DNA of 48,746 bases. It comes from Gammaproteobacteria bacterium. GTDB taxonomy: Bacteria; Pseudomonadota; Gammaproteobacteria; S012-40. The position numbers and the translations under genes are program-made. Shown here piece by piece: positions 1-48,746 of the stretch. The stretch spans positions 1 through 48,746 of the forward strand of contig JAOUJM010000010.1 of assembly GCA_029883265.1 (NCBI GenBank). The letters are read 5' to 3'. The first letter of the stretch is position 1; every line of letters starts with the position of its first letter. The notes beneath the pieces were generated by a model. That model was not told the DNA's origin and searched no databases. It was given only the letters and a program-made list of their open reading frames with translations.

Positions 1-188
1 TTCTTCTCGAGTTTGAGCAGATCGAGCACTTTATCTGATATTGATATAATATTATTGTCTCGACCAATGACAACAACACCTTCGCTCAACTCATCCAGAA
101 TTCTAGTTAAGCCAATATAACGATATCGTGCTTGCTGATCAGTCGCATCGGCGATTAATAGATTAGGGTTAGGTTTTGTTGGCTTCAT
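1..188 (-). CDS. N-terminal part of a PAS-like sensor/signalling protein (partial)
   Basis: An open frame runs from an ATG at 188 to the window edge, giving 62 residues. The sequence after about residue 28 (LTRILDELSEGVVVIGRDNN) reads like the start of a PAS domain, where a helix is followed by a strand that 'looks back' at a self-generated signal; this is the usual beginning of sensor kinases, diguanylate cyclases and related proteins. There is no signal peptide or membrane segment in the visible part. The catalytic or output domain lies outside the window, so the function cannot be given. The 129 bases between this gene and the DUF1178 gene hold nothing I recognise. Confidence 0.5.
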   Translation of the reverse strand, partial: MKPTKPNPNLLIADATDQQARYRYIGLTRILDELSEGVVVIGRDNNIISISDKVLDLLKLEK

Positions 189-317
189 TTCAATGTAAAC
201 AATATAAGATAAATTAAATGCGAATCAGACCCTTATCGGTATGATTGCAGTTTGACTAAAGTCACTTGAGCAAAAGAAACAAAATGAAATAGTGAAAGAA
301 AATCTTGCGAAGTTTAG

Positions 318-764
318 TTAATTGAGCTTATTTTTATCAGTGAGTAGGAAATCAGGCAGACTCAGAGTGTCTACCCCTTCTTCGTGTAAGCTTTGAATTT
401 GTTCAGTCGTGGCCTGGCCCTTGATTGCTCGTTTATCCGCTTCACCATAATGCATTCTTCGCGCTTCTTCGCTAAAACGCTCACCCACATCCTCACTATT
501 TTTAACGTGGTGACGCAACGCATTTAACCAGTGTTTAAATTCGGCCGGCGATTCCGCAGATGGTATAGGCGCAGTTGTCGATTGGTTGCCAGACTGGTTT
601 GAGGCTTTGACATAATGAGCCGACGGTACACGTTTAATTGTCGCGCTTTCACATAAAGGACAACTGATTAAATGAGAATCGTTTTGAGCCTGAAAATCGT
701 CAGCTGATTTAAACCAACCTTCAAAGCGATGTCCAATTTCACATTCTAAGTCATAGATAATCAT
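318..764 (-). CDS. DUF1178 family protein
   Basis: This 148-residue protein begins MIIYDLECEIGHRFEGWF, the hallmark start of DUF1178 proteins, and has a CPLC pair near residue 35 that, together with Cys8 and His12, could form a small zinc-ribbon-like site. A low-complexity linker (Ser/Thr/Gln, about residues 55-70) leads to a helical C-terminal half with an ERFSEEARRMHYGE segment typical of the family. The protein is cytosolic. The biochemical role of DUF1178 is not established. It stands alone here, with short non-coding gaps on both sides. Confidence 0.85.
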   Translation of the reverse strand: MIIYDLECEIGHRFEGWFKSADDFQAQNDSHLISCPLCESATIKRVPSAHYVKASNQSGNQSTTAPIPSAESPAEFKHWLNALRHHVKNSEDVGERFSEEARRMHYGEADKRAIKGQATTEQIQSLHEEGVDTLSLPDFLLTDKNKLN

Positions 765-826
765 AGTTTTTTTAGGAAGCTAGGACACAAAGAAACTTAT
801 TTTAGCATATTTCACTAAATAAAAAA

Positions 827-1663
827 TTAGAATTCTAGGCGAATACCAATACTATCGAGATGACTTTGTGGTTGTTGATAAAGAAATTCTGCCACTTGAA
901 CCGAGTTTGAAGGACTGAAACGATAACCCTCATAATAAATAATTAGATCGGTTTTTTGCATATTTAGAAATCGTTTATTGAGACTCATATCGGCGAAATA
1001 AGATAATTGACGTCCTGGATATAAATAAAAATCAGCGGATGGAAGAGCAATATATTCATAATTGAATACCGGTGCACGAATACCTGCTCGTAACCAGTTA
1101 ATATATGATCCCACATGATTCAATCGCAATGCGAATTGCATATCAGTAATTAAATAATATTCAAAATAGCCACTGGCACCTTGCCCTGCCGCATTGACGC
1201 TATCATAAATATTACGAATCCAGTTATTGACTCCTAGGGATGCAAGTAAATCCATACTAGATTTTGCAGGAACACTAAGTCCACGAATGCCCAAACTAAA
1301 AACACTATTTAAACCGGCATAATCCGTATTTGTTAAAACGGCGGCCGTATTTCCATTTTCGTCAAACGATTCCCCGCTATAATTCATTCGCCCAAAATAA
1401 GCCAGAAATTGACTTTGATAAATTCTGGAAAACTCCCCCTGATCGAGTGATTGTTTCCATTCCTTATTTAATCCAGCAGTAAGGCGATAGCCACGCTCTT
1501 CTAACAACATGGAGTTGTCTGAGGGTCGAAATTCCTGCCAGACAAAATGCTCAGTTCCCAGAGTTTTTTTCCAGGTATTCAATAACTCGGCCTGTGCAGA
1601 GGTAATAGCAAGCATGTACAGAATGACTACACATAAATACAGCTTTAGAAAAGTTCTTTTCAT
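827..1663 (-). CDS. putative outer-membrane beta-barrel protein, unknown function
   Basis: I chose the ATG at 1663 (278 aa) because it opens directly into a signal peptide (MKRTFLKLYLCVVILYMLA, cleavage near SAQA-E); the frame extends 14 codons further upstream but those residues are charged and would bury the signal. The mature part is rich in alternating hydrophobic/aromatic residues, with many Tyr and Gly, and ends in Leu-Glu-Phe, a C-terminal aromatic typical of outer-membrane barrels assembled by the BAM complex. I recognise no family. It could be a small porin-like or lipid A/phospholipid-modifying barrel, but no catalytic motif is visible. Confidence 0.6.
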   Translation of the reverse strand: MKRTFLKLYLCVVILYMLAITSAQAELLNTWKKTLGTEHFVWQEFRPSDNSMLLEERGYRLTAGLNKEWKQSLDQGEFSRIYQSQFLAYFGRMNYSGESFDENGNTAAVLTNTDYAGLNSVFSLGIRGLSVPAKSSMDLLASLGVNNWIRNIYDSVNAAGQGASGYFEYYLITDMQFALRLNHVGSYINWLRAGIRAPVFNYEYIALPSADFYLYPGRQLSYFADMSLNKRFLNMQKTDLIIYYEGYRFSPSNSVQVAEFLYQQPQSHLDSIGIRLEF

Positions 1664-1821
1664 GGTCCTAGCCGTTTTTCTCGTCTTAAAGCAAATGTCG
1701 AACATTATGACACGTGGCTTTAATCGTATCCTAGATTAAAAAAGCACTTAAATCACATTCGCGGTTTGCCGATAGCCTGATTGTCATTCACCTAAATGGA
1801 TTTAAGCACAGGAATTAAACT

Positions 1822-2199
1822 ATGTCACAAGCTCAGCAAAAAGCGCATGAACGTCGTCGATTTTCTCGAATTCCTTTCGAAGCAGTGGTCAGTATCAAAG
1901 GCCCCAATGGCAAATGGACTGGAAAGCTCATTGATATTTCATTAAAAGGCATGCTTGTTAGCCGACCTCAAAATTGGGTCTCCAACCAGAAAGAATTGCT
2001 AAAAGTTGAAATTCATCCACCCGAAGAAGTGTTTGCTATTCGCATGGATGTGGAAACTACACATTCAGAAAATGATCACGTCGGTTTTGAATGCAAACAT
2101 ATTGATATTGACTCGGTTTCACATTTGCGCCGGTTAATTGAATTAAACGTTGGCGATGACAAAATTTTAAATCGTGAGTTGGCAGAACTTAGTCATTAA
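1822..2199 (+). CDS. PilZ domain protein (cyclic-di-GMP binding)
   Basis: This 125-residue single-domain protein carries both PilZ signature motifs. RRFSR at residues 12-16 is the RxxxR arm and DISLKG near residue 38 is the D/NxSxxG motif. PilZ proteins bind cyclic di-GMP and relay it to motility, adhesion or polysaccharide targets. It is cytosolic, without extra domains. It converges tail to tail with radA with one base between the stop codons, so the two transcripts probably overlap. No partner gene is adjacent, so its target cannot be read from context. Confidence 0.9.
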   Translation: MSQAQQKAHERRRFSRIPFEAVVSIKGPNGKWTGKLIDISLKGMLVSRPQNWVSNQKELLKVEIHPPEEVFAIRMDVETTHSENDHVGFECKHIDIDSVSHLRRLIELNVGDDKILNRELAELSH

Positions 2200-2200
2200 C

Positions 2201-3571
2201 TCATAAAAGTGATACGGCTTCACTTAAGCGAGACACAGCAATAATTTCAATATTTTTCGGTAGGTTTCGTGGCTGATTTGCTTTAGGCAATATAATTTTT
2301 GTGAATCCATGTTTAACGGCTTCTTTAACCCGTTCCTCACCGCTGGGAACGGGACGAATTTCTCCTGCTAATCCAACTTCTCCGAATACGACCCAATGAT
2401 TATCAATGGGTTTATTGCGAAAGCTGGATAAGGCCGCCATTAACACCGCTAAATCTACAGCAGTTTCTGCAACCCTGACACCGCCCACCACATTGACATA
2501 AACATCCTGATCGTACATAGCCACTTGTGCGTGACGATGCAAAACTGCCAGTAGCATAGATAAACGGTTCTGTTCCAAGCCCAGTGTTACGCGTTTTGGG
2601 TGACCAGCATAGCTTTCGTCTACCAGTGATTGTAATTCCACTAGTAGCGGTCGTGTGCCTTCCCGAGTAACGGTAATCACACTGCCGGAGACAGGTTCTT
2701 CATGACGCGATAAAAATATGGCCGAAGGATTACTGACGGCTTTCAATCCACTATCGGTCATAGCAAATACGCCAAGTTCATTCACGGCACCAAAACGATT
2801 TTTTACAGCGCGTAACATGCGATAGCGACTATCGCGTTCCCCTTCAAAATATAAAACTGTATCCACCATGTGTTCCAATACGCGGGGTCCCGCAATCACG
2901 CCTTCTTTGGTAACGTGTCCAACTAAAAATAAGGCGGTGTTGGTTTGCTTGGCGAATTGCACCAGTTGTGCAGTTGATTCACGTAATTGGCTCACCGCAC
3001 CAGGAGCGGAATTCACGGCTTCTGTATAAACGGATTGGATGGAATCGATTACCATAATCCGTGGTTTTTCCTGATGCGCAGTGGCAAGAATATTTTCGAT
3101 TTGAGTCTCTGCCAGTAAACGCAATCGATCGGCTTGTAAGTTTAAACGCTGGGCGCGCATACTCACTTGTTGCAAGGATTCCTCGCCGGTAATGTATAAC
3201 ACTTTATGCGCCAGACTTAGACTGACCATGGTTTGCAATAAAATCGTCGATTTGCCAATTCCTGGATCACCGCCGAGCAAAACCACCGAACCAAAAACTA
3301 ATCCACCACCCAATACACGATCAAATTCTTCACTGCCTGCAGTGATGCGTGACTCTTGGGTTGCTTCTACTTGTGCCAGGGTTAAAACCCGTTCGGCTTT
3401 TCCAACATTGCCTGCATAGCCGGCAAAACGCGCACGCCCACCGGATGTTGCAGGTGCTGATTGTACTTCTTCAAAACTATTCCAGGACTGACAATCGGGA
3501 CATTGGCCGATCCATTTAGGACTTTCGCTACCGCATTGAGTACAGACAAAACTGACTTTAGTTTTAGCCAT
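2201..3571 (-). CDS. radA: DNA repair protein RadA (Sms)
   Basis: RadA is a RecA-like hexameric helicase that promotes branch migration and processing of recombination intermediates. The 456-aa protein has the N-terminal zinc finger (Cys10, Cys13, Cys24, Cys27), a Walker A motif GGDPGIGKST at about 100-109, the RadA-specific KNRFG motif at 257-261 and a C-terminal Lon-protease-like domain. I chose the ATG at 3571, which gives the canonical MAKTKVSFVCTQCG start; the upstream extension lies inside alr. The start overlaps the end of alr by 8 bases, which suggests translational coupling and a shared alr-radA transcript. Confidence 0.97.
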   Translation of the reverse strand: MAKTKVSFVCTQCGSESPKWIGQCPDCQSWNSFEEVQSAPATSGGRARFAGYAGNVGKAERVLTLAQVEATQESRITAGSEEFDRVLGGGLVFGSVVLLGGDPGIGKSTILLQTMVSLSLAHKVLYITGEESLQQVSMRAQRLNLQADRLRLLAETQIENILATAHQEKPRIMVIDSIQSVYTEAVNSAPGAVSQLRESTAQLVQFAKQTNTALFLVGHVTKEGVIAGPRVLEHMVDTVLYFEGERDSRYRMLRAVKNRFGAVNELGVFAMTDSGLKAVSNPSAIFLSRHEEPVSGSVITVTREGTRPLLVELQSLVDESYAGHPKRVTLGLEQNRLSMLLAVLHRHAQVAMYDQDVYVNVVGGVRVAETAVDLAVLMAALSSFRNKPIDNHWVVFGEVGLAGEIRPVPSGEERVKEAVKHGFTKIILPKANQPRNLPKNIEIIAVSRLSEAVSLL

Positions 3572-4637
3572 TATCGACTTCCTTGAAGACGACTCGTGAG
3601 GTGAGCCGACAACTGAGTTCATACGGAATAGTTTCGGCGAATTGCGCTACGGTATTAATCGCTGGTCCGCCCTGTCCCCATAAAATTGCCGAATCGCCAA
3701 CATTGACACTTGCATTCGATCCTATCTCAACACAAATCATGTCCATACTCACACGCCCGGCAAGCGTAAAGCTTTCACCATTAATTACCACCGGTGTACC
3801 ATCGGCCGCATGGCGTGGATAACCATCACCATACCCCAATCCAATCACAGCAATGCGAGTATTCTCTTTAGCTTTCCAACGACTGCCATAGCCCACCGCC
3901 TGGCCTTTGGCCAAATCTTTGACTGCAATCACTTGGCTGCTCAAGCTCATGACCGGTTTCAGTCCCAATGATTGCGCACTTTTATCCGAAAATGGCGATG
4001 CACCATAAAGCATAATGCCTGGGCGTACCCAATCGTAATGGCTATGAGCTTGAGTCAAGATGGCAGCCGAGTTGGCCATGCTTCGCCATAAACCTGGACC
4101 CAAACTGGTGTCATGAAACAGTTTAAGTTGCTGCTGATTACTTTTGGCGTCCACTTGGTCAGCATTGGCAAAATGCGAGAACAAACCTAATACTTTGTGA
4201 TCTTCTTTGAGTAAGCCATAGGCTTGCATAATTGTATTTGGCGAAAAACCCAAACGATTCATACCTGTGTCGAGTTTCAGCCAAAGATTGATTTTTTGTG
4301 AAAATGCTTGCAGTAAACTCAACTGACGTTCATCGTGAATAACACATTGCAGACTTAAGGCGGATGCGCGTTTTAATTCCGATTCGTTAGCAAACCCATG
4401 CAATAATACAATTGGTTTTTGTTTATGTTTTTCGCGAAGCTGAATCGCTTCTTCGATATGAGCCACAGCAAATGCATCGGCTTGCTCTAAGGCTTTGGCT
4501 ACAGACATCATGCCATGACCATAGGCATTAGCTTTGATCACCGCCATAATTTTTGCCTGCGGTGCATGTTTTTTTACGACTTGTAGATTATGTCGTAATG
4601 CACTTAAGTCGATGGTTGCCTCGGCGGCTTGGGTCAT
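3564..4637 (-). CDS. alr: alanine racemase
   Basis: This PLP enzyme converts L-alanine to D-alanine for peptidoglycan. The PLP lysine is Lys35 in AVIKANAYGHG, and the second catalytic base is probably Tyr250 in AVGYGSRW. The 357-aa length is typical of the proteobacterial form. The start codon overlaps the dnaB stop as ATGA (4 bases) and the end overlaps radA by 8 bases, so dnaB-alr-radA look like one coupled unit. D-alanine supplied by this enzyme ends up in the stem peptides cut by DacB encoded at 41335-42768. Confidence 0.97.
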   Translation of the reverse strand: MTQAAEATIDLSALRHNLQVVKKHAPQAKIMAVIKANAYGHGMMSVAKALEQADAFAVAHIEEAIQLREKHKQKPIVLLHGFANESELKRASALSLQCVIHDERQLSLLQAFSQKINLWLKLDTGMNRLGFSPNTIMQAYGLLKEDHKVLGLFSHFANADQVDAKSNQQQLKLFHDTSLGPGLWRSMANSAAILTQAHSHYDWVRPGIMLYGASPFSDKSAQSLGLKPVMSLSSQVIAVKDLAKGQAVGYGSRWKAKENTRIAVIGLGYGDGYPRHAADGTPVVINGESFTLAGRVSMDMICVEIGSNASVNVGDSAILWGQGGPAINTVAQFAETIPYELSCRLTSRVVFKEVDNG

Positions 4638-6034
4638 TCATAGCCCTCATCGTCGTATAGATTGTGAATATAATTCTCGAAACGAGTGTATTGCCCAAGA
4701 AACGTTAAACGCACCGTACCAATCGGTCCATTCCGTTGTTTACCGATAATAATTTCTGCCGTGCCTTTATCTGGACTGTCTTCGTTATAAACTTCATCAC
4801 GATAAATAAAAACAATCACATCCGCATCCTGCTCAATCGCACCCGATTCCCGCAAATCTGACATTACCGGACGTTTATTCGGTCGTTGTTCTAAACTACG
4901 ATTCAGCTGGGATAAAGCCACCACCGGCACACTGAGTTCTTTGGCTAATGATTTTAGTGAGCGAGAAATTTCTGAAATTTCCGTGGCGCGGTTTTCACCA
5001 CCCCCAGGAATCTGCATTAATTGCAAATAATCGATGACGATTAAACCCAATTGACCATGTTCGCGAGTTAAACGACGGGCTTTAGCGCGCAATTCATTTG
5101 GACTCAGCGCCGGGGTATCATCAATAAATAAGGGAACTTCGGCTAATATACCCACCGCTTCAGTCAAGCGAGGCCAGTCTTCATCAGCTAGTTTACCGGT
5201 ACGTATTTTGTGTTGGTCGATGCGCCCAATAGACGACATCATACGCATGGCCAATTGTTCGCCCGGCATTTCCATACTAAAAACCGCAACCGGGCGATTT
5301 GCATGCACTGCCACGTTCTCGGCGATATTCATTGCAAATGTGGTTTTACCCATCGACGGTCGGCCGGCGACGATAATCATATCGGAAGATTGCAAGCCTG
5401 AAGTCATATCATCGAAGTCACTGAAGTTTGTTGGTGCGCCAGTAATCGGATTGTCTTGCTGAAATAATTCGTCAATGCGGTCGACGGCGCGATTGAGTAA
5501 TTCTTTGATGCCTACAAAACCTTTTTTACCTCGAGAGCCTTTCTCCGCGATTTCGAATACCATTTGTTCGGCTTTATCGAGCACTTCAGCACTAGTAGAA
5601 CCATCGGTTTTAAAAGCACTTTCGGTGATTTTTGCTCCAACAGTCACCAACTGACGTAAAATTGAGCGCTCGCGTACAATGGCTGCATAGGCTCCAATAT
5701 TGGCAGCGCTAGGTGTATTCTTGGCGATGGTGCCTAAATAGGCAATGCCACCGGCATTATCCAACTCTCCGTGACTCTCTAACCACTCGGATAAAGTCAC
5801 TAGATCGAAAGGTTTATTTTGCGCGGCCAACTCAGCAATAGCGCGGAAAATCAGGCGATGATCGTGGCGATAAAAATCGTCTTCGATAACCAAATCACCC
5901 ACTTGATCCCAGGCACTATTATCCAGCATCAATCCACCTAATATGGATTGTTCGGCTTCAACTGAATGTGGTGGGATTTTGAGGTGCTGGGTTTCCTTGT
6001 CTTGTGCAGGAAAAGTAACAGCAGAATCCGGCAT
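4634..6034 (-). CDS. dnaB: replicative DNA helicase DnaB
   Basis: This is the hexameric 5'-3' helicase of the replisome. The 466-aa protein has the DnaB N-terminal domain (about 20-125, starting PHSVEAEQSILGG), a linker and a RecA-like C-terminal domain with Walker A GRPSMGKTT at 224-232 and the later DLRESGAIEQDADV segment. No intein interrupts it. The ATG at 6034 has a GGGGG ribosome-binding stretch five bases upstream. It follows rplI after a 131-base gap containing a hairpin and is followed by alr with a 4-base overlap. Confidence 0.97.
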   Translation of the reverse strand: MPDSAVTFPAQDKETQHLKIPPHSVEAEQSILGGLMLDNSAWDQVGDLVIEDDFYRHDHRLIFRAIAELAAQNKPFDLVTLSEWLESHGELDNAGGIAYLGTIAKNTPSAANIGAYAAIVRERSILRQLVTVGAKITESAFKTDGSTSAEVLDKAEQMVFEIAEKGSRGKKGFVGIKELLNRAVDRIDELFQQDNPITGAPTNFSDFDDMTSGLQSSDMIIVAGRPSMGKTTFAMNIAENVAVHANRPVAVFSMEMPGEQLAMRMMSSIGRIDQHKIRTGKLADEDWPRLTEAVGILAEVPLFIDDTPALSPNELRAKARRLTREHGQLGLIVIDYLQLMQIPGGGENRATEISEISRSLKSLAKELSVPVVALSQLNRSLEQRPNKRPVMSDLRESGAIEQDADVIVFIYRDEVYNEDSPDKGTAEIIIGKQRNGPIGTVRLTFLGQYTRFENYIHNLYDDEGYE

Positions 6035-6125
6035 ATGACCCCCGTGACGACTAGAACTGATTATTATAGGTCAAAAGCAAATTCGAGGGCTAATAGAATA
6101 TTATTGTTAGTGACCCCTCACCCAA

Positions 6126-6148
6126 TCCCCCTTGTGTTACAAGGAGGA
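6126..6148. repeat. hairpin-forming inverted repeat between rplI and dnaB
   Basis: The arms TCCCCCTTGT and ACAAGGAGGA pair over ten positions with one mismatch around a three-base loop. The preceding sequence, CCCCTCACCCAATCCCCC, resembles the short interspersed palindromic elements seen between genes in many gammaproteobacteria, but I find no second copy in this window. No T-run follows on the minus strand, so it is not an obvious intrinsic terminator. It may tune the ratio of rplI to dnaB mRNA. Confidence 0.5.
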
Positions 6149-6165
6149 AAAAGATGTGAAACTGA

Positions 6166-6615
6166 CTACTCGGCAATAACGCTAAGTTTGATAGCTGTGC
6201 CAACGTCAGGATGCAAAATGGCGGTAACTTCATATTCACCGATAGCGCGAATCGCACCTTCAGGCATACTTACTTCGTTTTTACCAATTTCTACACCTGC
6301 AGCGGTGACGGCATCAGCTACTTCGCGCACACCAATCGAACCATAAAGCTTGCCTTCATCACTGGCTTTACCAGTAATTTCAACCGTTCCCAAATTATCA
6401 ATTTGAGTGGCGCGGGCTTTAGCTGCAACCAATGAATCATTGGCTTTGGCTTCTAACTCAGTGCGACGCTCTTCGAATACTTTGATATTATTTTCAGTTG
6501 CAGCAACCGCTTTACCTTGGGGAATTAAATAATTACGACCATAACCGGCACGTACTTTTACCTGATCACCGATGGTGCCTAGGTTTTTTACTTTCTCAAG
6601 AAGAATAATCTCCAT
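6166..6615 (-). CDS. rplI: 50S ribosomal protein L9
   Basis: L9 binds domain V of 23S rRNA and projects from the base of the L1 stalk. The 149-aa protein has the expected MEIILLEKVKNLGTIGDQV start, the conserved GYGRNYLIPQGKA segment (about 25-37), a long connecting helix and a C-terminal globular domain. GAGGTG lies seven bases before the ATG. It belongs to the rpsF-rpsR-DUF2232-rplI group. Confidence 0.98.
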   Translation of the reverse strand: MEIILLEKVKNLGTIGDQVKVRAGYGRNYLIPQGKAVAATENNIKVFEERRTELEAKANDSLVAAKARATQIDNLGTVEITGKASDEGKLYGSIGVREVADAVTAAGVEIGKNEVSMPEGAIRAIGEYEVTAILHPDVGTAIKLSVIAE

Positions 6616-6654
6616 GTTTCACCTCGTTTAGGCTGCATGAGCCTGATGTTAATT

Positions 6655-7551
6655 TTAAACTGGTGACGCTTTATCTTTGATATAGCGTCGTAAATCTGTG
6701 TATGCGTCGACAATCGAAACCAGGGTGAATAACACCATGAGTTGCGGCGCAAATGCCAAGAGTAAATAGACCAGTACTAACCACAAACTGTTGGCTTGAG
6801 TGCGTTTGGCCCAATCGTGCAAAAAAGCCAAGCCGGGTAGGCTATAAACAGTAATAAGCACAATCGCTATATCTGCCAATAAACTTCCCAAACCACCGCT
6901 AAAATAGGCCAGCATTAGTGTGGCTAGTGCAATAACACTATCCACTTTACCCGCTCGCAAACCACGAAATTCGCTGCCAAATCCACCTGGATTAAACAAT
7001 GTGGCCTGCCACCATCGAGCTAAAACCACGCTCGATGCCAAGGTGACAAAATAACTGGCGCTGAGTAAACCTGTCATCAGCTTGGCGCTGGTTGCAACAA
7101 ACTCTTTACCGAGCAATTCCGTGGTTGGCATTTTGGCTAGGTTTTCCTGCCACCAAGCAACCGGGTCTTGCATGCTAGAGTGCATTGCAAACACCAAAAC
7201 CACGGCAACCAGTCCGGCAACAAAAAATGCCAGGGATAATGACACCGTGCGGCGCAATACCAGACTGATAGTCAGCACCGGCAACCATACCGCGATGGCA
7301 TATGCCAAACCTAAAATCACTTCTTTGGCTACAACCATGCCTACAGCAGTGATAATTACTGTGGCCCCAGCCGCAACCAGAAAACCTTCACTCGGACCTT
7401 TACGTAAAGTGACTAAGGCAATCACCGCCGCGCTCAGCGTGGTAAAAATCACACTAAGTGGGATTAACACCAGTGAGATTACGGCAAATGACGCACTCAG
7501 TGATAAGGCTTGAATGCGACCGCGCATGGCGTAATTCGCCAAGGCTTTCAT
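6655..7551 (-). CDS. DUF2232-type integral membrane protein
   Basis: This 298-aa protein is hydrophobic along most of its length, with about seven to nine membrane segments, and ends in a short basic cytoplasmic tail (DLRRYIKDKASPV). Its position between rpsR and rplI is the conserved place of the DUF2232/YybS-like membrane protein in Pseudomonas-type genomes, and its size fits. The function of that family is not established; some relatives resemble S-components of transporters. Its ribosome-binding site is weak. Identification rests on synteny and hydropathy more than on motifs. Confidence 0.75.
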   Translation of the reverse strand: MKALANYAMRGRIQALSLSASFAVISLVLIPLSVIFTTLSAAVIALVTLRKGPSEGFLVAAGATVIITAVGMVVAKEVILGLAYAIAVWLPVLTISLVLRRTVSLSLAFFVAGLVAVVLVFAMHSSMQDPVAWWQENLAKMPTTELLGKEFVATSAKLMTGLLSASYFVTLASSVVLARWWQATLFNPGGFGSEFRGLRAGKVDSVIALATLMLAYFSGGLGSLLADIAIVLITVYSLPGLAFLHDWAKRTQANSLWLVLVYLLLAFAPQLMVLFTLVSIVDAYTDLRRYIKDKASPV

Positions 7552-7576
7552 GGTCTGGTCTTTACTCTAACTGCGA

Positions 7577-7801
7577 TTAATGTGCGTCAGAATATGGCAA
7601 TAAAGCCAAATAACGCGCACGTTTGATTGCAGTGGCCAATTGACGTTGATACTTGGCGCTGGTACCAGTAATACGGCTAGGTACGATTTTGCCACTCTCA
7701 GTGACATAACTACGCAAAGTATTCAAATCTTTATAATCAATCTCAGTAACACCATCGGCGGTGAAACGACAGAATTTTCTACGACGAAAAAAACGTGACA
7801 T
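7577..7801 (-). CDS. rpsR: 30S ribosomal protein S18
   Basis: The 74-aa protein is basic and contains the core S18 sequence ([19 protein letters not shown] and then [20 protein letters not shown]), including the conserved 16S-binding region. AGGAG lies before its ATG. S18 forms a heterodimer with S6, encoded 19 bases upstream in the same operon. Confidence 0.98.
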
Positions 7802-7820
7802 TTATTATCTCCTATTCAGT

Positions 7821-8243
7821 TTAAGCTTCGGCACCAATAGACTCGCCAGCGTCATCTTCGTCAGATGCAACCACGGTCTCAACAACCTCTACAGGCGCAC
7901 GTGCTGGACGTTCATCACGATCATCTTTGTTCTTCATCATGAACGAAGTCTCAGTGACTGCTTCTTTGCGACGAACCACGAGATTACGCAAAACTGCGTC
8001 ATTGAAGCGGAAAGCACTGGTCAACTCATCGAGTACCGGCTGTTCACACTCAATATTCATCATCACGTAGTGAGCTTTGTGGATTTTCTGAATAGGATAA
8101 GCCAATTGACGTCGCCCCCAATCTTCCAAACGGTGTAACTTGCCGCCATTTGACTCGATTGTGGTGCGATAACGATCAATCATGCTTGGAACTTGATCAC
8201 TTTGGTCAGGGTGGACCAAAAACACGATCTCATAGTGTCTCAT
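7821..8243 (-). CDS. rpsF: 30S ribosomal protein S6
   Basis: S6 pairs with S18 on the platform of the small subunit. I chose the ATG at 8243 (140 aa), which gives the canonical [18 protein letters not shown] start and has AGAGGAG just upstream; a longer frame exists but would translate through the leader hairpin at 8266-8293. The ferredoxin-like core ends near residue 105 and is followed by an acidic tail (about 110-140, rich in Glu, Asp, Val and Ala), as is common in gammaproteobacterial S6, where RimK-type glutamate addition can occur. Whether that happens here is not visible. Confidence 0.97.
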
Positions 8244-8265
8244 ATAATCTCCTCTTGGGTTACAA

Positions 8266-8293
8266 GCCTTCTGCCGAATCGGGGCAGTAAGGC
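8266..8293 (-). promoter_or_regulatory. S6:S18-type autoregulatory leader hairpin of rpsF
   Basis: In the leader RNA, GCCUU pairs with AAGGC and CUGCC with GGCAG, with one bulged A and the loop CCGAUUC. It lies 23-50 bases before the rpsF start. Bacterial rpsF leaders are known to carry a stem-loop with a conserved CCG bound by the S6:S18 complex, giving feedback control. The stem and the CCG in the loop are seen directly; binding is inferred. Confidence 0.6.
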
Positions 8294-8341
8294 AAGGAGT
8301 CACTGTTTATTCATTCCTAACCACCATGGCTAGGGCCGCGT

Positions 8342-8370
8342 ATTTTACTGATTTTATGTGGGATTAGCAA
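8342..8370 (-). promoter_or_regulatory. sigma70-type promoter of the rpsF operon
   Basis: Read on the minus strand, TTGCTA (8370-8365) is followed after 17 bases by TAAAAT (8347-8342). A GC-rich discriminator (ACGCGGCCC) comes next, as in ribosomal promoters under growth-rate and stringent control. The resulting leader of about 90 bases contains the S6:S18-like hairpin. Confidence 0.55.
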
Positions 8371-8476
8371 TCTTAAATGCGTACGCGTTAAACTAGCATC
8401 AAGCTTGTATGTCACCACCCGATGCATACATAAGTCTATTTCTTACAACCTTTTCCCATGCGACCAGGCTTCGACT

Positions 8477-10405
8477 ATGCATATAAATGGATCAAAAGAA
8501 TTGGTAAAACCCATGCTTGACTACGAAAAATTACTGCAACAACTCCCTCACGCCATTTGCCTGCTCGATCCGGCGACACTAGCGATCGTTAATATTAATC
8601 ACACAGGAAAAGTATTGCTAGGCAATAACCAAGACACTAGCAGTAAAAATAGTGATTTCTGGTTGAAATACTTACATCCTGATGACGCTCCCAACGTTTT
8701 AGCACAGTTACAACAGGTGAGTGAGCAGCAAGATCAAACCATCGAATTCCGCCTTGGGTCCATCAAGAGAAAATTTCTATGGCTTCAAATGCATGCTCAA
8801 ATATTTCAAACAACCGACAATAGTGAGCCACTCATACTGGCAACCTTGATTGATCTTAGCGACACCTATAATCAGATGCAGACGGCGCAACAGAATTTAG
8901 TTGAGTTAGTTGAAAACAGCGCAACTGTGGTTTATCGTTGCGAGCCATCAGACACCTTTCCCGCCACTTTTATTAGCCACAATGTAACCAGACAACTGGG
9001 TTATCAACCCGAGGATTTTATAAATAACCCGAATTTTTGGGCTTCTAATATCCACCCCGATGACCGAGAAGAGATTTTCAATAATCTTGGACAATTATTT
9101 GAACATGGATTCCATAGTCACGAATACCGCTTTCAACATAGCCAAGGACATTATGTTTGGATGCATGATGAATTACGCCTCAGTTATGATGCTAATGGTG
9201 AAGTCAAAGACATTGTCGGTAATTGGCTCGATATTACGCAATCAAAAGAATTAGAGCTTTCTAAAATTGCCGCAGAAAAAAAATATCAACATGCGAAAAA
9301 AATGCAAGCCATCGGCACACTAGCCGGAGGTATTGCACACGAATTCAACAATTTACTCGGTATTATCATGGGCTATACCGATTTGTTAAAAGCAATCACC
9401 CAGCTTGAGAAAGAACAAAGCTATCTCGAGCAGATTTCCAACGCCACCTATAGGGCAAAAACACTGGTTGAACAGATGCTCGCCTTGGGACACCGTAGCT
9501 CTAAAAATTTACAAGCTATTAATTTATGGCGACAACTCCCTGAAGAACTCGCTTTTCTTCAGGACATCACTGCAAATTCAATTGATATTAATTTTAACGG
9601 CTCAATCGATCCTAGCTTGGTCACAATTGATTTACAGGAATTGCGTCAAATTCTCATCAATTTAATGCAAAACGCGTCCTATGCGATGGAACACCACGGC
9701 CAAGTCAATATAACACTAAGCAAAAAATTCCTTTCAACCGCATCAAAATCATTGGCGGCGGGCAATTATGTTTGTTTGGAATTTTCTGATAATGGGCATG
9801 GCATGAGTAAAGATGTTTGTGCTCGAATTTTTGAGCCTTTTTTTACCACCAAATCGGTCGGTGAAGGCACCGGCATGGGGCTCGCTGTAGCCTATAGCAT
9901 AATGCAAAGCTATGGTGGCGGAATCAGCGTGAGCAGCGACCTTAATCAGGGCGCGTGTTTTAAATTGTTTTTCCCGATAAATGAAGCCCAAACTGAAGCG
10001 ATTGAAAAATTCAGCTTGGCTACAAAATCCATCAATAAGACACTCCAGATTTTATTTGTCGATGATGAACCTCTGTATTGCCGACTCATGAAAGCCATTA
10101 TAGAAAAAACCAAATATCAGGTGACTACCGCTAAAAATGCAACTCAAGCAATTTCCTTTGTGCGTAACAATCCAAATTCGTTTGGTTTAATTATTACCGA
10201 TCAACTTATGCCAGACATGCTCGGTACTGAAATGGCAAAAATTCTTTTAGAGATCAATCCAGAATTGAATATTATTCTTGCAACCGGCTACAGCAAAGGT
10301 ATTGATAAACATGCGCTGAAATCTCAAGGCATTCAATCGGTCTTATTAAAACCCTTTTCTGAATCCCAGTTACTTGAGGAAATTGAGAATTTCATCGCCA
10401 CCTAA
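8477..10405 (+). CDS. hybrid sensor histidine kinase (PAS-PAS-HisKA-HATPase-REC)
   Basis: Starting at the ATG at 8477 (AGG eleven bases upstream; 642 aa), the protein has two PAS domains (about 16-130 and 141-258, each with the WxxxIHPDD or WLKYLHPDD type of PAS-fold-3 motif), a HisKA dimerisation helix with phospho-acceptor His288 in GGIAHEFNN, a HATPase domain (N box NLMQNASYAM near 396-404, DNGHGM, FFTTKSVGEGTGMGL) and a C-terminal receiver with the FVDDEP acidic pocket and phospho-Asp575 in IITDQLMP. No membrane segment is visible, so it is a soluble sensor. There is no output-domain partner next to it. The alternative starts are a TTG at 8405 and an ATG at 8513. Confidence 0.92.
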   Translation: MHINGSKELVKPMLDYEKLLQQLPHAICLLDPATLAIVNINHTGKVLLGNNQDTSSKNSDFWLKYLHPDDAPNVLAQLQQVSEQQDQTIEFRLGSIKRKFLWLQMHAQIFQTTDNSEPLILATLIDLSDTYNQMQTAQQNLVELVENSATVVYRCEPSDTFPATFISHNVTRQLGYQPEDFINNPNFWASNIHPDDREEIFNNLGQLFEHGFHSHEYRFQHSQGHYVWMHDELRLSYDANGEVKDIVGNWLDITQSKELELSKIAAEKKYQHAKKMQAIGTLAGGIAHEFNNLLGIIMGYTDLLKAITQLEKEQSYLEQISNATYRAKTLVEQMLALGHRSSKNLQAINLWRQLPEELAFLQDITANSIDINFNGSIDPSLVTIDLQELRQILINLMQNASYAMEHHGQVNITLSKKFLSTASKSLAAGNYVCLEFSDNGHGMSKDVCARIFEPFFTTKSVGEGTGMGLAVAYSIMQSYGGGISVSSDLNQGACFKLFFPINEAQTEAIEKFSLATKSINKTLQILFVDDEPLYCRLMKAIIEKTKYQVTTAKNATQAISFVRNNPNSFGLIITDQLMPDMLGTEMAKILLEINPELNIILATGYSKGIDKHALKSQGIQSVLLKPFSESQLLEEIENFIAT

Positions 10406-10413
10406 CGATCAAA

Positions 10414-10767
10414 TCAGTGCGAGTCACGACCCAATAAGACTTGCAGGTTGAGGTAAATTTTGTTTAAACCATGCAGTAGTTTCTGATAAATTTTCTCACG
10501 CGTTGACGTACAGCAAGACACGTGCAATTGCCCCAATTGCGCTCCAATCTGCATAAGCTGCTCCTCTACTTGGTTTAATTGTGAAACATCAGACCTGATA
10601 TTTAAGGTATTTTCGCATTGATGAAAGACTACTAATAGTTTTTGCATAGATTGACTACGTTCAGCCATGCAACAGCTTTGTTGCAACTGATACAAGTTGT
10701 TTTTACAAAGCTCTAATTGGTGTAGTGTGTGTTGCATGATCGTCGTTTGGCTAGTTTCAGCGTACAT
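10414..10767 (-). CDS. small helical protein with duplicated Cys-Cys motif, unknown function
   Basis: I do not recognise this 117-aa protein. It is predicted almost entirely helical and contains an internal duplication. Residues 25-45 and 78-98 share the pattern LxQLxxSCCxxxxRxxxxQKLL at an offset of 53 residues. The four paired cysteines (32, 33, 85, 86) plus Cys21 and Cys51 could bind a metal or a cluster, or form disulphides. There is no signal peptide. GGGAG lies seven bases before the ATG. It ends nine bases from the end of the convergent hybrid kinase gene. The good ribosome-binding site and the repeat argue that it is real. Confidence 0.65.
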   Translation of the reverse strand: MYAETSQTTIMQHTLHQLELCKNNLYQLQQSCCMAERSQSMQKLLVVFHQCENTLNIRSDVSQLNQVEEQLMQIGAQLGQLHVSCCTSTREKIYQKLLHGLNKIYLNLQVLLGRDSH

Positions 10768-10961
10768 GGCTTACTCCCTGATCGATGGGTTTCAAAACAA
10801 AAGTATAAACCTGGGACATGCGCCAAACTCAAGAAAAAAAAACAAGAATTAAATGAAAACAGCAATAATTAGATTTCAGTGCCGACAGCGTGATTAGCAC
10901 TCAACACGGTTCAGAGGGAAGTGTGGCTTCTAGGCAATCAAGCAAGATGATAAATTGTGTT

Positions 10962-11705
10962 TTATTTAGTTAAACGCTGGCGCCTGGCCTCAAACAAACA
11001 AACAGCGGCGGCAACCGATGCATTTAAACTTTCAACACTGCCTTGCATGGGAATTTTCATTAAATAGTCACAGTGTTCTTCGGTCAAACGTCGCAGCCCT
11101 TTGCCTTCTGCGCCAATAACAATTGCACTAGCACCGGTAAAATCCAGGTCATAAAGTGTTTGATCGGCATTTGCTGAGGCACCACTAATCCACACACCAA
11201 GTTCCTGCAATCGTTTAATGGTTCGCGCTAAATTCGTCACCTGAACAAACGGAATGGTTTCCGCCGCGCCCACCGCTGTTTTACGCACCACAGGCGTTAG
11301 CCCAACGGATTTATCTTTAGGTGCAATAACTGCATCAACACCTACAGCATCAGCTGTGCGCAAACAGGCACCCAGATTATGCGGATCTTGAATACCATCA
11401 AGAATTAATAATAGCGGCGCATGTGCCTGTTGGCTTATCAGATTTTCTAAAAATGCCTCATCAAGACTGGTCATGCCACGCGATTGCGCAATGACACCTT
11501 GATGACGCGCACCATCAACAAGATCGTCGAGTTGTCGTCTTGGTAAATAACGAATTGGAATGTTGTTTTGATTGGCTAAGGCTTCAATTTCATTAATACG
11601 CTGATTACGATCCCGACTGTCCTGCAATAAAACTTCGAAGATATTACTCGGATCCTTCTGCAAAACTGCGCGCACCGTATGCACGCCATAAATCATCTCG
11701 CTCAT
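10962..11705 (-). CDS. rlmB: 23S rRNA (guanosine-2'-O-)-methyltransferase RlmB
   Basis: RlmB methylates the ribose of G2251 (E. coli numbering) in the P loop of 23S rRNA. The 247-aa protein has the N-terminal substrate-binding domain (MSEMIYGVHTVRAVLQ) and a SPOUT domain with the three motifs: NLGACLRTADAVGVDAVI, IVIGAEGKGLRRL and the knotted IPMQGSVESLNASVAAAV. Its start lies two bases after the rnr stop, so rnr-rlmB form an operon as in E. coli. Confidence 0.97.
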   Translation of the reverse strand: MSEMIYGVHTVRAVLQKDPSNIFEVLLQDSRDRNQRINEIEALANQNNIPIRYLPRRQLDDLVDGARHQGVIAQSRGMTSLDEAFLENLISQQAHAPLLLILDGIQDPHNLGACLRTADAVGVDAVIAPKDKSVGLTPVVRKTAVGAAETIPFVQVTNLARTIKRLQELGVWISGASANADQTLYDLDFTGASAIVIGAEGKGLRRLTEEHCDYLMKIPMQGSVESLNASVAAAVCLFEARRQRLTK

Positions 11706-11707
11706 GC

Positions 11708-13969
11708 TTAACGCCTTGGTCTGGCTTTTTTATGTTGTTTATTGGCTTTGTGTCGACGCCCGGTTTTTTTTGCGCTTCTGTCTTTGGTACGACGCTCGGC
11801 CAATTCAAAATCAACTTTACGATCATCCAAATTGACACGCATAACTTTAATTCGCACGGGATCAGATAAGCGATAAATCTTACGACTACGTTCACCCACC
11901 AGACGATGATTGACTGCATCAAAGTGATAATAATCATTATCTAACGCGGTAATATGCACCAAACCTTCAACAAACAAGTCATCAAGCTCCACAAACAAAC
12001 CAAAACTTGTTACCGCACTAATACGCCCATTAAATCCTTCACCCACTTTATCCTGCAAGAACTCACACTTTAACCAGTCAGTGACGTCACGTGTCGCTTC
12101 ATCAGCTCGACGCTCGGTGCGCGAACAGTGTTCACCGATCAACTCCATATCGGAATGAGAATAATGAAAACTTTTAGCTTTGCGTTTATGAATTAAGTGC
12201 TTGAGAGCCCGATGAACCATTAAATCCGGATAACGACGAATCGGTGAGGTGAAATGGGCGTAGGCATCAAATGCCAAACCAAAATGACCTTGATTATCGG
12301 GACAATAGACCGCTTGGCTCAAACTGCGCAATAATACCATATTAATTAAATGCGCATCCGGGCGTGTTTTGACTTGTTGCAGTAGCTTTGCATAATGTTT
12401 AGGCTGCGGTGAAGATGTGGCTTTACCTGGCATGGTTAAACCAAACTCTGATAGAAAAGCTTTTAAATCTTCAAATTTCTCATCGGACGGACCGGTATGC
12501 ACTCGATATAAGGTTGGGAAATGATTTCGTTGTAAAATATCGGCCGCAGCCACATTGGCGATAATCATGAACTCTTCTATCAAACGATGCGCATTGTTAC
12601 GCACCACTGGCACTATACGATCAATTTTTTTCTGCTCGCCAAATACAATGCGAGTCTCTGTGGTTTCAAATTCGATCGCACCGCGTTTTTCGCGTCGCTT
12701 GGCAAGTATTTGGTAAAGCTCATACATAGCCTCTAAATGCGGCAACAGCTTTTTGAATCGTTTGCGTTCACTGGCGATACGCTCCTGCAATACAGCAGCG
12801 ACTTCGGTATAGGTCAACCGCGCAGCGGAACGCATAATGCCTTCAAAAAATCGATAAGAGAACACCGTGCCGTTGCTATTAAAAATGATCTCACAGACCA
12901 TACACAAACGATCCACATTAGGATTCAAAGAACACAAACCATTGGATAGCACTTCCGGCAACATGGGTATGACTCGGCCGGGAAAATAAACCGAATTGCC
13001 GCGATTAAATGCTTCTTTATCCAAAGCAGAATCTTTTTTCACATAGGATGCCACATCAGCAATAGCCACCAATAAACGATAGCCTTTTGCATGAGCTTCG
13101 ACATAAACCGCATCATCGAAATCTTTGGAGTCTTCGCCATCGATGGTAACTAACGGTAGTTGACGAATATCTTCTCTGTTTTGTTTGTTTTGCTCAGGAA
13201 CTTCTGCGCCGTAAATCGTGGCTTCCGATTTCACATCCATGGGCCAATCATTGGGCAACTCATGTGAGCGAATGGCAATATCAATCTCCATTCCTGGCGC
13301 CATGTGATCACCTAGAATTTTTTTGATTTCAGCGATAGGTTGTGAACGCCAGTTGGGTTGTTCGATAATGGTTGCTACAACAATTTGACCTTGAGTTGCA
13401 GCGCCACGTTTTTCAGGTGGTATCAAAATATCTTGGCTGAGGCGTTTATTCGAAGGAATGATTATGGAAATGCCATGTTCCTGATGAAAGCGTCCAACCA
13501 CTTCATGATTAGCGCGTTCCAAAACTTCGACCGGTGCTGCCTCACGACGGCCACGGTGATCCAAACCCATGACGCGTGCGACTACACGATCACCATGTAA
13601 GATACTACGCATACGCTTAGCGGTAATAAAAAGATCATCACCACCATCATCGGGTACTAAAAATCCGAAACCATCAGGGTGACCAATCACACGACCACGA
13701 ATTAAATCCATTTTTTTGACAATACCATAACCGCCTTTGCGATTACGAATCAGTTGCCCGTCACGCTCCATGGCACGTAAGCGACGGCGTAAACCTTCGA
13801 GCTCATCTTCGCTGTGAAGCTTAAAGTGTTCCGCAAGCTGCTGCTGAGACCACAATTGACCGGCATCGCCTAGGACTTTAAGAATAAACTCCCGACTCGG
13901 CACAGGGCTTTCGTATTTTTGCGCTTCGCGTTCAGCAAAAGGGTCTTGATCGAACCGGTTTTTCTTCAT
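11708..13969 (-). CDS. rnr: ribonuclease R
   Basis: RNase R is a processive 3'-5' exoribonuclease that degrades structured RNA and takes part in rRNA quality control. From the ATG at 13969 (753 aa) the order is a winged-helix RNase II N-terminal domain, two cold-shock domains, the RNB catalytic domain with the metal-binding aspartates in TIDGEDSKDFDDAVYV (about 265-280), an S1 domain (from about 640) and a Lys/Arg-rich tail that ends KKARPRR. A TTG seven codons upstream is an alternative start, with no better ribosome-binding site. It precedes rlmB by two bases. Confidence 0.96.
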   Translation of the reverse strand: MKKNRFDQDPFAEREAQKYESPVPSREFILKVLGDAGQLWSQQQLAEHFKLHSEDELEGLRRRLRAMERDGQLIRNRKGGYGIVKKMDLIRGRVIGHPDGFGFLVPDDGGDDLFITAKRMRSILHGDRVVARVMGLDHRGRREAAPVEVLERANHEVVGRFHQEHGISIIIPSNKRLSQDILIPPEKRGAATQGQIVVATIIEQPNWRSQPIAEIKKILGDHMAPGMEIDIAIRSHELPNDWPMDVKSEATIYGAEVPEQNKQNREDIRQLPLVTIDGEDSKDFDDAVYVEAHAKGYRLLVAIADVASYVKKDSALDKEAFNRGNSVYFPGRVIPMLPEVLSNGLCSLNPNVDRLCMVCEIIFNSNGTVFSYRFFEGIMRSAARLTYTEVAAVLQERIASERKRFKKLLPHLEAMYELYQILAKRREKRGAIEFETTETRIVFGEQKKIDRIVPVVRNNAHRLIEEFMIIANVAAADILQRNHFPTLYRVHTGPSDEKFEDLKAFLSEFGLTMPGKATSSPQPKHYAKLLQQVKTRPDAHLINMVLLRSLSQAVYCPDNQGHFGLAFDAYAHFTSPIRRYPDLMVHRALKHLIHKRKAKSFHYSHSDMELIGEHCSRTERRADEATRDVTDWLKCEFLQDKVGEGFNGRISAVTSFGLFVELDDLFVEGLVHITALDNDYYHFDAVNHRLVGERSRKIYRLSDPVRIKVMRVNLDDRKVDFELAERRTKDRSAKKTGRRHKANKQHKKARPRR

Positions 13970-14162
13970 GTTTTGTTTCTCATGAAGCAATAGAGGTTTG
14001 TTGGAGTATTGGATACATAGATTTGTTCATTGTTTGCTTCGAACGCCCATTCTAACCCATATCAGCGAAAATTGTTACTGATTTAGCTCATTTAAAAGCA
14101 AGAACAGCGAAATTGACTCAATCTAAAATTTAATTTCTCGCTATAAGTTGATACAGGATTAA

Positions 14163-15545
14163 TCAGAAAACGAAATAAATAAAATCCAGCCGCGCCTGCG
14201 CATATGACAAGGTTACTAACAAAATGAGCAAGGACAATGCTACTTGTTTGGCCAAACTAAATCGTAGGAACTTATCATCAATTAAATAGCTGGCCACTCG
14301 TTTTTGAAATATCACGAATATGATAATCAAAGTACTTAACGTTGCCGGCACACTTGAACTGAATTCATAGGGTGGCACTAGCAGTTGGCGCAAAAACAGT
14401 ACCGCATCTGAAAAACTTTGCGCACGGAAAAACACCCATAATAGGCAGACACCATGAAACACGAGTAATTTTTTAACTAAATCTGACCAAAATGTTCCCG
14501 TTGAATCTACATCTTGGTGCTTTGTAAACACTCGTTCGGTGGCCAACCACACCCCATGTAGCAATCCCCAAATAATAAAATTCCAACTGGCACCATGCCA
14601 TAGGCCACCCAAGGTCATGGTCGCAATTAAGTTTGTTTGCGTATTTTTACGATTGCCTCCAAGCGGGATGTAGAGATAGTCACGTAGCCAAGTCGATAAA
14701 GTAATATGCCAACGCCGCCAGAATTCCCGTAAGGAACGCGAACTATATGGCGAGTTAAAATTAATCGGCAATTTGATTCCCAGCATTAAAGCACTGCCGA
14801 CGGCAATGGTGGAATAGCCCCAGAAGTCGCACAAAATCTGTATCGCGAACGCATAAATAGTCAACCAGGCCATGTGAGTTTGCAATTTATCGATGTGATC
14901 AAATCCATGATCCACAAATTGAGCCAAAGTATCCGCCACGGTAACTTTTAACATCAAGCCAGTAATAAAAAAGAAAAAGCCGAGTTGTAATTGATCAAAG
15001 CGAAATTCACGTTTGCTGAGTAATTGCGGCATAAATTCATGCGAACGAACAATTGGACCGGCGATTAACTGTCCATAAAAACCAACGAATACACTAAAAA
15101 TCAGAAAATTCTTTTCTGCATGAATTTTTTGTTTATACACATCGACCAGATACGCCACAATTTGAAACGTGAAAAAAGATATGCCTAAGGGCAACCATTG
15201 CGGCGGTACTGGCATATCAACCGATAAACCGAAGGTCGCTAGTACTTGCAAGAAACTTCGAGCTAAAAATTCCACATATTTAAAATAAACTAAAACCAAT
15301 AAGTTAATCACCACAGCAATGGTCAACCATTGCTTGCTTCGGGATTGATCAATTTTGATGGCCAGAAAATAATTGACGAGAATCGATCCTCCAATAATGA
15401 ACAGGCCTGGCCAATAAAACCATCCATAAAAAACAATGGATCCGATCGCGAGAAAAAACAGGCGCCATGATTGTTTTGGACTGAGCCAATAAGCTGCAAA
15501 AATAAACAAGTGCAAAAATACAAAAGTCGCACTATTAAAAAGCAT
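14163..15545 (-). CDS. MBOAT-family membrane O-acyltransferase (AlgI-like)
   Basis: This 460-aa polytopic protein belongs to the membrane-bound O-acyltransferase family that moves acetyl groups across the inner membrane to polysaccharides or peptidoglycan. The marker segments are PLGISFFTFQ (119-128), FWRRWHITLSTWLRDYLYIP (275-294) and LGGLWHGASWNFIIWGLLHG (312-331), which contains the conserved catalytic His317. GGAG lies seven bases before its ATG. It overlaps the end of the SGNH-like gene by 11 bases, so the two are cotranscribed, and such pairs act together. No polysaccharide synthase is nearby, so the acceptor is unknown. Confidence 0.93.
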   Translation of the reverse strand: MLFNSATFVFLHLFIFAAYWLSPKQSWRLFFLAIGSIVFYGWFYWPGLFIIGGSILVNYFLAIKIDQSRSKQWLTIAVVINLLVLVYFKYVEFLARSFLQVLATFGLSVDMPVPPQWLPLGISFFTFQIVAYLVDVYKQKIHAEKNFLIFSVFVGFYGQLIAGPIVRSHEFMPQLLSKREFRFDQLQLGFFFFITGLMLKVTVADTLAQFVDHGFDHIDKLQTHMAWLTIYAFAIQILCDFWGYSTIAVGSALMLGIKLPINFNSPYSSRSLREFWRRWHITLSTWLRDYLYIPLGGNRKNTQTNLIATMTLGGLWHGASWNFIIWGLLHGVWLATERVFTKHQDVDSTGTFWSDLVKKLLVFHGVCLLWVFFRAQSFSDAVLFLRQLLVPPYEFSSSVPATLSTLIIIFVIFQKRVASYLIDDKFLRFSLAKQVALSLLILLVTLSYAQARLDFIYFVF

Positions 15546-16584
15546 TGCTTTGCTCCACAGGCGTTAATAAAATTTCTTGCGCCAAAATCTGCGTCAGATT
15601 TCGTGACCAAATAGTACGTCCGATTTTATTCAAATGACTGCGATTTCGTGGATAAAAGAAAACTGCGCGCAAATTCTCGCAAGCGTGCATAATGAGTGGT
15701 GCTTGAGTGAGGTTCACAAACTGTTGATAAGAAGCTAAATGATGTGCACTGCATTCACGTTGCATAACCGCACCGGTCAGTGGTGGAACAAATAGAAATA
15801 AACGCACCCCGCGTTGCCGAGCTTTTTCTGCTATGGCTTCATAAACCTCTTGCGCATCCGAATTTTCGACTACACCTATACTCTGACTCGCATCAGCTTT
15901 AACAATATGGAGACGCCAATGGCGTCGATCGCTCTCATCCATAGGCGTTTCTGAATCCGCCCACGATTGAGTAATCAAGCCTCGACGAAACCATTCGGTG
16001 CCATCACTATAGTTTGCAAAAATCAATAAGGGCGATTGCAATAAATTATTGACTCGAAAACTTTTTCGGTAACGAACTAAGTAGGAGTATTTTGCCAGCG
16101 TTTTTTGCAGAAAATCTTCAACATTGGTTGCGGGTTCTTCTGAATAGAATGACGGGTTCCAGTTGCGATTGACTAACTGCGGATCAGATAATTCAATACC
16201 CAATACTTTCAAACCCGGTTTATCCAGAGCTTTATCCGCGACATAAGCCAAACGCTTTAAACTGGCGCCGGGCGAGGCGCCGTTAAAGACTTTTATATTT
16301 TTCCATTGCGAATGCTGTTGTGCCAGCTCATGCTGGATCACTTCGGGTTCGATTCCGTCTTGGGCACGCGAGCTACCGATAAATAAAATATCCGTCTTAT
16401 CCTGCAGACGAAACATTTGCAGCTTAAGTAATATATTTTCCTGTAAAGAAAATACCGACGCTTCATTTAAGCGGGTTAACAATTCTACACTAGCGATGGT
16501 TATTGCCAACACCACGAAAAAAGCTATTGTCTTATGTTTGAGTACTTGAATTGACACTACGTTTGTCCGTCCCGATAAACGCAA
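15535..16584 (-). CDS. membrane-anchored SGNH-like protein, partner of the MBOAT acyltransferase
   Basis: The protein (349 aa from a TTG; a GTG nine codons in is also possible) has one N-terminal membrane anchor (about 17-35) and a periplasmic domain with FIGSSRAQDGI (68-78), which fits the GDS block with candidate nucleophile Ser71, and a late SHLNKIGR that fits the block containing the catalytic histidine. This fold resembles AlgJ/AlgX-type and DltD-like partners that complete transfer of acyl groups in the periplasm. It lies immediately upstream of, and overlaps, the MBOAT gene. The start codon is uncertain because all candidates have weak ribosome-binding sites. Confidence 0.75.
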   Translation of the reverse strand: MRLSGRTNVVSIQVLKHKTIAFFVVLAITIASVELLTRLNEASVFSLQENILLKLQMFRLQDKTDILFIGSSRAQDGIEPEVIQHELAQQHSQWKNIKVFNGASPGASLKRLAYVADKALDKPGLKVLGIELSDPQLVNRNWNPSFYSEEPATNVEDFLQKTLAKYSYLVRYRKSFRVNNLLQSPLLIFANYSDGTEWFRRGLITQSWADSETPMDESDRRHWRLHIVKADASQSIGVVENSDAQEVYEAIAEKARQRGVRLFLFVPPLTGAVMQRECSAHHLASYQQFVNLTQAPLIMHACENLRAVFFYPRNRSHLNKIGRTIWSRNLTQILAQEILLTPVEQSNAF

Positions 16585-16668
16585 AACGATGGATATTCCA
16601 ATCGCTTATTCGAACGCCAACTTTAGCATATTTCAAGCCCGTTTAGCCAAATCAAAAAACAGTTGGGC

Positions 16669-17007
16669 TTAAGCAGCAACAAAAGCATAGGTATCGAAGT
16701 CCGCGTCAATCAACAATATAATTTCGGCAAATTCCGCGCTCGGTGATTCAGTACCAGGGTCATCACTACAATTACAACCGACCAACCAGGTCTGAAAAAA
16801 CACGCCTAGCTTGATTGAGAATTGAGAAGCATCGCGTTTGCTTTCGATATGCATAAACTGGCATAATTGATCATCAATACAAAACCCAGCATTCATCGCC
16901 TGCTGCAAAGGCAGTTCGTGAATTGATATTTGACTTAAAAATGCCTTCAAATTATCTATGTAGTGTGGCGTACCCCAACTCTGGAGGACATTGCTTATTG
17001 TGCTCAT
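16669..17007 (-). CDS. conserved hypothetical protein
   Basis: This 112-aa soluble protein shows a GCNCSDDP motif near residue 77 followed by an acidic segment and a hydrophobic strand (AEIILLIDADFDTYAFVA). I have the impression of a short conserved proteobacterial family with a GCSCADDP-like motif, but no function is known to me. There is no signal peptide. It stands alone, with 84 and 156 non-coding bases beside it. Confidence 0.65.
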   Translation of the reverse strand: MSTISNVLQSWGTPHYIDNLKAFLSQISIHELPLQQAMNAGFCIDDQLCQFMHIESKRDASQFSIKLGVFFQTWLVGCNCSDDPGTESPSAEFAEIILLIDADFDTYAFVAA

Positions 17008-17163
17008 TTGAATATTTCATTAATAATCACTACTGAAACCACAAATACATTGATTACCACCTGTGTGGATGTTCGCAGTAATTTCTGAACATTGACAAAA
17101 TTAGCAGAGCGAATCATTGCTCCGCTTCAAACCTTTTGCAATTTCACGATAACCAACTTTTTT

Positions 17164-17616
17164 CTACAACCAACGTCGCACACGCTGACAGTAATCATCA
17201 TACGCTGAACCAAAAATGGTTTTAAGTGCCTGTTCTTCGGGTTTAATATAAAACGCATTGGCTAAAAACACAAAAGCAATTAGAAATAAAATATTTATCC
17301 AATTTGCCAGTATCACAAACACTGAGAGCAACCATGTAAAAAAGCCAATATACATTGGATTACGCGAAAATTGATAACTACCGGATGTGACCAATGCGCT
17401 TGATTCCTGCGGCGTTAACGGATTAACCGTAGTTTGTGCGCGAATAAAACTAAGTGCACTCACAGCAATCACGATAAGCCCAAATAAAAATAGAACTGCA
17501 GCTACTACGAATTGAGACTCAAAAGTGAAACCTTGCAAAGTCACCAATCGAGCCGTAAGCGTCATCAACAATGACAGCAAAGCAACCATGAGTATGGGCA
17601 AACGAATTATTTTCAT
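17164..17616 (-). CDS. isoprenylcysteine carboxyl methyltransferase-like (ICMT/PEMT) membrane protein
   Basis: The 150-aa protein has about four membrane segments and the C-terminal signature of this family: GSYQFSRNPMYIGFF (about 92-106) and then KPEEQALKTIFGSAYDDYCQRVRRWL-type ending, where the Glu-Glu and the terminal Arg/Trp sit in the SAM-binding region. Bacterial members methylate lipids or small molecules, and the substrate is not evident here. The ATG has GGACGAG upstream. It is not obviously linked to the cob genes, which lie 116 bases away. Confidence 0.85.
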   Translation of the reverse strand: MKIIRLPILMVALLSLLMTLTARLVTLQGFTFESQFVVAAVLFLFGLIVIAVSALSFIRAQTTVNPLTPQESSALVTSGSYQFSRNPMYIGFFTWLLSVFVILANWINILFLIAFVFLANAFYIKPEEQALKTIFGSAYDDYCQRVRRWL

Positions 17617-17732
17617 ACTAACTCGTCCTTCAGTGCGAATAACAGGTCAGAAGCTTGCAATTTTAAAAATATTTTAAATGGCATTCAAATACCGTTTCCC
17701 ATAAATTTGTCACAATGCTTTTTGAGCACCAA

Positions 17733-18782
17733 CTATTTTAATTTTTCCGAAACGCCTGCTTCAGCAAAAGTCGCCATATCATTGTGCGTTGCCAGTGCTA
17801 GGCGTATTAACGGCACCGCAGTCGCTGCACCACTACCTTCGCCCAAGCGCATATTCAAATTCAACAGTGGCTTTGCATCCAATGCTTGCACAATAATTTG
17901 ATGCCCAGGTTCGGCAGACGCATGTGAAAAAATCATCCAATCGCGCACCTCAGGATTAATTTTCACCGCAGCTAATGCCGCTGTACTACTGATAAAACCG
18001 TCCACAATAATAGGCAGTCCTACTTGCGCTGCTTTGATATAAGCGCCACATAATGCAGCTATTTCAAATCCACCTAGACAACGCAAACATGCCAGTGGTG
18101 ACGTTAATCGTGCTTTATTGTTGTGCAAACCTTTATCAATAACTTGCACCTTATGACGAACACCATCTTTATTTAGGCCCGTTCCAGGACCGGCTAACAT
18201 GGTGGCCGGACGTTTGAGCAATGCGCAGGCCATGGCACTCGCAGCGGTGGTGTTCGCAATACCCATTTCACCACCAATAAATGCATCAGCTTCATTGGCA
18301 ATCGCGCGCATAATTGCTTGTGCACCCTCTTCCATCGCTTGCTCTAATTGTTCGGTTGTCATGGCCGGGCCATGGACAAAATTTGCCGTGGCTGGCGCAA
18401 TAGATCGACTTAGTACGTTTTCATAAGTATCCACCGCTGCGACAGTTCCTAGATTTACGACTTCTAATGTAGCACCTATACTTTTCGCCAAAACGTTAAT
18501 CGCTGCCCCGCCTCGAGCAAAATTTTTCACCATTTCGGCAGTAACTGCTTGTGGAAATGCCGAAACGCCTTCATCCGCCACACCATGATCGCCAGCGAAA
18601 ACACTTATGTATATATTATGTAAATGTGGTTGAGTGGTAGCTTGCATCGCTGCCATTTGAATCGCAATTTGTTCCAAACGTCCGAGTGATCCGGGCGGCT
18701 TGGTCAGTTGTGATTGCTGCTCCACCGCTTTATCTCTAAATTCCGTACTTAATGAAGCAAGCTTTTCAGCTATCCAATTCAT
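17733..18782 (-). CDS. cobT: nicotinate-nucleotide-dimethylbenzimidazole phosphoribosyltransferase
   Basis: CobT makes alpha-ribazole phosphate, the lower-ligand precursor of cobalamin. From the ATG at 18782 (349 aa) it shows the family segments KPPGSLGRLEQIAIQMA (about 28-44), FAGDHGVADEGVSAFPQAVT, the GEMGIANTTAASAM motif and RLGEGSGAATAVPL near the C terminus, which holds the catalytic glutamate. The start overlaps the cobU stop as ATGA. Only cobU and cobT are here; cobS (synthase) and cobC (phosphatase) are not in the window. Confidence 0.97.
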   Translation of the reverse strand: MNWIAEKLASLSTEFRDKAVEQQSQLTKPPGSLGRLEQIAIQMAAMQATTQPHLHNIYISVFAGDHGVADEGVSAFPQAVTAEMVKNFARGGAAINVLAKSIGATLEVVNLGTVAAVDTYENVLSRSIAPATANFVHGPAMTTEQLEQAMEEGAQAIMRAIANEADAFIGGEMGIANTTAASAMACALLKRPATMLAGPGTGLNKDGVRHKVQVIDKGLHNNKARLTSPLACLRCLGGFEIAALCGAYIKAAQVGLPIIVDGFISSTAALAAVKINPEVRDWMIFSHASAEPGHQIIVQALDAKPLLNLNMRLGEGSGAATAVPLIRLALATHNDMATFAEAGVSEKLK

Positions 18783-19303
18783 GTAACATCCCCCTTCAAA
18801 ACCATTGGCAAACCTGCAACAACCATAATCACATCGTCGCATACCTGCGCCAATTGCTGATTAAGCTTACCCAAAAAATCACTATAGCGTCGACCGAGTG
18901 CATTCGTAGATACTAAGCTCATGCCGACTTCACTACTGACTAAAATTATATCTTGCTGCGTCGATTCAATAGTCCGACACAAATGTTCAATTTGTTGCTC
19001 AATTGTTTCTGGTTGTGCACATAACACATTGCTTAACCAGACACTGAGACAATCCACTAATAAACAATAGTGGGCTAATTCTGTTTGTGAAAAAACATCT
19101 ACTAAATTGATCGGTGTTTCTAACAATAGCCACTCATTCGGTCGACGTTGTTGATGACTTTGAATTCGTTGCGCCATTTCTTCGTCTTCAATCACGGCAG
19201 TCGCCACATAACAAACCGGTAAATGCCCTGCATGTGCCAACGCTTCCGCATAAGCACTCTTTCCTGAGCGAATTCCTCCCAAAATCAATCGTTTCCGCGC
19301 CAT
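18779..19303 (-). CDS. cobU: adenosylcobinamide kinase / adenosylcobinamide-phosphate guanylyltransferase
   Basis: CobU phosphorylates adenosylcobinamide and then transfers GMP to it, preparing the corrin side for joining to alpha-ribazole. The 174-aa form from the ATG at 19303 opens MARKRLILGGIRSGKSAYAE with the P loop GGIRSGKS, followed by QSHQQRRPNEW, where the guanylylated histidine is expected, and VSSEVGMSLVSTNALGRRYSD. A TTG seven codons upstream is an alternative start. It is translationally coupled to cobT and divergent from the ceramidase-like gene. No cobalamin riboswitch fits in the 78-base gap upstream. Confidence 0.95.
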   Translation of the reverse strand: MARKRLILGGIRSGKSAYAEALAHAGHLPVCYVATAVIEDEEMAQRIQSHQQRRPNEWLLLETPINLVDVFSQTELAHYCLLVDCLSVWLSNVLCAQPETIEQQIEHLCRTIESTQQDIILVSSEVGMSLVSTNALGRRYSDFLGKLNQQLAQVCDDVIMVVAGLPMVLKGDVT

Positions 19304-19381
19304 TTTCGCTATACTAGTTACCAATATCGATATCTTTGTGAAAAAGGCGTCTATTCTAGCAACTCTGGGATATAAAATACT

Positions 19382-20755
19382 ATGTTGATTTGGCTTTTAG
19401 GCTTAAGTCTATTATTTGTTGGGGTGGTGGGTCCTTGGCCCAACCATGAATTGGCCTACCAGCAAAGCACTTATTACACAGAAACTCAGCGACGGCTACA
19501 GCAGCAGCATTTTGATCGACGTGCATCCCCACTTCAGGCGGGTTATGGCCGTGTGGATATTACTCCCAACAAGGCCATTGCTTTAGGTGGTTTTAATGCC
19601 CGGCAATTAAAAAACTTTGAGTCGGTTGCACATCGTGTATATGCGCAAGCCATTAGTCTTAGCAATCAAGAGCAAATTGTAACGATTATTGCTGTCGAAT
19701 GGTTATTACCCTTGCCAGATATAATTGACGCAGTAGCTGAAAAAACCGGTTTAAGTCGTGAACAACTTTTTTTTACAGCTAGCCATACCCACGCCGGTCC
19801 CGGTGCCTATGCGAAAGGTTTGATCGGTGAATCGGTGCTTGGTGCATATGATGCTGAATATTTTTCGATACTCGCGGATAAACTCGCACGAGTAGTATTA
19901 GACAGTCGTTATGCCATGCAACCCATACAACTGCAATACCAACGTATCGATCTTAAACCAACATTAGCCAATCAACTGCTAGTCAATCAATTAGATGATC
20001 AAAGTCCGGCCCACGGCCGCATACACCTGTTAAAACTTCTCGATCAGCACCAGCAGAATCTTGCGATGTTACTTAGTTTTGGCGCGCATCCTACCTTGCT
20101 TGATGCAACTAATCATTCGCTCAGCGGAGACTATCCCGGTTTACTACAATACAAACTAAGCCAGCAAATGAATACACCGGTTTTATTTGCGGCTGGCGCA
20201 GTCGCTGGTATTATGCCGCAAACAACAATGTCCCAATCAATCGAGAAGGATCAACAGAAAACAATCGAAACCTATAGTGATCGTTTGGTTTCAATTATCT
20301 TACGGGCGGAAGAAAAGCCACCCAGCTCTGCTGAATTTGTTTTACACCAATGGCAACAAGCGCATGCGGTAATTGATTCACATTTATTCAATTTGGATTT
20401 ACCCACTGCTCACTTTCGCATTAGCAAAAATACCCGTTTATCGCCCTATATGGTGCATTCGCTTTTCCATCAAAGCCAACAGAGTTATGTTCATTTATTA
20501 CGTTTAGGACCGGTAATGCTAATGGGCTTTCCAGGTGATTATTCAGGTGAACTTGCACAGCGCTTGGAACAAAACAGGCCCGATGATCTGCAAGCCTGGG
20601 CAATAAGTTTTAATGGAGATTACATAGGTTATCTAATGCCTAGCGATCGATATGATCAGCATCATTACACGGTAACGCGCTCAAGTGTCTATGGTCGTTG
20701 GCTAGGGGACTATTTCACAGACATCGCACAGCAGGCATTGAAACTCGCGCACTGA
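19382..20755 (+). CDS. neutral/alkaline ceramidase-like hydrolase, membrane-anchored
   Basis: The protein (457 aa) starts with a hydrophobic anchor (about 1-24) and continues with the N-terminal domain of neutral/alkaline non-lysosomal ceramidases. AGYGRVDITPNKAIALGGF (about 53-71), the metal/active-site segment FFTASHTHAGPGAY (about 131-144), SFGAHPTLL and SLSGDYPG, whose serine is a candidate nucleophile. Family enzymes cleave the amide bond of ceramides. It is shorter than classical ceramidases (about 650-750 aa) and lacks the C-terminal immunoglobulin-like domain, so the real substrate may be another N-acyl lipid. It is divergent from cobU. Confidence 0.82.
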   Translation: MLIWLLGLSLLFVGVVGPWPNHELAYQQSTYYTETQRRLQQQHFDRRASPLQAGYGRVDITPNKAIALGGFNARQLKNFESVAHRVYAQAISLSNQEQIVTIIAVEWLLPLPDIIDAVAEKTGLSREQLFFTASHTHAGPGAYAKGLIGESVLGAYDAEYFSILADKLARVVLDSRYAMQPIQLQYQRIDLKPTLANQLLVNQLDDQSPAHGRIHLLKLLDQHQQNLAMLLSFGAHPTLLDATNHSLSGDYPGLLQYKLSQQMNTPVLFAAGAVAGIMPQTTMSQSIEKDQQKTIETYSDRLVSIILRAEEKPPSSAEFVLHQWQQAHAVIDSHLFNLDLPTAHFRISKNTRLSPYMVHSLFHQSQQSYVHLLRLGPVMLMGFPGDYSGELAQRLEQNRPDDLQAWAISFNGDYIGYLMPSDRYDQHHYTVTRSSVYGRWLGDYFTDIAQQALKLAH

Positions 20756-20767
20756 CGTTTTAAGAAA

Positions 20768-21454
20768 TTAGATACTACACAGCACCAGCTTTTCTATATC
20801 AACTTTATTATCACTGACCAATTGCGCACTTACTTCTGCCTGAAGACTATCAAGAAAAACTACCTCAATACGATTTGCGCTTTGACCATTCTGCGTCATC
20901 CACCACTCACTGACTTGAATGGCTTGAAAACATTTAAGCGCTTTTTCTTCAACAAAGCGTTGGGTCAAATCACCATTGATGCGCCAATATTCTTTTACTT
21001 TGCCATTGCCTACCCGGCGATACACACCATCCCAGATGCTGACTTGCTCGCAATTGCTATACGCTTCAAATGTGGTGGCGCTGGCATTAGCTAAATTGGT
21101 TTCTTTAATAATCTGATTGTCTAGTTCATAGCGTACTCGAATCACTTCATCGGTATAAACATTGCCATCAATGACTTGCCAATTATTCACCGCATTGGGC
21201 CGTACACAAAAACCACCCGCACGAGTCACTTCGTACTCCATCGCAACACTATCCGCAAGTTTTAAAAACGTGGGGAAACGCAGGTCGCTGCTCATGTCCT
21301 GCCATAAGGTCAACCCGAGCGCAGCCAAAACTTCATCGTTAAGAATAACATCCTGATTTTCTGCGACTTGCTGAGGAGAATCCCATGCGGGTTTAAAGCA
21401 ACCGGTTAACGAATAGATCAGAATAAGACTAAAAAGTATATTGCTTAGCTTCAT
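20768..21454 (-). CDS. putative lipoprotein, unknown function
   Basis: The 228-aa protein has a lipoprotein signal peptide with lipobox LTGC (Cys19). The residue after the Cys is Phe, so outer-membrane sorting is expected under the usual rule. The mature part is soluble and mixed alpha/beta, with Cys residues near 82, 134, 175 and 226 that may form disulphides. I recognise no family. It converges with the ceramidase-like gene (12-base gap) and starts 124 bases downstream of the terminator of the cytochrome operon. Confidence 0.7.
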   Translation of the reverse strand: MKLSNILFSLILIYSLTGCFKPAWDSPQQVAENQDVILNDEVLAALGLTLWQDMSSDLRFPTFLKLADSVAMEYEVTRAGGFCVRPNAVNNWQVIDGNVYTDEVIRVRYELDNQIIKETNLANASATTFEAYSNCEQVSIWDGVYRRVGNGKVKEYWRINGDLTQRFVEEKALKCFQAIQVSEWWMTQNGQSANRIEVVFLDSLQAEVSAQLVSDNKVDIEKLVLCSI

Positions 21455-21577
21455 ATACCAATTTTGCCTGTAGGGTTATTAAAACACTATTAATGACTTA
21501 AACATTAGTTCATTCTAATTTTCTTATATATTTATGATTCTTGCTTTAACAAAAACATACTAACATTGCCTTGATGC

Positions 21578-21608
21578 AAAAAAAAGCCAGCATAACGCTG
21601 GCTTTTTT
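21578..21608 (-). terminator. intrinsic terminator of the cytochrome operon
   Basis: The arms GCCAGC (21586-21591) and GCTGGC (21597-21602) enclose ATAAC. On the minus strand the stem is followed by eight T residues (21585-21578), 17 bases after the stop of the CHRD gene. A T6 on the plus side makes it symmetrical in form, but no plus-strand gene ends here. Confidence 0.9.
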
Positions 21609-21624
21609 GCACAAATATTACGCA

Positions 21625-22473
21625 CTAATGATGGGGCGCACCACCTTCACGGTGTAATGCCAAATCACCGGTTAATACGACTGAAGAATCCATGTGTACA
21701 TTCACATAAAAATCACCATTCACTAAGTCCATAATCTGCATATGAGTCAGAGGCGTGGCCGCGTCGGCTGTTTTATAAACTAAATCCGTTTCTGTACCAT
21801 CAACAGCTAAGCCTAATACTACCGCATCACCTGCATTTCGATTGTGAATATGCAAGCCAGTAATTTCAGCTTCGGTAATATCTTGCAGGCGAACATAAGC
21901 CACATAAGCGCCCTCATTGTTCATTAAGGTTAATACCGCTTGGCCACTCGCAGTGGACGCATTAGGCGTTAAATCCACGGTATAAATTCTTGCTTCTGCA
22001 CCCAAAATTTGGGCTCGCATTTCGTCGTTACCATTGCTATCGACAATATTGAGATAATATTCACCATGTTCAAACGCCTCTACTTCTTCATGAGTCAAGT
22101 TAACATTCTCACCCGCAGCAATAGTCCAGGTTTTATCACCATCATCATCTGAAAAATTAATCACTGCTGTGTCGCTTGTTTTCCCAGCAAAGGCTTTATA
22201 AATTGCTACGGTTGAAGCAGTACCGCTACTAATCGTAACGCTTCCACCAAGTGTCATTTCGTGATGGTCAATACTGAAATCAAACGCAGCCGCTAATCCA
22301 GATGCTGCACTCACGCCAGCCAATTCAGTTTCCTCAGCATTGACCTCTGCTTTAAAACTAATATTTTGATCGGCATCATCATGGTCATCGTCATCATCAT
22401 GATCCCCATGAAAACAAGCACTCAACGCAAACAGTGCGATTAAAGCCATTACACCCCAATTAAATTTCTTCAT
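21625..22473 (-). CDS. CHRD-domain lipoprotein with His/Asp-rich N terminus
   Basis: The 282-aa protein has lipobox LSAC (Cys20), then a His/Asp cluster (HGDHDDDDDHDDAD, about 22-35) likely to bind metal, and two CHRD domains (about 40-150 and 160-275). Each ends in the family-typical pattern of Gly-x-Tyr/Phe-Tyr-x-Asn-hydrophobic (HGEYYLNI and NGDFYVNVH). CHRD domains are extracellular and of unclear role. GAGGAT lies before the ATG. It is the last gene of the cytochrome operon, 39 bases after the cytochrome-barrel gene, and the terminator follows, so it probably serves the same process at the cell surface. Confidence 0.88.
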   Translation of the reverse strand: MKKFNWGVMALIALFALSACFHGDHDDDDDHDDADQNISFKAEVNAEETELAGVSAASGLAAAFDFSIDHHEMTLGGSVTISSGTASTVAIYKAFAGKTSDTAVINFSDDDGDKTWTIAAGENVNLTHEEVEAFEHGEYYLNIVDSNGNDEMRAQILGAEARIYTVDLTPNASTASGQAVLTLMNNEGAYVAYVRLQDITEAEITGLHIHNRNAGDAVVLGLAVDGTETDLVYKTADAATPLTHMQIMDLVNGDFYVNVHMDSSVVLTGDLALHREGGAPHH

Positions 22474-22512
22474 TTCAAGATCCTCATTGTTTTTTTACTA
22501 CACTAGTTAAAA

Positions 22513-23808
22513 TTAAAACATAAATCTTATTCGCGCCGTAGCATGACTACCAAAACCACTGATCGCCGTTTCTCCGGCATGACCATGCGCATGACCGTCC
22601 GCCGATGGCTCAGCTGCAGCCATGAGTTCCGCTACATACGCAAACGTCACTTTAATATTTTGCACCGGTTTATAAATCCAGGCTGCCGTAACTTGAGTTT
22701 CCACAGAATCAGAACCCACACCATGATCTGTCGTATCAAAACGCAAAATACCTGCAAGTGTTTTCGCAATAGCATAATCCGCTTGCATGGTAATACCCAT
22801 GCGTGAGTAACGATCATCGTTACCGGTATTATCCAAACTCACCTGTCCACGCAAATCGAGTTTTTTGAAACGTAAATTTGCAGCAAGCGAATACATCTGC
22901 AACTCCTGAGAGCCATTAGCATTATACCAAAGCAAAGACATTGAACTGTCCTTAAGAAAATCAAAACGCCCCACCACCCAATAATCGAGTTTGTCTGCAC
23001 CCGTGGCATGATGTGTTTCAGTGGTTACACCGTGAGCTTCATTTGCAGGCAAACTACTATGCGCTTGGAGGTCACCATGATCATCACCATGGGCAGAGCT
23101 GCCGTTACTTAAACCCACAGACCAGAACAAGGCCTTATTATAACCATAATATTCAATTCCATTTTGCTCATCAAAACCGATACCTACCGGCGTGAAACCA
23201 CTTCCACCGCCATGATGTCCGCCTCCATAGGCACCAATACCGGAACTTGCTGAATCCAATGCAGCGCCGTGACCATAAAACGAAGTCCAAGTGGTTGGAT
23301 CAAGTGAACCCGCTCGCGCATTGAACCATGTAGAGTCAAAAAAGTTTGTACGACTAATAAAAAACCGATGTAACTCCACCGTTTCATCGTTGATTTCCAC
23401 ACCCGCCCAGACCGCAAAGTCTTTGCTCACACTTGTGGTTGCCAACAGACTAATATCTTTTTGGGCAATTAAAGCTGGATACGCATCGTCACTATTACTG
23501 CTCATTAATTCAGTACCACCAGTGACACTAAGAATCTCTGACACTTTCTTCACAATCTCGTCAGAATCTTTAAGCGCTTCATCATCCAAACCAAATGCAA
23601 GGTCGTCTGCTTGCTTACGCATTTGAAAACCATTTCGCATAAAACGTTCGCCCTTCATGGTCAGACGCGGAAATGATGCCGTATGACATTTATTGCAACT
23701 GGCGCCAGTTGATCGAGCAAAAGCAGCTGTCGCATCTGCTTGCTTTGGTAACAAACTGAAACTGATACTCATCATGAGCACACTAACTAAAAAACTGATT
23801 CGATACAC
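22513..23808 (-). CDS. monohaem cytochrome c fused to an outer-membrane beta barrel (Cyc2-like architecture)
   Basis: After a signal peptide (about 1-27), the mature 431-aa protein opens with a single c-type haem site (Cys38, Cys41, His42 in ASCNKCHTASFPRL), followed by the GERFMRNGFQM segment. The rest is strand-rich with alternating aromatic residues and ends in ARIRFMF, a barrel-assembly C terminus. Established: this arrangement of a short haem domain plugging a porin is that of Cyc2, the outer-membrane Fe(II) oxidase, and related proteins; similarity of the haem motif and the length fit, but substrate specificity cannot be inferred. Gly/His-rich loops (GGGHHGGGSGF; HGDDHGDLQAH; DGHAHGHAGE) could bind metal. 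AGGGGG lies nine bases upstream of the ATG. Confidence 0.82.
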   Translation of the reverse strand: MYRISFLVSVLMMSISFSLLPKQADATAAFARSTGASCNKCHTASFPRLTMKGERFMRNGFQMRKQADDLAFGLDDEALKDSDEIVKKVSEILSVTGGTELMSSNSDDAYPALIAQKDISLLATTSVSKDFAVWAGVEINDETVELHRFFISRTNFFDSTWFNARAGSLDPTTWTSFYGHGAALDSASSGIGAYGGGHHGGGSGFTPVGIGFDEQNGIEYYGYNKALFWSVGLSNGSSAHGDDHGDLQAHSSLPANEAHGVTTETHHATGADKLDYWVVGRFDFLKDSSMSLLWYNANGSQELQMYSLAANLRFKKLDLRGQVSLDNTGNDDRYSRMGITMQADYAIAKTLAGILRFDTTDHGVGSDSVETQVTAAWIYKPVQNIKVTFAYVAELMAAAEPSADGHAHGHAGETAISGFGSHATARIRFMF

Positions 23809-23817
23809 ATCATCCCC

Positions 23818-24771
23818 CTAATCTATAGTTTTAATCTTATAATCCGCTGTCGAACCATCTAGGCTCATTCGACGCGCAAACGATACATAGTGAAATCGCC
23901 CTTCAGCATAATCATCATGAATAGCAAAACCCATGTAAAAATTTTTCAATTGGTTTAACTTTTTTGTTGGTGCAAGCGACGTTTGCAACGGACGAACGAA
24001 AACCAACGTATTATCACCGGTTTGCTGTGAATACGACACATCAACCACGGCAGATTTATGAGCATGGCGCTTTTCCAAAATATAACCACTGACGACTTTT
24101 GTTTCATTCGCTGCCAATTGTGCTTGCCAATATTCAACAAAATAATTCTTGATCAACAAGTCATTCAATTCATTTGACGAAATCAAGTCATCGCCGCCGC
24201 CACTACGTTTTAATTTGATCCGTGATTTAGACAAATACAGTTCGCGTGTTTTATTCTCACTAAATGCCATACCGGTAGCATCGCTATGACAGAATCCCCA
24301 ACAACCCGCGACCGGCACTTCTTTCACTTCCTCACTTGAAAGCATAACAGCAACTTTGGCCTTAAATTGTTGATCCACTTTTTTTCCACTAGTAAAACCG
24401 AGCGCATCCCATTTAACTTGCACATACAGATTGTGATCATCTTGCACAGCTTTTATGATTGCTTTAACGGTTCCAGGTTTATTATCAATGGTATTTGGTT
24501 CAAGATAACCACCTTTTACGATTAAATCGCCCATGGCTTTTTCTTCACCCTCATGACATTCCAAACAAGGCGAGCCTTTGCGTACACTTTTTGCACCTTT
24601 GTGTTTGGTTAAAACCCATTCCCAAGACGCCTGACCTGGATAGAACAAGTCGATCGGCATTGCCTTAACCTTTTCCCAATCAATTTCTTTGGCACTAACA
24701 GGTAATGCAACAATCAATAACATTCCTAATGTTGAACAAACTATTCTAAAAATCCAACTGGATCTCTTCAT
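23818..24771 (-). CDS. ethylbenzene-dehydrogenase-related haem protein with CxxCH and CxxxCH motifs
   Basis: The start is the ATG at 24771, six bases after AGGAGG; an ATG two codons earlier abuts the ribosome-binding site. The 317-aa protein has a signal peptide (about 1-28) and a haem c site CLECH (69-73). A domain of the EB_dh type follows (DDHNLYVQVKWD near 111-122 and RFHYVSFARRM near the end), which in relatives binds haem b. A second cysteine motif, CWGFCH (157-162), has three instead of two intervening residues. It is periplasmic, and overlaps the tetrahaem gene by 26 bases. The likely role is a periplasmic electron carrier between the NapC-type protein and the outer-membrane cytochrome. 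Whether CxxxCH carries haem is open. Confidence 0.82.
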   Translation of the reverse strand: MKRSSWIFRIVCSTLGMLLIVALPVSAKEIDWEKVKAMPIDLFYPGQASWEWVLTKHKGAKSVRKGSPCLECHEGEEKAMGDLIVKGGYLEPNTIDNKPGTVKAIIKAVQDDHNLYVQVKWDALGFTSGKKVDQQFKAKVAVMLSSEEVKEVPVAGCWGFCHSDATGMAFSENKTRELYLSKSRIKLKRSGGGDDLISSNELNDLLIKNYFVEYWQAQLAANETKVVSGYILEKRHAHKSAVVDVSYSQQTGDNTLVFVRPLQTSLAPTKKLNQLKNFYMGFAIHDDYAEGRFHYVSFARRMSLDGSTADYKIKTID

Positions 24772-25318
24772 CAGCATCCTCCTGCTTTAATTCGGTTTCA
24801 TGCACGGCCTTATGGGCAATACCCTTATGACAATCAATGCAAGTATCACCATCTTGCTGTGCTTGATTATGCTGTTTGCCCGCACGTTTACGTTGCTCAC
24901 TAATAATCATTGCGGAAAAGTCGTGACAATTACGACATTCCCGTGAATTGTTTGCCTGCATATTTTCCCAAACTCGTTCGGCCATAATTTTGCGGCGGGC
25001 CTCAAATTTTTCTTCCGTATCAATAGTGCCTAATAAATGATGATAAACATCTTTCACCGCTAATAATTTCCTCCATAAAGTTGTTGTCCAGTCATGAGGA
25101 ATATGACAATCAGCACAGCCAGCCCGAACACCACTGGTATTTTGGTAATGCCGGGTTTTTTTGTATTCTTCATAGACGGTAGTTCGCATTTCATGGCAGG
25201 AAATACAAAATTCAGTTTGACTGGAATATTGAACTAAGGAACCCAACACAATAGATAGGATCACTGCAAACAGCGTAAGCAGTAACACAGCAAGAGACAA
25301 TAAATAACGTGGTTTCAT
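24746..25318 (-). CDS. NapC/NirT-type membrane-anchored tetrahaem cytochrome c (quinol dehydrogenase)
   Basis: The 190-aa protein has one N-terminal membrane helix (about 5-30) and four CxxCH haem sites at 38-42, 68-72, 128-132 and 160-164, the size and spacing of NapC/NirT/CymA proteins. These oxidise menaquinol or ubiquinol and pass electrons to periplasmic partners, or run the reverse way. I used the ATG at 25318; a TTG codon precedes it directly. It is the first gene of the four-gene operon, behind a promoter about 130 bases upstream. The C-terminal tail (170-190) is acidic. No terminal reductase such as NapAB is adjacent. Confidence 0.93.
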   Translation of the reverse strand: MKPRYLLSLAVLLLTLFAVILSIVLGSLVQYSSQTEFCISCHEMRTTVYEEYKKTRHYQNTSGVRAGCADCHIPHDWTTTLWRKLLAVKDVYHHLLGTIDTEEKFEARRKIMAERVWENMQANNSRECRNCHDFSAMIISEQRKRAGKQHNQAQQDGDTCIDCHKGIAHKAVHETELKQEDADEEIQLDF

Positions 25319-25448
25319 CAACTGACAACAAGCTCATGATGACGCAGTTGATAGACATGCGACAATTTGCCGCAACCCGCGACTCGTCGAAAATTCACAA
25401 ACATTTAACCCCTACCCCTATGCACGTTTGTTTTTTTAGTGCGTAATT

Positions 25449-25477
25449 ATTAATAACTTAGCAAGCCATGACGTCAA
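25449..25477 (-). promoter_or_regulatory. candidate sigma70 promoter of the cytochrome operon
   Basis: On the minus strand TTGACG (25477-25472) is followed after 17 bases by ATTAAT (25454-25449), about 130 bases before the first cytochrome gene. The -35 element sits inside the dyad at 25464-25492, an arrangement that suggests control by a bound regulator. Confidence 0.45.
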
Positions 25478-25492
25478 CATTGAGTCATGGCT
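25464..25492. repeat. 29-base dyad overlapping the -35 of the cytochrome operon
   Basis: AGCCATGAC (25464-25472) and GTCATGGCT (25484-25492) are perfect inverted arms. The interior adds TCAA/TTGA pairing with one unpaired G on the left side. It lies 104 bases downstream of the flgE stop and overlaps the predicted -35. It may be an operator, or an imperfect terminator of flgE without a T-run. Confidence 0.6.
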
Positions 25493-25596
25493 AATATCGC
25501 TATTGTAATAAATTTTGGTTTTTTTAGCTATAAGACAAAGACGTTAGAAAAGCTTGTCCTGAAAGGATTTAAACACAATATGAAATTCCAAATAAA

Positions 25597-26775
25597 TTAT
25601 GCTTTGATGTTTATTAACGATCCCATCATCTCATCTGCGGCTTGTAATACTTTTACATTTGCTTCGATGTCATATTGTGAGAGTTTCATATCAATCAGTT
25701 GATCCTGCAAGGACACATTGGATTCTTCGAGTGATCCAGCGTTGATCTGCCCAAGATTACCCGTTCCTGGTGCAGCGGTAAAAGCATCTCCTGATCCATA
25801 GGTCGCGGCGTAGGTATTGTCACCCAGTTTTCCTAAACCTTGTGGATTAGAAAAATCAGCTAGCGCAACCTGACCAATCACTTGGCTTTCACCATTAGCT
25901 GCTAAACTACTGACAACGCCATTTTGGTCGATTTGAATTTGTCTGTTTTGTCCTGCACTCTGACCATTTTGCTTAATTTCATTTAAGGAAAAATCACTGG
26001 CGTAACGCGTTGCATCGCTCAGGTCTAAACTAATATTCATGTTGTCCGCGCCAGTACCAGGATCAAAAGCAGGTATGTTGATCTCACCACCCATTGGTGA
26101 AATCAGACCACCGCTCGTTGAAAATTCAATAGCGGTTGGGGCTAGCACTTGCTTGCCACCAATATAGGCCATTGCTTCCATTTGGTTACTGCCTGTTGTC
26201 TCACGAAAATAAATATCTGCTTGATGGCTCACACCCAAGCTATCGACTACATCCATAGAAATTCGGTTGTTGTAACTAGATGCGTCGGAGGGATCAAAAC
26301 TTGTGGTTGGCACTGAATTGTTTGCATTAAAATTTGCGTTAATTGAAACTTCAGTTGTAGCAGAGGGTTGCAACTGATCAGACGATAAACGCAGATCTTT
26401 TACTGAGCCATCAATAATTCCATTTTCATTTGCATTAAATCCTGTTAAACGTTGTCCACGACTATTGCTAACATAACCATCGGAATCAATTTGAAACTGT
26501 CCATCGCGTGAATAAACAGTTTCACCATGATCGTTTAAACGAAAAAAACCATTGCCTTGAATACTTAAATCAGTACTATTGCCTGTGGTCTGGTTAAGGC
26601 CCTGAGATGGCTGCTCAGCGACCCGTGCGACTTTTACACCACCACCCGCTGATTCAACTGTTTCAGTTCGTGATTGCTTAAATCCTGTAGTCGAACTATT
26701 TGCTATATTGTTTGCAGTTGTACGCAAACGGGAAAAACCAGCATTAATTCCTGTTTGAGCAATGGTTAGCGGCAT
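25597..26775 (-). CDS. flgE: flagellar hook protein FlgE
   Basis: FlgE polymerises into the flagellar hook. The 392-aa form from the ATG at 26775 gives MPLTIAQTGINAGFSRLRT, with GAGG upstream. It has the rod/hook N-terminal motif ANNIANSSTTGFKQSRTE (about 20-37), LSIQGNGFFRL, a variable central domain and the C-terminal helix (SLQDQLIDMKLSQYDIEANV, then KVLQAADEMM). The length fits FlgE rather than FlgF or FlgG. No other flagellar gene lies in the window, so it is separated from its usual operon. It could be a second or specialised hook-like protein. Confidence 0.82.
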   Translation of the reverse strand: MPLTIAQTGINAGFSRLRTTANNIANSSTTGFKQSRTETVESAGGGVKVARVAEQPSQGLNQTTGNSTDLSIQGNGFFRLNDHGETVYSRDGQFQIDSDGYVSNSRGQRLTGFNANENGIIDGSVKDLRLSSDQLQPSATTEVSINANFNANNSVPTTSFDPSDASSYNNRISMDVVDSLGVSHQADIYFRETTGSNQMEAMAYIGGKQVLAPTAIEFSTSGGLISPMGGEINIPAFDPGTGADNMNISLDLSDATRYASDFSLNEIKQNGQSAGQNRQIQIDQNGVVSSLAANGESQVIGQVALADFSNPQGLGKLGDNTYAATYGSGDAFTAAPGTGNLGQINAGSLEESNVSLQDQLIDMKLSQYDIEANVKVLQAADEMMGSLINIKA

Positions 26776-26933
26776 GATCTCAACCTCTGTATTTGCTTTA
26801 GAACCGGTCAAAAGCGCAGTATTAGCGTCGATACTGTTATTTATAAATAGTATCACTGTGCTTTATGCAACGGCGTATGCTATTAAAAATACATGATCCA
26901 GGTCACAGATTTAACGACAATTGATGCCAATGC

Positions 26934-27710
26934 TTAATTGGCTTGGCAGGCAGGTTGAGAAGATTTTGTCTTAGGATTGATATTATGAGGAATTCCCCAT
27001 TCATTCACTTTTGTTGTTTGATTAAATTCACATAGCAGTTTTAAGCGCCCAAATACACAGGGAATACGGTATTCATTAATAGGTTTGTTTAGCTCATCCA
27101 CTTCAATAGCACCATTAACGCCACAACCACTTTTTTGCGCCACACGCACGACCAATAATAATTTAGTGCGCATTTCATCTATATCGGCAACATTGTCTAA
27201 TTGAACTTTTTCGACCTTAGCCCACTCGCCGCTGCAGTGTTTTTCCCCACGCAACCAGCGACTCACATCCTCGGTTAACTGCAAATCGCCGGGACGTCGC
27301 TCGCCTGTATCATGCATAACCACTGTTGTTTTATCGCCTACATTTTTCACCAATGAAACTGTCGCAAATGGTTTCTTTTGTTGTTCTGGCAATATAAGCT
27401 CGGTTGATTTTTTATCCGCATCAATTGATTTCATTGTGCTGGTGACGAATTTTTTAGGATCAAATGATATAAGGAACAAATCCACTCTGGAGGAGCGATC
27501 ACTGATTTTAGTGAATTTGACTTTTACACCGTCAATTAATCCCAAGGGGGCACGATTCCAACAGCGTTGAGTTAAACCTTGCATCATAATTGCGGCTTTA
27601 GGGTAGGCGGTATCAACCGTCTGCATGAGTGTCTCGCGCTTAACATTTTGCGAGCATGCCGTCATTAGCAATAAAACGAAAAGAAAGAATAGGCGGTGTA
27701 ATTTATTCAT
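26934..27710 (-). CDS. putative lipoprotein, unknown function
   Basis: The 258-aa protein has a lipoprotein signal peptide with lipobox MTAC (Cys19, followed by Ser). The mature domain contains about five cysteines (near 49, 158, 195, 218, 226) that may form disulphides in the periplasm. Mixed charged strands and helices follow and no known domain is apparent to me. It sits between flgE and dnaE2, with 158 and 83 non-coding bases at its sides, and seems to be a separate transcription unit. Confidence 0.68.
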   Translation of the reverse strand: MNKLHRLFFLFVLLLMTACSQNVKRETLMQTVDTAYPKAAIMMQGLTQRCWNRAPLGLIDGVKVKFTKISDRSSRVDLFLISFDPKKFVTSTMKSIDADKKSTELILPEQQKKPFATVSLVKNVGDKTTVVMHDTGERRPGDLQLTEDVSRWLRGEKHCSGEWAKVEKVQLDNVADIDEMRTKLLLVVRVAQKSGCGVNGAIEVDELNKPINEYRIPCVFGRLKLLCEFNQTTKVNEWGIPHNINPKTKSSQPACQAN

Positions 27711-27793
27711 GCTATTTTGGGTGATTTGAGATTATTGCTTGTGTCTCTATTTTTTAATAGCCCAATTCTAACCTCAAACACATTAAAGAACAA

Positions 27794-30700
27794 TTAATGA
27801 AAATCACGCGAATGGCTATTGATGGCGCCCAGTAATTCACTGCGATCGATTAATCGTTTGGCAATCAAGTGCATTACTTCGCCATCTCGTTCCAGCACAC
27901 CTTGAACTTCTAATAATTGTGCGCATAATAATTCTTTGCGTTGCTGATCACCAAGATCACGCCACACCACCACATTCACCACGCCAGTTTCATCTTCCAA
28001 TGTAACAAACGTGGCACCGCTGGCGGTCATGGGCCGTTGCCGCGCAATCACCAAACCGGCAACACCAATCCAACGTCCATGTTTAATCGTTTTTAATTGC
28101 TTGGCATTGGATAATTCCATGGCTTGTAATTTTTTACGCAATAAGGCCAACGGATGACGACGCAAACTCAAACCTAAATGCGAATAATCGGCTTTAATGT
28201 TCTGCACTTCTGTTGGCGGAGCGATCAAGGCTAATTCCTCCTGCACGGGTTGTTGCAATAATGGTGTTGCGTCTTCAACACCATTAACCGCCCAACGCGC
28301 TTGAAAACGATGACCACTTAACACACGTAATGCGTCAGCTGCTGCTAGTGCATCCAAATCTTTTTTATTTAAACCGCAACGATAAACAAAATCGTCAATA
28401 TGTTTAAATTCAGCAATGCTTCGATTAGTAACAATACGCTCGGCACCTTGACGGGATAGGCCTTTAACCAAATGTAAACCCAAACGCAACACCGCAGGAC
28501 TGGCCGTATGTTTTTTTTGTTTGAACTGATCGGCACGTTCTAAAGTCGATTGCCATTCACTGACGCATACATCGACGGGGCGTACTTCGACGTTATGGTC
28601 GCGTAAGTCTCGAACCAATTGTGCAGGCGCATAAAAACCCATGGGTTGGCTGTTCAATAGGGCGCAAGTAAACGCCGCTGGATAATAATATTTTAACCAA
28701 GCCGATACATAGACTAATAAAGAAAAACTAGCGGCATGCGATTCAGGAAAGCCGTATTCACCAAAACCTTTGATTTGCTCAAACACTTGTTGCGCAAACT
28801 GTTCATCATATCCACGGTCGCGCATACCCTCGACTAAACGTTTTTCAAATGGCTCCAATCCACCTTTGCGTCGCCATGCAGCCATGGCGCGACGCAATTG
28901 ATCGGCTTCGCCAGCGCTAAAACCTGCAGCGACCATGGCGAGTTTAATCACTTGCTCTTGGAAAATCGGTACGCCCAGCGTGCGTTGCAATACCTTGCGC
29001 ACACGTTCACTAGGATAGCTTACGGCTTCCAAACCTTGACGACGTCGCAAATACGGATGCACCATTTTGCCCTGAATCGGGCCGGGACGCACCAAGGATA
29101 TTTCAATCACTAAGTCGTAAAAACAACGTGGCTTCAAACGTGGCAACATCGCCATCTGCGCGCGTGACTCCACTTGAAACACGCCAATTGTGTCTGCTCG
29201 CGAAATCATTTCATATACTTGAGGATCTTCGGCAGGAATGTCTGCCATGCAATAACGCTTGCCATAATAGTTGTTTATTAAAAACAATGCACGACGAATA
29301 GCGCTTAACATACCCAACGCTAACACATCTACTTTCAATAAACCCAAAGACTCCAAGTCGTCTTTATCCCACTGAATCACCGTGCGATCAGCCATGGCTG
29401 CATTTTCCACGGGCACCAATTGTGATAACGGGCCTTGGGAAATAACGAATCCACCTACGTGTTGCGATAGATGACGCGGAAAACCTAAAATCAAATTGGC
29501 GATTTTTAATACCCGTTGCAACGTTTTATTGTTTGCATCAAAACCAGCATCACGCAAACGCTGTTGCTGTAATTCGGCACCATCCCACCATTGATTGGAT
29601 TTAGCCAAACGCTCGATTTGGTCTGTATCCAGACTCAATGCTTTACCCACATCACGAATCGCGCTACGCGGTCGGTAAGTGATAACGGTTGCCGCCAGGG
29701 CTGCACGATGACGACCGTATTTTTTATAAATATATTGAATCACTTCTTCGCGCCGTTCATGTTCAAAGTCCACATCAATATCGGGCGGCTCATTACGTTC
29801 TTTGGAAATAAAACGTTCAAACAAAGTCTCCATGCGCGAGGGATCGACTTCGGTAATGCCTAAACAATAACACACCGCCGAATTTGCTGCTGAACCTCGC
29901 CCTTGACATAATATTTTTTGTGATTTAGCAAAACGCACAATGTCATGCACAGTGAGAAAAAAATATTCATAGTGCATTTCAGCAATAAGCTTTAACTCGT
30001 GCTCGACTAAGGTAATTACTTTTTTTGGAATCGCCGTTGGCCAACGCTGCTGCATACCTTGTTCGGTGAGTTGGCGTAAATAAGCACTCGGACTTAAGTC
30101 TTGGGGCACCAGCTCGCGGGGATATTCATAACGCAGGCAAGACAAATCAAACTCGCATAAATTCGCGATACGCATGGTTTCGGCTATGAGTGCGTGTGGA
30201 TAAATTTGTTGTAACACTGACACGGGACGCAAATGGCGCTCACCATTGGCATGTAAGGCGTATCCGACTTTATTAATCGGTATATTCAAACGAATCGCCG
30301 TCAACACATCCTGCAATGCGCGTCGTCCGCGCACATGCATATGGACATTACCACAGGCGACTATAGGCAGCTGTTGCTTGTTCGCCACGGACTGCAATTG
30401 TTTTAATTTTTTGTCATCACCTGCCTGAGCGTTTAAGGCCACAGCAAGCCACAAACGATCGGGGAATATTTTTTTTAAGCATTGTAAGTTTGCTTGTGTG
30501 TGCTTTTCGTCTACCAAATATAGGGCCAAGCATTGCGTTAACTCGGCTGCTTGCATATCGGCTAATGATAAGACATATTCGCCTTTTGCGGCGGCACGGC
30601 GTGCTTGTGAAATCAAGGCGCATAATTGTCCGTAGGCTTGACGGTTCGGTGCTAGCAAAACTAAATGCAAACCATCGCTTAAATTAAATTCACTGCCAAT

Positions 30701-30904
30701 AATTAATTTAAGTTTTTGGTTTTTATTCGCCATATGCGCCCGTACCACACCCGCTACAGAGCATTCGTCGGTGATCGCTAATGCGGCATAACCCAACTCC
30801 TGAGCGCGTTCAACTAATTCCTCGGGATGCGAGGCTCCGCGCAAAAAACTAAAACTGGACATACAATGCAATTCGGCGTATGCATTGGAACTGGGTACTA
30901 ACAT
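27794..30904 (-). CDS. dnaE2: error-prone DNA polymerase DnaE2 (ImuC)
   Basis: DnaE2 is the C-family translesion polymerase that causes damage-induced mutagenesis, normally with ImuA/ImuB. The 1036-aa protein begins YAELHCMSSFSFLRGASHPE (PHP domain), has the polymerase aspartates in PPDIDVDFEHERRE and GLLKVDVLALGM, helix-hairpin-helix repeats, a C-terminal OB fold (ATFVTLEDETGVVNVVVW) and the SRDFH tail typical of DnaE2, and is shorter than replicative DnaE. imuA and imuB are absent next to it. A LexA-box-like palindrome at 30913-30938 overlaps its promoter region. Confidence 0.95.
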   Translation of the reverse strand: MLVPSSNAYAELHCMSSFSFLRGASHPEELVERAQELGYAALAITDECSVAGVVRAHMANKNQKLKLIIGSEFNLSDGLHLVLLAPNRQAYGQLCALISQARRAAAKGEYVLSLADMQAAELTQCLALYLVDEKHTQANLQCLKKIFPDRLWLAVALNAQAGDDKKLKQLQSVANKQQLPIVACGNVHMHVRGRRALQDVLTAIRLNIPINKVGYALHANGERHLRPVSVLQQIYPHALIAETMRIANLCEFDLSCLRYEYPRELVPQDLSPSAYLRQLTEQGMQQRWPTAIPKKVITLVEHELKLIAEMHYEYFFLTVHDIVRFAKSQKILCQGRGSAANSAVCYCLGITEVDPSRMETLFERFISKERNEPPDIDVDFEHERREEVIQYIYKKYGRHRAALAATVITYRPRSAIRDVGKALSLDTDQIERLAKSNQWWDGAELQQQRLRDAGFDANNKTLQRVLKIANLILGFPRHLSQHVGGFVISQGPLSQLVPVENAAMADRTVIQWDKDDLESLGLLKVDVLALGMLSAIRRALFLINNYYGKRYCMADIPAEDPQVYEMISRADTIGVFQVESRAQMAMLPRLKPRCFYDLVIEISLVRPGPIQGKMVHPYLRRRQGLEAVSYPSERVRKVLQRTLGVPIFQEQVIKLAMVAAGFSAGEADQLRRAMAAWRRKGGLEPFEKRLVEGMRDRGYDEQFAQQVFEQIKGFGEYGFPESHAASFSLLVYVSAWLKYYYPAAFTCALLNSQPMGFYAPAQLVRDLRDHNVEVRPVDVCVSEWQSTLERADQFKQKKHTASPAVLRLGLHLVKGLSRQGAERIVTNRSIAEFKHIDDFVYRCGLNKKDLDALAAADALRVLSGHRFQARWAVNGVEDATPLLQQPVQEELALIAPPTEVQNIKADYSHLGLSLRRHPLALLRKKLQAMELSNAKQLKTIKHGRWIGVAGLVIARQRPMTASGATFVTLEDETGVVNVVVWRDLGDQQRKELLCAQLLEVQGVLERDGEVMHLIAKRLIDRSELLGAINSHSRDFH

Positions 30905-30912
30905 GCTGACCT

Positions 30913-30938
30913 CTATACTGGCTATATATCCAGTATAG
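30913..30938. promoter_or_regulatory. LexA/SOS-box-like palindrome upstream of dnaE2
   Basis: Perfect nine-base inverted arms CTATACTGG and CCAGTATAG flank CTATATAT, starting nine bases before the dnaE2 ATG. Against the E. coli SOS box (CTGT, N8 mostly alternating AT, ACAG, flanked by TA) it matches 17 of 20 positions, differing by CTGG/CCAG at the ends of the core. It also lies 64 bases from the divergent gluQ start. Confidence 0.65.
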
Positions 30939-31001
30939 TAGCCAATTCCATGCCGTCTGCCCAGTCTTGCCAGACGGGGTATTTTTTGCTATCTCATACC
31001 C

Positions 31002-31925
31002 ATGCGTTCAAACAGCCAGAAAACAAGTACTTATCGCGGGCGATTCGCGCCCTCGCCGACCGGCCCACTGCACTTGGGCTCTTTATTGGCGGCTGTCGGC
31101 AGTTATTTACAAGCCAAACGCCAGCACGGCTTGTGGTTGTTACGTATGGAAGATATCGACCCACCCAGGGAAATCGCCGGTGCAGCCGATGATATTTTGC
31201 GTACACTGGAGGCTTACGGCCTCTATTGGGACGAGTCTGTTCTATATCAATCCACTCGCAGTGATGCCTATGAACAAGTATTGCAGCAACTCAAACAAGA
31301 TGAATTGCTTTATGCTTGTGAATGCAGTCGAAAACAAATTTCACAAATCGCTCAACGTGGTGTGAATGGTTATATTTATCCCGGCACCTGTCGGCATAAG
31401 ATAATTTCCCCAAACCATCACGCATGGCGACTGATAGTGGAAAATAAAACTGTGAAGTTTAATGATGCAATGGCAGGATTGATTCACCACAAGCTCACTG
31501 ATGAAAGTGGTGATGTCGTTTTAAAGCGCGCCGATGGTTTATACGCTTATCAACTTGCTGTCGTGGTTGATGATATTTTCCAAAATATTAGCGAAGTAGT
31601 ACGTGGCAATGATTTACTCATGCAAACACCGGTGCAACTGCAACTCATGTACTATTTAAACGCATCACCACCGAACTATGTTCACTTGCCTATTATCGTC
31701 AACACATTAGGACAAAAATTAAGTAAACAAACCGGCGCATTGGCACTGCCTAGTAAAAATCTGAACCATGTACTTTGGTCTATTCTAAAATTGTTAGGCC
31801 AAGCTATACCTCAGGAGTTAAAACAGGAAAATTTAAGCACGATTTGGTCATGGGCAATAGAACATTGGAGTATTAAAAAACTTGAGCCACAGATAAAAAT
31901 TCCCCACGACCTCAACTTCCACTAA
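31002..31925 (+). CDS. gluQ: glutamyl-Q tRNA(Asp) synthetase
   Basis: GluQ-RS is a truncated glutamyl-tRNA synthetase that attaches glutamate to queuosine in tRNA(Asp). The 307-aa protein has the class I signature in FAPSPTGPLHLGSLLAA (about 15-31), the R-MEDID motif (LLRMEDIDPPRE), zinc ligands CEC (about 105-107) with Tyr and Cys further on (YIYPGTCR), and KLSKQTGA as the KMSKS counterpart. It lacks the anticodon-binding domain, as expected. It is divergent from dnaE2. In many gammaproteobacteria the gene follows dksA, which is not the case here. Confidence 0.94.
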   Translation: MRSNSQKTSTYRGRFAPSPTGPLHLGSLLAAVGSYLQAKRQHGLWLLRMEDIDPPREIAGAADDILRTLEAYGLYWDESVLYQSTRSDAYEQVLQQLKQDELLYACECSRKQISQIAQRGVNGYIYPGTCRHKIISPNHHAWRLIVENKTVKFNDAMAGLIHHKLTDESGDVVLKRADGLYAYQLAVVVDDIFQNISEVVRGNDLLMQTPVQLQLMYYLNASPPNYVHLPIIVNTLGQKLSKQTGALALPSKNLNHVLWSILKLLGQAIPQELKQENLSTIWSWAIEHWSIKKLEPQIKIPHDLNFH

Positions 31926-32032
31926 ATACTAATTTACCGCAGGCTTAGAATATTGACAGCATGCCGCTTAGCGTCCATCATTCCTTAATAAATAGTGACT
32001 AAAGCAAAAATAACCACAAAGGGACGGGGAAT

Positions 32033-34471
32033 ATGTATCGCAAAATGCGATGGCGCCAATATGGACTATTGGTGTGTTCAGTATTGCTATTCAGCACCTG
32101 TGCTGAAAACCCGCCACCTATTTCAGCCGGCTTTAAAAATCCTAAGCAACATTTCGCTTACATCCTGCAATGTGACAATCATTGCGCGGCGCTTGCAAAT
32201 CGAGTTCAACAACTCGGTGGTGTGGTTTCACACCACTATCAAAACTTACCGCTAATCTCGGTGCGTTTGCATCCACGTGCACTTTCATTGCTAAATACTA
32301 ATGGACAAAAACCAAAAGTATTTAAAGACCGTCTGATTCAATCACCCCAACCTTTTACCCGGCTGGCTAATCAAAAAATCAATAATCCCAAATCCCAACT
32401 GATTCATCTTAATGGTCTAGGCGCTAGCCTAAAAGCCGTGGACAAGTTTCATCAATCCAATGGACGCAAGCAAGCATTGGATTTAAACCGTATTAGCGGT
32501 GGCACAATCACTGTTAACAATTTTAGTTTGAATAATCGAGTCAACGGTGCAAATCGTATTCACGAAAAAGGATTTATCGGCCAAGGCGTGGTGGTTGCCA
32601 TCATTGATACCGGCACCGCCAATAATCCCGATGTAGTACCTATGCTCACAGATACGGTGCTTGGTGGCGAAAATTTTGTTTTAGATGTCGTGGATGAACC
32701 TTCAGCCACAAGCACATTAAACGACGAACACGGAACCTGGGTAGCATCAATGATCGCGGCCCATGGCGAAGTTATCGTACCTGCTGATAATTTGTTAGCA
32801 CAAAGCGTTTTAGAACATGCGCCGAATAGTATTATTCCCCTGGGTGATGATCCCATTAATCCCATTGAATATGCGATTCCCATGGTTGGCACCGCACCTG
32901 GCGCATCTATTTATGCTTTAAAAGTATTTCCCGCCGATGGTTCTGGTGCGCCGACCTCGCGTGTTATTGAAGCAATGGATCGGGTATTGACCTTGAAACA
33001 AAATTTTGATTCAGGTATGCCAGCCGATCCAGTGGCAGGTGATGGTTCCGAAGATAATCCATTTATCTATGATTCATTAAATATTCAAGTTGTGAATTTG
33101 AGTTTGGGTGGAGCCAGTCTGTTTCCTGGTTATGAAATTGATGAATTGCTCACCGTTGCTATGTTGCAAAATGATATTAGCGTGGTCACCGCAGCAGGCA
33201 ATGAAGGTTTTTCAGCCATAACCGGTGGCGGCCCCGGCAGCGGGTTAGGCACCTTAAACGTAGGCGCGGCTAGTTCAGTCGTGCATGAACGTATACTAAG
33301 AGATTTACAAGAAGGATTGGGTACCGGTCTCGCCTTTCGTCCCACGGAACATATGCAAATTGCACATTTTAGTTCGCGTGGCCCTAGTGCGGATGGCCGA
33401 CAAAATATTCATATCGTTGCCAATGGTTATGCCTCGTTTGTGCAAGGCGCTGATGGCCATATCTCATTTGTGTCAGGCACTTCATTTGCCGCACCCACGG
33501 TCGCCGGTGCGGTGGCTAGTTTGCGCAGTGCATTTCCCGAACAACACGCCACGGATGTACGCAGCGCTTTAGTATTATCCGCCAATCCGAACCTAATTGG
33601 CAATTTAAGTGGTCCATATGACCAAGGTTATGGTTTTTTAAATATTGTCGGCGCATTTGATTTATTAGAGCAATATGATGACGACGACGAATTGTCTAAC
33701 CCACTGCCCACTGATGTTGCCGCGGGCTTTAATTCCCGTGTTAGTCAAAATATGCAAAATCTTGGTTTTGACATTTTACGCTTGGACGAGCGGGAAACCA
33801 ATGTTGAAGTAGAGTTACGTCCGGGAGAGGTGCAACAATTTTTTATTGCTACTCGCGCTGATAGTCACGATTTGTTTGTTAATATTAAATCCATCGAAGC
33901 GGATTTGCCGCCCGGGCAACAAAATACTATTTTTGGTGATGACCTGGTGGTGAGCATTGTTGACTCCATGACCTCAGTTGATCACACCCGGGTACGTGCA
34001 TTTATTTCTCAACCCGAAGAGTTTCACATTGTACATCCCCAACCCGGGTTGATTCGTGTGTCATTCATGGGTGACTGGACCAATGTCGGTTTGATTGAAG
34101 CTGAAATCGGCTTACGCTTAGTAAGCGAACCCCTGAGTCGTTCCGTTGCTGAAGGTGAAATTCGTGATGCAGAAAGCCATGTCTATTTTTTCAATATACC
34201 TGAAAACACCGAATTCGCCGTATTTGATTTGTCTTGGGAGAAGCATTGGGGATTTTATCCGACGCACGATATTGATTTGTTATTGTTCGATCCAATGGAA
34301 AACATTTATACCGATGGTGCTACACTCATGAACCCGGAAAGTCTACTTCTCGATATTCCCATGCCCGGTACTTGGACCCTCATTGTTGATGGCTATGCAT
34401 TACATAATTTCGAAGATGAATACGAATTACGCAGCTTCGATCAAAATGGAAATCCAATTCCTGTCAACTAA
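32033..34471 (+). CDS. secreted subtilisin-like (S8) serine protease
   Basis: The 812-aa protein begins with an export signal (about 1-24). The LFSTC sequence is a poor lipobox, so lipidation is doubtful. Residues about 40-90 look like an inhibitor-I9-type propeptide. The S8 domain has the catalytic triad Asp192 (AIIDTGT), His233 (DEHGTWVASM) and Ser484 (SGTSFAAPTVAGA), with oxyanion Asn390 in TAAGNEG. After about 570 come roughly 240 residues of strand-rich sequence resembling two pre-peptidase C-terminal-like domains. GGGACGGGGAAT precedes the ATG. It is probably active outside the cytoplasm; no dedicated exporter is nearby. Confidence 0.92.
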   Translation: MYRKMRWRQYGLLVCSVLLFSTCAENPPPISAGFKNPKQHFAYILQCDNHCAALANRVQQLGGVVSHHYQNLPLISVRLHPRALSLLNTNGQKPKVFKDRLIQSPQPFTRLANQKINNPKSQLIHLNGLGASLKAVDKFHQSNGRKQALDLNRISGGTITVNNFSLNNRVNGANRIHEKGFIGQGVVVAIIDTGTANNPDVVPMLTDTVLGGENFVLDVVDEPSATSTLNDEHGTWVASMIAAHGEVIVPADNLLAQSVLEHAPNSIIPLGDDPINPIEYAIPMVGTAPGASIYALKVFPADGSGAPTSRVIEAMDRVLTLKQNFDSGMPADPVAGDGSEDNPFIYDSLNIQVVNLSLGGASLFPGYEIDELLTVAMLQNDISVVTAAGNEGFSAITGGGPGSGLGTLNVGAASSVVHERILRDLQEGLGTGLAFRPTEHMQIAHFSSRGPSADGRQNIHIVANGYASFVQGADGHISFVSGTSFAAPTVAGAVASLRSAFPEQHATDVRSALVLSANPNLIGNLSGPYDQGYGFLNIVGAFDLLEQYDDDDELSNPLPTDVAAGFNSRVSQNMQNLGFDILRLDERETNVEVELRPGEVQQFFIATRADSHDLFVNIKSIEADLPPGQQNTIFGDDLVVSIVDSMTSVDHTRVRAFISQPEEFHIVHPQPGLIRVSFMGDWTNVGLIEAEIGLRLVSEPLSRSVAEGEIRDAESHVYFFNIPENTEFAVFDLSWEKHWGFYPTHDIDLLLFDPMENIYTDGATLMNPESLLLDIPMPGTWTLIVDGYALHNFEDEYELRSFDQNGNPIPVN

Positions 34472-34611
34472 AGCTCATTGTGAAACGAGCTTGTGTCAAT
34501 GATGATATTCCTAATTTCACTCAACTATTTTTCAGAAATCAGTTAAACTGATTCCGCAAACAGAATTCTACAAATATCATAGTAACAAAGTTCAAATTCA
34601 CAAAGGGGTTA

Positions 34612-34974
34612 ATGGTGGGCCAACATGATAAAATCAACTATTTGGAATATCCAGCAAAAGACCTGAAATGTACCAAAGAATTTTTTGGCCAGGTTTTTGA
34701 TTGGCAGTTTGCCGATTATGGTGAAGACTATGTCGCATTTTCCAATGCAGGTATCAACGGCGGTTTTTTTCGCTCAGACTTGTGCTCAAATACAGACAAT
34801 GGCGCCGCACTAACAGTTTTTTATAGCGCCGATCTTGAGCTCACTCAACAACGCATTGAACAAGCCGGTGGAAAAATTGTCAAAATGATTTTTAGTTTTC
34901 CTGGTGGACGGCGCTTTCATTTTACTGATCCGAATGGCAACGAATTTGCTGTGTGGTCTGATAAAGGAATATAA
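34612..34974 (+). CDS. VOC (glyoxalase/bleomycin-resistance) family protein
   Basis: The 120-aa protein has one paired beta-alpha-beta-beta-beta fold: INYLEYPAKDLKCTKEFFGQ at the start and FHFTDPNGNEFAVWS at the end, where the glutamate is a typical metal ligand. The family includes lyases, isomerases and binding proteins, and the substrate is unknown here. AAGGGG precedes the ATG. It lies 42 bases upstream of the glutathione peroxidase gene on the same strand. Confidence 0.88.
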   Translation: MVGQHDKINYLEYPAKDLKCTKEFFGQVFDWQFADYGEDYVAFSNAGINGGFFRSDLCSNTDNGAALTVFYSADLELTQQRIEQAGGKIVKMIFSFPGGRRFHFTDPNGNEFAVWSDKGI

Positions 34975-35016
34975 ACAGATGCTTGGCAACCGGTTTTGAC
35001 ACAAAAGGAGTTGCGC

Positions 35017-35553
35017 TTGAAACATTTAATAATATTTTTGTTTTTAATGCTTGCTAATTTCAGCGTTCAAGCTAATTGTTCACAGTTACTGAATATTGAA
35101 GTACGCGCTTTAGCAGGCCAAGAAAAAATCAATCTTTGTGAAACCTATGCGGACAAAGTCGTACTCATTGTCAATACCGCCAGCAAATGCGGTTTCACGC
35201 CGCAATATGATGGACTGGAAGCATTGTATGAAAAATACAAGCATCGTGGTTTGGTCATTCTCGGATTTCCATCCAATGATTTTGGCCAACAGGAACCGGG
35301 CTCGGAAAAACAAATTGCCGACTTTTGTCGACTAACCTATGGCGTTAAATTTCCCATGTTCGAAAAAACTCAGGTGCGCAAGCATCATGCAGATGAACTT
35401 TATCAGCGCCTGGGTAAAGCTGCCGGTGAATTTCCCCTATGGAATTTTCATAAATATTTATTAAATCGTCGTGGAGAACTGGTGAAAAGTTTTAACAGCA
35501 AAATCACGCCACAAGATGTAAAACTGATTGAGGAAATTGAGACTTTATTATGA
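35017..35553 (+). CDS. exported glutathione-peroxidase family protein
   Basis: I chose the TTG at 35017 (178 aa): AAGGAG lies six bases upstream and this start opens directly into a signal peptide (MKHLIIFLFLMLANFSVQA). The family motifs are NTASKCGFTPQYDGLEALY with the catalytic Cys in place of selenocysteine, LGFPSNDFGQQEPG with the catalytic Gln, and FPLWNFHKYLLN with the Trp/Asn pair. It reduces peroxides, more likely with thioredoxin-like donors than glutathione in the periplasm. It is translationally coupled (ATGA) to the barrel-like gene that follows. Confidence 0.9.
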   Translation: MKHLIIFLFLMLANFSVQANCSQLLNIEVRALAGQEKINLCETYADKVVLIVNTASKCGFTPQYDGLEALYEKYKHRGLVILGFPSNDFGQQEPGSEKQIADFCRLTYGVKFPMFEKTQVRKHHADELYQRLGKAAGEFPLWNFHKYLLNRRGELVKSFNSKITPQDVKLIEEIETLL

Positions 35554-36110
35554 AATCCCAATTAAAAAAACTTCGCCTATGCTGTGGCCTGAGCTTTTTG
35601 CTTTTGGGTTATGGAGCGCTCAGCCAAGCCAATGAACAACCCCATGAGTGGTTTGTTGATTTAGGCGGCAAAACACTTTCCACGGTCAACGGCCATAATG
35701 GTTTATCCGGTGCACATATTGGGAAAAACTTTGGCGATTTTCAAGCCGCGCTGTCCATTTATGCCCAAGTTACAAGCATCGTACCGCGCTTGGTCAATAA
35801 TTACGAACGCATCAATTATTATAACTACGCCGGCCTATATATAGAGAAACCCATTAATCTCGCACCCCATATTGATGTAATTGTTGCCGGCAGCACTGGC
35901 TTGGCCTTGGGTCAGTATGAACAACGCGAAGGTGATGTGATTGGTATTATGGACACGATTTATTATAGTGTAGAACCACAACTGGCGTTTTCAGTGCAAA
36001 TTTTTTCAGATTTATTTTTAAATATAGGTGCCAGCTATTTGCTGGCAGCGCAAACATCGGGTTTAGTCAATGATGTCAATTTGAATATGTATGCGCGTTA
36101 TCAATGGTAA
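35550..36110 (+). CDS. putative small outer-membrane beta-barrel protein
   Basis: The 186-aa protein has a signal peptide (cleavage about SQANEQ, near residue 28) and a strand-rich body of alternating Tyr/Leu/Ile and Gly, ending in MYARYQW with a terminal aromatic residue. I recognise no family; it looks like an eight-stranded barrel. The start overlaps the stop of the glutathione-peroxidase gene as ATGA, so the two proteins are made together and may serve one envelope function, such as peroxide or lipid damage protection. Confidence 0.65.
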   Translation: MKSQLKKLRLCCGLSFLLLGYGALSQANEQPHEWFVDLGGKTLSTVNGHNGLSGAHIGKNFGDFQAALSIYAQVTSIVPRLVNNYERINYYNYAGLYIEKPINLAPHIDVIVAGSTGLALGQYEQREGDVIGIMDTIYYSVEPQLAFSVQIFSDLFLNIGASYLLAAQTSGLVNDVNLNMYARYQW

Positions 36111-36126
36111 GTCGTTTTAGAATTAT

Positions 36127-36159
36127 AAAAAGATCAGAAGCGATTAGCATCGCTCCTGA
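36127..36159 (-). terminator. intrinsic terminator of the porin gene
   Basis: TCAG-A-AGCGAT and ATCGCT-C-CTGA form a ten-pair stem with one mismatch around TAGC. Read on the minus strand it is followed by TCTTTTTAT. It ends 13 bases after the porin stop, between the convergent porin and barrel genes. Confidence 0.8.
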
Positions 36160-36171
36160 CCCTTCAAAGTA

Positions 36172-37227
36172 TTAGAACTTATAACTCATGCCTGCAGAAA
36201 TACCGGTTAAGTCATCGCCTGTTGCGACAGGTGAATATTTTTCACCATGACCCGAACCCGCAAGCACCACTTTGGCATTGTCTTGATTATTGACACCAGC
36301 AAACATTGCATATAAGGTGAAATCCTTATCCAATTTATAGTCTGCACCAACAGCATATAACATGGCACCAGAATCCACTTGGTCTTTATACGCATCGAGC
36401 ATAAATATCTGGGCTTTAAGTGCTAAATCACCTATTTTATGTTTCAAACTACCGCCATAAGCATTGCGCGTAAACTCATCTTTTGTGTCTGAGTTTAAGG
36501 CTTCATAAATGGCATTTATACTCGTACTACCAAAGGTCACACCACCTTGGAAACGCATACCAGTGGCTTCAGTTGCAGACAATTTGCTTTGATCTTCATA
36601 TGCCGCACCGACATAAAACATTTTGGTTTTATATAAAGCACTAAAACTCATGACCCCATTATTGTCATCACTACTACTGGTATCATTGCCGGTCGATGCC
36701 ATGGCACGAACTTCTAGGCCAGCAATTTTAGGTGATACATACATAACCGCATTACGTGCACGAATATTCATTTTATTGTTGCCATTACCGGCGCCAAGAA
36801 CGCCGCGACGCTCACCGATGGTGTCATGAAACACGCCGGCCATTCCACCCATGGTCTTAAAAGGCGTGTCATGATAACCAAGCAACACCGTTCCAGCACT
36901 ATGTTGTAAACCTAAATATTGATTGCGAGCCTTCAGCCCAGTTGATTTACCATCACCCACGCTAAAACCCTCAGCGGTCACATCGACTTCGCTTTCCATT
37001 TTCCACACGGCCTTCAAGCCATGCTTTAATTCTTTATCACCTTTAAAACCTATACGGCTGGAATTACTCGACACGACCATATCACTGGAATTGGCATAAT
37101 TAATCATGTCACCGGAAACATGGATTTTGCCATAGACTTTGAGCGCTTCCGCTTGCACAGTCGTTGCTGCTATAAATCCACATGCTGCAACAATAACCAT
37201 CTTACGCGCTGAAAACTTACTTTCCAT
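36172..37227 (-). CDS. outer-membrane porin (Gram-negative general porin type)
   Basis: The 351-aa protein has a signal peptide (cleavage at VQAEA, near residue 26), the porin opening LKVYGKIHVSGD, the typical SSRIGFKGDKELKHGLKAVW segment (about 54-73), ARNQYLGLQH and the terminal GISAGMSYKF. It would be a trimeric 16-stranded diffusion porin. GGAG lies nine bases before the ATG. A Fur-box-like palindrome 55-73 bases upstream suggests iron-dependent expression, and a terminator follows. Confidence 0.95.
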   Translation of the reverse strand: MESKFSARKMVIVAACGFIAATTVQAEALKVYGKIHVSGDMINYANSSDMVVSSNSSRIGFKGDKELKHGLKAVWKMESEVDVTAEGFSVGDGKSTGLKARNQYLGLQHSAGTVLLGYHDTPFKTMGGMAGVFHDTIGERRGVLGAGNGNNKMNIRARNAVMYVSPKIAGLEVRAMASTGNDTSSSDDNNGVMSFSALYKTKMFYVGAAYEDQSKLSATEATGMRFQGGVTFGSTSINAIYEALNSDTKDEFTRNAYGGSLKHKIGDLALKAQIFMLDAYKDQVDSGAMLYAVGADYKLDKDFTLYAMFAGVNNQDNAKVVLAGSGHGEKYSPVATGDDLTGISAGMSYKF

Positions 37228-37281
37228 TGTTATTTTCTCCTATTAAATGCACTTTATATACTAAGCTTATCCGTCTTAAAT

Positions 37282-37300
37282 GAGAATGATTATCATTTAG
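37282..37300. promoter_or_regulatory. Fur-box-like operator of the porin gene
   Basis: The 19-base site GAGAATGATTATCATTTAG matches the classical Fur box GATAATGATAATCATTATC at 15 of 19 positions on the better strand, including the whole 13-base core. It lies 55 bases upstream of the porin start. A TATATA at about 37253-37258 between the site and the gene may be the -10. Confidence 0.65.
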
Positions 37301-37687
37301 ATTAACAGAGCTTGATCAGAATCGCAACAGTTGCTTTGTGCAAATCTGTTTGCATTAATACTGGCAAGCTAATGTGAAACAAATATGAAATCTACTGTAG
37401 TTTGTTTGCAACCAGTTCGTCATTAAAAATTAACAATACACAAGAGCAATTAACAGATATCAATTAGCCTTTAACTTCCCAGCAAAATTCCTTTTACTGG
37501 CGTCATTGCATACCATAATATGGCAAATTAATAGCGACTCAATAAATTAAACCATCGAACGTTTTAAAAATAACTCATCATATAACTTTTACCTATCAAA
37601 AAGTCAGGTTTCAAATCAATTACACTCGCGCCGCAATAATTTTCTATAATTAGGACTCAGTGTTTTGAACGGCTATATGTTTAACCC
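37301..37687. other. AT-rich intergenic region before the nuclease-family gene
   Basis: I see no gene or RNA here. A perfect TATAAT at 37645-37650, 37 bases before the ATG at 37688, is a likely -10; a TTACAC 19 bases before it is a poor -35. The rest is AT-rich without repeats I can make out. Confidence 0.4.
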
Positions 37688-38764
37688 ATGTTTAAATTAC
37701 TCTTGTCATTCCTTCTTACCGCGTGTCTGTCTGCCTGCGATTTATTCCATACTGATTTTAATGATGAAGAACCGGCCAAACTTTATCAAGCTAAGCTGCT
37801 TAGTGATCAATCCACTCCAATAATGCCCATCCGTGTCATGAATTGGAACATAAAATTTGCAGGTGCGCGCCTCGATTTCTTTTTTGATTGTTTGGGTGAT
37901 GAAGTTTTGATGCCCAAAGCGATTGTGTTGGCTAATTTAAAGCAAATAGCTGACGCAATTAATAACATCAGCCCCGATATTTTGTTAGCCCAGGAAGTTG
38001 ATGTTTTGTCCAAACGCAGTGCATATGTGGATCAAGTGCAATGGATTCTTGATCACACAGATTTGAACTATGCCGCTTACGCCTCGCAATGGAAAGCCGA
38101 TTTCATTCCCAGCGATGGTGTCGGCCGAGTGAATTCTGGCAATGTTATATTTAGTCGTTGGCCGATTATCCAAGCAACACGATATGCGTTAGCTCCCATT
38201 AGTGATCAAGATGCTTTGACCCGATATTTTTATTTAAAACGCAATTACATCGATGCCGTCATCAAACCAACCGGTGCCACATCGATTCATGTAGTAAACA
38301 TCCATACCACAGCCTATGCCCAAGACAATACCCAGAAAAAACAACTCGATCAGTTGCTCAATGCTTTAATCGAACTGGATAATCAGGCTCAAACTTTTAT
38401 TGCGGGTGGCGACTTCAATCAACTGCCAGCGGGCAGCAGCCAAACCAGTGCCTTTGCAGACAATGTCTGCAAAGATGAATATGTTGCTGATGATTTCTCG
38501 ACTCAAACTACGTGGCTGGATGGATTTTATGCGAATTTTTCACCGGCCATTAGTCTTACGGATTATCAATTAGATAATACTCTTTATTTCACTCATTCAG
38601 TGGACAAGAATGTTTTTTGGAATCGTAAAATTGATTATTTATTTACAAACACAAATTTTGAAGCCGCAAGCGCTCAGGTCTATCAAAACATGGCCAATGG
38701 TGGTTTGCAGACCATGAATTTATCCGATCATGCACCCATGGCAGCATCGTGGAGTTGGCCTTGA
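37688..38764 (+). CDS. endonuclease/exonuclease/phosphatase-family lipoprotein
   Basis: The 358-aa protein has a lipoprotein signal peptide with lipobox LSAC (Cys17, followed by Asp, which favours inner-membrane retention under the Lol rule). The EEP fold is complete: NWNIKF (about 53-58), QEVD, GNVIFSRWPI, NIHTTA, GGDFNQLP and C-terminal SDHAPM with the catalytic Asp-His. The family includes nucleases, sphingomyelinases and inositol-phosphate phosphatases; a membrane-anchored periplasmic form could act on nucleic acid or phospholipid. Its last codons overlap the start of the next gene. Confidence 0.9.
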   Translation: MFKLLLSFLLTACLSACDLFHTDFNDEEPAKLYQAKLLSDQSTPIMPIRVMNWNIKFAGARLDFFFDCLGDEVLMPKAIVLANLKQIADAINNISPDILLAQEVDVLSKRSAYVDQVQWILDHTDLNYAAYASQWKADFIPSDGVGRVNSGNVIFSRWPIIQATRYALAPISDQDALTRYFYLKRNYIDAVIKPTGATSIHVVNIHTTAYAQDNTQKKQLDQLLNALIELDNQAQTFIAGGDFNQLPAGSSQTSAFADNVCKDEYVADDFSTQTTWLDGFYANFSPAISLTDYQLDNTLYFTHSVDKNVFWNRKIDYLFTNTNFEAASAQVYQNMANGGLQTMNLSDHAPMAASWSWP

Positions 38765-39510
38765 AAATTGTCTACAGTCTCGTGCTAACACTGAGTTTGT
38801 TTGGGCAAGATGCTGCAATTGCTGCAATGAACACTTCAGACATGCTTAAACCCGGTGAAAAACAAATCGGTGTGTTTTCGCCATTGCGCTATAGCCTAAA
38901 CCAATCTAGCGAAATCAGCACCCATCCTTTATTTGACCTAATCATTCCTAATCTACGTTTTAAAAAACGCTGGATTCAATCATCGACTCTTGGCTTTGCC
39001 AGTGAACATTACTTCAGTTACCCTAGTTTGTTATTAAATACAATTGCTCGTGATGGCAGTGGTGGCATTCTACCTGCCAACACCCGAGTGCCACAGATAC
39101 TTAGCTGGCACAATTCGGTGATTGCATCGACAAAAATCACAGATCTATGGTTAAGTGCTCGCCTAAGCTTGCATACTCCAATCGGTGCCAAAGCCGAGCA
39201 AATGCCGACAATTGATTTGCCCTTCGTGTATCAACGCACCTCAGCTTATCATTATTTATATAGTATGAGTGCAGGACTGGAACTCGATGGCCGTATTCAG
39301 ACACGCTGGCGTTATATTGTAGATATTCATTATTTCTACTTAAACAATCCCGAGCACCACCAAGCTGTGGAACAGAAAACCAGCCTGGTCTACGAGTTAA
39401 CACCTACTATCTCAATATTTTTTGCATATATTTTCACCGCCGGTCACTATCCCTTCGGCATCGACATGCGTTACTTTCCTTTCATCGATGTAATTTGGCG
39501 TTGGCAATAA
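38761..39510 (+). CDS. putative outer-membrane beta-barrel protein
   Basis: I chose the TTG at 38761 (249 aa), which opens a signal peptide (MKIVYSLVLTLSLFGQDAAIA); GGAG lies eight bases upstream inside the preceding gene, and the start overlaps its stop codon. A GTG at 38749 is the alternative. The mature body is strand-rich, with many aromatic residues and a terminal IWRWQ. I recognise no family, though the GEKQIGVFSPLRYSL segment recalls autotransporter-free barrel families of unknown function. It is translationally coupled to the nuclease-family lipoprotein. Confidence 0.65.
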   Translation: MKIVYSLVLTLSLFGQDAAIAAMNTSDMLKPGEKQIGVFSPLRYSLNQSSEISTHPLFDLIIPNLRFKKRWIQSSTLGFASEHYFSYPSLLLNTIARDGSGGILPANTRVPQILSWHNSVIASTKITDLWLSARLSLHTPIGAKAEQMPTIDLPFVYQRTSAYHYLYSMSAGLELDGRIQTRWRYIVDIHYFYLNNPEHHQAVEQKTSLVYELTPTISIFFAYIFTAGHYPFGIDMRYFPFIDVIWRWQ

Positions 39511-39626
39511 ACTTTTAGCAAAAAAGCGCTTTTTACTTTCAGACAATGCCGTAAACAGCCGACTTAGGATTCATCCTGGTTCAATAATCGCACTAAGATT
39601 ATGCTCGCAAAAAAACGGTGAATCGA

Positions 39627-40235
39627 ATGAAAAAATTAAGTGTGTTAATACTCGGCTGTCTATTGGTTCTCGGCTGCAGCCAAAGCCCAAAAAAAGAATT
39701 CTTACCGATGGTTAGAGACTATCAACCCCTAGAATGGGAATTAACAGCTTATGAACAAGCACGTAAAGATATTTTCCCCAGCGATTTGCAAATGCAACCC
39801 AAAATCTATAAAAACAAATTGGTTAATTTGGTAGGTATAATCAAAGACATTGAATTTGACCAAAAATTTTCCAATATTGTCACTATTACCTTAGAACAAA
39901 AATATTGGGACTATTTAGAACATCATTATTCCACACCCACGATTCACTTATCGTCTGAGGGCGAAGGCGAATTCAAATTCCGTTATGAACTTCCCTACGC
40001 CATACCACAACATATTCAAGCCAAAATGCGTGTTTCTGTCATGCGTAAAGACTTGGGGTTTGTGTATGGTCACTTGAGTGGATTTGAAAATAATATTCCT
40101 ATTTTGTCAGGTAAAACCTTACGCGTGGTTCACGCCATGCATTATGACAGTGAACATCAACATTATATTGTTAAGCGCAACACCCATCATCAGGTCATTT
40201 TACAAGAAGGACAGGTGCAATTTGTTTATAATTAA
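39627..40235 (+). CDS. putative lipoprotein with OB-fold-like domain
   Basis: The protein (202 aa from the ATG; a GTG three codons upstream is possible) has lipobox VLGC (Cys17, then Ser). The mature part begins with a helix, then a strand-rich segment (YKNKLVNLVGIIKDIEF and later VSVMRKDLGFVYG) that resembles Slp-type or OB-fold lipoproteins. This likeness is weak. It follows the two coupled envelope genes on the same strand after 116 bases and converges with the lycopene-cyclase-like gene (15-base gap). Confidence 0.65.
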   Translation: MKKLSVLILGCLLVLGCSQSPKKEFLPMVRDYQPLEWELTAYEQARKDIFPSDLQMQPKIYKNKLVNLVGIIKDIEFDQKFSNIVTITLEQKYWDYLEHHYSTPTIHLSSEGEGEFKFRYELPYAIPQHIQAKMRVSVMRKDLGFVYGHLSGFENNIPILSGKTLRVVHAMHYDSEHQHYIVKRNTHHQVILQEGQVQFVYN

Positions 40236-40250
40236 AAACATTCGTATTGT

Positions 40251-41192
40251 TTATTTTACACCGAAGAAGGCCATGCGAAATTTTTTTCCACTAGCCTTCC
40301 AGAGTTTTAATGCCTCATAAATAATAATCGTGGTATAACTCACAGCAAACCACAATATCACTTCTTCTAATGGTAAGTGATTCCACGGTTCAATATAGAA
40401 TCCCATCATTGCTTCTGGCCTAAATCCCCACCAGCCATAAACCAAGGCTAAGCTGACTTCCCAAATCAAACTAATTAATACTATGACCAGTGAAGTAAAA
40501 CTAAAGGCACGCCAGTTGATTAGACTTCTGACACTGGGATATAAACCACTAGAGGGTAACAAACCAATCAACACCAGGTACATTAAATACCAAGGCATAC
40601 CGGATGGTGAACTAGAAAACATTTTTTTATAAATAACCGCAGTTACTATTAAGAACACTGCAACAATTAGCGAAACGGGATGAAACGTCAGTATGCGTTT
40701 AACTTTTTCACCTTCTGCAACGTAGTCCGGAATATTGTAAGCGGCAAACCAATACTCATCACACCATATATAAAACAATAACACCACAACAAAACCGCTC
40801 AGATAAAAAACCAACTCTTCTACCGGCAAACCGCCTCCCAGCGCGGGAAACATCCAACCAATAACGGCATGATGATTATCAAAGCTGAAAAAAGTATGAC
40901 CGAACAATACGTCGAGAATAATCCCAGTGGGAACAAGTAACAACATGACGTGTTTAAACGCCTGTTTTTGAAGTCGCAAGTCGCGACGACGCAAAAACCA
41001 AGTTAATAAAACCATCATTGGAAACACAAATAAACTTAGACTGATGGTATAACCTAAAGGTGTGGGATTTGCACTGCTCACCTCGATCTTTGCAGGTTCG
41101 AGTACGGTAGATAAACTAAGTGCAATCGGCAAAACCAGACAGAAAAATAGTAGAAAAGTGATCGTCGCTGCGTGTTTGTTTTTTGTTTGCAT
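40251..41192 (-). CDS. polytopic membrane protein with two lycopene-cyclase-domain-like halves
   Basis: The 313-aa protein (ATG at 41192; a GTG two codons upstream is possible) has about eight to nine membrane helices arranged as two similar halves. Each half carries an acidic motif at a helix start: GGLPVEELVFYL (120-131) and NHLPLEEVILWF (271-282), preceded by GHTFFSFDNHHAVIGW and GWWGFRPEAMMGFY. The PxEE motif is the hallmark of the CrtYc/CrtYd-type lycopene cyclase domain. No other carotenoid gene lies nearby, so cyclisation of lycopene is not proven; it could act on another isoprenoid. Confidence 0.7.
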   Translation of the reverse strand: MQTKNKHAATITFLLFFCLVLPIALSLSTVLEPAKIEVSSANPTPLGYTISLSLFVFPMMVLLTWFLRRRDLRLQKQAFKHVMLLLVPTGIILDVLFGHTFFSFDNHHAVIGWMFPALGGGLPVEELVFYLSGFVVVLLFYIWCDEYWFAAYNIPDYVAEGEKVKRILTFHPVSLIVAVFLIVTAVIYKKMFSSSPSGMPWYLMYLVLIGLLPSSGLYPSVRSLINWRAFSFTSLVIVLISLIWEVSLALVYGWWGFRPEAMMGFYIEPWNHLPLEEVILWFAVSYTTIIIYEALKLWKASGKKFRMAFFGVK

Positions 41193-41334
41193 GAGCACCG
41201 GTCCTTGGCATAACTAGGCCTACATCATAGCCTTTTTAAGCGCATGACTTCAATAATACTTAGGTATAAATCGTGACGAGTTTTCTCAGCAAGGGGAAAA
41301 TAAAATAAGCAATTTTTGTTTAAGCGAGTATGAC

Positions 41335-42768
41335 TTAATGTTGTTTGAATACCCAGCGCAAGATATCGTCTTGTAAAGCGGTTGCGGCTTTGGTATGAGC
41401 ACGTTTATCGTTGTGCAACATCACTACCACATAGCGCTGACCTGACGGTGTCATTACATACCCCGCCATGGATTGCACAAAATCCAATAAGCCCGTTTTG
41501 ATATGTGCTTGACCAAACAACGCTTCACCATTAAATCGACTTTTCATGGTGCCGTCATAACCGGCCATGGGCATAGACGCTAGAAATTCCGGCATATACG
41601 CTTGTTGATACATAAATAGTAACAACTGTGCTAATAATTCAGCAGATACTCGTGTGTCACGCGACAAACCCGATCCATTATGCAAATGCAAAGTCGTAGT
41701 ATCTAGTTTATGTTGTTGCAACCAATGCAAAACAACTTCAATACCTTTCTCTGCTGTGCCAGGTACGCCTCTCATGTTTGCGCCCAAGGATAATAACATC
41801 TGGCGTGTCATCACGTTGTTGCTGTATTTGTTAATTAAACGCACCGCCTCGGCCAATGAAATCGAATCAACACTCACCACTTTTGTTGCCTGTTCCGGCA
41901 ACTTCGCTTGGCGAACCCTCCCCTGTAAACTGCCATCCAGTTGTTGCCAGATGGGTAAAAAGAAATGTTGAAAATGATCATGTGCATCAGTCACACGACG
42001 ATATAAGGTGCGTTTGCCACATGATCTTGCGTATTGACCACTAAACTTGACTTGTAGCACTTGATGAATAATTTTTGGTTCCAGCAATAACCTTTTTTGC
42101 CAAGCACGACAAGTACCGTTGCTTAATTGCATTTGGTTAATCACTTTTAGATTTGGCGACGCTGGAAATGCAATGATTTTGACTCGTTGCTTGCTCGCAT
42201 CCACATCGAAATGAAACTCGGTGGCTTGAAAACCGACTAATAATGCATTGGGCCCAACATTATAAGTGCGATAGGGTTGATCATCAAAAGCTGCATAATC
42301 GATTGGCTCTGGTTGGAAAAAGGAGCTATCAAAATACACATCTCCTTGGATTTCACGTATGCCAAAAATACGCACACGATTGAGTAAACGCCAAAACCGT
42401 TCCGGCGTTAAATAGGGATCACCATTGCCAACAAAATACAAATCACCATTTAAACGATCGCCTTGCAACTCACCGGTATAATAAACATCGGTGCTCCATT
42501 GATACCCTGGGCCTAACAAATCTAGGGCGACCGATGTTGTCACCAACTTAATTACAGAAGCAGGATTAAATTTTTTGCTATCATTCAGTTGCACCACAGG
42601 TTTTGCTGTGTTGACCGCTTGAACATATAAGCCAATATTCGTTTGATCAAAACCTGATGCTTTAATTATCTGACCTAAATCATTAGGTATAACATTTGCG
42701 GCTAACGCCGATTTAAAACCAGTCAAAGCAAAAAATAATGCAAGAATAAGCCGTTTCCGTATTGACAT
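41335..42768 (-). CDS. dacB: D-alanyl-D-alanine carboxypeptidase/endopeptidase (PBP4)
   Basis: PBP4 trims stem peptides and cuts cross-links in the periplasm. The 477-aa protein has a signal peptide (cleavage about ALAAN, near residue 24) and the S13 motifs SVIK with Ser71/Lys74, SNN in NKYSNNVMTRQ, and KTG in HIKTGLLDF, with the inserted domains between the first two, as in E. coli PBP4. It stands alone, flanked by gaps of 142 and 406 bases. Confidence 0.95.
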   Translation of the reverse strand: MSIRKRLILALFFALTGFKSALAANVIPNDLGQIIKASGFDQTNIGLYVQAVNTAKPVVQLNDSKKFNPASVIKLVTTSVALDLLGPGYQWSTDVYYTGELQGDRLNGDLYFVGNGDPYLTPERFWRLLNRVRIFGIREIQGDVYFDSSFFQPEPIDYAAFDDQPYRTYNVGPNALLVGFQATEFHFDVDASKQRVKIIAFPASPNLKVINQMQLSNGTCRAWQKRLLLEPKIIHQVLQVKFSGQYARSCGKRTLYRRVTDAHDHFQHFFLPIWQQLDGSLQGRVRQAKLPEQATKVVSVDSISLAEAVRLINKYSNNVMTRQMLLSLGANMRGVPGTAEKGIEVVLHWLQQHKLDTTTLHLHNGSGLSRDTRVSAELLAQLLLFMYQQAYMPEFLASMPMAGYDGTMKSRFNGEALFGQAHIKTGLLDFVQSMAGYVMTPSGQRYVVVMLHNDKRAHTKAATALQDDILRWVFKQH

Positions 42769-43174
42769 TTAAATACAACTTTCTGCTAACAATTATTTCA
42801 TAGTATAGATAGCAAGTTTAAAACCGAAAGCCTTATCTTTGCTTAACAATCTCAAATTCAACAATATTCCGCTTTCACCGCCGTCATTTGAATCATGAAA
42901 AAACCATATTTTTCGAATATTGCGATAAATCAGCATTATATCCATGTTGGAATTGTCACCTAAGTTTAGCCGTTTTTCAAAATATGTCTTTATTTTTATT
43001 TGTTGAGAAAAAACTTAGGTTTTGAACATTCAGTAATAAACACACAAATAACTTGGTAATAATTTACAGACTCCTCCCGCCTGTTTTTTTACGCTAGATA
43101 GGGATGGCTCATTGTTATGAACCTCTACGGTTAATTTTTCTTAGGCCTATTTTTCCATCCAGGAGGATATTATT
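42769..43174. other. 406-base intergenic region
   Basis: No gene or RNA family is visible. It contains the 10-base inverted repeat at 42958-43020, AT-rich sequence around it, and near its end AGGAGG, the strong ribosome-binding site of the gene at 43175 (spacing eight). I cannot pick a convincing -35/-10 pair. Confidence 0.4.
42958..43020. repeat. 10-base perfect inverted repeat with 43-base spacer
   Basis: ACCTAAGTTT (42958-42967) and AAACTTAGGT (43011-43020) are exact reverse complements. The spacer is AT-rich. They sit 155-217 bases before the start at 43175 and could be two sites of one regulator or the foot of a long stem. Confidence 0.5.
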
Positions 43175-45004
43175 ATGGCTTTTCTATTCAAAGGACAAAT
43201 TTGCATTTGGTTATGCGAAGACTTCAAAATTAATTTAGCGAATTCTATTATTCGATTATATAAACCAGAAAAACAAGAATCGATTGTATTAGCCGCGGCT
43301 ACCGATCCGAAAAATACATTTTTAATTCTCGACGAAAAACAAAGCAAAGCAAAAGCATCACGACTAATTGCCGAAACCCGCACCAATGACAAAGGCCAAT
43401 TTGAATTTGATTTGAGCAATGTCAAAACGTTTGATGGTTCTGCATTTGAAGTCGATGCTCTGATTGAAACTGCATCAGAATCTATTAAACACAAACCACT
43501 GCAAGTGAGTTTAACGACCTTACAAGCTCAATGGCGACAAAGGGATAATGATTTTTTTGCCGCATGGCAATATTGCATTCCACGTCGCTATTGGTGCGCA
43601 ATGAAGGCTCGTTTAGGCATATGGAGTATCTGTGGTCGGGTTACTAGTTGCGAAACACAACAAGCCCTGCCGAATCTAAAAGTGACTGCATTTGATCGTG
43701 ATTGGTTGCAAGATGATGAATTGGGATCAGCCATCACTAATTTGCTGGGTTATTTTTATATTGACTATGAACGCAAAGACTTCGTACCTGGAACCTTGCT
43801 CGATATTGAATTAATTGGTGGACCGGATATTTATTTTCATGTCGATACCCCATTGGGTGCCCCAATACATCATGAAGACCCCAGTCGAGGCCGAGATGCG
43901 GATCGAGAAAATCGAGGCCAATGTTTTAACGTAGACCTTTGTGTCGATGGCGCACCAGTCGTTCCACAACCCGATCCGATACCGCATTTTATTCGTATAG
44001 GAAAATATAATTACAACCATGACATTGACAGTTCTCCCAGTGGCAGTGGCTTTACCTTGGACGAAGGTCGAGCATTTTATGGCATCAATCGACTCAATGG
44101 AATATTGGCTAAACGTCTCAATAGTCAACCCATGGAATATCAATTTCAATTCCGTGAACTTAATGGTAGTGGAATGCCAATAACACCTTGGAAAAATGTA
44201 GAACCGAGCATGATTGCGCCAACCCATATTGGTGACTGGCAATGGTTTGACTTAGGTACGGGTGACTTGATCGAGAAAAAAGTTTGGGTTCACCGGGCAG
44301 CAGATGCACTCAATCTAGAAGCAAACATCGTCGATGGCTGGATACAAGTACCCCAAGGTAGCAACACGCTTGCACCTGAGGGCTTTTTTGTACCCAATAA
44401 TGACATGATTAAATTAAACTCACGAACACTAACAAGTTTTGTCGACACCGACTTAAGCGGTCTAGTCACTGGCGCTAGTTCGACCTCTACAGGAAAACCC
44501 TTGGTACAAAACAAACATTTCGCGATTCGTATGCGAGTACGTGAAGTGGGTAATCCCGCGAGTGAAACAGACGCCGGTGAATGTCAACATGTCGCAATCA
44601 ATAATTCTTTATACGATAATATAGATTCACACCCGGCCTGGTTCAGCAATCCGAAAAGCAATCGACTCGCGGTTGCGATGGTGGATGTTGCAGAATTACA
44701 AAGCGATGGCTGTGGTGGAATCACTAATAGTCTGAGTATTCTTTACACAGCAGCTCATCCTAATTTAGGAACCTGTGGCATTAGCATGACAGGCCCTGGA
44801 GGACCCTATCATTTTAGTATTCCAACCGGTCCCACACCTCCGGATCGTTTTGGCACTGCCATCGCAGCAGCGGGTTTTGATATATCCAGTCTGCAGCCAT
44901 GCGCCTATCTTATTACATTAAGTGTCAATGTCTTACTCGACACGGGTGATGACAAACCTGATCCTGTTTGGGATCAAATTGCGTTTTGTAAAAGAAATCC
45001 ATGA
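43175..45004 (+). CDS. large conserved protein with transthyretin-like domain, unknown function
   Basis: The 609-aa protein has no signal peptide, yet is built of strand-rich domains. Residues about 5-115 form a first domain with KGQICIWLCEDF and later DKGQFEFDLS, in the style of carboxypeptidase-regulatory domains. A cysteine-rich joint (YCIPRRYWCAMKARLGIWSI, about 133-152) follows, then a transthyretin-like segment (CGRVTSCETQQALPNLKVTA to YFYIDY, about 153-200) with an acidic DRDWLQDDELG loop. A long C-terminal region (about 250-609) has no match I know. It has a strong ribosome-binding site, long flanking gaps and its own terminator, so it is likely well expressed. Confidence 0.7.
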   Translation: MAFLFKGQICIWLCEDFKINLANSIIRLYKPEKQESIVLAAATDPKNTFLILDEKQSKAKASRLIAETRTNDKGQFEFDLSNVKTFDGSAFEVDALIETASESIKHKPLQVSLTTLQAQWRQRDNDFFAAWQYCIPRRYWCAMKARLGIWSICGRVTSCETQQALPNLKVTAFDRDWLQDDELGSAITNLLGYFYIDYERKDFVPGTLLDIELIGGPDIYFHVDTPLGAPIHHEDPSRGRDADRENRGQCFNVDLCVDGAPVVPQPDPIPHFIRIGKYNYNHDIDSSPSGSGFTLDEGRAFYGINRLNGILAKRLNSQPMEYQFQFRELNGSGMPITPWKNVEPSMIAPTHIGDWQWFDLGTGDLIEKKVWVHRAADALNLEANIVDGWIQVPQGSNTLAPEGFFVPNNDMIKLNSRTLTSFVDTDLSGLVTGASSTSTGKPLVQNKHFAIRMRVREVGNPASETDAGECQHVAINNSLYDNIDSHPAWFSNPKSNRLAVAMVDVAELQSDGCGGITNSLSILYTAAHPNLGTCGISMTGPGGPYHFSIPTGPTPPDRFGTAIAAAGFDISSLQPCAYLITLSVNVLLDTGDDKPDPVWDQIAFCKRNP

Positions 45005-45013
45005 TGACATCTA

Positions 45014-45042
45014 GGAAGGGGTATTTCCCCTTCCACTTTTTT
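45014..45042 (+). terminator. intrinsic terminator after the 609-residue protein gene
   Basis: GGAAGGGG (45014-45021) pairs perfectly with CCCCTTCC (45027-45034) around TATTT, followed by AC and six T residues. It lies ten bases after the stop codon. Confidence 0.93.
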
Positions 45043-45264
45043 GTTTAACAATACTAATAGCTACAAACCTCAAAATCACATGAAGTTGAAGCACCTCTTG
45101 ACACTCGTAATAATCCAGCGCCATGCCACAGAATTTTTACTTTTATTATTCTTGAAGATGTTTTCAATCATAAATAAACTAGCACTAAGGCCAACATCGT
45201 TTTGCTGATCTATCGTTAGTGCCGGACATTATTGATCTACTCAATTTGAACAAGGAGTCATCAC

Positions 45265-45573
45265 ATGCAAGCAACCGTAGCCGTATTTGGTATTCTGCGT
45301 TTCCCCGCTGAAAATATTGAACACATACGTCCACATATTCAAAGCTTGGTCGATACAACCAAACAAAACGATAACTGTATTGCTTATGAAGTCGCCGAAG
45401 ATTTATTCGATCCTGGTTTGATTCGTTTCTCTGAATTGTGGCCAAACCGAGAAAGTTTAGAAAAACACTTAGCTGCTCCACATATTGAACCATGGCGCGT
45501 AATTGCAAAAACGTTTGGTTTAAAACAAAGAGAATTCACTGCCTATGATATCAACGGTAGCTTTACTGTTTGA
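45265..45573 (+). CDS. antibiotic biosynthesis monooxygenase (ABM) domain protein
   Basis: The 102-aa protein is a single ferredoxin-like ABM domain of the YgiN/quinol-monooxygenase type, with the expected IAYEVAEDLFDPGLIRFSEL segment (about 39-58), a conserved Trp and LEKHLAAPHIEPW. Such proteins oxidise quinols or simply bind aromatic compounds as dimers. AAGGAG lies seven bases before the ATG. The next gene start is 44 bases on, and further on lies an MDR oxidoreductase, suggesting a small redox/detoxification group. Confidence 0.88.
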   Translation: MQATVAVFGILRFPAENIEHIRPHIQSLVDTTKQNDNCIAYEVAEDLFDPGLIRFSELWPNRESLEKHLAAPHIEPWRVIAKTFGLKQREFTAYDINGSFTV

Positions 45574-45616
45574 CTACTAACAACTTTCAAACATAATATC
45601 ATTAATAACAGGCCCC

Positions 45617-46090
45617 ATGAACGCTGAATACACCATCAGAACAGCCACTATTTCCGATGCAGAAACAATTTGTAGACTGCTACGCCGCCCGATACGCCAA
45701 TCATGCATTGCTGACCACAAAGCTAATGAAAGACTTTTATCGATCTGGTTAGAAAACAAAACCACAGAGAACATGACTCAGGGGTTATTAGAAACGAATA
45801 TTCTTACACTCGTCGGTGAAACACATAAAAGTATTTGCACCGTCAGCTCAACAGGAGAAGATGGTAAAATTCATAAAATTATGTTAATCCGGATCATGTA
45901 GCACATGGAATTGGTCGAGCTTTAATAACGTCCATGCTAAACTACGCCCGATCAAAATAATCAAACACGGGTGACACTTATCAGCACAGCAACTGCAAAG
46001 GGCTTTTATGAAAGAAATGGTTTTGTTTGTTCAGGAACACCTGTTCTTTGGTATGAAATGCCAGGCTACCCTATGCATATTGAGCTGTAA
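45617..46090 (+). pseudogene. GNAT acetyltransferase broken by two compensating frameshifts
   Basis: The first frame runs 94 codons (YTIRTATISDAETICRLLRR start, typical of GNAT) and stops at 45901. The conserved acetyl-CoA-binding part continues in another frame (NPDHVAHGIGRALITSMLNY, from about 45877, stopping at 45958-45960), and the C-terminal part returns to the first frame (TATAKGFYERNGFVCSGTPV, ending at the TAA at 46088-46090). One base lost near the AAAA at 45875-45878 and one gained near 45945-45960 explain it. The total of 158 codons is a normal GNAT length. It is either a real pseudogene or two sequencing errors near A-runs. Confidence 0.8.
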
Positions 46091-46184
46091 AAACATTTTT
46101 TCAATAACTTGGTTGAGTATTGACTACTATGATTTCGTCTGTAATTCATTACAACCAACACACGATCGTTAGCAAGGACAATAA

Positions 46185-47150
46185 ATGAAAGCGATTGTAT
46201 ATGAAAACTATGGCACACCTGATAATTTTAAAAATATTGATGTGAGCAAACCTTCACCCGAGAATGATGAGGTGTTAATTAAAATTAAAGCCACAGCTAT
46301 CAACGCTTGGGATTGGGATTTATTGACTGGCAAACCACTATGGGCACGTACCGGTGGACTACTCAAACCACGATACAAGATTCTTGGAGCAGATGTCGCC
46401 GGCATCGTTGAAGCTATTGGGCCAACGGTAACCAATTTCAAAATTGGCGATGAGGTTTTTGGTGATCTGAGCGAGTGTGGTTGGGGTGGATTTGCGGAAT
46501 ATGTTTGCGCGAAACAGAACGCGTTAATCCTTAAACCGAAAACAATGTGTTTTGAACAAGCAGCCGCCTTACCGCAAGCAGGTGTCATGGCCTTACAAGC
46601 TTTAATCGAGAAAAGAAAAATTCGGTGTGGCGATCGTGTATTGATTAATGGCGCAGGTGGTGGCGTAGGCACGATTGCCATTCAAGTCGCCAAACATTTT
46701 GGCGCACATATCACTGCTGTCGACCAGGCTAACAAACTTAATGCCTTGCTTGAACTTGGGGCAGATGAAGTTTTAGATTATCAACAACAAGATTTTAGTC
46801 ATGACGTTTCACCGTTTGATTTGATTATTGACGTCGTTGCACGTCGCTCACTCTTCGCCTATCGACGCGCACTCAATCCTGGAGGGGTATTTGTTTTTGT
46901 TGGTGGCACGCCTGGCTTTGTATTTCGCTTCTTAAGCTTAGGCATTTTCTTATCACAAATATCGTCCAAAAAATTCACAATTTTGGTTCTAAAGGCCAAC
47001 AAAAACTTGGATCAATTAGTTGAGCTGTGCCAACAGGACGTCCTCAATCCGCCAATCGACCGATTGTTTCCACTGGATCAAACAGCAGATGAATTTGAAT
47101 ATTTTCAGCAAAATCGTTTTATTGGAAAAATTGTCATCACCACAGGCTAA
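46185..47150 (+). CDS. zinc-independent MDR alcohol dehydrogenase / quinone oxidoreductase-like
   Basis: The 321-aa protein has a GroES-like N-terminal domain (MKAIVYENYGTPDNFKNIDV, then ATAINAWDWDLLTG) and a Rossmann domain with the nucleotide-binding motif INGAGGGVGTIAIQVAKHFG (about 154-173), as in NADPH:quinone reductases and related MDR enzymes. The catalytic and structural zinc ligands of classical alcohol dehydrogenases are missing. It probably reduces quinones, enones or similar electrophiles. It follows the GNAT pseudogene by 94 bases. Confidence 0.92.
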   Translation: MKAIVYENYGTPDNFKNIDVSKPSPENDEVLIKIKATAINAWDWDLLTGKPLWARTGGLLKPRYKILGADVAGIVEAIGPTVTNFKIGDEVFGDLSECGWGGFAEYVCAKQNALILKPKTMCFEQAAALPQAGVMALQALIEKRKIRCGDRVLINGAGGGVGTIAIQVAKHFGAHITAVDQANKLNALLELGADEVLDYQQQDFSHDVSPFDLIIDVVARRSLFAYRRALNPGGVFVFVGGTPGFVFRFLSLGIFLSQISSKKFTILVLKANKNLDQLVELCQQDVLNPPIDRLFPLDQTADEFEYFQQNRFIGKIVITTG

Positions 47151-47164
47151 TAGTTTTAAACGGC

Positions 47165-47192
47165 TCGCGATTGAATCGAAACTCAATCGCGA
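47165..47192. terminator. bidirectional hairpin between convergent genes
   Basis: TCGCGATTGA (47165-47174) and TCAATCGCGA (47183-47192) form a perfect ten-base stem around ATCGAAAC, 14 bases after the MDR stop and five bases after the stop of the convergent coiled-coil gene. The T-runs on either side are short, so termination may be partial. Confidence 0.7.
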
Positions 47193-47197
47193 ATTGT

Positions 47198-47884
47198 TTA
47201 ATTCACTTGCGGAATACTGTGTCCTTCTTTTGCCAAATACAGGGTAACATTACCACTTGCATTGTCCATATAAATAAAACCCGAACCCGGCCATTTCAAA
47301 GACGATATTCGACGAAAACTATCTTCCAACGCCTGATCGCTTGGTGGTGTTATATCGAGCTTACAAATAGTCGCTTTGCATTCCACATTGTTTAAATGGA
47401 TGGACGCCATATTCTCTGCCAAAAATGCAGTGTTTAATTCTGATTGCGCCGAAAGAGACCAGTCAGGATCGTATGCTTCAGCAGCCAATGCATCGTCTAA
47501 TAGCTGAATTTGCTGTTGCATTTGTTGTTCAGCTGCCTGTTGTTCCTCTTTAAACAATTTATCAGCATTTTGTTTTTGCTGTAATTCGGTTTGGGCTAGA
47601 GTTTTTGCTTGGCTAACCGAGGCTTTCTCAAAAACCTGGGCTTCTTCGGAATGCGCCACAAGCTGATTGATTTGCTTCTTGAGCTGTGTGATCTGCTCTT
47701 GCATTAACGCATTCGATTGCATCACTTCATTAAACAAACGGTCTGTATCAGCATTTACATTTAACTGCGATAGCGGTGCAACATGACCTGTGTCTGGCTG
47801 CAACAACTTGGTTTCGGATTTCATCCAAACCATGCTTGCAGTAATCGCTACACTAGCAGCGCCTATTATCAATATCTTTTTCAT
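47198..47884 (-). CDS. membrane-anchored coiled-coil protein, unknown function
   Basis: The 228-aa protein has an N-terminal signal anchor (about 3-21), a Gln/Glu/Lys-rich coiled coil (about 48-135) and a small globular C-terminal domain with two cysteines in VECKATICKLDI (about 168-179) that may form a disulphide. The body would lie in the periplasm. I recognise no family. GAGGAA precedes the ATG. It follows the secreted 169-aa gene on the same strand; a 14-base inverted repeat lies in the 93-base gap. Confidence 0.68.
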   Translation of the reverse strand: MKKILIIGAASVAITASMVWMKSETKLLQPDTGHVAPLSQLNVNADTDRLFNEVMQSNALMQEQITQLKKQINQLVAHSEEAQVFEKASVSQAKTLAQTELQQKQNADKLFKEEQQAAEQQMQQQIQLLDDALAAEAYDPDWSLSAQSELNTAFLAENMASIHLNNVECKATICKLDITPPSDQALEDSFRRISSLKWPGSGFIYMDNASGNVTLYLAKEGHSIPQVN

Positions 47885-47901
47885 GAGCGTTCCTCTTCAT
47901 T

Positions 47902-47947
47902 CGGCTGGTATTGAATAATTTTGCAATCGTTGTTTCAATACCAGCCG
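47902..47947. repeat. 14-base perfect inverted repeat between two minus-strand genes
   Basis: CGGCTGGTATTGAA (47902-47915) and TTCAATACCAGCCG (47934-47947) enclose 18 bases. It starts 18 bases before the ATG of the coiled-coil gene and 31 bases after the stop of the secreted-protein gene (read on the minus strand). No T-run follows, so an intercistronic mRNA-stabilising or processing stem is more likely than a full terminator. Confidence 0.75.
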
Positions 47948-47977
47948 CATACTCAATGTTTATAAATTTATCTAGGA

Positions 47978-48487
47978 TTATGATTCATCAATTTGATAAG
48001 TCACAATACCGGATTTGCCGCCGGTTGCATTATTACGCGGTGGTATTACACAGCTGAAATAGTAATGCGAAACAGTGTTAGAGCTTACATCACTACTGGT
48101 CGACTTGTGTTGTACGTATGGGCTACTACCAACAGTTTTTAACAAAGGACCGGACCATCCCCACATACCAGCAGCATCTGTGCGACCGTAAACGGACCAT
48201 AAACGACACGAGACATCTTTTCCTGAATTTCCATTTTGATCACGCATACGTACCCAATGCGCATCGACCTTGCCGCCAATAATATCTTTGGTTGCAACAC
48301 AATCCACATTCAAATCAGTAGTTGTGGAATTGTTTTGCATTTCACTAGCGCTGTAAGTAATAGCGGTGCTACCAGACCAGCGAACACATTGAGAACCCGG
48401 GTAGTTCTTCCCATCGGCGGCAAAACTGGCCTGCATCACACCACTTAGCAATAATGCAAGTAGTAAATTAATTTTAAATTTTTTCAT
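47978..48487 (-). CDS. small secreted protein, unknown function
   Basis: The 169-aa protein has a signal peptide (cleavage about SFAAD, near residue 23). The mature domain is strand-rich, with four cysteines in two likely disulphide pairs (near 34 and 62, 93 and 146: QCVRWSG, NVDCVATKD, DVSCRLW, FSCVIPP) and a regular VxC...VSC pattern seen in families of small secreted proteins. It probably stays in the periplasm or is surface-exposed. It starts 91 bases from the end of an AraC-family gene, with a direct repeat between, and may be that regulator's target. Confidence 0.7.
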   Translation of the reverse strand: MKKFKINLLLALLLSGVMQASFAADGKNYPGSQCVRWSGSTAITYSASEMQNNSTTTDLNVDCVATKDIIGGKVDAHWVRMRDQNGNSGKDVSCRLWSVYGRTDAAGMWGWSGPLLKTVGSSPYVQHKSTSSDVSSNTVSHYYFSCVIPPRNNATGGKSGIVTYQIDES

Positions 48488-48557
48488 AGCTTATTTCCTC
48501 GTTAATTTGTTTATAGGAGTGATTAGTGTGGTCTAACAAGCGTTTGTGTGCTTGTCT

Positions 48558-48592
48558 TATTTTGCGCAATACATAAGCCTATTTTGCGCAAT
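48558..48592. promoter_or_regulatory. 13-base direct repeat with 22-base period, candidate AraC-type operator
   Basis: TATTTTGCGCAAT occurs at 48558-48570 and again at 48580-48592. Each copy contains the palindrome TTGCGCAA. The 22-base period equals two helical turns, the spacing usual for AraC-family half-sites. The pair lies 71-105 bases upstream of the secreted-protein gene, and the second copy overlaps the last codons of the AraC-like gene. Confidence 0.55.
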
Positions 48593-48746
48593 TGTGTTTT
48601 TGTGAAATAATTTGCAAATTATTTTTTTGACGAAACTGTAGAGGTGAAGCACCAACTTGACGACTAAATACCCGCGAAAAATGCGATGACTCATTGTAAC
48701 CAACGACAAAAGCAATTTCAGTAATGCTTAAATTGGTTTCGTTTAA
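48579..48746 (-). CDS. AraC-family transcriptional regulator, C-terminal part (partial)
   Basis: The last 55 codons of a gene that continues past the window end. The sequence ITEIAFVVGYNESSHFSRVF followed by RQVGASPLQFRQ is the second helix-turn-helix and PxxFR tail of the AraC/XylS DNA-binding domain. The sensing domain is outside the window. It runs in the same direction as the secreted-protein gene and ends 91 bases before it. Confidence 0.9.
   Translation of the reverse strand, partial: LNETNLSITEIAFVVGYNESSHFSRVFSRQVGASPLQFRQKNNLQIISQKHNCAK

Follow-up and report, generated by a model that had tools for sequence, protein, structure and literature searches.

A NirTB-type cytochrome pair encoded with a Cyc2-like porin in a gammaproteobacterium: a candidate three-protein electron conduit

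Organization of the four-gene locus

The window, the whole 48,746-nucleotide stretch of gammaproteobacterial DNA analyzed here, contains a compact operon of four ORFs, all on the minus strand, with a FlgE-like flagellar gene on one side and a putative lipoprotein gene on the other. The features of the locus are as follows.

20768-21454: putative lipoprotein gene, flanking the operon on one side
21580-21608, minus strand: intrinsic terminator, a 12-bp perfect inverted repeat with a 5-base loop and a T-run
21625-22473, minus strand: CHRD lipoprotein with an Asp/His-rich N-terminus (282 aa; PF07452, E = 2e-15, two stretches)
22513-23808, minus strand: Cyc2-like monohaem cytochrome fused to a predicted 16-strand porin (431 aa; GTG start; no Pfam match)
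23818-24777, minus strand: EB_dh-fold periplasmic cytochrome, NirB-like (319 aa; PF09459, E = 2e-21)
24746-25321, minus strand: NapC/NirT-type inner-membrane tetrahaem cytochrome (191 aa; four CXXCH motifs; PF03264, E = 1e-66)
25322-25596, minus strand: 275-bp upstream gap, the place of the promoter if the unit has its own
25597: stop of the FlgE-like gene, flanking the operon on the other side

The NapC-type and EB_dh ORFs overlap (the likelier start of the former being the ATG at 25318), and gaps of only 9 and 39 bases separate the EB_dh gene from the barrel gene and the barrel gene from the CHRD gene, respectively. A preliminary description, made from the sequence of the window, had read the locus as four genuine genes with their own promoter and terminator. 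The genes are confirmed by their ORFs, by Pfam matches for three of them and by homologues of three of them in four other genomes, where the conservation of three genes at 35-65% identity rules out chance ORFs. The terminator is also upheld: the hairpin at 21580-21608 (folding z = −3.7) closes the four-gene unit, its omission from the output of a simple terminator scan probably arising because the stem includes the T-run. The promoter did not find the same support, as a sigma-70-like scan of the 275-bp gap gave no match, although a promoter may still lie there.

The NirTB-type pair and the Cyc2-like barrel

The first gene product displays the hallmarks of the NapC/NirT family, comprising the PF03264 domain, an N-terminal membrane segment and four CXXCH motifs, with NCBIfam matches to TorC/NapC/NirT that fall below cut-off; no other multihaem gene is present in the operon. 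The possibility that it serves a Nap nitrate reductase was rejected, since the window's genome (G000) and its relative G003 each own an additional NapC gene that follows NapA/NapB-like genes (the Nap genes being read from sequence). The second gene product, modeled by AlphaFold2 with a pLDDT of 81, resembles the gamma subunit of ethylbenzene dehydrogenase (2ivf_C) and subunit C of nitrite oxidoreductase (7b04_C) in both sequence and fold, and carries two cysteine-histidine motifs that are found together in all 35 of the homologous EB_dh domains listed.

24553-24567, minus strand: EB_dh protein residues 71-75, a CX2CH haem motif that is invariant in 13 full proteins
24286-24303, minus strand: EB_dh protein residues 159-164, a CX3CH motif that is likewise invariant in the 13 full proteins

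Such a pair is known from nitrite respiration, in which nirS is followed immediately by the genes for NirT (tetrahaem) and NirB (dihaem), nitrite reduction requires NirT and a fused NirTB exists (PMC13086519). In Pseudomonas stutzeri RCH2 the gene Psest_0817, annotated 'Ethylbenzene dehydrogenase', lies two locus numbers after nirS (Psest_0815) and has a fitness profile that matches those of nirS and nirF (PMC5554334); judged from its position, we infer that Psest_0817 is NirB (PMC5554334, PMC13086519). The window's NapC/NirT tetrahaem protein and adjacent NirB-like EB_dh protein correspond to this NirT-NirB module, in a window that contains no nirS. Because the EB_dh gene is taken for dihaem NirB, its two invariant motifs would represent two haem sites, one of them of the rare CX3CH type; the protein is probably dihaem, with the CX3CH motif as the candidate second covalent site.

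Homologues of the pair were found in several settings. They adjoin NirS in 18 loci (L053-L062, L064-L066, L100 and L102-L105), in 16 of which the EB_dh and NapC domains are fused in one protein of about 560-990 aa; four further loci (L063, L098, L099 and L106), in which no full NirS gene is directly adjacent to the module, were not counted as nir-linked. In G049, G341 and G720 the same EB_dh type has as its neighbors an MtrB/PioB barrel (PF11854, E = 2e-92 to 6e-143) and a decahaem cytochrome; its neighbors are a flavocytochrome c sulfide dehydrogenase-like gene and a dihaem cytochrome in G722, where the protein was scanned, and in G629, where the assignment follows from gene order and resemblance. 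Clusters that combine a decahaem cytochrome, MtrB/PioB, NapC/NirT and 'another c-type cytochrome' were described in Ferrovaceae in 2026 (PMC13390463). In the EB_dh tree, the five proteins from operons with a Cyc2-like barrel form one clade (support 98) apart from the main nir-linked set, within a set (support 99) that also holds two MtrAB-linked proteins and one contig-end protein; the position of the third MtrAB-linked protein (L067), a long branch, is unsure. The family therefore seems, from these groupings, to be split into a conduit branch and a nitrite-reductase branch. The preliminary description had assigned the EB_dh protein to the periplasmic step of a conduit; that role is retained in our proposal, with the correction that NapC plus EB_dh corresponds to the NirT-NirB module, which is found beside MtrAB as well.

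The third gene product is built according to the plan of Cyc2, a fused cytochrome-porin for which Fe(II) oxidation has been shown (Keffer et al. 2021, PMC8406198). Its N-terminal segment, ATAAFARSTGASCNKCHTASFPRL, contains FAR.T, a single CXXCH and a PXL motif four residues past it (CNKCHTASFPRL), and its 431 aa compare with a minimum length of at least 365 aa for Cyc2. The porin domain that follows has 16 strands in the haem-free AlphaFold2 model (pLDDT 62, pTM 0.65), for which Foldseek returned the 16-strand porins OmpU, OmpF and OmpC, in agreement with the membrane-spanning barrel that the preliminary description had made a condition of its proposal. The haem motif and the predicted outer loops are located as follows.

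23683-23697, minus strand: single CXXCH of the barrel protein, residues 38-42, invariant in the five operon barrels
23167-23301, minus strand: predicted outer loop 5-6, residues 170-214, 3 His, in a low-confidence part of the model
22990-23103, minus strand: predicted outer loop 7-8, residues 236-273, His-rich (6 His), in a low-confidence part of the model
22546-22620, minus strand: predicted outer loop 15-16, residues 397-421, 3 His, in a low-confidence part of the model

A periplasmic N-terminus and the alternation of short and long turns together predict that the three long loops lie outside, and 13 of the 16 His of the window's barrel fall in predicted outer loops. The G003 barrel contains 13 His, and the other three operon barrels contain 2-4 each.

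Profile comparison of the barrel with ten Cyc2 homologues of other genomes gave a match of 99.9% (E = 3e-31) over most of the length. The Cyc2 signature AXPXFAR[Q/K][T/Y] is incomplete: the window has ATAAFARST, in which FAR and T are kept, P is replaced by A, and Q/K by S. All five operon barrels have S, A or L at the Q/K position, and three of them have A or G at the P position; T/Y is also altered in some other Cyc2 homologues. The five operon barrels form a separate clade (100/100) in a small tree that includes eleven Cyc2 homologues. Outside this clade lies a second Cyc2 homologue of the window's own genome, which is encoded on contig C199 and has the canonical ...SRQY motif. Because the signature Q/K is missing we call the barrel Cyc2-like rather than Cyc2; on sequence evidence it is assigned to a distant, separate branch of the Cyc2 superfamily. 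The preliminary description had set Cyc2 apart as a different design, a distinction that does not survive the motif plan and profile match reported here.

Conservation of the three genes and their carrier genomes

The order NapC, EB_dh, barrel recurs in four other genomes, giving four families in all: the operons are L017 in G003 (same family as the window), L048 in G319, L049 in G287 and L050 in G190, each of which includes the NapC-type gene. Identity of their barrels to that of the window is 49% (G003), 46% (G319), 45% (G287) and 35% (G190). In all five genomes with the barrel clade the three genes stand together in fixed order, and in a class sample of 369 genomes every full-length member of the clade (window, G287, G319 and G190) has the NapC-EB_dh pair directly upstream; G033, a sister species of G287, has just a broken remnant of the barrel. 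In both the EB_dh and the barrel tree the window groups with G003 and G190 stands apart; the NapC tree is poorly resolved. A scan of genome contigs with the barrel returned a single locus, on a contig equal in length to that of G319, and a tblastn search of plasmids returned weak matches only.

Known partners of NirTB-type modules were sought in the five carrier genomes, and NirS and MtrAB were discarded as unlinked partners: MtrB/PioB (PF11854) is absent from all five, and NirS (PF02239) was not found, bar a weak propeller match in G000. With these partners missing, the linked barrel is the obvious partner of the module. RuBisCO is present in all five carriers, compared with 174 of the 369 class-sample genomes; the probability of five out of five by chance is 0.47 to the fifth power, or about 0.02, assuming an independence that these genomes do not have.

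A possible route across the outer membrane

We propose, with a probability of roughly 70%, that the products of the first three genes make up an electron conduit of three proteins, in which a NirTB-type quinol module has been rewired to serve a Cyc2-like porin. The NapC/NirT protein, with four haems, would exchange electrons with the quinone pool in the inner membrane, and the NirB-like EB_dh cytochrome, with one or two haems c and perhaps haem b, would act as the periplasmic carrier. A single haem is too short to span the membrane; the substrate must therefore enter the pore, and the monohaem domain, placed at the barrel's periplasmic mouth, would pass electrons to or from a soluble substrate arriving from outside. 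Contact among the three proteins and electron exchange with the outside are both presumed in this scheme. The likeliest external substrate would be a dissolved metal, given that the barrel is akin to Cyc2 and, in the window, has His-rich outer loops.

Within the conduit reading, the direction of flow leans weakly toward export from quinol, at slightly better than even odds, with uptake (for example, Fe(II) oxidation) somewhat below even. Export is favored by the function of NirT and by the precedent of ImoA, a NirT-like protein shown to oxidize quinol (PMC9600427); uptake is favored by Fe(II) oxidation in Cyc2 (PMC8406198) and by the presence of RuBisCO in every carrier. The flavocytochrome c neighbors of related EB_dh genes suggest that the module is able to accept electrons as well. 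A narrower form of the proposal, to which we give appreciably less than even odds, is that the NirTB-type module and Cyc2-branch porin constitute a minimal extracellular respiration chain of three proteins and six or seven haems that delivers electrons from quinol to a soluble external acceptor.

The preliminary description had placed the CHRD lipoprotein in the conduit, and the operon does lend itself to that reading: the CHRD gene lies on the same strand, 39 bases past the barrel gene and before the terminator, so that all four genes could form one functional conduit with CHRD as a surface redox or docking partner. We regard this as very improbable. No CHRD gene follows the operon in any of the four relatives (G003, G319, G287 and G190). 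G319 and G287 encode their CHRD domains at other sites, the closest one in G287 being about 50 kb away, and the window's protein, which on direct reading shows a lipobox LSAC and HGDHDDDDDHDD, has no haem motif; a search of solved structures with it produced no useful match. Its absence from the four other operons led us to reject it as a conserved fourth component and to treat it as a local addition to a unit of three genes: among the five operons it is specific to the window, an optional, lineage-specific envelope protein. The co-occurrence expected of four families therefore extends to NapC, EB_dh and the barrel in five genomes and stops short of CHRD. Its Asp/His-rich N-terminus and the 13 loop His residues of the barrel do fit another reading, in which the system is an outer-membrane metal-handling reductase: quinol would reduce metal held on the His-rich loops and CHRD, and the cell would thereby acquire or detoxify the metal rather than conserve energy by respiration. 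However, only the window and G003 barrels are His-rich, CHRD is not conserved and no metal transporter was recognized beside the window's operon, so this reading appears unlikely.

It is also conceivable that the EB_dh protein serves an unlinked periplasmic enzyme, much as NirTB serves NirS, with the barrel acting as an ordinary substrate pore or a structural-haem sensor and no electrons crossing the outer membrane. NirTB-type modules do mostly serve a periplasmic enzyme, a periplasmic chain could terminate in the lone haem at the barrel's periplasmic mouth, and the barrel model is of low confidence. Nevertheless, the barrel, whose CXXCH is invariant, is always accompanied by the NapC-EB_dh pair, related EB_dh proteins are linked to MtrAB conduits, Cyc2 itself oxidizes external iron (PMC8406198), and no NirS or linked terminal enzyme was found, the last in keeping with the preliminary description, which had noted that the operon lacks a terminal reductase. 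Taken together, these observations make the unlinked-enzyme reading quite unlikely, and the conduit idea is partly supported, standing for three genes and not for CHRD.

If the three-protein conduit operates as proposed, external donors or acceptors would be reached by three small proteins, with no multihaem outer-membrane wire, in a system simple enough for transfer to laboratory hosts. In the narrower form of the proposal, with export from quinol, Cyc2-like porins would serve as outlets for electrons in addition to oxidizing iron, and NirTB would be a general plug-in module that supplies outer-membrane conduits and nitrite reductase alike. A Cyc2-like match in a genome need not imply iron oxidation, as here the porin has its own quinol module attached.

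All of the parts belong to known families; no description of a NirTB-type module combined with a Cyc2-like porin was found in the open-access full texts that were searched. The preliminary description had not recognized its four-part combination as a described system. Like Cyc2 (PMC8406198), the barrel protein has one N-terminal CXXCH, with FAR.T just upstream and PXL four residues downstream, and a 16-strand porin; unlike Cyc2, it shares an operon with NapC and EB_dh genes, belongs to a separate clade, has the signature Q/K replaced and, in the window and G003, has His-rich outer loops. The upstream pair matches NirT-NirB (PMC13086519) in that a NapC/NirT tetrahaem protein is followed by an EB_dh-fold cytochrome with CX2CH and CX3CH, but nirS is neither adjacent nor present in the carriers, the next gene encodes a Cyc2-like porin, and the window's EB_dh protein groups with MtrAB-linked ones. 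With ethylbenzene dehydrogenase gamma (2IVF) and nitrite oxidoreductase subunit C (7B04), the EB_dh protein shares its fold and Pfam domain; it differs from them in having both CX2CH and CX3CH, in being paired with NapC and in lacking adjacent molybdenum enzyme subunits. MtrAB, MtoAB and PioAB conduits with CymA or ImoA likewise combine an inner-membrane NapC-family protein, a periplasmic haem protein and an outer-membrane barrel, whereas the window's operon contains neither a decahaem MtrA/DmsE protein nor the 26-strand MtrB/PioB barrel, and its barrel protein carries a single haem. The NirTB of denitrification, the MtrAB conduits and the Cyc2-type porins appear to share an inner-membrane and periplasmic module.

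Genomic surroundings and loss of the operon

The genome that carries the window also encodes a second Cyc2 homologue (ASPLYSRQYQMSCLACH) on another contig (C199, L121:8015-9334), where its neighbors are two uncharacterized, exported-looking proteins of 597 and 626 residues. Within the window itself, cobalamin synthesis genes (17733-19324; a PF02277 phosphoribosyltransferase and a CobU-like ORF) lie near the operon and are apparently unrelated to it.

In genome G287, a putative transposase-like ORF (L049:10055-10810) lies on the 5' side of the NapC gene, on the opposite strand, and may have changed the upstream region of the operon. In genome G190, a response regulator gene begins 12 bases past the barrel gene and is followed by a sensor-kinase-like gene (L050:11028-13093); this pair is a possible regulator of the operon. 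In G033, from the same genus as G287, the barrel gene is reduced to a broken end with internal stops (L091, contig C72, near 80419-80706), flanked by a UvrB-like gene and a response regulator. As no NapC or EB_dh match is left at this remnant locus, the whole operon has been lost there.

NapC and EB_dh in other gene contexts

At two loci adjoining nirS, a single protein of 920-990 residues combines NapC with two consecutive EB_dh domains (L057:7345-10314; L061:7696-10461). Both EB_dh domains within each protein are mutual closest relatives, and the duplications therefore look recent and independent of one another.

Elsewhere, NapC and EB_dh adjoin two further genes, one encoding a dihaem cytochrome and the other a protein that resembles flavocytochrome c sulfide dehydrogenase (L096:7573-11262; L101:5840-9492); because of these neighbors, the module may also take in electrons, with sulfide as their source.

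EB_dh cytochromes and MtrAB-type conduits

An EB_dh step of MtrAB-type conduits was not found described under that name in the open-access papers searched. Decahaem MtrA-like and MtrB/PioB genes adjoin EB_dh-type cytochrome genes at three loci (L052, L067, and L097), and these cytochromes would form an EB_dh step within MtrAB-type conduits.
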